Origin: Myxococcaceae bacterium
Lineage (GTDB): Bacteria > Myxococcota > Myxococcia > Myxococcales > Myxococcaceae
Reading direction: 5' to 3'
Length of the DNA: 40,976 nucleotides
Assembly: GCA_019686135.1 (NCBI GenBank)
Contig: JADGHL010000036.1
Span: 1 to 40,976 of the forward strand
The position numbers and the translations under genes are program-made. Position 1 is the first letter of the stretch. Every line of letters begins with the position of its first letter. Under the pieces are notes generated by a model. The model was not told the DNA's origin. It was given only the letters and a program-made list of their open reading frames with translations, and ran no database searches. Below, piece after piece: positions 1 to 40,976 of this stretch.

Positions 1-315
1 GGGCTGGGGCGTGGGGGCCTGGCGGTTGCTCCAATGTCGCCCCGGTCCGGCGCGCGGTTGTGCGCCGGCCACGATTCACGGCAAGCGACGCACGATGGCC
101 CGAAGCTGTTTCGCTCGCTCGCGTCGCCGCACGCGGTCGCGTGCTCTGGCCGCGATGGGTGACAGCCCACCTGGGACGGCTCGAGCCCGTCCGCTCGCGG
201 TTGCCCTCCGGCGACCGGCGGCTTGAGGCACGCCCCGCGCGCGAGCCCGCGCGGTTGCGCTCCGGCCGCGGCACACGATGAGCGATGCACGGCGGTCGAA
301 GCGCCTTCCGGCGCT
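1..315. other. Gene-free left edge with degenerate repeats
   Basis: No reading frame here looks like a real protein: all translations are Arg/Ala/Pro-rich low-complexity products of very high GC. The stretch lies downstream of the small membrane protein gene on the minus strand. What it does hold is a recurring short motif, annotated separately. It could be a decayed gene end, a noncoding spacer or part of a dispersed repeat. No tRNA-like arms were seen. Confidence 0.5.
22..295 (+). repeat. Four degenerate copies of a GCGGTTG-centred motif
   Basis: The heptamer GCGGTTG occurs at 22-28, 54-60, 197-203 and 251-257. Three of the copies continue into a similar GC-rich stretch ending in CCGG. The copies at 54 and 251 are the most alike: each is followed about 25-35 bases later by a GCGAYGCAC string (near 84-92 and 281-289). 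Spacing is irregular, so this is not a simple tandem array. Function is unknown. Confidence 0.35.
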
Positions 316-486
316 CTACGGTCCGCGGCCTGCTCTGGTGCTTCGCTCCCGCCGGTCGATCCGGTAGCTGGGCCCGGGCGGGCTGCCGCTCCGACCGCGG
401 GGGCCGCTGATCGGCGAGCTGAAGTAGAAGCTCAACAGCACTGCGACCACGAGCACGGCGATGAACACCACGGTCGCTGCTGTCAT
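316..486 (-). CDS. Small single-pass membrane protein (56 aa)
   Basis: Unrecognised 56-residue protein. Residues 4-22 form one hydrophobic helix rich in Val, Leu, Ile and Ala. It is followed by a Ser/Pro/Gly stretch and a strongly basic, Arg-rich tail. The ATG at 486 is preceded on the minus strand by a purine-rich GGGGGAGGACC, a very good ribosome-binding site, and this is the main reason to call it a gene. It lies 92 bases downstream of dinB on the same strand. The positive tail after the helix suggests an N-out, C-in orientation. Small membrane proteins of this size often regulate a larger partner, but no partner is evident here. It could still be a chance frame; the ribosome-binding site and the clean helix argue against that. 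Confidence 0.5.
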   Translation of the reverse strand: MTAATVVFIAVLVVAVLLSFYFSSPISGPRGRSGSPPGPSYRIDRRERSTRAGRGP

Positions 487-578
487 GGTCCTCCCCCTCG
501 CGTGCTGAAAGGTAGTCCGCCGGTGCGATGCCGGCCTCGTCCCACGGGGCGCCTCTGGGTTCGTCCCGTAGGTGGAGC

Positions 579-1829
579 CTACTTCCGGCGGGCGGTGGGG
601 CTGTCGAACACTGCCGCGCCCACCTTGCGCCGGGCTTCGTCGTCCTCGTCCCCGAAGCGGATGTGGCCTGCCAGATCCGCCGTCGTCACCGCCTTCAAAC
701 CGAACCGCGCGGCGATCGCGTCCAGCGCGGCGTTGAGGCGGTCGCTCCGGCGTGGGGGTTCTGGCAGATGGTCGAACAGCCCGAGCTGGCCCTGCGCCTG
801 TTCGCCGAGATCCTGCGCGGAGACGCCGGTGAGCCGGACGCGGCGGCCGAGGTCGATGCGCGAGAACAGCTCGAGCGCCGCGCGGTAGATGGTCTGCCCG
901 TCGTCGGTGGGCTGCTCCAGCGTCTTGCGGCGGGTGACCAGCTCGAAGTCGGCGTACTTGATCTTGAGCTGCACCACCCGCGTCTTCTGCCCGGCCTTGC
1001 GCAGCCGGCGGCCCACGCGCAGCGCCTGTGCGTGCACGTGGGGCCGGAGCGCCTCCTCGCCCTCCAGGTCCTCTTCGAAGGTGTCCTCCGCGCCGATGCT
1101 CTTCGCCTCGCGGTCCGGCACCACCGGGCGATCGTCGATCCCGTGGGCGAGCTCCCACAGATGGCGCCCGGAGGGGCCGTAGCGGTCCTCCAGCCGGCGT
1201 GGATCGCGCGCGGCGACGTCGCCGATCGTCAACAGCCCGTCCCTCCGCAGCGCCTCCTCCGCCTTCGGCCCCACGCCCCACAGGCGCGATATGGGCAGCG
1301 GCGCGAGGAAGGACACGGTCTCTTCTGCCGGGACCTCCCGTTGGCCGTTGGGCTTGGCGCAGTCCGAGGCGATCTTCGCCACGAACTTCACCGCGGCGAT
1401 CCCCGCGGAGGCGGGCAGGTGGACCTCGCGGGCGATCCGCTGGCGGATCATCCGGGCGATCTCCGCGGGCGGACCGAACAGCGCCTGCGACTCCGTCACG
1501 TCGAGGAACGCCTCGTCCAGGGACAAGGGTTCGACCAGCGGGGTCACCGACTCGAAGATCGCGAATACCTCTTCGCTGGCTTCGGCGTAGGCGGCAAAGC
1601 GCGGCGGGACCACGATCGCGTGCGGCGCCAACCGGAGCGCGCGCGCCATGGGCATGGCGCTCCGCACGCCGAAGGGACGGACCTCGTAGCTGGCCGCGGT
1701 GACCACGCCGCGTTTGGGGTGGCCGCCCACGATCACCGGTTTGCCGCGCAGCGATGGATCGTCGCGCTGCTCGACCGACGCGTAGAAGGCGTCCATGTCC
1801 ACGTGGAGGATGGCGCGGTGCACGGGCAT
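579..1829 (-). CDS. dinB: DNA polymerase IV (Y-family translesion polymerase)
   Basis: Y-family error-prone polymerase of 416 aa that extends past damaged bases. The N-terminus carries the palm motif HVDMDAFYASVE (residues 9-20), with metal-binding Asp11 and the steric-gate pair Phe15-Tyr16. The second catalytic motif, SLDEAFLDVT, follows, with the next acidic pair. Helix-hairpin-helix and little-finger regions come after. A QLGLF pentapeptide at about 348-352 matches the sliding-clamp-binding motif, although it lies about 65 residues from the C-terminus. The ATG at 1829 was chosen because family members start just before this palm motif; the frame is open further upstream but unlike the family. 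It is divergent from the PhoD gene. I saw no recognisable LexA box between them, so SOS control is unproven. Confidence 0.95.
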   Translation of the reverse strand: MPVHRAILHVDMDAFYASVEQRDDPSLRGKPVIVGGHPKRGVVTAASYEVRPFGVRSAMPMARALRLAPHAIVVPPRFAAYAEASEEVFAIFESVTPLVEPLSLDEAFLDVTESQALFGPPAEIARMIRQRIAREVHLPASAGIAAVKFVAKIASDCAKPNGQREVPAEETVSFLAPLPISRLWGVGPKAEEALRRDGLLTIGDVAARDPRRLEDRYGPSGRHLWELAHGIDDRPVVPDREAKSIGAEDTFEEDLEGEEALRPHVHAQALRVGRRLRKAGQKTRVVQLKIKYADFELVTRRKTLEQPTDDGQTIYRAALELFSRIDLGRRVRLTGVSAQDLGEQAQGQLGLFDHLPEPPRRSDRLNAALDAIAARFGLKAVTTADLAGHIRFGDEDDEARRKVGAAVFDSPTARRK

Positions 1830-1857
1830 GCGGACTGTAGCCAGCGCCGGTTGGATC

Positions 1858-1878
1858 TGCACGTGTGTGCAGTGTGCA
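1858..1878. promoter_or_regulatory. Possible operator in the dinB/phoD divergent region
   Basis: The 114-base gap between the divergent dinB and PhoD genes contains a perfect tandem repeat GTGTGCA-GTGTGCA at 1865-1878, preceded by TGCA at 1858-1861. Short tandem half-sites between divergent genes can bind a regulator. No clear -35/-10 pair was found, and nothing links this repeat to a known factor. This is a low-confidence call. Confidence 0.2.
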
Positions 1879-1943
1879 GCGCAGGCCGTCTCGCTCGGAG
1901 GGACTCGACAAGCCCCGCCCCGAAGTGGTCGGGTGCCGCCGCC

Positions 1944-3428
1944 ATGCCCGAGTTCACCCGCCGCACACTGCTCAAGGCCACCGCCGCCACCGCACTCACC
2001 TCTGCCGCGCTCGCCGCCTGCGGGAAGGACGCGGCTTCTCCTCCGCCTCTGGAGGAGCAGGGCCCGCCGCCGATCGACGCGGGCGCGTTCGACCACGGCT
2101 CACCGGTCGCGTTCGATCCGCAGGCGGTGCCGATCGACGAAGCGGCCTTCCCGCTCGGGCTGCAGGCGGGGGCCATGCGGAAGGATTCGGCGCTTCTGTG
2201 GACGCGCTTCGTCGCGGACGCGGTGCCGCCCGGCGCGGTGGCGAAGCTTTGGGTCTGGCGGGACGGCAGGAACGCCGGCGAGGTGATCCTGGTCCACGAG
2301 CTTCCGGTGGAGCCGGCGGCCCGCGGCTATGCGCACGTCCCGGTGAGCGGACTGGCGCCGGCGACCTGGTACCGGTACGCGTTCTTCGTCGAAGCGGACG
2401 GCGCGTTCATCGGCCGCACCGTGGTGGGCCGGTTCCGCACGGCGTTCCCGGACGACTGGGACTGGCCGCTCACGGTCGCCGCGACCACCTGCACGAACTT
2501 CAAGTTCGCTCCGTACGTGGCGCTCCAGGCGATGGCGGAGGAGCCCGCCGATCTGTTCCTGCACCTGGGCGACATGTCCTACAACGACGGCGCGTTCTAC
2601 CTCTCCGAGTACGAGGAGCGCTGGCAGCGCACGCTGCGGGATCCGGGCTACCGCGCGCTGCTGCCCAGGATGGGGCTGTACGCGACGTGGGACGACCACG
2701 AGATCTCCAACAACTTCGATCCCGAGGCGATGCAGGCCACTGCGCCTTCGCAGCTGGCGGACGCGAAGCAGGCCTTCTTCGAGACGCTGGCGGTGGAGCG
2801 CGGGCCGAATGACAGGCTGTGGCGTTCGTATCGCTGGGGCCGGACGGCGGAGTTCTTCGTGCTCGATTCGCGCACCGAGCGGAGGCCGTCCACCCGCGAG
2901 AGCGACGAGCCCATCTACCTGAGCCCCGAACAGCTCGCCTGGCTGAAGCAGGCGCTCGAGGAGAGCCCGGCGCACTTCAAGGTGCTGCTCAACTCGGTGC
3001 CGATGACCAACTTCCCGCCGCCGTTGTGGGGCCTGCAGGGGGATCGCTGGCAGGGGTATCAGGCGCAGCGGCGCGCGCTGCTGGACTTCATCGCCGCCAG
3101 GCACATCGAGAACGTGTGGTTCCTCTCCGGCGACTTCCACCTTGGCTTCGTCACCCGGCTCGACCGCGAAGGCCCGGACCGCGATCTCTGGGAGATCGCC
3201 GTGGGGCCCGGCGGCAACGGCAACAACCCGCTCGCGCTGGTGCTGGAAGGGGACGATCCGCAGAACCGCGAGCTGGCCTTCCCTTCGGCGCAGTTCGCTT
3301 ACGCCTCCGGCGACATCGCCGGCACCTTCCTCACGTTCGATCCGAAGCAGAACGCGGTGCGGGTGCGCTTCGTCGATCCAGTGACCCGCGCCGACCGCTA
3401 CGACGCCTGGCTCCATCAGGGGGACTGA
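1944..3428 (+). CDS. PhoD-like alkaline phosphatase, Tat-exported lipoprotein
   Basis: Secreted metal-dependent phosphomonoesterase/phosphodiesterase of the PhoD family, 494 aa. The N-terminus has a twin-arginine motif (TRRTLLK, residues 5-11) followed by a hydrophobic stretch and a lipobox LAAC with Cys26, so it is probably exported folded and lipid-anchored. A PhoD N-terminal beta domain (about 65-165) precedes the metallophosphatase domain. Family motifs are visible: [22 protein letters not shown] and, near the end, [10 protein letters not shown]. PhoD enzymes bind Fe/Ca and release phosphate from organic esters. The ATG at 1944 begins directly with the Tat signal; the frame upstream is open but antisense to dinB. 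The YjbQ gene follows after 2 bases, so the two are likely cotranscribed. Confidence 0.9.
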
Positions 3429-3430
3429 CC

Positions 3431-3844
3431 ATGAAGGCCGCCACCGAGTACCTGTACTTCGAGACGAAGAAGCGCCGCGAGCTGGTGCGGATCACCGACC
3501 AGGTCGAAAAGGTCGTCGCGAACAGCGGCATCCAGGAGGGCTTCGTCCTGGTGAGCGCGATGCACATCACCGCCGGCGTCTTCGTGAACGACAACGAGCC
3601 GGGGCTTTGGGAGGACATCTGGGAGTGGCTGGAGCGCCTCGCGCCGTTCCGCCCCGACTACCGCCACCACGACACCGGCGAGGACAACGGCGACGCCCAC
3701 CTCAAATCGCTGCTCGTCCACCACGAGGTGACCGTGCCGATCACGAAGGGAAAGCTCGATCTCGGCCCCTGGCAGCAGATCTTCTACGCGGAGTTCGATG
3801 GCCAGCGCCGTAAGCGCCTCATCATCAAGGCGATCGGCGAGTAG
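3431..3844 (+). CDS. YjbQ/UPF0047 family protein
   Basis: Small 137-aa cytoplasmic protein of the UPF0047/YjbQ family. Family hallmarks are [17 protein letters not shown] around residues 37-53 and [11 protein letters not shown], followed by a [20 protein letters not shown] core. Members form trimers with a conserved His/Asn/Glu metal-like site. E. coli YjbQ has weak thiamine-phosphate-synthase activity when overproduced, but the real role of the family is unsettled. Length matches the family. Its ATG lies 2 bases after the PhoD stop, which implies coupling, though no functional link to phosphatase activity is known. Confidence 0.88.
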
Positions 3845-3860
3845 GCGCGCTCAGGCGCGC
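3845..3860. terminator. Hairpin between convergent genes
   Basis: GCGCGC-TCAG-GCGCGC forms a 6-bp stem with a 4-base loop just after the YjbQ stop (3842-3844). The loop contains the stop codon of the convergent pseudouridine synthase gene (3851-3853). There is no T-tract on either side, so intrinsic termination would be weak. Confidence 0.3.
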
Positions 3861-4768
3861 AGCCCGAGCCGTTCGAGCGCGGCGCGGAAGTCCTCCGGTG
3901 CCTCTGCGGTCTGTGCGATCGGCCGGCCGGTCACGGGGTGGGTGAGCGCCAGCGAGCGCGCGTGGAGCAGGTGGCGGCCGACACCGGGAACCTCGGGGCC
4001 GCCGTACTGCGGATCGCCGACGAGCGGCGCGCCGATGCTGGCGAGGTGCGCGCGGACCTGGTGGAGCACGCCGGTGTGGATGCGCGCCTCGACGAGGGCG
4101 TACTCGCCGCTGCGGTCCAGCACGCGGAAGGTGGTGAGCGCCTCCCGCGCGCCGGCTCCGTCCGCCGCTGCCTCCACCCGGTCCGGGTGGCGGGGAGGGT
4201 GCCGCAGCGGAAGGTCGATCTCGCCCTCATCCGCGATCGGTCCGCTCACCACGGCCCAGTAGCGCTTGTCCACCTTCCGCGCGGCGAACGCTTCGCGCAC
4301 CGCCGTCCACGCGGCGCGGGTGCGCGCGGCCACCATCACGCCGGAGGTGTCGACGTCGAGCCGGTGGCACAGCCCGCCCTCGCGCGGATCGGCGGACGCC
4401 TCCGCACACTCCGGAAAGCGCGCCACGAGCGCGTTGGCCACGGTGCCGCGTTCGCCCGGCACGAGTGGGTGGGATGGCGCGCCGGCGGGTTTGTCGACGA
4501 ACACCAGCGCGTCGTCGGCGTGGAGGACCGTCAATGGGAGGTCCGGCTCGGGCACCGGGCGCGGATCACCCTCCGGCAGATCGACGGTGATGCGCTGGCC
4601 CGCCACCACCGTGGCGCCCTTCTTCGCCACCCGTCCGTCCACCCGCACCGCGCCGGCGTCGAACAGCGCCTTCAGCTTCGCCCGCGAGAGCGCCAGCGCC
4701 CTTCCGACGAAGAGATCGATCCGGCTGCCGGCGGAGCCCTCGTCGACGGTGAGCTGGTGCACAGACAT
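3851..4768 (-). CDS. RluA-family pseudouridine synthase
   Basis: Converts specific uridines in rRNA or tRNA to pseudouridine. The 305-aa protein has an N-terminal S4-like RNA-binding domain (about 12-60) and then an RluA catalytic domain. The catalytic-Asp motif appears as HRLDVDTSGVMV, close to the usual HRLDxxTSG. The downstream family motif appears as HTGVLHQVRAHLASIGAPLVGDPQYGG (given here only as an anchor, about 228-254), where many members have HQIRxH. The architecture suits RluC/RluD-type enzymes, but the target site cannot be told from sequence. The ATG at 4768 matches the start of the S4 domain. It lies 13 bases downstream of the kinase gene on the same strand, so cotranscription is likely. 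Confidence 0.88.
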   Translation of the reverse strand: MSVHQLTVDEGSAGSRIDLFVGRALALSRAKLKALFDAGAVRVDGRVAKKGATVVAGQRITVDLPEGDPRPVPEPDLPLTVLHADDALVFVDKPAGAPSHPLVPGERGTVANALVARFPECAEASADPREGGLCHRLDVDTSGVMVAARTRAAWTAVREAFAARKVDKRYWAVVSGPIADEGEIDLPLRHPPRHPDRVEAAADGAGAREALTTFRVLDRSGEYALVEARIHTGVLHQVRAHLASIGAPLVGDPQYGGPEVPGVGRHLLHARSLALTHPVTGRPIAQTAEAPEDFRAALERLGLRA

Positions 4769-4781
4769 CGGGGCGCGGGAT

Positions 4782-5942
4782 CTACGCCTCGGAGAGCGCC
4801 TCGTACACCTCCTCGGCGGTCTGGAACCGGTCGTCCGGCTCCTTGCGGATGAGCCGCATGGCGATCCGCGAGAGGTACGCGTCGACGCGCGGGTTGTAGT
4901 ACTGCAGCGGCGAGGCTTCGCTCTCCAGCACACGGGTCCACAACTCGTGCGGCGTCCTCGCGTCGAAGGGCGGACGGCCGGAGAGCAGCTCGTAGAGGAT
5001 GACGCCCAGCGAGTAGAGATCCGCCCGGGCATCCAGCGGCTCGCCAAGGATTTGCTCCGGCGCCATGTAGCGGTACGTCCCTACCAGCCGCCCGGTGCCG
5101 GTGACCGAACCGTCGTCGGCGAGGAACTTGGCCAGGCCGAAGTCCATCAGCCGGACGATCCGATCCTCATCCACCATCACGTTGGACGGCTTGAGATCGC
5201 GGTGCACCAGCCCGTGCGCGTGGATGTACGCGAGCGCCTGGCACAGCTGCAGCATCGCGTCGGTCAGCCGGCCCAGGCGCTCGGGGCGGTTGAGCGCCTC
5301 GAGGTCCACCGGGTGCGGGCGCGGCTCCGGCGGCGCGGTGATGAGAGACGGCGACTCCCAGGGGACGTCCAGCTGCCCGGTGTTCAGCGTGTCCGGTTCG
5401 TCGGCGAGGTCGGCGAGCGCGCGCACCGAGTCCGGGCCGGACTCGAACTGCATGGCGTCCTCGCTCGGGGACTCGTCCGCGAACCGGGAGAGGTCGAACG
5501 GCGGCAGGGAGTCGCCTGTGGGCTCGTCGTCGTCGTCCTCGTCCGCGCGCTCGGCGCGGATGGGCGATCGCACGCGGCCCGGGCGGGCGGTGTCGAAGGA
5601 GGAGTGGGAGGACAGCCCACCCGAGTGGAGATCCTCGTCGCTCATCGAGAGGTACTGGCGGAGGTTGAGGCCCTCCACGAGCTCCATGGCCAGGTACGGG
5701 TAGCCCTGGTGCACGCCGGTGTCGAAGACCTTCACCACGTTCGGGTGGGAGAGGTCGGAGAGCGTCTCGAACTCGCGCGCGAGCCTGCGTGCGGCGCGCG
5801 GATCGAGCGCGGGCCCGGTGGAGAGCAGCTTGAGCGCCGCGGGTTCGCCGGTCCGGCGATCGATCGCGCGGTATACGGTCCCCACGCCGCCGCTGCCAAG
5901 CGTCTCGAGCACGCGATAGGGACCAATCAGACTGGGAGGCAT
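4782..5942 (-). CDS. Ser/Thr protein kinase with large acidic insert
   Basis: Soluble Hanks-type kinase, 386 aa. Visible elements are the glycine loop GSGGVGTVY (16-24), the ATP lysine in ALK (Lys38), HRDLKPSN with catalytic Asp249, DFG at 267-269 and APE at 294-296, so it should be active. The kinase fold is split between helices D and E by about 120 residues (about 100-222), rich in Asp, Glu, Ser and Pro and including an acidic DEDDDDE run. Bacterial kinases normally have a few residues there. No transmembrane helix or sensor domain follows; the protein ends with the kinase C-lobe. Many Ser/Thr in the insert are candidate autophosphorylation sites. It is divergent from uppS. The start is the first ATG, directly before the N-lobe. 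Confidence 0.92.
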
Positions 5943-6100
5943 GCGAGAGGCGAATCCTATGCGAGCGCCACGGGTTCGCCAGCGCGCGGCGGTCGCCGGC
6001 CCGGGTAGGGAAGGGGCACACGGGAACGAGCCCGAGGCCGCGGCGGGTGTGCATCGGGTCGCATGTCGTCCGACTGTAGACCACCGCGACGACTGCCTCT

Positions 6101-6910
6101 ATGTTCCGCGGCCTCATGGCCGAGCCGGAAGACGTCCAGCGCCTCGAAGAGGCGGTGAAGCAGAAGCCGTTGCCGCGCCACATCGGCATCATCATGGATG
6201 GCAACGGGCGCTGGGCCGAACTGCGCGGGATGCCGCGGGTCCAAGGGCACCGCGAGGGCTCGAACTCGGTCCGCGAGGTCACGCGCTGCGCCCGGCGGAT
6301 CGGCATCGAGGCGCTGACGCTGTACGCCTTCTCCAGCCAGAACTGGTCGCGTCCGGCGGAGGAGGTGGCCGCGCTGATGGACCTTCTGCGCGAATACCTG
6401 GAGAAGGAGCGCGCGGAGATCATGGACCATGGCATCCGCCTCAACGCGATCGGTGACGTGGAGAAGCTGCCGAAGTTCGTGCGCGAGCCGTTGGACCGCC
6501 TGCGCGAGGAGTCGTCGAAGAACACCGGGATGTGGCTGACGCTGGCGCTCTCCTACGGCGGCCGCGAGGAGATCGTCCGCGCCACGCGCGATGTGGCGGA
6601 AAAGGTCCAGAAGGGCGAGCTCCGCCCGGAGGCGATTGACGAGCGGGTGTTTGGCCAGCATCTCTGGACGCACGGACTGCCCGAATTGGACCTGGTGATC
6701 CGCTCCAGCGGCGAACGGCGGATCTCCAACTTCCTTCTCTGGCAGGCGGCGTACGCCGAGTTCGTCTTCACCGACACGCTGTGGCCCGAGCTGCGCGCGG
6801 AAGAGTTTCTCCGGTGCGTATCCCAGTACCAGAACCGCGAGCGGCGCTTCGGCCTGACCGGAGCCCAGCTGAGGAACCAGAAGGTGAGCGGCGCCCAGGG
6901 CGCATCGTGA
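6101..6910 (+). CDS. uppS: Isoprenyl transferase (undecaprenyl diphosphate synthase)
   Basis: Cis-prenyltransferase that extends farnesyl diphosphate with isopentenyl diphosphate to the C55 lipid carrier used for peptidoglycan and O-antigen. Family motifs are all present: HIGIIMDGNGRWA (about 27-39) with the catalytic Asp, a conserved YAFSSQNWSRP, LALSYGGREEI, and IRSSGERRISNFLLWQ near the C-terminus. Length (269 aa) is normal. Two in-frame ATGs exist (6101 and 6116); neither has a convincing ribosome-binding site, so the exact start is uncertain. It heads a plus-strand operon: its stop overlaps the cdsA start, the order found in many Proteobacteria. Confidence 0.95.
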   Translation: MFRGLMAEPEDVQRLEEAVKQKPLPRHIGIIMDGNGRWAELRGMPRVQGHREGSNSVREVTRCARRIGIEALTLYAFSSQNWSRPAEEVAALMDLLREYLEKERAEIMDHGIRLNAIGDVEKLPKFVREPLDRLREESSKNTGMWLTLALSYGGREEIVRATRDVAEKVQKGELRPEAIDERVFGQHLWTHGLPELDLVIRSSGERRISNFLLWQAAYAEFVFTDTLWPELRAEEFLRCVSQYQNRERRFGLTGAQLRNQKVSGAQGAS

Positions 6911-7743
6911 ACGACAAGAATCGGAATCTCCTTGTGCGGATCGCCACGGCCGTCCTGCTGTTGCCGGGGGTGATCTTCCTGCTGTGGCGCGGTGGGTGGT
7001 GGACGGCGGCGTTGGTGGCGGCGGCCGCCGCGGTGTGCGCGTCCGAGTACCTGCTCATCGTCTGGAAGCGGCTTGGGGCGATCGCCTGGGGGTGTATCGC
7101 GGCCGCCGGGCTTCTGCCGCTTCTGCCGGCGCTGGCGCCGCGCGATGCGTTCGCCCTCGGGTTCTTCGTGGTGGGCGGGACGCTGATCGTCACGTGGACC
7201 TGGCACCTGCTCCGCGGTCCGCTCGCGGAGGCGCCGGAGCGTTCGGCGCACGGGCTCACCGCGGTGGTGTACGGCAGCCTCGGCCCCATGTGCATCGCTG
7301 CGCTCAGGCTCATCCCCGAACAGGGGTTGGGCTGGGTGATCGCCGCGTTGACCATCACCTGGGTGAACGACACCACGGCGTACTTTGCCGGGCGGTTCCT
7401 CGGCCGGCACAAGCTCTACGTCGAAGTGAGCCCGAACAAGACCTGGGAGGGCTTCTTCGGCGGGATGGTGGGATCGATCGGCGGGATGTTCGTCCTCCGC
7501 GCGTTCTTCTTCCGCTGGCTCACCGTGACGGACTGCGTGTGCCTGGGGCTCGCAGGAGGGGTCTTCGGGCCGATCGGCGATCTCACCGAGTCAATGCTCA
7601 AGCGCGCATACAAGGTGAAGGACTCGGGGAAGATCATCCCGGGGCACGGCGGGCTTCTCGACCGGATTGACGCGCTGGTGTTCAACGCGCCCATGGTCTT
7701 CGTCTGGGTCGCGTTCCTTCGTGCACACGTGAGCGGCGGGTAG
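6907..7743 (+). CDS. cdsA: Phosphatidate cytidylyltransferase
   Basis: Integral inner-membrane enzyme making CDP-diacylglycerol from CTP and phosphatidic acid, the precursor of all phospholipids. The 278-aa product has about seven or eight hydrophobic segments. The family signature near the C-terminus reads SMLKRAYKVKDSGKIIPGHG and continues with GLLDRIDAL, including the Lys-Asp and HGG-x-DR-x-D residues that bind metal and CTP. The start is a GTG at 6907 overlapping the uppS TGA by 4 bases (GTGA), a sign of translational coupling; the longer frame inside uppS is not homologous. Confidence 0.94.
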   Translation: MNDKNRNLLVRIATAVLLLPGVIFLLWRGGWWTAALVAAAAAVCASEYLLIVWKRLGAIAWGCIAAAGLLPLLPALAPRDAFALGFFVVGGTLIVTWTWHLLRGPLAEAPERSAHGLTAVVYGSLGPMCIAALRLIPEQGLGWVIAALTITWVNDTTAYFAGRFLGRHKLYVEVSPNKTWEGFFGGMVGSIGGMFVLRAFFFRWLTVTDCVCLGLAGGVFGPIGDLTESMLKRAYKVKDSGKIIPGHGGLLDRIDALVFNAPMVFVWVAFLRAHVSGG

Positions 7744-7831
7744 GGCGGGCGGTCCCTCGTCCGGCGGGTTTCCGACGGCGGTGCGCCTCCCGCGGTAGCA
7801 CCCGGGGGCCCCGACGATTAGTGTCGCGCGC

Positions 7832-9454
7832 ATGGGTGGTCTTCAAGGCGTCGTCCTCTTCGTGGTGCTGATCGGCGTGCTGATCACGGTCCACGAGCTG
7901 GGACACTTCCTGGTCGCCAAATGGCTGAACGTGAAGGTGATCCGGTTCTCGGTCGGGTTCGGGCCGAAGCTGTTCGGGTTCACCCGCGGCGAGACCGAGT
8001 ACCAGGTCGCGGTGCTGCCATTGGGCGGCTACGTGAAGATGGCCGGAGAGCTGCCCCACGACGAGGTCGATCCGAAGGATGCGGCGCGCGGCTTTCTGGC
8101 CCAGCCGCCCTGGAAGCGCGCGTTGATCGTCATCGCCGGGCCCGTGTTCAACCTGGTCTTCCCCATCCTCATCTACTTCGCGTTCTTCATGCAGCCGCAG
8201 CAGCTGGCGTCCACGAAGATCCGCTACGTCCAGGATGGGATGCCCGCCGCGGTCGCCGGGATCCGGCCGGGCGACACGGTCCGCGCCGTCGCGGGCACGC
8301 CGGTGAAGACGTTCGATGAGCTCTCCCGGCTTCTGGACGAGCACACCGGGCAGCCGACCACCCTCACGGTGGAGCGCGACGGCAAGACCTTCGAGACCAG
8401 CCTGACGCCCACCGCGACGTTCCTCTCCACCGACGTGGAGTCGGAGGTGCGCGGGATGGTGGGCATCGCTCCCGCCGCGCCGGTGCCGATCCTCGGCATC
8501 GAGCCCGGGTCGCCGGCGGCGAAGGCGGGGCTAAGGACCCAGGACCAGGTGGTGCAGGTCAACGGCAGGCCGGTCAACGATCTGTACGAGATGACCGAGG
8601 CGCTCGAGGGCGCGCCCAACCCGGTGCCGCTGTTGATCCTCCGTCACGAACCGCTGGGGTTGCCCGGGATCCCGCTGACGAACCCGCGGCTGCTGAAGCT
8701 GTCGGTGCCCATCCAGGAGGGCGTCGGCTACGCGGCGATCGGCGCGCTGCCGCCGGATCTGTTCGTCGCGCGGGTCTTCGAAGGAAGCCCGGCGTGGGAG
8801 GCGGGCCTGCGCGACGGCGACCGGCTGGTGGCCGTGAACGGCAAGCCGGTGGCGTCCTTCGGCGCGTTCCAGGCGGCGCTGGCCCAGGCGAAGGGCGAGC
8901 CGTTCGATCTGACCTGGAGCTCCAACGGACAACAGCGGTCGGCGCGGCTGAAGATCCGCCCTTACAACCGGGTGGAGCAGGGCCAGAAGATCCCCACCGA
9001 AGGCATCGGCGTGCAGGGCAGCGGCCGCCCGTCCTCGCGGACCATCGACACCATCACCGTGCACCTCGGCGTGGGCGGTGCGCTCGAGAACTCGGTGAAG
9101 AAGCTGGCCGACGACGTCCGTAAGACCGCGCTCGTGTTGAAGGGGTTGATCGTCCGCGACATCGGCATCGAGGCGGTGGGCGGGCCCATCATGATGTACC
9201 AGCTCGCCAGCAAGGCCTCGGAGCTCGGGCTCGAGTACTTCTTCGGCCTGATGGCGATCATCTCGGTGAACCTGGGGATCATGAACCTCCTGCCGATCCC
9301 CGTGCTGGACGGCTTCGGGCTGCTGTCCGCGCTCTGGGAGGGCGTGCGCCGGCGGCCGATCCCGGCGCGCGCGCGGGAGATCGCCAACCTGGTCGGGCTG
9401 GGGATTCTCCTGGTGCTGATGGTGACGGTGATGTTCAACGACATCCGCCGGTAG
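7832..9454 (+). CDS. rseP: RseP-type site-2 zinc metalloprotease (M50) with PDZ domains
   Basis: Intramembrane protease that cuts anti-sigma factors or signal-peptide remnants. The zinc motif HELGH is at residues 21-25 in the first membrane helix. The third ligand lies in NLLPIPVLDG near the C-terminus, where the usual LDGG reads LDGF. Length is 540 aa, longer than E. coli RseP (about 450). This fits what appear to be three PDZ repeats, seen as the recurring pattern x-GxPAxxAGxxxGDxV at about 134-150, 226-242 and 315-331. Terminal helices flank the PDZ block. It lies 88 bases after cdsA. A dxr gene, often found between cdsA and rseP, is absent. A second, smaller M50 protease is encoded at 17918-19012. 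Confidence 0.93.
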   Translation: MGGLQGVVLFVVLIGVLITVHELGHFLVAKWLNVKVIRFSVGFGPKLFGFTRGETEYQVAVLPLGGYVKMAGELPHDEVDPKDAARGFLAQPPWKRALIVIAGPVFNLVFPILIYFAFFMQPQQLASTKIRYVQDGMPAAVAGIRPGDTVRAVAGTPVKTFDELSRLLDEHTGQPTTLTVERDGKTFETSLTPTATFLSTDVESEVRGMVGIAPAAPVPILGIEPGSPAAKAGLRTQDQVVQVNGRPVNDLYEMTEALEGAPNPVPLLILRHEPLGLPGIPLTNPRLLKLSVPIQEGVGYAAIGALPPDLFVARVFEGSPAWEAGLRDGDRLVAVNGKPVASFGAFQAALAQAKGEPFDLTWSSNGQQRSARLKIRPYNRVEQGQKIPTEGIGVQGSGRPSSRTIDTITVHLGVGGALENSVKKLADDVRKTALVLKGLIVRDIGIEAVGGPIMMYQLASKASELGLEYFFGLMAIISVNLGIMNLLPIPVLDGFGLLSALWEGVRRRPIPARAREIANLVGLGILLVLMVTVMFNDIRR

Positions 9455-9461
9455 CCCCCGC

Positions 9462-9854
9462 GTGCGCTTCGCGGGCCTGCGGTTCTTCGTGGTCGCGGCG
9501 GTGCCGGTCCTCATCGCCTCGTGCACGCGCGAGGTGCGGCGCGAGCCGTCGCCGCGAGACGTGCTGGGCGAAGGCCTGGCGTCCTGGTACGGCCCCGGCT
9601 TCGACGGGAAGCGGACCGCCAGCGGCGAACGGTTCGACGAGGACGCGCTCACCGCTGCGCACCGCACGCTCCCGTTCGGCACGTGCGTGGTGGTGCACAA
9701 CCTCGACACGGGAGCGAAGGTGGCGGTGCGGATCAACGACCGGGGTCCCTACGCGAAGGGGCGGGTCCTCGACGTGTCGAAAGCGGCCGCGAAGCACCTG
9801 GGGATGCTCGATGCGGGCGTGGCGCACGTCCGACTCCACCCCTGCACACCCTGA
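9462..9854 (+). CDS. rlpA: RlpA-like septal lipoprotein, short form
   Basis: Double-psi beta-barrel protein of the RlpA family, which in Pseudomonas is a lytic transglycosylase acting on denuded peptidoglycan. The 130-aa product starts with a lipoprotein signal (lipobox IASC, Cys at about 21). The conserved core follows: GLASWYGPGFDGKRTASGE, LTAAHRTLPFGTCVVV and VRINDRGPYAKGRVLDVS. The catalytic-type Glu and Asp in these motifs are present. There is no C-terminal SPOR domain, so septal targeting would have to come from elsewhere. The GTG start at 9462 is 7 bases after rseP, implying cotranscription. Confidence 0.88.
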   Translation: MRFAGLRFFVVAAVPVLIASCTREVRREPSPRDVLGEGLASWYGPGFDGKRTASGERFDEDALTAAHRTLPFGTCVVVHNLDTGAKVAVRINDRGPYAKGRVLDVSKAAAKHLGMLDAGVAHVRLHPCTP

Positions 9855-9858
9855 CGCC

Positions 9859-9876
9859 GACGGCCGTAAGGCCGTC
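9859..9876. terminator. Perfect hairpin after rlpA with C/A-rich tail
   Basis: GACGGCC-GTAA-GGCCGTC is a perfect 7-bp stem with a GNRA-type tetraloop, 5 bases after the rlpA stop. There is no T-run. Instead about 35 bases follow that are rich in C and A and almost free of G (9877-9911), a composition typical of Rho-loading sites. It may reduce read-through into tsaB or protect the 3' end of the upstream message. Confidence 0.4.
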
Positions 9877-9886
9877 CAAACAACCA

Positions 9887-9910
9887 ACTACCCACTTCCC
9901 ACCACCCACT
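9887..9910. repeat. Dispersed intergenic repeat, copy 1
   Basis: This 24-base stretch matches 28291-28314 at 20 of 24 positions. Both are pyrimidine-rich on the plus strand (consensus ACT-CYCACTTYCCACCACYCACT). The sequence is unlike the GC-rich coding regions around it. It lies between rlpA and tsaB. Confidence 0.45.
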
Positions 9911-9924
9911 GTTAGACGTCTTCC

Positions 9925-10656
9925 GTGCTCCTGGCGCTCGACACTTCCACGCTGACGCTCTCGCTGGCGCTCGTCGACGGCGTGGCGCCGTTGCGGGTGG
10001 TGGAGCACCTGCTCATCGGCCCGCCGCGCAAGCAGAGCGAGATGCTCCCCGCGGTCATCGGCGAGCTGCTCGACCGGCACGGCGTGAAGCTCGCGTCGCT
10101 CGAGGGGATCGTGGTGGGGCTGGGCCCCGGGTCGTTCACCGGACTGCGCATCGGGCTTTCGGCGGCCAAGGCGCTCGCGTACGCGGCCAGGCTCCCGCTC
10201 GCCGGCGGATCGTCGCTGGCCGCGGTGGCGCAGGAGGGTCCGCCGGACGTCCCGCTCTTCTGCCTCGCGGTGGTGCGCGCGCAGGAGCTGTACGTCGGCC
10301 GCTACCGGCGCACCGGGTCCCGTGTGGAGGCGCTCGCCCCCGAGGACGCGCTCACTCCGGCAAAGCTGGCGGAGGCGATGCAGAAGGAGCCGGAGGCGAT
10401 CGCGCTCGGCCCCGCGGTGCCGGAGTACCGGGCGCAGCTGGAGGGGCTCGGGGTTCCGGCCGCGCGGCTGTTGGATGTGGGCACGGTGCCCTCCGCGGTC
10501 GCGCTCGCGCAGCAGGTGACGTTGCCGAAGAGTTTCGATGCGCAGGCGCTCTTCGCGCTGGAACCGCACTACGTGCGCGGCTCCGGCGCGGAGCGGAACC
10601 CGCGCTTCCCCGCGCCGGCCGGCTGGAGCGCCACCGCGCGGCTCAAGGAGGACTGA
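9925..10656 (+). CDS. tsaB: tRNA threonylcarbamoyladenosine biosynthesis protein TsaB
   Basis: Partner of TsaD (with TsaE) in forming N6-threonylcarbamoyladenosine at position 37 of ANN-decoding tRNAs. The 243-aa product has the ASKHA-fold start LLALDTSTLTLSLALVDG, and then the characteristic IVVGLGPGSFTGLRIGLSAA around residues 69-88. TsaB lacks its own catalytic site and acts as a scaffold. The GTG at 9925 is the family start. It is followed after 5 bases by the aspartate-semialdehyde-dehydrogenase-like gene. TsaD and TsaE are not in this window. Confidence 0.92.
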   Translation: MLLALDTSTLTLSLALVDGVAPLRVVEHLLIGPPRKQSEMLPAVIGELLDRHGVKLASLEGIVVGLGPGSFTGLRIGLSAAKALAYAARLPLAGGSSLAAVAQEGPPDVPLFCLAVVRAQELYVGRYRRTGSRVEALAPEDALTPAKLAEAMQKEPEAIALGPAVPEYRAQLEGLGVPAARLLDVGTVPSAVALAQQVTLPKSFDAQALFALEPHYVRGSGAERNPRFPAPAGWSATARLKED

Positions 10657-10661
10657 AGGAC

Positions 10662-11690
10662 ATGACCACGGATCGCAAGACCCGGTTCGCGGTGGTGGGC
10701 GCCACCGGGACGGTGGGCCGGGAGCTGGTCGGCGCGTTGTTCGACGCCGGGGTGCCGCCGGAGAACCTCACCGCGCTGGCCTCCGAGCGCTCCGAGGGCG
10801 ACGAGCTGGAGTACGGCGAGGAGACGCTGGAGGTGGAGAAGGCGACGCCGGAGAATTTCCGTGGGATTCACGTCGCGCTCTTCGCGGTGCCGCCGGAGGC
10901 GACGCGCGAGCTGGCGCTGGCGGCGCAAGCGGCGGGTGCCTGGGTGGTGGACGTGAGCCCCACCTTCCGGAGCGACCCGGAGGTGCCGATGGTTCTGCCC
11001 GGCCTCAACGACGATGTGCTCAAATCGCCGTTCAAGGGACGGATCGTCACCACGCCCTCGCCGGTGACCGCGGCGCTCCTCTGGACGCTGGAGCCGCTGG
11101 TCGAGTCCTTCGGGGTGCGCCGCGTCCATGCCACCGCGCTGATCGCCGCCTCCAGCGAAGGGACCCGCGGCGTGGCCGAGCTGGAGAAGGGCGTGGCGGA
11201 TCTGCTCGCCGGACGCGACTTCGAGCCCGACCGGTTCCCGCACCGGCTTGCGTTCAACGTCATCCCCCAGGTGGGCGCCTTCTCCTCGGGCTGGAGCGCG
11301 GAGGAGCGCGCCTGGCGCGACGAGGCCGCGCGCGTGTGGGAGGGCCGGGCCGATCGTCCGCTGATCTCCGGTACGGCGCTGCAGATCCCCCTCTTCTTCG
11401 GCCATTCGATCTCATTGAGCCTGGATCTCGGCCGCCCGGCGGAGGAGGGCGAGGTCCGCGAGGCGCTGCGGCGTTCGTCGCGGCTCAAGGTGCTCGATTC
11501 GCCGGACGAGAAGGTCTACCCGATGCCGATGTTGATCACCGCCGACCCCACCGTCCACGTGGGGCGGATCCGCGCGGTGCCGGGCGTGCCGGGCGGGTTC
11601 GAGCTGTTCGCGGTGGTGGACAACGCCGGGCGCGGCGCCGCGCTGACCGCGGCGGAGCTGGCCCTGCAGCTCGCGTCGCGCGGTACGTGA
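10662..11690 (+). CDS. Aspartate-semialdehyde dehydrogenase-like protein lacking catalytic Cys
   Basis: Full-length (342 aa) member of the aspartate-semialdehyde dehydrogenase fold. The NADP-binding start FAVVGATGTVGRELVGAL, FAVPPEATRELA, VDVSPTFRSD and the C-terminal IPLFFGHSISLSLDL are recognisable. The active-site loop, normally NPNCST, reads TPSPVTAA (about 131-138). The protein contains no cysteine at all, and the following QAVSGAG-type loop reads ALIAASSEG. So it cannot use the family's covalent thioester chemistry. The substrate-binding His/Arg region is largely kept. It resembles the catalytically degenerate Usg/USG-1 paralogs known beside asd in some Proteobacteria; that assignment is inference. 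The ATG at 10662 is 5 bases after tsaB. Confidence 0.85.
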   Translation: MTTDRKTRFAVVGATGTVGRELVGALFDAGVPPENLTALASERSEGDELEYGEETLEVEKATPENFRGIHVALFAVPPEATRELALAAQAAGAWVVDVSPTFRSDPEVPMVLPGLNDDVLKSPFKGRIVTTPSPVTAALLWTLEPLVESFGVRRVHATALIAASSEGTRGVAELEKGVADLLAGRDFEPDRFPHRLAFNVIPQVGAFSSGWSAEERAWRDEAARVWEGRADRPLISGTALQIPLFFGHSISLSLDLGRPAEEGEVREALRRSSRLKVLDSPDEKVYPMPMLITADPTVHVGRIRAVPGVPGGFELFAVVDNAGRGAALTAAELALQLASRGT

Positions 11691-11737
11691 CAATTTGACA
11701 CGGCTGCCCACCGGGCCGCTGTCCAATTGGCGCGGCG

Positions 11738-11779
11738 CTCCCTATCGGGAGGGGCGTTTCCCTCGGGAGTCGAGGGTTT
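11738..11779 (+). terminator. Pair of short hairpins before the MYXO-CTERM gene
   Basis: Two small inverted repeats follow the dehydrogenase-like gene: CTCCC-TATC-GGGAG (11738-11751) and CCCTCG-GGAGT-CGAGGG (11760-11776), the second followed by TTT. Together they could terminate the uppS-to-asd-like transcript or fold in the leader of the next gene. Stems are only 5-6 bp. Confidence 0.35.
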
Positions 11780-11816
11780 GCAGATGGCCCCTGCCTTGCT
11801 ACGACACCCGCCGCCC

Positions 11817-12707
11817 ATGCGCCTCTCCGTTGCGCTCTTTGTCCTCGCCGTGCCCGCGCTGGCCGCCGCCCAGGTCAGCCAGGTGGACCTGCAGATCGGT
11901 TCCGCCAACTCGGTCTCCCTCTCGAAGGAAGACTGCGGGCGCAATCTGACGATCAACTTCACGCTCAACCCGGCGCTGATCCTGCTTCCTTGCAGTCCCT
12001 TCCGGGTGTGGTCGACGACGTCGGACACCTGCGGGAACGAACCGGGTACGAGCGACCACGTCTTCTACACGCAGAACCTCTCCACCAACACCAACTCCAC
12101 CGGGTCGTTCCAGCTCGCGGTCGCGGACCTGCAGGCCGCCACCGGCAGCGACGCCGGCGTCTGCAGCGCGGGCGAGGTGGAGCAGACGTTCCTGCTCTGC
12201 GGCGCGTTCCAGTACGAGACCATCAACACGGGCTGCTCGACGAGCTCGATCGCCAACGCGAAGGACACCGACCCGGCGACGATCGACTTCGACTCCAAAC
12301 CCCCGTCGCCGCCGCAGCTCTTCGAAGCGGTCGGGCACACCTCCTCGCTCACCGTCTCGCTCTCGGTGGACGAGGACACCAGCACCGTCACCCTCACCGC
12401 GGTGGACACCGTGGACGGGACGACCGTGCGCAAGGACGCCGCCGCCGGATCCAGCGCGAACATCGGCGGCCTCACCAACGGCCACCTCTACAAGGTGACC
12501 GCGGTGGCCAAAGACCTGGCCGGGAACGTCAGCGACGTCTCCAACGAGATCGAGGGGACCCCGGTGGAGATTGGTGGCTTCTTCAACCGCTACGTCGACG
12601 CGGGCGGGAACACCGGCGGCTGCTCCGCCACCGGCCCCGGTTCGTTCGGAGCGCTCGCGCTGCTCGCCGCGGCCGCGCTGGGATTCCGCAGGAGGACTGC
12701 ACGGTGA
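11817..12707 (+). CDS. Secreted MYXO-CTERM protein with Fn3-like domain
   Basis: Surface protein of 296 aa. Residues 1-19 are a signal peptide ending in AAAQ. The middle has about nine cysteines. A fibronectin type III-like domain (about 162-252) includes TSSLTVSLSVDEDTS and YKVTAVAKDLAGNVSDVSNE. The C-terminus reads GGCSATGPGS, then an Ala/Leu helix and FRRRTAR, which fits a MYXO-CTERM sorting tail that is processed and anchors proteins to the myxobacterial surface. The arrangement and next-door beta-barrel recall the families RefSeq labels after MXAN_2561 and MXAN_2562; this is from memory, not a search. Of several in-frame starts, the ATG at 11817 begins exactly at the signal peptide. Confidence 0.8.
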   Translation: MRLSVALFVLAVPALAAAQVSQVDLQIGSANSVSLSKEDCGRNLTINFTLNPALILLPCSPFRVWSTTSDTCGNEPGTSDHVFYTQNLSTNTNSTGSFQLAVADLQAATGSDAGVCSAGEVEQTFLLCGAFQYETINTGCSTSSIANAKDTDPATIDFDSKPPSPPQLFEAVGHTSSLTVSLSVDEDTSTVTLTAVDTVDGTTVRKDAAAGSSANIGGLTNGHLYKVTAVAKDLAGNVSDVSNEIEGTPVEIGGFFNRYVDAGGNTGGCSATGPGSFGALALLAAAALGFRRRTAR

Positions 12708-13417
12708 GGGGCGCGTTCTGGGTGCTGGGGCTGGTGCTGGCGTTCGCGCCGGCCGCGCGGGCGGACGTCATCTACACGGAGTCGTCACGGTCCGGCGCGT
12801 TGATGTTCAAGCTGGGGATGTTCAACCCGTCCGATTCGATCGACGAGGGCCTCCCCGCCAAGCCGTACGAGACCACCTTCGGCGACACGGGGATGCTGGT
12901 CGGTGAGATCGAATACGACCACTACTTCTACCAGGGCTTCGGCGCCGTCGGGATCGGAGCCTCCGGGTCGTACGGGGAGATCTACGGCAAGGGCCTGGTG
13001 ATCGGCGACGAGACCGCCACCACCGAGGATCACTCCGGGCTGGTGGTCGCCCCGGTCCGTCTGATGGCGCTCTACAACTGGGACTACGCCGCGCAGACCT
13101 GGGCGATACCGCTCGTACCGTATTTGCGTGCGGGCGCGGCGGTGGTGCCGTGGTGGGCGCTGCAGGCCGGCAACGTGGAGATCGCCAGCGGCAAGCGCGG
13201 CGCGGGTGCGACCTGGGGCTGGACGGTGACCGGGGGCCTGATGTTCCAGCTCGATGTGCTGGACCCGCGGCTGGCGCGGGACTTCGACAACGATCTCGGC
13301 GTGAACCACAGCTACGTTTTCGCCGAGTACAACTACCTGCGCGCCGAGAACTTCGGGAAGGGTGGCCTGAAGTTCAACGTCGGCCACTTCATGTTCGGGC
13401 TCTCGCTCGAGTTCTAG
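12704..13417 (+). CDS. Outer-membrane beta-barrel protein (MXAN_2562-like)
   Basis: Predicted 237-aa outer-membrane barrel. A signal peptide of about 20 residues ends in ARA-DV. The rest shows alternating hydrophobic strands with aromatic girdles (for example EYDHYFYQGFGAVGIGASGSYG and AEYNYL). The C-terminus ends in FGLSLEF, with a terminal Phe as expected for BAM recognition. The GTG at 12704 overlaps the previous stop by 4 bases (GTGA), and AGGAGG lies 8 bases upstream inside the previous gene, so the two proteins are translationally coupled and probably work together at the outer membrane. No transport substrate can be inferred. Confidence 0.78.
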   Translation: MRGAFWVLGLVLAFAPAARADVIYTESSRSGALMFKLGMFNPSDSIDEGLPAKPYETTFGDTGMLVGEIEYDHYFYQGFGAVGIGASGSYGEIYGKGLVIGDETATTEDHSGLVVAPVRLMALYNWDYAAQTWAIPLVPYLRAGAAVVPWWALQAGNVEIASGKRGAGATWGWTVTGGLMFQLDVLDPRLARDFDNDLGVNHSYVFAEYNYLRAENFGKGGLKFNVGHFMFGLSLEF

Positions 13418-13436
13418 CCGGCGTAGCGTTCCCTTC

Positions 13437-15131
13437 GTGCGTGGATGGGTCATCGTCTGCACGGGGGCGCTCTTCTCAGTGGCGTGCACGCGCGTGGCGC
13501 GGCCGCCGGAGTTGCCGAAGGAGATCTTCGCCGGCGAGCCGGTGCGGCTGGGGTCGGATGGGCTTTCCTGGCAATACGGCGACGGCGCGTCCGGCACGTT
13601 GGGCACCCACGCCTATCGGGGTCGTGGCACGTTCACGGCGGCGGCGTCGCGGGGCGGTGAAGCGCTCGGATCGTTCGAGGTCACCGTCGTCCCGCGGTCC
13701 GTGCTCCGCGCGGTGCCTCCGGATGCCAGCCAGGTCCTCTGGCTCCCGGCGCCGCGGCAGGGGGCGGGTGCGGTGGTGGACTTTCTGGAGCGCGCCGCCG
13801 GTGGGTTCTTCTCCACGCCGGGCGCCGAGCGCGATCCGTTCCTGCGGTACCTGCAGGAGCTGTCTGCGCAGCCACCTTCACAGGACCTGGGCGTCGATCG
13901 GGACGAGGGCCTGGCGGTGTTCGGTCTGCCCGGGGCGCCGGGGCGGATCGCCGCGGTCGGCGTGGTGGACGAAGCGGTGGCGCTTCGGGGCGCGCGCGAT
14001 CTCTTCGCCGCCGACGGGTTCCACCCGGAAGCCTCAGGCGAAGACGAAGACGCGATGTCCCGGGTGCTGGAGGGCCCGGACGGCGAGCGCATCGTCGCCT
14101 TCGCGGATCGCGGCTACCTCTACCTGATGCCGGTTCCGTCCGGCGCGCCCACGGCGCAGGCGCTTCAGACGATTGATCGGATCCGAACGGCTCCCGCGAA
14201 CGGGCTCGAAGGCTTACCCGATCTGGCGGGGCTGCGTGCGCGTGTCGCCAGCGGCGACGTCTTCGCCTGGTTCCGCGCACCGGACAACGCGGCATCGGCG
14301 TTCGACAGCGCGCTCGTGTCGTTCGCCTTCTCGGCTTCCCGGATCGAGGTGGACGCCGCGATCGCCGCTGCCGGTCCGCTCTGGGACGTCGCGCTCGCGC
14401 CGGAGCCCGGAGGGGACCTATTCGACGCGGCGGACGACGCGCAGTTGTTGATCGTCGCGTCTGCAGACCCGGCCGGCCTCGGGCGGTTGATCGATCTGGC
14501 GCTGGCGCTCTGGCCGCGGCGTGTGACCGGGCGGGCCGAGCTCGATCGCGGCGGGGGCGGTCACCCGCGGACGACGCCGGGCGCCTGCGCGGCAAAGACG
14601 CTCCGCGGCGATCTGTCCTTCGGGGCGAGCCTCGACATCGAACGCTCGCTCGCCCACCTCGCACACCCCGGAGATCTCCCGGACCTCGTCACCGACTGGA
14701 CGCTCCTTGCCGGCGTGCGCTCCAGGAACGATGCGTACGACTTCCTGAACGCCCTGTTCGAGGCGCTCTCGCTGGTGGCGACGTGGCAGCCCTCCGTTGA
14801 CACGCTGATGTACGACGTCGACGTCGACGGCCGCATCGCGAGCGCCATGTGTTGTTCCTGGGAGGGAGCGCTCTGGTTCTCCACCCGGCGATTGGGGGAC
14901 CGGGCCGATGTCGCGGCGCTCCGGCGTCGCTTCGGCGAGGGCGCGTTCTCGCGCGGGCACCTTTCGGTGCTGCTGGATCTGGGCGCGCTGATGCGCAAGC
15001 TGCAGACGCGCGCGCCCACCGCGTCCACCTTCCTCGAACAGCTCACGGCGGTCGACACGGTCTTCGTGGACGTCGTGCCGGAATCTGTCGGCGGGCGCGC
15101 GCGGGCGGTGATTGACCTGCGGCCGGAGTAG
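13437..15131 (+). CDS. Lipoprotein with PKD-like N-terminal domain
   Basis: Unrecognised 564-aa secreted lipoprotein. The signal peptide ends in a lipobox SVAC (Cys17). A short PKD-like beta domain follows (about 28-85): WQYGDGASGT then HAYRGRGTFTA match the FGDG...HxY..xGxY pattern. The remaining 450 residues alternate short beta and alpha stretches with repeated phrases such as DEGLAVFGLPG and DVFAWFRAPD, resembling periplasmic DUF3352-type proteins, but this is weak. Only three cysteines occur late (CAAK and MCCSW). The GTG at 13437 is 19 bases after the barrel gene, so all three surface genes may form one transcript. Function unknown. Confidence 0.75.
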   Translation: MRGWVIVCTGALFSVACTRVARPPELPKEIFAGEPVRLGSDGLSWQYGDGASGTLGTHAYRGRGTFTAAASRGGEALGSFEVTVVPRSVLRAVPPDASQVLWLPAPRQGAGAVVDFLERAAGGFFSTPGAERDPFLRYLQELSAQPPSQDLGVDRDEGLAVFGLPGAPGRIAAVGVVDEAVALRGARDLFAADGFHPEASGEDEDAMSRVLEGPDGERIVAFADRGYLYLMPVPSGAPTAQALQTIDRIRTAPANGLEGLPDLAGLRARVASGDVFAWFRAPDNAASAFDSALVSFAFSASRIEVDAAIAAAGPLWDVALAPEPGGDLFDAADDAQLLIVASADPAGLGRLIDLALALWPRRVTGRAELDRGGGGHPRTTPGACAAKTLRGDLSFGASLDIERSLAHLAHPGDLPDLVTDWTLLAGVRSRNDAYDFLNALFEALSLVATWQPSVDTLMYDVDVDGRIASAMCCSWEGALWFSTRRLGDRADVAALRRRFGEGAFSRGHLSVLLDLGALMRKLQTRAPTASTFLEQLTAVDTVFVDVVPESVGGRARAVIDLRPE

Positions 15132-15179
15132 GGCCGTCCAGTGTTGCACGTGGGTCCGGGGCCTCGGACACTGCGGCGC

Positions 15180-15854
15180 GTGCCGTCCTTGACCGTCCTG
15201 TACTTCGCCGTGGCGCGGGAGCGCGCGGGGACCGCGCGGGAAATGCTGACGCTTCCGCCCGGCGCGACGGTGGCAGATCTTCTGGATGCGCTCTGCTCGC
15301 GGCACGCGGCGCTCGGCCCGCTTCGCCCGCACCTGCGCGTCGCCATCAACGAAGAGTTCGCGCGGGGGCCGGAGGTGAGGATCCCCGATGGCGCGGAGGT
15401 CGCGCTCATCCCGCCGGTGTCCGGTGGCGCCGGCGCGGACCTGGTGTTCCGGATCACCGATCAGCCCCTGTCCCTGGACGAGGTCGTCCGCGCCGTGAGC
15501 TCGAAGGGGATGGGTGGGGTGGTCACCTTCACCGGCGTCGTCCGCGACGAGACGAAGGGCCGCCGTGTAGTGAAACTGGAGTACGAGGCCTACGCCTCGA
15601 TGGCGGAGCGGAAGCTGGCGGCGATCGGCGCCGAGGTGAGCGCGCGCTGGCCCGGCGCGAAGGTGGCGATCGCGCACCGCGTAGGCACTCTGCAGCCCAG
15701 CGAGCTCGCCGTGGTGATCGCCGCCGCGGCGCCGCACCGTGACGCGGCGTTCCAGGCGTGCCGCCACGCGATCGAGCGGCTCAAGCAGGACGCGCCGATC
15801 TGGAAGAAAGAATTCTTCGAGGATGGCGTGGTGTGGGTCGGATGGGGTCCCTAG
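15180..15854 (+). CDS. moaDE: Fused molybdopterin synthase MoaD-MoaE
   Basis: Molybdopterin synthase adds sulfur to cyclic pyranopterin monophosphate in molybdenum-cofactor synthesis. Normally MoaD (sulfur carrier) and MoaE (catalytic) are separate. Here residues 1-83 are MoaD-like, ending in the conserved Gly-Gly (82-83, PPVSGG). Residues from about 88 are MoaE: VVTFTGVVRD, HRVGTLQPSE, AAAAPHRDAAF and the catalytic LKQDAPIWKKE with Lys202 and Lys209. The MoaD C-terminal glycine must be free to carry thiocarboxylate, so the fusion probably needs cleavage after Gly83, as known for mycobacterial MoaX. The GTG at 15180 is preferred; a TTG-type start at 15141 would add 13 residues. No other Mo-cofactor genes are nearby. 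Confidence 0.9.
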   Translation: MPSLTVLYFAVARERAGTAREMLTLPPGATVADLLDALCSRHAALGPLRPHLRVAINEEFARGPEVRIPDGAEVALIPPVSGGAGADLVFRITDQPLSLDEVVRAVSSKGMGGVVTFTGVVRDETKGRRVVKLEYEAYASMAERKLAAIGAEVSARWPGAKVAIAHRVGTLQPSELAVVIAAAAPHRDAAFQACRHAIERLKQDAPIWKKEFFEDGVVWVGWGP

Positions 15855-15978
15855 CGCGCCGCGGCGTGGGACTTTGACGCTGCCTCCGCGGCGAGCCTCG
15901 TGTACTGTCCGCGCCGGAATCCGACTCTGCGCCCGTCCCCCGGCCGACTCCCCGGGCGCGTATCCGTGAGGAAGAGTG

Positions 15979-17856
15979 ATGCGTCGTTCATTGTGGCTGG
16001 CGGCCCTGGCTGTGTTGTGTGCCGCCGATGTGATGATTGTGGGCTGTCAGGGCTGTAACCCGCCACCGCCGCCGCCTCCTCCACCGGAGGATGCGGGCGT
16101 GGACGCGGGCGTCGATGCCGGTGAGGTGGACGCCGGCCCCGACCTGTCCTGCCCCTCGGGCACCGACGACGAGTGCCTCCAGAAGCTCGGGCCCGAATAC
16201 ATCTGCGACCAGGTTCAGGGCTCGGACACCTTCGACACCTGCATCCTGAAGTGCCGCACCGACGACGAGTGCGCGCACTACAAGCAGGGCCTGCGCTGCG
16301 AGGAGAAGACCGGGCACTGCATCATTGCGCAGGGGTGCACCGACGACACCAACTGCCGCGCCTGCGATCCCTCGCAGCCGGCGGGCTGTCCGGATTTGTT
16401 CAAAGACTGGTACTGCGATCCCAACTTCGGCAAGGAGTGCCGGTGCGTGCCGGAGAACAACGGCACCGGTTTCCCGGGCGTCTGCCGCCGCGTGAAGGGC
16501 GTCTGTGAAGAGTGCACCTCGGACGCAGAGTGCGGCAACGGCCCCGTCTTCGACACCCAGGGCGTCTGCGTCGCGCTCCAGGGCGATCCCAACGGGCAGC
16601 TCCCGGACGGAGGCACGCGGAAGTACTGCTTCCAGAAGGGGATCGTCTGCGGCTGCGGTATGAAGCCCGACCCCTCCACAGGCGCCTGCGTGCCCCAGTT
16701 GGGTTCGTGCAACGACATCGGCTGCGAGGAGGACTCCGACTGCCCGTTCGGCTCGGTGTGCAACACCACCAGGTGCCTGTGCGAACCGCGCTGCGTCTGG
16801 AACTTCGCCACGCAGGAGCTGAACCCGCCCGGGTGCCCGCCCGGCAAGTCGTGCTGGGTCGATCCGGCGAACCTCGATCCGAACTCGCCGTTCTTCGGCG
16901 CCGGCCGCTGCAAGCCGCCGTGCACCGACAACGTGCAGTGCTCGATCGATGACCCGCGCCTGGTCTGCAAGGCGGAAGAGGTCGCCGGCGGCACGTCCCT
17001 CAACCGCTGCCGCCCGGACGGCGAGTGCATGGACGATCTCGAATGCCCCGAGCCGCAGATGGGTTCGATCTACCTGGGCTACTGCGACCGCAGCGAGTTC
17101 AAGTGCAAGCAGGACTGCCGCATCGGCATCGACCCGGTCACCAACCAGCCGTATGACGACTGCATCAGCGGTTACCGCTGCGAGGAGGACCAGAACGGGC
17201 AGCACATCTGCAAGCAGCTCAGCTGCGTGGAGGCCGGGGGCGCCCGTCTGGCGTGCACCACCGGCCAGTTGTGCTGCGGCGAGGACCGCAACGGCGACGG
17301 CACTGCCGAACCGTGCCCGCCGTCCGGCCTGGAGTCGAACAACTGCTACACCGCGCCGTCCCCGCCGTTCTGCACGCCGTGCATGTCGCATGAGGACTGC
17401 AACCAGGTGAGCTTCAACGGAAGCCCGCTGCCGTCCCTGTGTATGCAGGTGTCGATGAACACGGCCGTGTGCGCGCCGGCGACGTTCAATGACTTCAGCG
17501 TCGATCAGAACGGTATCGCGCGCGCGTACAAGGGGTGCCCGGCGAAGTACTCCGCCGTGACCATCAAGACCCAGTGCATGATCGACGCGGACTGCGGTCC
17601 GCAGGGCGATTGCGGCGAAGACCTGAGCACCACGCTCCCGGACGGCGGCCACCCGCTGACCTGCCTCTGCACCGCCGACGGCACGCCCAACAGCACCGCC
17701 GGCTGCCCCGTGGATCCGGACGCCGGGGTGATCTCGTACTGCCGGTTCGCGCCGGCGGGGACGCCGACCCAGTGCATCGTCTCGGTGGTGTGCCTGCCTT
17801 CGGCCTCGGTGATCCAGGAGGACCCGGCGAACGGCGGGTGCGGCATCCCGCTGTAG
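15979..17856 (+). CDS. Very cysteine-rich surface lipoprotein
   Basis: Large (625 aa) secreted lipoprotein with about 70 cysteines, about 11% of residues. The signal peptide ends in a lipobox MIVGC. A poly-proline run and an Asp-Ala-Gly repeat linker (EDAGVDAGVDAG) follow, typical of myxobacterial lipoproteins. The body is a series of small Cys-bounded units with recurring phrases such as C-x(2-3)-DxxC and RCxxDxEC. This suggests many small disulfide-knotted modules like those in myxobacterial proteins named tryptophan synthase alpha chain or EGF-like; no catalytic motif was seen. The ATG at 15979 has GAGGAAG upstream; a GTG directly before it is an alternative. A strong terminator follows. 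Function unknown; adhesion or surface structure is a guess. Confidence 0.85.
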   Translation: MRRSLWLAALAVLCAADVMIVGCQGCNPPPPPPPPPEDAGVDAGVDAGEVDAGPDLSCPSGTDDECLQKLGPEYICDQVQGSDTFDTCILKCRTDDECAHYKQGLRCEEKTGHCIIAQGCTDDTNCRACDPSQPAGCPDLFKDWYCDPNFGKECRCVPENNGTGFPGVCRRVKGVCEECTSDAECGNGPVFDTQGVCVALQGDPNGQLPDGGTRKYCFQKGIVCGCGMKPDPSTGACVPQLGSCNDIGCEEDSDCPFGSVCNTTRCLCEPRCVWNFATQELNPPGCPPGKSCWVDPANLDPNSPFFGAGRCKPPCTDNVQCSIDDPRLVCKAEEVAGGTSLNRCRPDGECMDDLECPEPQMGSIYLGYCDRSEFKCKQDCRIGIDPVTNQPYDDCISGYRCEEDQNGQHICKQLSCVEAGGARLACTTGQLCCGEDRNGDGTAEPCPPSGLESNNCYTAPSPPFCTPCMSHEDCNQVSFNGSPLPSLCMQVSMNTAVCAPATFNDFSVDQNGIARAYKGCPAKYSAVTIKTQCMIDADCGPQGDCGEDLSTTLPDGGHPLTCLCTADGTPNSTAGCPVDPDAGVISYCRFAPAGTPTQCIVSVVCLPSASVIQEDPANGGCGIPL

Positions 17857-17878
17857 AGCGGACCCGGTGACGTGAACG

Positions 17879-17913
17879 GCGCGCGGCTCCCCGGTGGGGC
17901 CGCGCGCTTTTTT
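17879..17913 (+). terminator. Strong intrinsic terminator
   Basis: GCGCGCGG (17879-17886) pairs with CCGCGCGC (17900-17907), with an inner CCCC-GGT-GGGG pairing, followed directly by six T residues (17908-17913). It sits 23 bases after the Cys-rich lipoprotein stop and just before the convergent protease stop. It is the only canonical hairpin plus T-tract terminator I found in the window. Confidence 0.9.
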
Positions 17914-17917
17914 CCCG

Positions 17918-19012
17918 CTACGGCCGGCCCGCGTCGGAGCCTGCATCCGGATGCACCGGGGCAGCGGCGTTTGGAGCGGGCGCGGGCGCGTGCCGGCGGC
18001 GGTGCCACTCTCCGGCGGCCACCAGGAGAATCACCGCGCAGAGGACAAGAAAGCCCAGCGTGTGCAGCGCGGTCTCCACCTTCGGATTCATCGGCCGCTT
18101 GCGGATCGCCTCGATGACGGTGAGGACGATCCGTCCACCATCGAGGGCGGGGAAGGGGAGGAGGTAGAAGATCGCCAGCGCCGCAGAGAGGTGCACGAGG
18201 ACGCGGAGGAACGCGTCCAGGCCGGACGACGCCACGTCGGAGGCCTGCTTCATCAGGAGGACCGGCGTGGCCTCATCCGGTCCGGGCCTGCCCCGGGCCA
18301 TCCGCCAGAGCAGCTGCGTCCCCTCGCGGACCAACCGTCCGAGATACCCGGCCGATTCAAAGAGCGCCTCGCGGAACGGGAGGCTCCGGTAGACGTACTG
18401 CTGAGTGACGCCGATCCGCCCCGTCCCATCGGGCCCGGCGCGCGGCACCACCTCCACCCGGGCCGGGCCCTCGGCGCGGTGGACCTCCAGCACCAGCGGC
18501 GTGCCCGGATGCGACTCCACCTGTTCGACCAGGTCGCTCCACTCGCCCAGCGCCACGCCGTTCACCGCGGCGATGACGTCGCCCGGACGCAGCTGGGCCC
18601 GCGCGGCGACCGAACCCGGCTCGACCGTGCCCACGGTCAGCTTCACCGGGACGTGCGTTCCGGCGAGGAACAACCCCATCAGCACCCCGAACGCGACTGC
18701 GGCGTTGACCACGGATCCGGCCGCCAGCACGACGATGCGTGCCCACCACGCCCGGGCGAGGAACGAGCCCGGTTCCACCCCGGGCCCGCTCCCCTGGTGG
18801 GGGTTGAGGCCGTGGATGCGGACATAGCCGCCGAAGGGGATCGCCCCCAGCACCCAGTCCGTGTGGCGGCGCCGAAGCGTGACGATCGGCGGCCCGAAGC
18901 CGATCGCGAAGCGATCCACCCGCATCCGCAACAGCCGCGCGGCGGCCAGGTGCCCCAGCTCGTGGAGGGCGATCAACAGCCCGAGCGCGAGGATGGCGTA
19001 AAGGTAGCGCAC
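17918..19012 (-). CDS. Second M50 site-2 protease with one PDZ domain
   Basis: Membrane zinc metalloprotease, 364 aa, paralogous to rseP in this window. HELGH lies at residues 17-21 in the first helix, IPFGGYVRIHG follows, one PDZ domain sits at about 125-190 (LRPGDVIAAVNGV), and the third zinc ligand is in FPALDGGRIV. This LDGG is canonical, unlike the rseP copy. It ends with a transmembrane helix and a Pro/Ala-rich tail ending PDAGSDAGRP. The GTG at 19012 starts right before the first helix, with no upstream ATG that preserves the family. It is 10 bases downstream of the NUDIX gene. Substrate unknown; myxobacteria carry several S2P paralogs for regulated proteolysis. Confidence 0.9.
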   Translation of the reverse strand: MRYLYAILALGLLIALHELGHLAAARLLRMRVDRFAIGFGPPIVTLRRRHTDWVLGAIPFGGYVRIHGLNPHQGSGPGVEPGSFLARAWWARIVVLAAGSVVNAAVAFGVLMGLFLAGTHVPVKLTVGTVEPGSVAARAQLRPGDVIAAVNGVALGEWSDLVEQVESHPGTPLVLEVHRAEGPARVEVVPRAGPDGTGRIGVTQQYVYRSLPFREALFESAGYLGRLVREGTQLLWRMARGRPGPDEATPVLLMKQASDVASSGLDAFLRVLVHLSAALAIFYLLPFPALDGGRIVLTVIEAIRKRPMNPKVETALHTLGFLVLCAVILLVAAGEWHRRRHAPAPAPNAAAPVHPDAGSDAGRP

Positions 19013-19022
19013 CCCGGATCCA

Positions 19023-19445
19023 TCAGATCTTCCGCCGCTTCCCGGTGCGCTTGTACGCGAGATAGTCGGCGAGGATCTGCCCGTGGTCGAAGGCGAGATC
19101 CGTGGGGAGCTCGTCCAGACCGAACGCCCGCGCCTCGGCGGCGTCGTCCGCGCCGCGCGGTTCGCCCTCCGCCCAGCCGATGTACACGGTTGAGATGGTG
19201 TGGCGCCGCGGATCGCGCGCCGGATCCGAATAGGTGAAGAACTGCTCGGTGAGATCCACCGAGAGGCCGGTCTCCTCCTTCGCCTCGCGCACCGCCGCGT
19301 CGTGGAGCTTCTCGCCGACATCCACGAACCCGCCCGGCAGCGCCCAGCCCAGCGGCGGGTTCTTGCGGCGGATCAACACGATCCGATCGCCGGGGAGCTC
19401 GATCAGACAGTCCACCGTCACCAGCGGCGTCTTGATTTGGGACAT
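19023..19445 (-). CDS. NUDIX hydrolase
   Basis: Small 140-aa pyrophosphohydrolase. The NUDIX box is complete: [20 protein letters not shown] followed by TGL, fitting G-x5-E-x7-REUxEExGU. LGWALPGGF precedes it. The family hydrolyses nucleoside diphosphates linked to another moiety. The closest common type with this size and the [14 protein letters not shown] context is the ADP-ribose/ADP-sugar group, but specificity is inferred. The start is the ATG at 19445 (MSQIKTP); the frame is open upstream but not family-like. It is cotranscribed with the M50 gene and divergent from the lipoprotein gene. Confidence 0.88.
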
Positions 19446-19500
19446 GACCCGAAGCTTACAAGTCGTTGCCGTGCGCGCCATCTCGGGTGAGGATCGTTCC

Positions 19501-19986
19501 GTGACGCTCCGTCCGAACGCGCGCGGGCAGCTGTGGCTCCTTTGGGCCGCTCTCGTCCTCTTCGGCGGTTGCCGCACCCATCCGCTCTCCGACGGGCGCT
19601 ATGCGTTCACCGCGGACCAGATCGTGGTCGACGATTGCGGCATCCTCCCCGACGCGGCGTCGCTCTGGGACGGCGTGCTCATCCAGGACGGCAACTTCGT
19701 CCGCATCCAGTACGACCTCTACGACTCGGAGCTGACCGGGCGGTACCGCGAGGTCGACGAGTCGTTCTACGTGGACGGCAGCGCCTCGAAGGTGTCCGGA
19801 ACGCCTCGTGGCGTCGCCTGCACGTTCGATCTCGTGAACATCCACATCGACGGAGCGCTCGGCCCCGACGACGACGTGTTCACCGGCGTGGTCCGCGTGC
19901 ACACCCGCACGCTCGGGGACGACCGCTGCGAGTGCGACTTGCAGACCACGTTCACCGCGAACTTCGTACCCGGATCCGCACCGTAG
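19501..19986 (+). CDS. Small lipoprotein of unknown function
   Basis: 161-aa protein with an N-terminal hydrophobic stretch and a lipobox LFGGC (Cys at about 23). The mature part is beta-rich and contains four cysteines (DDCG, GVACTF, DRCEC), likely forming disulfides. Phrases such as [18 protein letters not shown] suggest a lipocalin-like or small beta-barrel fold, but I do not recognise a family. The GTG at 19501 has no obvious ribosome-binding site. The region between it and the divergent NUDIX gene is only 55 bases, so promoters must overlap. Confidence 0.65.
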
Positions 19987-20080
19987 GCCCTCCGACAGCA
20001 CCGGCCGGCCGACGCGGCCGTGCGCTTGTCGCGCCCGATGGGCCTTCCTATGACTGAGGCCCTCCCCAGCGAGGTGCCCC

Positions 20081-22033
<1,953 letters not shown>

Positions 22034-22039
22034 CGCGGC

Positions 22040-22735
22040 TCAGTGCAGCACCAGGCGGAGGTCCGGGCCCGGCCCGCGCGGAGAGGGCCGGGGCGCCACC
22101 AGGCTGAAGCCCTCCTCCACGATGTTCCACGGGGACGAGGCGCGCACCACGCCTTCCAGCCACGTGGGCAACACCGCGCCGCCGGTGGTCACCGTGACCA
22201 GCACGCGCCCGTCCGCGAAGCGGTCCGGCACGCCGAGCGCGAGCTGGCCGGTGCGCTCCAGCATCCGCGCGTCGATCCGGTGGAAGGCAAGGTCCCGGTC
22301 CAGGGTCACCGACCATCCGGCACGACTGCGGAAAAGCCTGCGGGTGAATTCGATCCCCAGCACCGGCACGAGATCGCCCGGCGCGTCGGGGGCGAGATCC
22401 TGGAGCGCGTTCGGGCGGAGCGCGGCGCGGAGCGCACGGCGCGGGAGCTCGAGCTCGACGTGGCGCAGCTCGTCGGAGAGCTGACGCTTCACCTCCAGCG
22501 TCACCTTGTCCGGCGCCGTCGAGCGCTCGATGACCCGGACCTCGAGCGCGTGCTCCTGCTCCCGCACTTGGTTGAGCGTGCGCGGCAGGCGGCGATCGAA
22601 GTGGATGACGCGCAGCCGCTCATGGCCATGGACGGTCACGTCCTCGGCCTTGAGGCACCGTTCGATCGCCTGGCCGTCTGCTACCGACACGCCGACTGCG
22701 ATCTCGTCGCGCCCGTCCAGAATCCGCTTCCGCAT
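22040..22735 (-). CDS. Degenerate VTC-fold (polyphosphate-polymerase-like) protein
   Basis: 231-aa protein whose strand order matches VTC/triphosphate-tunnel proteins: RVIHFDRR (about 42-49), LEVRVIE, DKVTLEVKRQLSDE, VLGIEFTRRLF then WSVTLDRDLAFHRID, and a last segment LPTWLEGVVR. Compared with the intact VTC gene at 39934-40647, several tunnel residues are missing. The late VVVEVK, with its metal-binding Glu and Lys, reads VLVTVTTGG, and the terminal SKF lysine is gone. So it is either a divergent TTM enzyme or inactive. The ATG at 22735 has GAGGAG 9 bases upstream; an ATG at 22762 is an alternative. It is divergent from the aminotransferase-fold gene. Confidence 0.6.
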   Translation of the reverse strand: MRKRILDGRDEIAVGVSVADGQAIERCLKAEDVTVHGHERLRVIHFDRRLPRTLNQVREQEHALEVRVIERSTAPDKVTLEVKRQLSDELRHVELELPRRALRAALRPNALQDLAPDAPGDLVPVLGIEFTRRLFRSRAGWSVTLDRDLAFHRIDARMLERTGQLALGVPDRFADGRVLVTVTTGGAVLPTWLEGVVRASSPWNIVEEGFSLVAPRPSPRGPGPDLRLVLH

Positions 22736-22931
22736 GGTTCCGTGCTCCTCGCGTGGGTCCACCGTCCGTCGCAGGATTGCAGCCGCGGTGCCGCGGCCGG
22801 GCCGCGCAACGCCCCGAGCCGGTGAGGCGGCGCGTGCTCAGGGTGGGCAGAGAAGTCTCCACCTGCGGCCGTGCGGTCGCGCCGTCGATGAATCCACCGC
22901 CCCGACGTGGGAGCCGCTAGTCTCCGCCGCG

Positions 22932-24131
22932 ATGCCGAGGATGACTCCCGCACAAGCGCGTGCGCTGTTCCCCGCCACCCAACGCGCCAGCTACCTCAAC
23001 GCCGCCGCCAGCTCGCCCATCGCAACGACCGTCCATCAGGCGGTCGTCGACCACTACCGCGAGGCGATGGAGTGGGGCGACGTGGGCTTCGAGGCGTGGA
23101 TCCGCCGCAAGGACGAGATCCGCCGCCGGCTGGCGCAGCTGATCGGCGCGGATGCCGAGGATGTCGCGTTCCTCAACTCGACATCGATGGGCTTCAACCT
23201 CGTGGCGCGGATGCTGCGGGCGCACGGCGTGCGTCAGGTGGTGACGTTGGCGGACGAGTTCCCCACCACCACGCTTCCGTTGCTCAACGCCGGCCTGACG
23301 CTCCGCGTGGTCCGGCCGAAGAAGGACGGCGCCTACAGCCTGGACGATCTGGAGGCGGCGGTCGGGCGGAGCACCGGCGCCATCGTGCTGAGCGCGGTCC
23401 AGTACGCCAGCGGCTTTCGCATCGACCTTCAGGCGGTCCGGCGCCTGTGCCGGGCGAAGAAGCTCCTGTTCGCGGTGAACGGCGCGCAGGCGCTGGGCCA
23501 GGTGCCGATCGACGTGAAGGCGGCGGGGATCGACTTTCTATGCGGCACCAGCCACAAGTGGATGATGGGCGGCTTCGGCGTGGGGATCTTCTACGCGCGC
23601 CGCGCGCTGTTCGGATCCTCCGGACCGCTGCCTCTGGCCGGGTGGCTCTCGGTCGCTTCTCCCATGGACATGGACAACCTCGCCGGAGCGAAGCGGCGTG
23701 GGGGCCGGCGCCGCGTGTGGTTCGAAGCCGGTCCCGGCGCACGCTTCCGCCGGATGGCGTCGGCGATGGACATCGGCGTCACCGCGTTCGGGCCAATCTT
23801 CGGCTTCGGCGAAGCGCTCGCGATCATTGAGCGCGTCGGCGTGGAGGCGATCCGCGGGCACAACGCCAGGCTCCAGAAGGTGCTGCGGGCGGGGCTGCGC
23901 TCGCGCGGCTTTGCGCCGAACGCGCCGGACGATCCGGACGTCGGCTCCGGGATCTGCGTGTTCCCGGTCCGCGGTGACCCGCACGCCGCCGTGCGCGAGC
24001 TGGGGCGCAAGGGCGTGGTGGTGAGCCCGCGCGGCGGCGGCGTCCGGGTCTCCACGCACATGTTCAACGCCGAAGAGGATCTCGATCAGCTCTTCTGGGC
24101 GATCGACCGGATCGGCCTTTCGCCAGCCTGA
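22932..24131 (+). CDS. Class V aminotransferase-fold PLP enzyme
   Basis: 399-aa fold-type I PLP protein related to cysteine desulfurases and isopenicillin N epimerase-like enzymes. The PLP lysine is Lys209 in CGTSHKWMMGGFG. The start YLNAAASSPI and the core FLNSTSMGFNLV are typical. The loop that supplies the pyridine-nitrogen Asp reads AVNGAQALG, so Asn183 replaces the usual Asp. The His that normally stacks on the ring appears replaced by the DEFPTTT loop. I see no obvious active-site cysteine loop near the C-terminus, so desulfurase activity is doubtful. ATGs at 22932 and 22941 are both possible. No iron-sulfur genes are adjacent. Substrate unknown. Confidence 0.8.
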   Translation: MPRMTPAQARALFPATQRASYLNAAASSPIATTVHQAVVDHYREAMEWGDVGFEAWIRRKDEIRRRLAQLIGADAEDVAFLNSTSMGFNLVARMLRAHGVRQVVTLADEFPTTTLPLLNAGLTLRVVRPKKDGAYSLDDLEAAVGRSTGAIVLSAVQYASGFRIDLQAVRRLCRAKKLLFAVNGAQALGQVPIDVKAAGIDFLCGTSHKWMMGGFGVGIFYARRALFGSSGPLPLAGWLSVASPMDMDNLAGAKRRGGRRRVWFEAGPGARFRRMASAMDIGVTAFGPIFGFGEALAIIERVGVEAIRGHNARLQKVLRAGLRSRGFAPNAPDDPDVGSGICVFPVRGDPHAAVRELGRKGVVVSPRGGGVRVSTHMFNAEEDLDQLFWAIDRIGLSPA

Positions 24132-24154
24132 CGACGGGCCATGAGGTCCGTCGT
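24131..24154. terminator. 10-bp hairpin between convergent genes
   Basis: ACGACGGGCC-ATGA-GGTCCGTCGT folds into a 10-bp stem (one G-U pair) with a 4-base loop. It begins on the last base of the aminotransferase-fold stop and ends 5 bases before the homogentisate dioxygenase stop. It has no T-tract but is symmetrical and could serve both converging transcripts. Confidence 0.5.
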
Positions 24155-24159
24155 GGCCG

Positions 24160-25320
24160 TCACGGGATGAAGCTGTTCTGGTAGCCCGGGTCCTCCACGC
24201 CGAGCGCGGCCGCCGTGGCCTCGAGCGGCTGGACGACATCCAGCATCACCGCGAGCTCGGTGGTCTCCCGGTGGCCGATGCTGCCCTCGTACGCGCCCGG
24301 GTGCGGCCCGTGGGCGACGCCGGCCGGGTGGTGCGAGACGCTGCCCGGACCCACGCCCCGCCGCGAGGTGAAGTTGCCGCGGCAGTAGAAGAGGAACTCG
24401 TCCACGTCGATCGACGAGTGCGGGTAGGGGCAGGGGATGGCCTCGGGGTGGAAGTCCACCACGCGCGGCACGAACGAACAGATCAACGCCCCGCGTGCGG
24501 CAAAGGTGCCGTGCCACGTGGGCGGCAGGTGGACGAGCCCGGCGCGCGGCTGGAAGTTCAGGATGGGGAACGCCCACGGGTAGACCGTGCCGTCCCAGCC
24601 CACCACGTCCAGCGGAGAGTGCTGGTAGCAAAAGCCGTGGAACGCCTCGTTGCGCTTCACGAGGAGGTCGCGGATGCCCTCGTCCATCGGGCCCTTGAAC
24701 TCGACCTTGCGGAAGTCGCGGTGGCAGTACGGCGCGTCCATCCGCAGCTGACCGACCTCGTTGCGCCACTGCCGCGGCAGGTGGAGCGCGCCCTTGCACT
24801 CGATGGACAGCCAGTACTGCTCCTTGCCCGCGTCGGGGAGGATGCGGTGCGCGATCCCGCGGGGGATGAAGACGTAGTCCTCGGCCTCGAAGCGCAGATC
24901 GCCCAGGACCGACCGGACGATCCCGCCACCCTGGTGGATGTAGAAGAGGTCGTCCCCGTCGGCGTTGACGAAGTAGACGGGATCCGGTTCGGACGGGAAC
25001 AGGATGGAGATCGTGACGTCCGGGTTGAAGAGCAGCGGCATGCGCGCGTTCACCGGCGCGCCGCCCTTCCGCGGAAGCTCCTGCGTCTTGTAGTGCCGCT
25101 TCGCCAACGGGCGCGGTGCCACCGCCTTCGGCAGCTCCCATCCCGCCTTCACCTCCGCCAATGTCTGGGTGTGCGGCTCGCGGAGGTGGTAGGCGATCGT
25201 GTACGGGCCCTCGAAGCCGGCCTGGGTGAGGCACTCCTCGAACATCAGGCGCCCGGATTCGTCCCGGAACTGGATGTGGTGCTTGCGAGGCACCCTCCCC
25301 GCCACGACGCGCTCGAGCAC
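24160..25320 (-). CDS. hmgA: Homogentisate 1,2-dioxygenase
   Basis: Cupin-fold iron enzyme that opens the ring of homogentisate to maleylacetoacetate. The 386-aa product is shorter than the about 430-440 aa of animal or Pseudomonas enzymes but is the common length of the alternate bacterial group. Conserved stretches are FIPRGIAHRI, PLDVVGWDGTVYPWAF, PPTWHGTFAA and HPAGVAHGPHPGAYEGSIG, carrying the His/Glu iron ligands. The GTG at 25320 lies only 2 bases after the hppD stop, so the two are translationally coupled; the longer frame inside hppD is not homologous. It is the last gene of a four-gene tyrosine-catabolism operon. Confidence 0.93.
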   Translation of the reverse strand: MLERVVAGRVPRKHHIQFRDESGRLMFEECLTQAGFEGPYTIAYHLREPHTQTLAEVKAGWELPKAVAPRPLAKRHYKTQELPRKGGAPVNARMPLLFNPDVTISILFPSEPDPVYFVNADGDDLFYIHQGGGIVRSVLGDLRFEAEDYVFIPRGIAHRILPDAGKEQYWLSIECKGALHLPRQWRNEVGQLRMDAPYCHRDFRKVEFKGPMDEGIRDLLVKRNEAFHGFCYQHSPLDVVGWDGTVYPWAFPILNFQPRAGLVHLPPTWHGTFAARGALICSFVPRVVDFHPEAIPCPYPHSSIDVDEFLFYCRGNFTSRRGVGPGSVSHHPAGVAHGPHPGAYEGSIGHRETTELAVMLDVVQPLEATAAALGVEDPGYQNSFIP

Positions 25321-25322
25321 GG

Positions 25323-26480
<1,158 letters not shown>

Positions 26481-26492
26481 TTCGATCTCTCC

Positions 26493-27136
26493 TCAACGGG
26501 TGGGCACCGCGTCCGATTGCCGGTCCGCGTGTGCGTTCTGAAATGCTGGGAGCTCGTTGCACGCGCTCTCGACGCGCGTCAGAAGCCCGAACGATGACAC
26601 CTCTATCCCGAAACGCCGTGCCGAGTAGAGCTGCGGCACGAGGCAGATGTCCGCGACGCTCGGATGCTCGCCCACCAGGAAGGTGCCGGCGGTCTCCGCG
26701 GCCAGCGTCTCGAGCGCGGTGAGGCCCTTGACGATCCAGTGCGTCGCCCAGGCCTTCCTGTCGCCGTGCAGCGCCTGCTCGACGTGGTTGAGGACCTGGA
26801 GATTCTGGAGCGGCTGGATGCCCGAATTCACCAGCTCGGCCATCATCCGCGCGCGCGCGCGCAGGTACGGATCGCGGGGGAAGAGCGGGGGCGGGGGGGC
26901 AGCGCCTCGAGGTATTCTATGATCGCCAGCGACTGGGAGCGCCGCACCGTGCGCCCGGCGTGGGTGAACTCGAGCGTGGGGACGGAACCGGCCGGGTTGA
27001 TCTCGCGGTAGGTCTCCTGGTGCTGCACGCCCTCGAGCAGGTTGACCGGGACGTACTCGTACTTGAGCCCCTTGAGGTGGAGCGCGATGCGGGCGCGCCA
27101 GCTCGCAGACGAACGCCAATAGCCGTAGAGCTTCAT
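26493..27136 (-). pseudogene. maiA: Maleylacetoacetate isomerase, frameshifted
   Basis: Glutathione-transferase-family isomerase converting maleylacetoacetate to fumarylacetoacetate. The N-terminal half reads MKLYGYWRSSASWRARIALH, with the Ser-Ser-x3-Arg glutathione site, and continues to SLAIIEYLEALPP. The C-terminal half (PLFPRDPYLRARARMMAEL through EHPSVADICLVPQLYSARRF) is in another frame. The break falls in the run of seven then five G (plus strand) at 26887-26899. Adding one base, or removing two, joins both halves into a normal protein of about 214 aa. Both halves look under selection, so a sequencing error or very recent mutation is likely. The ATG at 27136 overlaps the preceding stop (ATGA). 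Confidence 0.85.
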
Positions 27137-28110
27137 GCTGGTACCACCTTCTGATCGATCTTCCCGAAGAGGCTGCGGCCATCCGGGCCGAACATCTCGA
27201 TCTCCACCCGGTCGCCGTGCTGGAGGAACGGGGTCTTCGGCGCGCCGGACTCGATGATCTCGATCATCCGTCGCTCGGCGAGGCAGGAGATCCCCCGGCT
27301 GCGATCCTGGTTGGAGACGGTGCCGGAGCCGAGGATGGTGCCTGCCGTGAAGCGGCGCGTCCGCGCGATGTGCTCGATGAGCTGGAAGAAGGAGAAGTGC
27401 ATCTCCGGCCCGGCGTCCACATCGCCCACGACGGTGCCGTTGAGGGTGGTGCGCAGCCTGAGGTGGACGCGGCCGTCGCGCCACACCGGCCCCAGCTCGT
27501 CGGGGGTGAGCGCGAAGGGGGAGAACGCCGTGGCGGGCTTGCTCTGGAAGAAGCCGAAGCCCTTGGCGAGCTCGGTGGGGATCAGGTTCCGCAGCGACAC
27601 GTCGTTGGCGAGCAGGAGCAGCCGCACATACCGGGCGGCGTCCCGTGCGGTGGCGCCCATGGGGACGTCGCCGAGGATGACGCAGATCTCCGATTCGAAG
27701 TCGCAGCCCCACGCCGGATCGCGGAGCGGGATGTCATCGGTGGGGCCGAGCAGATCACCCGATCCGCCCTGGTACACCAGCGGGTCGGTCTCCAAGGTGG
27801 GCGGCGGCTCCGCGTTGCGGGCCTTGCGGACCAGGCGGACGTGGTTGAGGTACGCCGACCCGTCGACCCACTCATAGGCGCGGGGCAGCGGAGCATGAAG
27901 CTTCGTCACGTCGACGGGCCGGGTCTCCACGGTGCCGGCGTCGATCCGCGCAGCGAGCTCGCGGAGCTTCGGTTCGACGGCGTCCCAGTCGTCGAGCGCC
28001 GCCTGGAGGGAGCGGGCGATGCCGGTGGCGGGGGCGTAGACCGCGTTGTCGCGGCGGACGACGATGAGCTGGCCGTCGCGCGTCCCGTCCCGGAGGGTGG
28101 CGAGTTTCAT
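27133..28110 (-). CDS. Fumarylacetoacetate hydrolase family protein
   Basis: Last step of tyrosine degradation: splits fumarylacetoacetate into fumarate and acetoacetate. The 325-aa product has the FAH-domain metal site WGCDFESEICVILGD (Asp and two Glu), preceded by LRDP and followed by LRNLIPTELAKGFGFFQSKPAT and GSGTVSNQD. Length is closer to prokaryotic FAH than to the 420-aa animal enzyme. The ATG at 28110 begins MKLATLRDG; a TTG four codons upstream is less likely. It is first in the operon FAH-maiA-hppD-hmgA, and its stop overlaps the maiA start. The promoter should lie in 28111-28295, but none is obvious. Confidence 0.92.
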   Translation of the reverse strand: MKLATLRDGTRDGQLIVVRRDNAVYAPATGIARSLQAALDDWDAVEPKLRELAARIDAGTVETRPVDVTKLHAPLPRAYEWVDGSAYLNHVRLVRKARNAEPPPTLETDPLVYQGGSGDLLGPTDDIPLRDPAWGCDFESEICVILGDVPMGATARDAARYVRLLLLANDVSLRNLIPTELAKGFGFFQSKPATAFSPFALTPDELGPVWRDGRVHLRLRTTLNGTVVGDVDAGPEMHFSFFQLIEHIARTRRFTAGTILGSGTVSNQDRSRGISCLAERRMIEIIESGAPKTPFLQHGDRVEIEMFGPDGRSLFGKIDQKVVPA

Positions 28111-28188
28111 GCGCGGCTTCAATCGCGGGAGGTGGCGGCTGTCAAGGCAAGGCGGTGGGCGCGGTGCGTCAGCGGTGCGGTGTGCGGT

Positions 28189-28230
28189 CTGCCGTCGACC
28201 GTCTGCCGTCTGCAGCAGGCGGCCTGGCTT
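28189..28230. repeat. CCGTCTGCCGTCT intergenic repeat, copy 1
   Basis: This stretch contains GTCTGCCGTC at 28188-28197, CCGTCTGCCGTCTGC at 28199-28213, and CAGGCGGCCTGG shortly after. A related arrangement lies at 35072-35106. It sits in the 185-base gap upstream of the FAH operon, which otherwise shows no gene. Confidence 0.4.
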
Positions 28231-28290
28231 CGGGCGCTCGGCCCGCTCTGGCTTCAGCGGCGGTTCAGGCCTGCTTATCCACTTCTACGC

Positions 28291-28314
28291 ACTTCTCACT
28301 TTCCACCACTCACT
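28291..28314. repeat. Dispersed intergenic repeat, copy 2
   Basis: Matches 9887-9910 at 20 of 24 bases. It overlaps the last six codons and stop of the zinc-ribbon protein gene (28296-28940), so the repeat supplies that protein's C-terminus. Two more ACTTCT units lie immediately to the left (28281-28296). Confidence 0.45.
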
Positions 28315-28940
28315 CGATCGATGTGCGCGATGGCTTCGCTGAGGAGAGCGGCGATGCCGCGTTTGGCGACGAGGACGACTTTCCGGCGGTGCTGTGGCGG
28401 CCCCTGCGTGTAGAGCCAGCTCACTTTGTGGTGCAGCTCCGAGGCGCCCCAGACGAGGACGAGGTCCGCCCATTCGAGATCCCGGTTTGCCCGCTCGGAG
28501 GTTCGACGTTCGGTGCCGTCGACCAGGCGGAGCTCCAGCACACGCCCCAGCGTCGCCTCCAGCTCTTCGCGCACGGCCGGTGAGCCGCCCACGATGCAGA
28601 TCTTCTTCACGCCGTGCTTCCGGCAGGCCTCCAGAAGGGCGTTCTCCGCGGCCTGATTCGCCGAACCTCCGCAGCGCTCGCAGGTTGACCTCGGATCGCA
28701 GCGCAAGGGGATGCGGCCGGAGTGCTCTGCATACTGCTGGCACTCCGGTGACTCGCAGTGGAGCGCGAACCGCGCGCGGAGCACCTCCTCGGCGCGGGGG
28801 AGCTTCTCTAGGCTCATCCGCTGCTTGCCGGGCCGCGTGAGCCCTGCCTCCTCGAGCGCGGCCCGCGCCCGCGGTTTCACTTCGGCGAGGCCGTAGCCCC
28901 GTTCGCGCAACCACTGGTCGATCCCGACGTCCGAGCTCAC
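28296..28940 (-). CDS. Zinc-ribbon plus DUF2325-like protein
   Basis: 214-aa protein, no confident family. Five cysteines at 62, 67, 81, 87 and 90 (HCESPEC and [14 protein letters not shown]) suggest a zinc-binding knuckle. From about 110 a Rossmann-like half reads [35 protein letters not shown] and KVVLVAKRG, similar in pattern to DUF2325 proteins; this resemblance is from memory. The N-terminal 50 residues are helical and basic. The GTG at 28940 overlaps the rnhB TGA (GTGA), so it is coupled to RNase HII, hinting at a nucleic-acid role. The C-terminus is formed by a dispersed repeat. Confidence 0.65.
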
Positions 28941-29815
28941 GCCTCCGACTCGGCCGCAGCCGCCTCGTCGGTGTCTTCGGGGAGTGTCTCGGGGAACGCA
29001 TCGAGCTGCAGAGGTTCGAGGCCGAGCGCCTGCCGCACCCGCGCGAAGCTGCGCCGGTGGATCTCCACCGCGCCCTTCTCCTTGAGCACCCTGCAGTGTT
29101 CGGGCGTGGGGTACCCCTTGTGGGAGGCGAAGCCGTACCCGGGGTACTTCCGATCCATCTCGTCCATCAGCGCGTCGCGCGTGGTCTTGGCGATGATGGA
29201 CGCGGCGGCGATCGACATGGACAGCGCGTCGCCGTGGATGATCCCGCGCTGGGGTGTCTCATATTCGGGGATCCGGCGCGCATCCACGAGCACGTACTCG
29301 GGCGCGCGGCTCAACCCCAGCACTGCGCGGCGCATGGCGAGAAGGCCCGCGTGGTAGATGTTGAGCGTGTCGATCTCCTCGACCGACGCCATCCCCGTCG
29401 CCCAGCAGATCGCATCGCGCTTGATGATGGCCGCCAGCTCTTCGCGCCTGCCGGGGTCGAGGATCTTCTTGGAGTCGTCGAGGCCGCGGACCCGGTACCC
29501 TTTGGGGAGGATCACGGCGCCGGCGACGACCGGGCCTGCGAGCGGCGCCATCCCGGCCTCGTCGCAACCGGCGATGAAGGTGAAGCCCTGCGCGTACAGC
29601 TCGGTCTCGAAGCGCAGCAGGTTGCGCAGCCGTTGACCCTCCGCACGGTTCTTCCGCCGGAGGTCGCGGATGCGCCGGGCCAGCTCGCGCGCGCCGCTGC
29701 GCGGGTCGGCCTCCAGCGCTTCGAGCAGCCCCTCGGGCACCGGCCGCCGGCGTTCGAGGAAGCGCTCGCGCAGCTCGGGTACGGACAACCCCAGGAGCTC
29801 TTTCAAGGACCGCAT
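28937..29815 (-). CDS. rnhB: Divergent ribonuclease HII with N-terminal extension
   Basis: Removes ribonucleotides misincorporated in DNA by cutting the RNA strand. The RNase HII core starts at about residue 79: [52 protein letters not shown] and HKGYPTPEH. The catalytic Asp85, Glu86 and Asp in GDA are kept. However, the strongly conserved GRG after DEA (which reads the ribose 2'-OH at the junction) is GMA here (88-90). About 76 residues precede the core, helical and basic ([14 protein letters not shown]), longer than most homologs, plus an acidic tail. The ATG at 29815 is the first plausible start. Altered junction specificity is inference. Confidence 0.88.
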
Positions 29816-29856
29816 CCCGGATCGAACCCTATGGAGTTTGCGCCGGGGGCTCAACG

Positions 29857-30255
29857 CTACGGGTTCATCGTGAGCGTGAGCGAGTCCGGGGTAAACGTGC
29901 AGCCGCACTCGCCGCACAGCGCCTCGGACTGCTTCACGTCGCTCACCTGGCTGCCTTTCTGCGCCGACACCTGGATGGTCCCTGCGCCGATGGCGGACGT
30001 GATCGCCGTGGTCCGGCCGTTCGACCCGGTGGTGGCAGTGACCGTCTGACCGCTGCCGACGTTCTTCGCGGTCACCGTGGCGCCCTCGACGGGGTTGCCC
30101 TGGGCGTCGACGACCTCGACGGGCAACGCCCGCGTCTGCGCTTCGCCTTGATCGCAGTTGGCGACACCGCCGTCGATCCGTGACATCGCCTGGGGGCCGC
30201 AGGCGATGAGGACGAAGGCGAGCAGGGAGGATGCAGCCAGCAACCGGGGAGTCAT
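29857..30255 (-). CDS. Small lipoprotein with carboxypeptidase-regulatory-like domain
   Basis: 132-aa lipoprotein: signal with lipobox LIAC (Cys19), then an Ig-like beta-sandwich whose start [22 protein letters not shown] is the hallmark of the carboxypeptidase regulatory-like/big-domain families. The C-terminal part has a LCGECGCTF cysteine cluster. The ATG at 30255 starts at the signal; a GTG at 30267 is less likely. It is 41 bases upstream of rnhB on the same strand and divergent from dctA. Probably a surface or periplasmic binding module; ligand unknown. Confidence 0.75.
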
Positions 30256-30333
30256 GGGCGCGGACACTTACACGGCGCACCGGGCCCCGGCAATCACGAG
30301 GTCGCGTGGTACCGTCGGCACCCGAGGGGACAC

Positions 30334-31701
30334 ATGGCGCTCGACGTCGCGGACCCGGCCGGCAAAAGCGCGCCTCGCCGGGATCGCTCACATTACCTGT
30401 ACGTCTCGGTCCTGGTGGCGGCCGCGCTCGGCGTGGGCGTTGGGTTCGTCGCGCCGGAGTTCGCCCAGTCGCTCAAGCCGCTGGGCACCGGCTTCGTGAA
30501 GCTCGTGAAGATGATGATCAGCCCGATCATCTTCACGACTCTGGTGCTCGGCGTCGGGTCGGTGCGGAAGGCGGCGACGATCGGCCGGCTCGGGGTGCTC
30601 GCGCTCGTCTACTTCCTGGCGATGTCCACGGTGGCGCTGGCGATCGGGCTGGTCGTGGGGAACTTCCTCCACCCAGGGACGGGGATGCACCTGAAGGAGG
30701 CGTTCCACTCGGGAGCGGCCAACGAGGGAAAAGGCACCGTCGACTTCCTCCTCGGGATCATCCCCGAGACGCTCATCTCCGCGCTCACCTCGGGCGAGGT
30801 GCTGCAGACGCTGCTGGTCTCACTGGTGGTCGGCTTCGCCCTGCAGTCGATGGGCGAGCACGCGGCGCCGATCCTGCGGACGATCGCCGCCTTCCAGCGG
30901 CTCGTGTTCCGGGTGCTGATGCTGATCATGTGGACCGCGCCGATCGGCGCCTTCGGGGCGATGGCCGCGGTGGTGGGCGCGACCGGGATCGACGCGCTCA
31001 AGAGCCTCGCGACGATCATGCTCGGCTTCTACGCCACGTGCGTGATCTTCGTGCTGGTGGTGCTGGGCGCGTTTCTGCGCCTGAGCACCGGGTTCTCCAT
31101 CCTCCGGCTGCTGCGCTATCTCGCGCGCGAGTTCCTGCTGATCCTCTCCACCTCGTCGTCCGAGACCGCGCTGCCGCGGTTGATCGCCAAGATGGAGCAC
31201 CTCGGCGTCTCGCGGCCGGTGGTGGGGATCGTCGTGCCCACCGGCTACTCGTTCAACCTGGATGGGACGGCCATCTACCTGACCATGGCGTCGATCTTCA
31301 TCGCCAACGCGCTGGGTAAGCCGCTCGCGCTCGGGGAGCAGGTGGGGCTGCTCTTGTTCATGATCGTCGCCTCCAAGGGTGCGGCCGCGGTCACCGGGGC
31401 GGGGATCGCCACGCTGGCAGCCGGGCTCCAGTCGCACCGGCCGGATCTGGTCGACGGAGTGGGGTTCATCATCGGGATCGACCGGTTCATGTCCGAGGCC
31501 CGCGCGCTCACCAACTTCGCCGGGAACTCGGTGGCGACGGTGCTGATCGGCTGCTGGATGAAGCAGATCGACGCCGCCCGCGCCCGACGGGTGCTCTCGG
31601 GTGAGCTTCCGTTCGACGAGACCCTGCTGGAGCAGGGCGAAGTGGTGGACGCGGAGGATCGTCCCGCTGCATCGCCCTCGTCCGCCGGCGGACAGGGCTG
31701 A
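30334..31701 (+). CDS. Dicarboxylate/amino acid:cation symporter
   Basis: Inner-membrane transporter of the DAACS (DctA/GltP) family, 455 aa, with about eight membrane helices and re-entrant loops. Signature regions are [17 protein letters not shown] near the N-terminus, the serine-rich hairpin [20 protein letters not shown], the transport motif [20 protein letters not shown], and a closing [23 protein letters not shown]. These couple uptake of C4-dicarboxylates or glutamate/aspartate to H+ or Na+. Substrate cannot be fixed by eye. It is monocistronic between two divergent or convergent neighbours. The ATG at 30334 is the only good start before the first helix. Confidence 0.93.
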
Positions 31702-31754
31702 GAGGCGCGCCCGCCAATTGCAGACCTGCGTGTCGCGGATTCGGACCTCGGAAC

Positions 31755-31775
31755 CGGGACCGGGGACGTGTCCCG
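31755..31775. terminator. Weak hairpin in convergent gap after the symporter
   Basis: CGGGAC (31755-31760) can pair with GTCCCG (31770-31775); a shorter nested GGGAC/GTCCC pairing competes. There is no T-tract. It lies in the 148-base gap between the converging symporter and M61 peptidase genes, which holds no reading frame worth calling. Confidence 0.25.
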
Positions 31776-31849
31776 CCGCGAAGGTCACCCTGTTGCCTCC
31801 CGGATTCTACGAGCCCTCTCTCCCGGGTTACCCATCTGCCAACGCTCCG

Positions 31850-33613
31850 CTACTCCGCGCTCCAGGGGGCGCCCACCCAGGCGGCGAAGGACGCCTGCTG
31901 TTGCGGTGTCGGGTTCTCCACCTTCGTGAGGTACACGGCGTCCTGCGGCTTCTCCCCAAGCGTGACCTCCACTTCCATCAGCCGGTCGCGCCGGAAGAGG
32001 GTGACGGTCAGCGTCTCCCCGGGCGCCTTGTCCTCGGCGCGGGCGATGAGCCCGTTCCCGTCCACCTTGAAGCCGTCGACGGCGATCACCTCGTCGTCCG
32101 CGTAGATTCCCGCGTTCATCGCCGGCGAATCCTCCGCCACCCAGGAGATGGTCCCGCTCGGGCGCGCGGTCAGGCCGAGCCAGCCTCTGGGCCTTCCGTC
32201 CCTGGTGCGCGGCGGGGTGCCGCCCTTGTCGGAGGGTGATTCCTTCACACGGAAGTGCGCCTCCAGCCCGATGTGCGAGAGCACGGAGTAATCGAGCTCC
32301 TCCGTCGACCGGAGCGCGTGATCGAAGAACGCAGAGAGATCGATCCCCGCGACCTCCGCCGCCGCGGCCTCGATGCCGTCCTCCGGGACGCCGCGGCCGT
32401 CCCCGTACCGCTGCCAGAGCAGGCGCATGACGTCGTCGAGCGAGCGCTGGTCGCCAGTCGCCCGGCGGAGGTGGAGGTCCAGAAGCCAGGCCACCACCTC
32501 GCCCTTGAGATAGTAGGAGATGGCGCTGTTCGGCGAGTTCTCGTCCGGGCGGTAGTGCTTCACCCACGCCTGCATCGACGCCTCCTCCAGCGACTGCACC
32601 TTCCGTCCCGGCGTGCCGTGCAGCGCAGTGAGCGTCTCGCCGAGACGCAACAGGTAGCGCGGCGCGCTGGTGAGTCCGGCGCGGCGGGTCAAGAGCATGT
32701 CGTAGTAGCTGGTGACGCCCTCGAAGAACCACAAAAGCCGCGTGTAGTTCTCCTGCGCGTAGTCGAACGGCACGAACGCGCGCGGCTTGATCCGCTTCAC
32801 GTTCCAGAGGTGGAAGTACTCGTGGGCGATGAGGTTGTGCAGGTCCTCCCACCCACGCGCCGAGCCGAGGTTGCCGCGGGGATACAAGAGCGCGGTGGAG
32901 GCCTTGTGCTCGAGCCCGCCGCGTCCCTTGTCGGTCATATAGAGGAAGAACACGTAGCGCTTCAGATCCGCGGGGAGTCCGCCGAACAGCGCCGCCTCGG
33001 TCTCCACGAGCTGCCGGGTCTCCTCCGCCAGCCGGTTCGGATCCGGCGTGGGTTCTCCCACGACGACGAACTGGTGCGGCACGCCCGCGGCCTCGAACTC
33101 GATCGCCGTGTGCGGGCCGAGCTCGAAGGGCGAATCGACGAGCTCGTCGTAGTCGGCTGCGACGTACTCGGCGCCCTCGCGCTCCAGCGCGGTGAACACG
33201 CTCCAGCCCGCGGGTACGTCGATCGCCACCCGGTGCGGCACGTTCCGGCGCGCCTCGTCGTAGAGGAAGAGGTTGGCGCCGTTGAACGAGGCGTGCGTGC
33301 CGTCGAGGTGGCTGGTCCGCACCGTCAGCTCGTTCGCATAGACGCCGTAGCGGAGGCGCACGCCCTGACCGCGCGCGGTCACCCGGAAGCTGCGCTTGTC
33401 GATGCGCGTGACCGGGAGGCGATCGCCGGACAGGGTCGTCGCCGTCACGTGCTGCAGGTGGCGGGAGAACTCGCGGACCAGGTAGCTGCCAGGCGTCCAG
33501 ACCGGGAGCGCCACCGTGAGCTGCTCACCCGCCGCGGGGAATTCGGCCTCGATCTCGAAGCGGTGGTTGTGCGGCCGGGGGAGGGTGACGCGGTAGCGGA
33601 TCGCCTCGGGCAT
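31850..33613 (-). CDS. M61 glycyl aminopeptidase-family protein with PDZ domain
   Basis: Zinc peptidase of family M61, 587 aa. An N-terminal beta domain (LPVWTPGSYLVREFSRHLQ, about 36-54) is the family hallmark. The catalytic HEYFH is at 264-268, followed by LWNVKRIKP and the third-ligand region LLWFFEGVTSYYDML. A PDZ domain fills about 475-555 (WLGLTARPS, DDEVIAVDGFKV). Members remove N-terminal Gly or Ala or have unknown substrates. No signal peptide is visible, so it is probably cytoplasmic. The ATG at 33613 matches the family start. It lies 59 bases downstream of the methyltransferase gene on the same strand. Confidence 0.92.
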   Translation of the reverse strand: MPEAIRYRVTLPRPHNHRFEIEAEFPAAGEQLTVALPVWTPGSYLVREFSRHLQHVTATTLSGDRLPVTRIDKRSFRVTARGQGVRLRYGVYANELTVRTSHLDGTHASFNGANLFLYDEARRNVPHRVAIDVPAGWSVFTALEREGAEYVAADYDELVDSPFELGPHTAIEFEAAGVPHQFVVVGEPTPDPNRLAEETRQLVETEAALFGGLPADLKRYVFFLYMTDKGRGGLEHKASTALLYPRGNLGSARGWEDLHNLIAHEYFHLWNVKRIKPRAFVPFDYAQENYTRLLWFFEGVTSYYDMLLTRRAGLTSAPRYLLRLGETLTALHGTPGRKVQSLEEASMQAWVKHYRPDENSPNSAISYYLKGEVVAWLLDLHLRRATGDQRSLDDVMRLLWQRYGDGRGVPEDGIEAAAAEVAGIDLSAFFDHALRSTEELDYSVLSHIGLEAHFRVKESPSDKGGTPPRTRDGRPRGWLGLTARPSGTISWVAEDSPAMNAGIYADDEVIAVDGFKVDGNGLIARAEDKAPGETLTVTLFRRDRLMEVEVTLGEKPQDAVYLTKVENPTPQQQASFAAWVGAPWSAE

Positions 33614-33672
33614 GACCCCGGTTTTCTACAGCGCATTGGAAGCACCGTGCGCTGCGAATTCGTCACCCGCGG

Positions 33673-35040
33673 CTATTTCGCCTTCACCAGCACGGCGCCG
33701 AAGAAGCCGTCGGTCCCGTGCAGGTGCGGGAACAGCCGCAGATAGCCATCGCGCGTCACGTTGGACGCGATTTCGGGTGGAAGCAGATTCTCCGCGGGCA
33801 TGACCGAGAACTCCGGATGCGCCCGCACGAAGTCGGCGACCACGTCCTCGTTCTCTTCGCGCAGGATGCTGCACGTTCCGTAGATCAACCGACCACCCGG
33901 CTTCACCATCACGCTGAAGCGCGCCAGAAGCTCCTTCTGCCGCTGGACGTAGGAGGTCAGATCCTCGGACGTGAGGCGGTAGCGCGCGTCGGGCTTGCGG
34001 CGGAAGGTCCCGGTCCCGCTGCACGGCGCGTCGACCAGCACCCGGTCCGCTTTGCCCGCGAGATCGGCGACGGCGGCGACCGCCTCCTTCCCGGTCGCCG
34101 GGATGACGCGGACGCGCGTGTTGTGGACCCCGGCGCGGCGCGCGCGGCGGCGCAGCTCCTCGAGCCGGCCCTCGTCTACGTCGAGCGCGAAGAGCTCGCC
34201 GCGGTTCTTCATGAACGCCGCGAGCTGCAGCGTCTTGCCGCCGGCGCCCGCGCACGCGTCCACCACCCGCGTGGGCGGAGGATCGACCAGCATCCCCAGA
34301 AGCTGGCTGCCTTCGTCCTGCAGCTCGAAGAGGCCGTCGCGGAACGCGCGGAGGGAGAATGCGTTGATGCGCGTCTGGAGCGTGATGCCGAGCGGCGACA
34401 GCCCGGTCGGCCGGCAGTCCACGCCCTCTTCGCGCAGCCGGTGCACCAGCTGTTCGCGGGTCGCCGCGAGCGTGTTCACCCGTGCGGTGAGCGGCGCGCG
34501 TTCGTTCATCGCCTCGGCCGCGCGCTCCGCCTCCGCGCCGAGCTGTTCGATGAAGCGCTGCGCGAGAAAGTTGGGCAGCGACGCCTGGATGGGAAAGCGC
34601 TCCTCGAAGGGGAGCGCCAGGAGCGCCTCGGCGGCGTCCGGAAGGCGCGACAGCGCGGCGGTGTCTTCGTCCGGTAACCGCTGCGTGCGCGCCACCTCGC
34701 GGGCGCTCTCGCCGTGCAGCACGCGGGAGGCGGCCAGCCGCAGCAGATCCTGCGGGGTGGCGGTCATCTGCACGAAGCCGGGCCGCACGCGCTCCAGCAT
34801 CCAGTCGACGGTGCGCTGCCGGCGGAGCAGCGCGTAGACGCGCTCGGCCACCGCGCGACGCTCGGACGCAAAGAGCTGCCGGTGGCTTCGGAGCATGAAG
34901 TCCAGCGCGCGGTCGGCGAGGCGCCCCTCGTGCCGGATGGCGCCATAGGCCTCCAGGGCTGCCTGGGTGACCAGATCCTCGCGCAACGGGCGCGCTGCGC
35001 CGGGAGCGTTCGACTTCTTGCGCGACGGGTGGGGAGACAT
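33673..35040 (-). CDS. rsmB: RsmB-like rRNA (cytosine-5) methyltransferase
   Basis: SAM-dependent m5C methyltransferase, 455 aa. The N-terminal 150 residues resemble the NusB-like RNA-binding domain of RsmB (RALDFMLRSHRQLFASERRAV, LLRLAASRVL) though divergent. The catalytic half shows the SAM loop DACAGAGGKT (261-270), the catalytic DAPCSGTGTFRRKPD with Cys340, and the second cysteine in YGTCSILREENE (Cys390). RsmB methylates C967 of 16S rRNA in E. coli; a different target is possible because the N-domain is atypical. The ATG at 35040 is the only suitable start. Confidence 0.88.
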   Translation of the reverse strand: MSPHPSRKKSNAPGAARPLREDLVTQAALEAYGAIRHEGRLADRALDFMLRSHRQLFASERRAVAERVYALLRRQRTVDWMLERVRPGFVQMTATPQDLLRLAASRVLHGESAREVARTQRLPDEDTAALSRLPDAAEALLALPFEERFPIQASLPNFLAQRFIEQLGAEAERAAEAMNERAPLTARVNTLAATREQLVHRLREEGVDCRPTGLSPLGITLQTRINAFSLRAFRDGLFELQDEGSQLLGMLVDPPPTRVVDACAGAGGKTLQLAAFMKNRGELFALDVDEGRLEELRRRARRAGVHNTRVRVIPATGKEAVAAVADLAGKADRVLVDAPCSGTGTFRRKPDARYRLTSEDLTSYVQRQKELLARFSVMVKPGGRLIYGTCSILREENEDVVADFVRAHPEFSVMPAENLLPPEIASNVTRDGYLRLFPHLHGTDGFFGAVLVKAK

Positions 35041-35071
35041 GGGCGCGGACGTATCACGGGATGGCTGGTTT

Positions 35072-35106
35072 CCGTCTGCCGTCTTCCGTTTTCGACAGGC
35101 GGCTGG
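35072..35106. repeat. CCGTCTGCCGTCT intergenic repeat, copy 2
   Basis: CCGTCTGCCGTCT at 35072-35084 and CAGGCGGCTGG at 35096-35106 mirror the layout at 28199-28225, with a slightly longer middle. It lies in the short gap (35041-35122) between the phosphoesterase stop and the methyltransferase start. The wording of the two copies suggests a dispersed noncoding element. Confidence 0.4.
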
Positions 35107-35122
35107 CCCTGCGCTGTGGTGG

Positions 35123-36748
35123 TTACGGCTGTCGGCACCGTCGCCGGGAGAGAAGCGTCAGGGCCAACAGGCTCAGTCCGGCGACGGCGGACACCGGCGA
35201 CGGCAGGGCGGTGCAGCCGGCGGCCGCTTCCTGTCCGGCATCGTCGGGCGGAGGCGCATTTCCGGGGGCGGGGCGGGTGTCGGATCCGGAGCTGTCTCCG
35301 GTGTCCTCTCCGGGTCGCGGGATTCCGCCGTCGGGAGGCGGTGGGGTGGTCCCGTTGCCGGACCGCACGGTCACGGTCGTGCTGGCGGTCGCAGTCTGAT
35401 CGCCGGAGGTCGCGGTGGCCTTTACGGTGTACTGGCCTGCGCTCTGGAAGGTGTGTTCCACGGTCGATCCGGTCGCGGTCGCGCCGTCGCCGAAGTCCCA
35501 GGCGATCGCCGCGTCACCGACATCGGAGGTCGCGGTGAAGTGGACGGTCAGCGGCGCCGGACCCTCCTGCGGCTCGGTGAGAAGCTGCAGCGTCGGCGGG
35601 GGCAGCGCCTTCTTCAGCGTGAAGACGTCCGGGGTCTGGCCGTCGACGGTCACCAGCTTGCCGGTGAGCGTCCCGCCCTCCACGGTCACGTCGAGGTACC
35701 CGAGGATGCCCGTGTGCTGCGCCGCGACCCACGACGGAGTGCCGCTGAAGTCGTACGCGCCGGCGCCGCCGGTGCCCACCACCAGGTACGTCACCGCTCC
35801 CGGCGTTCCTTCGGGGACCGGGACACCTCCCTTCATCGGCCGCGTGCGCTCGTAGTCGTGGTCGTGCCCGGTGAGGACCAGATCCACGCCGCCGGCCTCG
35901 AACACCGGCATCAGCGCCTGCATCGCCGGCGTCGAGCCGTGCTCGCCGCTCGAGTACACGGGGTGGTGGAAGCTGACGACCTTCCAGGGCGCGTGCGAGG
36001 CTGCGAGATCCTGCTCGAGCCATGCCTTCTGCGCAGCGGCGGTGCAGTCGCTGCTGCTCGTGCCCATCAGGCACATCGAGTCCAGCGAGACCACGTGCAC
36101 CGCGCCCCAGTCGAACGAGTAGTACCGCTCGCTCCCGGCAGGGTTGTTGGTGGGGAGTTGGAACGCGTCGAGGTAGGGCTGTGCCTTGTTGGTGATGTAC
36201 TCGTGGTTCCCCGGAGACGGGAACACGGGGACGTTGGCGAGCAGCGGCTTCATCGGCGCGAAGAAGCGCTGGTCGAAGTCGGACTCACTGCCGGACTCGT
36301 ACGCGTCGTCCCCGAGCGTGAGCCAGAACTCGGGGTGCGCCGCGGCGAGTGCATCCGCCACCTGCCGCTGCCTGGAGTCGCCGGTTCCGAAGTCGCCCAC
36401 CGCGGCGAAGTGGACGTGTCGCGCGCCGTCCTTCGGTGCGGTGGTGAAGCTGCCGCCGAGGCCGGTGTCCGCACCGCACGCCTCCACCTCGTAGGCGTAC
36501 CGGGTCGCCGGCTGCAGGCTCCCGAGCGTGACGAAGTGCTGGGTCGCGGCCGCGGACGACGCCGTCTGGGTGAGCTGATCCGGCGGGCCGAAGTGGACCT
36601 GGACGTCGCACGGAGCGTCCAGCCGGACGCCGATCACCGCCGAGTCCTGATCGACGTTCTGCACCGCGGGCCCGCGGGTGACGTCGGCCGCAAAGACCGG
36701 GGCAGCCACGAGGAGGGCGGAGAGGAGGAGGGGAATCCGAAGTGACAT
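35123..36748 (-). CDS. Secreted purple-acid-phosphatase-like phosphoesterase with PKD and MYXO-CTERM-like tail
   Basis: 541-aa exported phosphoesterase. It has a signal peptide (1-20), an Fn3-like purple-acid-phosphatase N-domain (about 22-104), and then a metallophosphoesterase domain with all five motifs: AVGDFGTGD (Asp119), LTLGDDAY (143-150), GNHEY (180-184), HHPVYSSG and GHDHDYE (294-300). A PKD domain (about 398-480, WDFGDGAT and HTFQSAGQYTV) is followed by a Pro/Gly/Asp linker. The tail has AAGCTALPS, a hydrophobic helix and SRRRCRQP, fitting a MYXO-CTERM anchor. So it likely works on the cell surface to release phosphate. It is on the same strand and 100 bases downstream of the VTC/kinase cluster. 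The ATG at 36748 has no ribosome-binding site; a hairpin abuts it. Confidence 0.87.
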   Translation of the reverse strand: MSLRIPLLLSALLVAAPVFAADVTRGPAVQNVDQDSAVIGVRLDAPCDVQVHFGPPDQLTQTASSAAATQHFVTLGSLQPATRYAYEVEACGADTGLGGSFTTAPKDGARHVHFAAVGDFGTGDSRQRQVADALAAAHPEFWLTLGDDAYESGSESDFDQRFFAPMKPLLANVPVFPSPGNHEYITNKAQPYLDAFQLPTNNPAGSERYYSFDWGAVHVVSLDSMCLMGTSSSDCTAAAQKAWLEQDLAASHAPWKVVSFHHPVYSSGEHGSTPAMQALMPVFEAGGVDLVLTGHDHDYERTRPMKGGVPVPEGTPGAVTYLVVGTGGAGAYDFSGTPSWVAAQHTGILGYLDVTVEGGTLTGKLVTVDGQTPDVFTLKKALPPPTLQLLTEPQEGPAPLTVHFTATSDVGDAAIAWDFGDGATATGSTVEHTFQSAGQYTVKATATSGDQTATASTTVTVRSGNGTTPPPPDGGIPRPGEDTGDSSGSDTRPAPGNAPPPDDAGQEAAAGCTALPSPVSAVAGLSLLALTLLSRRRCRQP

Positions 36749-36751
36749 GCC

Positions 36752-36764
36752 GCGGCAACGCCGC
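36752..36764 (-). promoter_or_regulatory. Leader hairpin directly upstream of the phosphoesterase start
   Basis: GCGGC-AAC-GCCGC (5-bp stem, 3-base loop) ends 3 bases before the phosphoesterase ATG (36746-36748), exactly where a ribosome-binding site would be; no purine-rich site is visible. It could modulate translation or be coincidental in GC-rich DNA. Confidence 0.25.
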
Positions 36765-36848
36765 AGCCTGCCGCCTTCGTCCCGGGTTCCGTTCGGATGC
36801 GCACGTGCGGCAGAGCGGCCACCGGCCCGGCCGCCCGGTCCACGAGCG

Positions 36849-37565
36849 TCACGGCTGGATCTCGAAGCGCACGAGCTCCTCGAGGCGCTCGCCGTCCTCG
36901 CGCACCTTGCCGATCCCCGCGACCAACCAGTAGTCGCGCACGTAGTCCTGCTTGTCGGTCCGCGTGCGGCGCAGGTGGAGCGCATGGGGGAACGTGCCCG
37001 CCGGCACGGTGACCGTCTCGTCGGTCGCTACCACCGTCCACACGAACGTCTTCTCCTTCGTGTCGAGGACGGCGCCGGAGGGGCTCTCCTCGACTTCGGT
37101 GGTGGTGCCCGCGTTCTGCCAGCCGGCCGGCTTCGGCACGGCGAGCGACTTCACCACCGGCGGCGTAAAGCGCGTCACCCGCGCGAGCGTGCCGCCGCGG
37201 GCATCCTCCTCCCGGATCCGGAACACCAGCCCCTCGTCGTCGACGATCTCGAAGCTGAGCTCGCTGAGGGACGGTTCCACGTTCTCGACCGCCACCGCGC
37301 TGACGCCGGGAGCGCCCGGCACCGCGCGCGGCCCGAGCACCGAGACGGTCTTCTCGAACGTCCCCGCCACGTCGTCGGTGATCCGGTACGTCCACGTGCT
37401 GCCCGTCGTCAGCGGGCACAGGCTCCCCGCCGTCCCGGGCTGGTTGAGCGCGCCCGGATCGGTCAGCCCGGGTCGTTCGCCTCCGGGCAGCGCGTCGTTC
37501 GGGCCTCCGCATGCGCAGACGAGCGTTGCGGCCAGCGCTGCCATTGTGACTCCGCTGCGACGCAT
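36849..37565 (-). CDS. Lipoprotein in the VTC/kinase cluster
   Basis: 238-aa exported protein. A short signal ends in VCAC with the likely lipidated Cys19. The body is beta-rich, opening with LCPLTTGSTWTYRITDD, a phrase common to small myxobacterial lipoproteins with a lipocalin/DUF3108-like fold, and later VTVPAGTFPHALHLRRTRTD and YWLVAGIGKVRED. Such proteins have no known activity. The ATG at 37565 overlaps the DUF4956 stop by one base (TGATG), so it is made together with that membrane protein and may be its envelope partner. This is the last gene of the tightly packed block. Confidence 0.75.
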   Translation of the reverse strand: MRRSGVTMAALAATLVCACGGPNDALPGGERPGLTDPGALNQPGTAGSLCPLTTGSTWTYRITDDVAGTFEKTVSVLGPRAVPGAPGVSAVAVENVEPSLSELSFEIVDDEGLVFRIREEDARGGTLARVTRFTPPVVKSLAVPKPAGWQNAGTTTEVEESPSGAVLDTKEKTFVWTVVATDETVTVPAGTFPHALHLRRTRTDKQDYVRDYWLVAGIGKVREDGERLEELVRFEIQP

Positions 37566-38227
37566 CAGGTCACCTCCTTCACTTCCTTGTCGGCCTTGGC
37601 CGGCGACAGCGTCCACTTGAGCCCGTTCAGCGCCGCGCCCGATTTCGAGAGCGCCTGCGCCACCCTCGCCGGATCCGCGCCTTCGAGCTCCAGCTCCAGC
37701 CGCTTCTTCAGAAGGTCCAGCGCGCACCGACGCACCAGCACGTTGCGCTCCGCCAGGACCCGGCGCATCGCCGCCTCGGTGCCGACCGGGTCCTCGCTCT
37801 CCGCCGCGATGGTGAACACCTGGCGCTCGTGGCCGCCAAGCAGATCCACGCCCACAAGCAAGAGCGCCACGAACCCGGCGCCCGCCGCGGCGAGCCCCAG
37901 GCTCCCATGTCCGCACGCCATCCCCAGGCCGATGAGCAGGAAGAGAATCGCCGCGTCCCGCGGATCCTTCAGCCCGGAACGGAAGCGCACGAAGCCACCC
38001 AAGCCCACCAGCCCGAAGGCCTTCGCCACGCTGTCGCCGATGACCACGGTGATCACCGCCGCCGCGGTGCACAGGAGGATCTGCGACTGCACCATTTCGC
38101 TCCGCGGCAGCGGCCGCCGGAGCAGCCACCGCCACGGGCGCAGCGAAATCAGCGCGCCGATCGCCGTGGCCGCAAGAAGTCGCGGAACCATCGTCGCCGC
38201 GCCGAGCTGCTCCCAGAAGGGCGTCAC
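37565..38227 (-). CDS. DUF4956/MgtC-like membrane protein
   Basis: 220-aa protein with about four membrane helices in residues 10-130. The region ends in a conserved turn LGGFVRFRSGLKDPRDAAIL (about 74-93) and then IGLGMACGHGSLGLAAAGAG. This motif is typical of DUF4956 and recalls MgtC. The C-terminal 90 residues are a soluble alpha/beta domain (TEAAMRRVLAERNVLVRRCALD). DUF4956 genes are known neighbours of VTC-type polyphosphate-polymerase genes in many bacteria, as here. The GTG at 38227 overlaps the kinase-repeat gene's stop by 4 bases (GTGA). Role unknown; a membrane partner of the VTC domain is inferred. Confidence 0.78.
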   Translation of the reverse strand: MTPFWEQLGAATMVPRLLAATAIGALISLRPWRWLLRRPLPRSEMVQSQILLCTAAAVITVVIGDSVAKAFGLVGLGGFVRFRSGLKDPRDAAILFLLIGLGMACGHGSLGLAAAGAGFVALLLVGVDLLGGHERQVFTIAAESEDPVGTEAAMRRVLAERNVLVRRCALDLLKKRLELELEGADPARVAQALSKSGAALNGLKWTLSPAKADKEVKEVT

Positions 38228-39930
38228 GACGCGGCCGCCTCCGCCGCCGGGCCGGCTCCGGCGCGCGGCCCCGGCCCACCGTCGGCGTTCGTCTCGGGCA
38301 TCGCCCCCACTCGCGCCAGCGCGAGGTACGCGTTCCGGAGCACCGCCACCCGGCCCGGGTTGTGAGAGAGCACCTGTTCGATGAGCGCCTGCCCGCGCGC
38401 GGTGAGCGCCAGCTCGCGCAGCGAGGAGATCGCCGTGGAGGGCCACAGGTACCAGAAGCGCTCGCGCAGCGCCCACGCCTGTGGCACGGACATTCCATCC
38501 ACCGAGTCCAGGGCCTCCTTCGTCCGCGGCGCTTGCTCGGCTCGCATCCGCCACGCCCACGGCGCGTCGATGCCGGTCAACGAGCGCAGCACGACCTTCG
38601 GCGCCATCTCGTAGAGCGATTCGCGCAGCGTCCGCGCGAACGGGGTCTCCAGTCCCGTGGTGCTCCGGAGCACCGCGAGCCGATCGCGGGACACAAGCTC
38701 CGCCCGGAGCGCGTCCGCCCGCTCGCCGGCGACACCGGTGAGGCTGCGCGCGAGCGCCGTCCACAGCCGGCGCTCCAGCGCCATCGTCCGAAGCGCCCAG
38801 CTCCGATCGGAGTCCACACCGCTAAGGCCGAAAAGCACGCCCTCCACGTCGCCCTGGCGCACGGCCCGCTCCCGGAGCGCCCACGCGCGGTCCGAGTCCA
38901 TCCCCTTGAGGCCGATCACTGCCTGCCGCGGCGCCACTTCGAAGAGCGCTTCGCGTAAAGCCATCGCCCGCAAAGAGGGATCCGCGCCCAGCGACGCCAG
39001 GACCTCCCGGGGTGCCGCCTTCGCCAGAAGCTCGCGAAGCTGTTCGCTCTCCGGATCGCCGAGGCCCAGCAGCGTCCGCGCCACGGCGCCCGGCTTCTGG
39101 TCGACGAAGCGCAGCCGCCGCTGATGCGCTCTGGCGCCGGGGACACCAGTGAGCAGGTAGAGCGCAAGGTCCGGCTCGCGCAGCTCCAGCTCGTCCACCG
39201 CGGTGAAGAAGGTAGCCTCGAGGTTCTGCAGGCAGACCGCGGGCCGCTGCGTGCTGCCGGCGTTGATCCGCTGCACCTCCGGTTCGCGGCCCTCGAGCCG
39301 GGCGCGCACCGCCTCGACGATCCGGTCCGCCAGCGCGCTCAGGGGTTGGTGGTCGTTCTCCACCACCAGCCAGCGCTGGCGATCCTTCGAGGCCATCTGG
39401 AGGAAGGCCTCGCGCACCCGCACCGCGAGCCCCGCGCCCACCAGCCCCTTGCGGCTGCCGGGTTCGAGCTCGTCCAGTCCCAGCCTCAGGACCCGCTTGC
39501 GTAGCCGCGCCAGCTCGGGGTCGACGTCGACGAGGATCACCAGATCTGGCCACACGCCCTGCGCGGCGAGCTCCAGCACGGGATCGAGCGCTTCACGCGG
39601 AAGGCCGCGGCCGGCGTGGGAGTGGGCCAGCTGCGAGTAGAGATAGCGGTCGGCGATCACCACCTCGCCGCGCGCCAGCGCCGGGCGGATCACCTCCTCC
39701 AGTTGCTGCGCGTCGCGGGCGACGTTGAGCAGAAACTCGGTGCGCGCGCACATCTCCAGAAGTGACGGATCGCGGGTCAGCTCCCGGAGCCTCCGGGCGA
39801 TGGTCGCCTTGAGCTCGCCACCCTCGCGCGCGTGGGTGACCCGGTGCCCCATCCGCCTGAGCCGCTCGGCGAGGAGATTGGACAGCGTGGTCTTTCCGCT
39901 GCCGTCGATGCCTTCGAAGTCGATGAACAC
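38224..39930 (-). CDS. Thymidylate-kinase-like P-loop protein fused to about nine repeats
   Basis: 568-aa protein with two parts. Residues 1-212 are a TMK-fold kinase: FIDFEGIDGSGKTTLSNLL with Walker A (7-14), the DRYLYSQLAH motif (94-103) and VILVDVDPELARLRKR before the lid. After a linker, residues about 260-503 form nine degenerate 26-28-residue repeats of the form L-x-G-h-D-x3-A-x-x-L-R...V-L-x-S, for example LSGVDSDRSWALR, then an Ala/Gly/Pro tail. Such fusions are unusual; housekeeping TMK is about 210 aa. It may be the cell's dTMP kinase, or a kinase with another phosphate acceptor. The GTG at 39930 is 3 bases after the VTC stop. Confidence 0.85.
   Translation of the reverse strand: MFIDFEGIDGSGKTTLSNLLAERLRRMGHRVTHAREGGELKATIARRLRELTRDPSLLEMCARTEFLLNVARDAQQLEEVIRPALARGEVVIADRYLYSQLAHSHAGRGLPREALDPVLELAAQGVWPDLVILVDVDPELARLRKRVLRLGLDELEPGSRKGLVGAGLAVRVREAFLQMASKDRQRWLVVENDHQPLSALADRIVEAVRARLEGREPEVQRINAGSTQRPAVCLQNLEATFFTAVDELELREPDLALYLLTGVPGARAHQRRLRFVDQKPGAVARTLLGLGDPESEQLRELLAKAAPREVLASLGADPSLRAMALREALFEVAPRQAVIGLKGMDSDRAWALRERAVRQGDVEGVLFGLSGVDSDRSWALRTMALERRLWTALARSLTGVAGERADALRAELVSRDRLAVLRSTTGLETPFARTLRESLYEMAPKVVLRSLTGIDAPWAWRMRAEQAPRTKEALDSVDGMSVPQAWALRERFWYLWPSTAISSLRELALTARGQALIEQVLSHNPGRVAVLRNAYLALARVGAMPETNADGGPGPRAGAGPAAEAAAS
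38422..39153 (-). repeat. Nine degenerate 27-residue protein repeats
   Basis: Coding repeats in the C-terminal half of the kinase-fusion gene (residues about 260-503). Unit starts are near residues 260, 287, 313, 340, 368, 396, 423, 450 and 476. Each has a Gly two residues after the start, an Ala-x-x-Leu-Arg core and a Val-Leu-x-Ser close. The pattern is helical and resembles HEAT- or Sel1-like solenoids, but matches no family I can name. Copies are diverged, so the array is old. Confidence 0.75.
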
Positions 39931-39933
39931 GCG

Positions 39934-40647
39934 CTAGCCTCCCGACGCCGCCAACCCTGCCGCCGTCATGCCCAGCTGCCTCATCCCGGTGGCGAATTTG
40001 CTGAACGCCACCGTCGCCTCCGCCCGCAGCGCGCCGAGCCACCGCGGTAGCGCCTCGTCGAGGTGCTTGACCTCCACCACCACGCCATCCGCGCAGCTCA
40101 CCGGCGCGTCCAGGCCGGTTGCGCGCAGCGGCCTCGGCCCGAGCGCCGCCGCGGGATCGACGCGGTGGAAGGACACGCGTTGATCCACCGTGACCCGCCA
40201 CGACTCGGAGAGCTGGTAGACGTCGCGCAGGTAGCTCACCGCCAGCACCGGAGTGAGCCCGCACGTGTCGGAGAAGGGGAGGCGGGTCCACAGCTCGCCG
40301 CGCTCGTACAGCGCGCCTAGCTCCTCCCGCGCGACCCACGTCCGCAGCTTCTTTGTGAGCCCATCCCGCTCGCGCTTCACCTCCACGACCACCCGCGGTT
40401 CCGCCGAGCCCAGGTCCGGCGCGTACTCCTTAAGGCGCACCTTGAGACAGTCACGCGGCATGGCGAGCGCCCGCCGGGTGAGCGGGAAGCCGGCGCCATC
40501 GAAGTACACCGAGACGATCTCCGTCCGGGTGGCAGGGGCCTCGGCTTGCAACCTGGCACACAGCGCCATCGCCGCCTCCACCGACATCACCAGCTTGAAC
40601 TCGTGCCGAAGCCGCGTCACCGCACCTTCAGCCAACGCGCACGCCAT
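39934..40647 (-). CDS. VTC-domain polyphosphate-polymerase-type protein
   Basis: 237-aa triphosphate-tunnel (TTM) protein of the VTC type, the fold that in yeast Vtc4 makes polyphosphate from ATP. Tunnel residues recur in the expected strand order: RHEFKLV (14-20), VSVYFD (45-50), LKVRLKEY (68-75), VVVEVKRERDGLTKKLR (86-102), VLAVSYLRD with Arg141, VVVEVKH (189-195) with the metal-binding Glu192, and FSKF with Lys217. So it looks catalytically intact, unlike the copy at 22040-22735. No membrane helix is visible. The ATG at 40647 follows a G-rich stretch. It is followed after 3 bases by the kinase fusion and preceded by a porin-like gene 35 bases upstream. Confidence 0.85.
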   Translation of the reverse strand: MACALAEGAVTRLRHEFKLVMSVEAAMALCARLQAEAPATRTEIVSVYFDGAGFPLTRRALAMPRDCLKVRLKEYAPDLGSAEPRVVVEVKRERDGLTKKLRTWVAREELGALYERGELWTRLPFSDTCGLTPVLAVSYLRDVYQLSESWRVTVDQRVSFHRVDPAAALGPRPLRATGLDAPVSCADGVVVEVKHLDEALPRWLGALRAEATVAFSKFATGMRQLGMTAAGLAASGG

Positions 40648-40682
40648 TTTCCGTTCCCCCCGCCACCCTCACCGCCTGGGCG

Positions 40683-40976
40683 TCAGAACCGCGCGGCCAG
40701 CTGCACCGCGAAGCGGTTCTGGAGCCCAGCGTCTCCCGGGAACAGCCCCCGCTCGCCCTGGACCATCAGCTTCACCCGTTCGACGTAGTGGACGTTCACC
40801 CCGAGCACCGCCGCCTTTCCCGACCCGCTCACTTCGCCCCGCTGCTGGAGCCCTTCGGCACCCACCACCGGCCCCACCGCCCAAAGCCCGCGTTCGCCCA
40901 GCGGCAACCGCCAGGTGGCGGTGACGATCTGCGCCGTGAAGTGGCCGCCCACCACCCGCCCGAACAGGCCCTCCGC
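40683..40976 (-). CDS. C-terminal end of an outer-membrane porin-like protein (partial)
   Basis: The last 97 residues of a protein whose start is beyond the right edge; the frame is open to the window end. It shows amphipathic beta strands (TAQIVTATWRLPLGERGLW, AAVLGVNVHYVERVKLMVQG) and ends in RFAVQLAARF with the terminal Phe needed for outer-membrane insertion. The late phrase Y-x-x-x-VKLM followed by a short loop and a final NRF strand resembles OprO/OprP phosphate-selective porins, which would suit the VTC and phosphatase neighbours, but so little is visible that this is a guess. It precedes the VTC gene on the same strand. Confidence 0.6.
   Translation of the reverse strand, partial: AEGLFGRVVGGHFTAQIVTATWRLPLGERGLWAVGPVVGAEGLQQRGEVSGSGKAAVLGVNVHYVERVKLMVQGERGLFPGDAGLQNRFAVQLAARF

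Follow-up and report, generated by a model that had tools for sequence, protein, structure and literature searches.

What does a myxobacterial cell do with a gene block that joins a VTC-domain protein, a thymidylate kinase-like protein extended by helical repeats, and a membrane protein of the DUF4956 family? In yeast, the VTC complex couples polyphosphate synthesis to membrane transit (PMC9911596, PMC10657179). In bacteria, a CotH-VTC('PPP')-DUF4956(-DUF4832) accessory set adjoins pel operons in Streptococcus and Clostridium (PMC7112168). Among the open-access papers searched, we found no report of the activity of any bacterial VTC, and none showing what bacterial VTC and DUF4956 genes (named, for example, 'polyphosphate polymerase') do. 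Here, we analyse such a block at one end of the window (that is, the whole stretch of 40,976 nucleotides) and weigh the functions that it may serve.

The gene block and its conservation

All block genes lie on the minus strand of the window:

40683-40976, minus strand: porin C-terminus (the contig end cuts the gene)
39934-40647, minus strand: VTC-domain protein, 237 aa (PF09359)
38224-39930, minus strand: TMK-solenoid protein, 'TMKrep', 568 aa (Thymidylate_kin)
39295-39930, minus strand: TMKrep kinase domain, residues 1-212 (motif alignment, Foldseek)
38296-39222, minus strand: TMKrep repeats, about ten of 27 aa, residues 237-545 (repeat stack, helices of the model)
37565-38227, minus strand: DUF4956 membrane protein (PF16316)
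36849-37565, minus strand: lipoprotein, lipobox VCAC (DUF3108-like in relatives)
35123-36748, minus strand: secreted metallophosphatase with a PKD domain, anchored at its C-terminus (Pfam); a frequent neighbour, not core
33673-35040, minus strand: rsmB-like rRNA methyltransferase (named from its own sequence); outside the unit

The gaps are +35 bases between porin and VTC, +3 between VTC and TMKrep, -4 between TMKrep and DUF4956, and -1 between DUF4956 and the lipoprotein gene; the last three confirm the abutting arrangement described in an earlier note on this DNA. Pfam scores, with cut-offs in brackets, are 58.2 bits (23) for VTC, 85.7 (27) for Thymidylate_kin, 35.2 (30.6) for DUF4956 and 63.9 (21.5) for Metallophos, while the lipoprotein and the porin fragment of the window have no Pfam match of their own. 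The full unit is the range given in the earlier note, which starts at the lipoprotein, plus the porin, usually with the phosphatase and rsmB downstream. A GGAACTTTC-type promoter element is present in only 5/18 loci and was rejected as a conserved feature.

The proposal that these genes form one conserved unit was borne out by a neighbourhood check. The order porin-VTC-TMKrep-DUF4956 (module A) is kept in all 20 fetched orthologous loci (TMK protein identity 51-61%), with the lipoprotein identified in 17. As far as contigs reach, the same order occurs in 30 named records from Myxococcus, Corallococcus, Archangium and Anaeromyxobacter. Across 195 Myxococcota genomes, VTC is always accompanied by DUF4956 (94/94), and relatives of the TMKrep repeat region occur in 75 genomes, 74 of which hold DUF4956, although common descent confounds both co-occurrence counts. 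The exception is genome G059, which has TMKrep but neither VTC nor DUF4956. These counts agree with the earlier view of DUF4956 as the partner of VTC, and of TMKrep as a gene that travels with the pair. A repeat-pattern scan of 84,980 species, which reaches close relatives only, matched myxobacteria and one record labelled Comamonas, whose contig is of equal length to a contig of one of these myxobacteria. Altogether, the gene block is real and conserved beyond chance, its order recurring in many predatory soil bacteria.

Relatives also carry a second operon, CotH-VTC-porin-TMKrep-DUF4956 (module B; 12 complete loci), whose CotH begins with a lipoprotein signal. Other relatives are free of TMKrep and hold LTD, RCQ and PPDK_N lipoproteins, VTC, DUF4956, HlyD and TolC (three loci intact, one rearranged and one cut). 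VTC-DUF4956 loci without TMKrep can hold CotH, PPDK_N lipoproteins or HlyD/TolC, and the HlyD-TolC version of the module points to export. VTC and DUF4956 are clustered here as in the pel-adjacent set, in one operon with TMKrep between them, and CotH is shared by module B. In contrast, the window module adds the TMK-solenoid, an outer membrane porin and a lipoprotein, with neither CotH nor pel genes seen.

C-termini similar to the window porin fragment (30-51% identity) occur in 20 related loci, and we call the fragment a porin because its full-length relatives have signal peptides and lie directly 5' of VTC. A weak Porin_O_P (PF07396) match was obtained for 4/16 module A porin relatives but not for the window fragment; both module B porins scanned match this family, and no PDB homologue was found by sequence. 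In the lipoprotein, Cys18 is invariant and a GKVxExGER motif is conserved across 19 relatives; module B loci hold a homologue (E=9e-17) beside PPDK_N lipoproteins. The secreted phosphatase previously placed after the block does lie there in the window (Metallophos and PKD in Pfam), yet it is no constant member. It was found in 14/20 loci, in three of these upstream on the other strand, and in Anaeromyxobacter it is upstream on the opposite strand; it was rejected as a core member since its position varies between loci. The rsmB-like gene, the usual downstream neighbour, is conserved in 12/20 loci.

A VTC protein with an intact tunnel

The VTC protein is a soluble protein with a triphosphate-tunnel fold. 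Pfam matches it to VTC only, with no SPX or TM domain, so it lacks the fused parts of a eukaryotic VTC subunit. The VTC match exceeds the cut-off in 17/17 orthologs, the best profile is VTC rather than CYTH, and a profile search against the PDB matched yeast Vtc4 (E=6e-5). Across the 17 orthologs, E16-K18, R71-K73, E89-K91, R141, R151, E192-K194 and S216-K217 are invariant. In Vtc4, substitution of tunnel residues of the R264/R266/E426 class inactivates the enzyme (PMC9911596). Going by the Vtc4 alignment, E192-x-K194 appears to cover the E426 equivalent, and the order of residues suggests that R71-x-K73 corresponds to R264/R266, the second Arg being Lys here. With these residues kept, the earlier call of a VTC-type polymerase fold stands. 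The catalytic fold and tunnel residues are thus common to the yeast complex (Vtc1/2/3/4) and to the bacterial protein, for which a membrane-channel partner is also proposed, whereas the bacterial protein is soluble and DUF4956 is, as far as tested, unlike the Vtc1 TM domain in sequence.

TMKrep, a kinase on a helical scaffold

The TMKrep kinase domain retains the P-loop (GIDGSGKT) and the DR motif and has a conserved lid, SRKG(L)xGxG. On the thymine side, AYQ (after DRY) and REP are replaced in 30/30 aligned TMKrep proteins; by comparison, P. aeruginosa Tmk has both motifs and the genome's own canonical Tmk has AYQ. Pfam, NCBIfam (equivalog score 102 bits) and Foldseek (best matches to bacterial thymidylate kinases, TMt 0.8-0.9) all place the domain in the P-loop NMP-kinase fold, and the AlphaFold2 model has a pLDDT of 91.8. 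The fold is shared with Tmk and with PPK2, which has been described as a TMK relative (PMC8776046). Relative to Tmk, however, TMKrep has lost AYQ/REP and gained a new lid and a helical-repeat extension of about 340 residues; unlike PPK2, it yields no PPK2 domain in Pfam with an E-value limit of 0.1. These replacements suggest an altered acceptor pocket on the TMK fold.

The repeats are alpha-alpha units of 27 aa with the consensus LTGxDxxxAWALRExxxxxAPxxVLxSL. None of the 22 members scanned matches a Pfam family in this region, and no PDB match was found by sequence. The protein has no signal peptide. A description of such a repeat-bearing kinase type could not be found, and TMKrep apparently represents an undescribed kinase-solenoid family.

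Could TMKrep simply be the housekeeping dTMP kinase? This was ruled out, in line with the earlier expectation that it is neither the sole nor the housekeeping enzyme: a canonical tmk lies elsewhere (G000:C42), scoring 142.7 against 88.2 bits, and AYQ/REP are lost. Since the source genome holds this tmk and also PPK1 elsewhere, the module is unnecessary for dTDP or as the sole polyphosphate maker.

The DUF4956 protein

The DUF4956 protein has four TM helices and a ferredoxin/ACT-like C-terminal domain (predicted model, medium confidence, pLDDT 73.6), with a conserved AFxLVGLGxFxRFxSxxKDxRDAA motif. In fold, its C-terminal domain weakly resembles those of MgtC proteins, and its TM region is weakly MgtC-like but scores 20.1 bits, under the cut-off of 31.4; it therefore stays in its own family, PF16316. 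No similarity to the Vtc1 TM domain appeared among its matches, and no PDB homologue was found by sequence.

Possible functions of the module

We tentatively favour, at somewhat less than an even chance, an envelope module with a VTC-DUF4956 core, in which polyphosphate is made and passed outward. VTC, working at the inner membrane, would use ATP to build polyphosphate, and DUF4956 would be its membrane partner through which the growing chain passes, as in yeast VTC. The polymer might cross the outer membrane via the porin, or via HlyD-TolC in other modules, and lipoproteins may use or hold it outside. TMKrep would act in the cytoplasm as a P-loop kinase carried on a helical scaffold and freed of dTMP specificity, and would couple to the VTC-DUF4956 pair, or regulate it, in porin-type modules. 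This proposal draws on the conserved order and spacing, the co-occurrence counts, the invariant tunnel residues, the Vtc4 match, the rearranged module B, the TMKrep-free HlyD-TolC relatives, the coupling known in yeast, the canonical tmk and PPK1 elsewhere in the genome, and the AYQ/REP loss. Against it could be set the lack of any bacterial VTC activity in the open papers searched, the missing Vtc1 likeness and medium-confidence model of DUF4956, the weak porin family assignment, the genome with TMKrep alone (G059), the common descent behind the co-occurrence counts, and the fact that a porin could equally serve uptake.

Uptake, which the earlier note proposed, leads to a second reading, which we regard as unlikely but worth weighing: the porin admits phosphate, supplied by the secreted phosphatase, VTC turns it into a polyphosphate store at the inner membrane, and DUF4956 acts as an MgtC-like regulator. 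The match of some porin relatives to a phosphate-selective family, the frequent downstream phosphatase and the MgtC likeness all fit. However, a search of 16 loci revealed no Pho-box-like repeat ahead of the porin gene, related modules carry the HlyD-TolC export pair, the phosphatase is not fixed in position, and PPK1 is already in the genome.

Several activities occur within the class of triphosphate-tunnel enzymes. The VTC protein may therefore act on nucleotides or inorganic triphosphate; TMKrep would then be a nucleotide kinase working in the same step, be it signalling or salvage, and DUF4956 would sense the product. The small size of the VTC protein, free of the TM and SPX parts fused in yeast, and the kinase gene 3-9 bases downstream of it agree with this. 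We nevertheless think it quite unlikely, as the best profile is VTC and not CYTH, the VTC-DUF4956 pair occurs without TMKrep in other families, and the lipoproteins and outer membrane channels are left unexplained.

Returning to polyphosphate export, a more specific version, which we rate as slightly less probable again, casts VTC-DUF4956 modules as synthase-exporters whose product is a phosphoryl donor or polymer for extracytoplasmic CotH kinases and PPDK_N lipoproteins. External polyphosphate could fill this role because there is no ATP outside for extracytoplasmic phosphotransfer proteins; TMKrep would be a regulator or primer-maker, and the window module the porin-type version.

Alternatively, the module may make or modify a surface polysaccharide with phosphate groups from VTC. 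The Pel-operon neighbours in streptococci and clostridia (PMC7112168) speak for it, as do CotH-beta-helix fusions and an opposite-strand alginate-export-type porin at some Myxococcota VTC loci. We consider it improbable: no glycosyltransferase was noticed on reading the fetched module A and B loci, whose flanking genes were scanned in part.

Finally, the earlier suggestion that TMKrep takes the CotH kinase slot, prompted by a kinase-fold gene between VTC and DUF4956 and by the lack of a visible CotH in the window operon (whose view stops within the porin, where the contig breaks off) or its orthologs, is very improbable and did not hold, since module B has both, the source genome keeps one CotH elsewhere, TMKrep-free loci vary in their partners, and a CotH with a lipoprotein signal and a TMKrep without signal peptide should act on different membrane sides.

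Implications

Exchangeable outer membrane parts (porin or HlyD-TolC) around a constant VTC-DUF4956 core give a testable export hypothesis, and Myxococcus, being genetically tractable, is an organism in which to test it. To this core, the myxobacterial modules add an apparently undescribed family of kinase-solenoid proteins.

The gene block and its conservation

The window is an entire 40,976-base contig from a genome of 5.5 Mb (97% complete), and it carries the following block of genes:

40683-40976, minus strand: porin-like C-terminus, first in the block, at the contig edge
39934-40647, minus strand: VTC-domain gene, second
38224-39930, minus strand: thymidylate-kinase-like gene (TMKrep, 568-aa product), third
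37565-38227, minus strand: DUF4956 gene, fourth
36849-37565, minus strand: lipoprotein gene, fifth

From porin to lipoprotein, the intergenic gaps are +35, +3, -4 and -1 bases, the last three being those described in the earlier note. Beyond the lipoprotein gene, still on the minus strand, lie a secreted metallophosphatase gene and then an rsmB-like gene.

Using TMKrep as a query against 98 relatives, we found full-length orthologs in many (51-61% identity) and an additional second set (about 40% identical). The gene order on which the idea of a joint system depended is conserved: porin-VTC-TMKrep-DUF4956 occurs in all 20 fetched ortholog loci, accompanied by the lipoprotein gene in 17, the phosphatase gene in 14 (in 3 of these upstream on the opposite strand) and rsmB in 12. 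The spacing between VTC and TMKrep is 3-9 bases in all loci compared. Named records of Archangium, Hyalangium, Corallococcus, Pyxidicoccus, Myxococcus (including M. xanthus AM003), Citreicoccus and Anaeromyxobacter show the same order to the extent of their contigs; these are partly the same genomes as the fetched loci, and the two counts overlap. One record labelled Comamonas sp. KCTC 72670 (locus L091) is probably mislabelled or contaminated: its 767,272-base contig has the same size and block as in the myxobacterial genome G041. Separately, a GTGGGAACTTTCnTTCCC-like element lies 147-188 bases ahead of the porin start in only 5 of 18 loci (L036, L038, L044, L046 and L039).

Across 195 Myxococcota genomes, TMKrep was found in 75, VTC in 94 and DUF4956 in 110. 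None of the 94 VTC genomes lacks DUF4956, and 74 of the 75 TMKrep genomes have it, with counts confounded by common descent. Five TMKrep genomes gave no Pfam VTC match; tblastn places VTC in the block in G041, G067 and G085, and in G129 the TMKrep match begins at a contig edge. In G059, the one TMKrep genome without DUF4956, the TMKrep gene (L066:9062-10723) adjoins rsmB, and VTC and DUF4956 are neither adjacent nor detected in the genome. This lone TMKrep may be a relict or have an independent role.

The encoded proteins

As the earlier note supposed, TMKrep is distinct from the housekeeping dTMP kinase, a role ruled out by a separate canonical tmk in the same genome (142.7 bits versus 88.2 for TMKrep). 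Its confident structure model (pLDDT 91.8) shows a TMK fold, grouped by Foldseek with bacterial thymidylate kinases, and after it a stack of about ten helix-helix repeats, each of 27 residues. Sequence searches with the repeat gave no PDB match, and none of 22 members matches a Pfam family in this region. The kinase domain retains the P-loop and DR motif. The AYQ and REP motifs, which face thymine in Tmk, are replaced in 30 of 30 aligned members, and nearly all of these carry a new lid stretch, SRKGLxGxG. TMKrep is likely to be either a kinase whose acceptor has changed or a sensor.

The VTC protein is soluble (no TM segment), its profile matches yeast Vtc4, and its tunnel residues are invariant in 17 orthologs. 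In yeast, Vtc4 was inactivated by R264A/R266A/E426N substitutions (PMC9911596), and VTC couples the making of polyphosphate to its passage across the membrane (PMC9911596, PMC10657179). DUF4956 is modelled with medium confidence as four TM helices plus a ferredoxin/ACT-like domain weakly resembling the C-terminal domain of MgtC. This domain is missing from the DUF4956 genes of L050-L054 (Anaeromyxobacter-type loci and G084), where the block is retained.

Related modules

A second module, present in some members of this family, has the order CotH-VTC-Porin_O_P-type porin-TMKrep-DUF4956 (12 complete loci). One genome splits it into CotH-TMKrep-DUF4956 and VTC-porin at two sites (L060, L125). In two genomes (L127, L128) lipoprotein genes come after it, in the order RCQ (named by us after its C-terminus), PPDK_N and one homologous to the window lipoprotein. 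The proposal that TMKrep fills the CotH kinase slot fails here: the two occur together, and CotH begins with a lipoprotein signal whereas TMKrep has no signal peptide.

TMKrep-free relatives carry a tight block of LTD (lamin-tail), RCQ and PPDK_N lipoproteins, VTC, DUF4956, an HlyD-type adaptor and a TolC-type channel, a VTC-DUF4956 module with what looks like a full export conduit. It is intact in L119 (6153-14343), L120 and L122, has rearranged lipoprotein genes in L121 and is cut by the contig end in L123. In other Myxococcota families, VTC-DUF4956 adjoins HlyD proteins, homologs of the window lipoprotein and CotH-beta-helix fusions; large fusions of CotH with a right-handed beta-helix lie at L141:10380-13202 and L143:7377-10025. 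Thus, the constant core is VTC-DUF4956, with exchangeable outer-membrane channels and lipoproteins, and TMKrep is associated with porin-type modules.

The adjacency of VTC, DUF4956 and CotH is already known, as genes alone. Across the open-access literature that was searched, we found no description of the porin-VTC-TMK-solenoid-DUF4956-lipoprotein arrangement, the TMK-solenoid family or the HlyD-TolC version.

Possible function

Among the alternatives, phosphate modification of a surface polysaccharide draws support from pel operons, which are flanked by VTC-DUF4956-CotH genes (PMC7112168). The module could also bring phosphate inward, or VTC could be a nucleotide tunnel enzyme. The reading we consider most likely, and hold tentatively, is polyphosphate export, in which we infer all activities from observed gene order, co-occurrence, domains and residues. 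VTC would synthesize polyphosphate, DUF4956 would pass it through the inner membrane and the porin or HlyD-TolC through the outer membrane, lipoproteins would act on it outside, and TMKrep may couple or regulate the process. PPK1 is encoded elsewhere in the genome, which argues that the module does not serve bulk storage.
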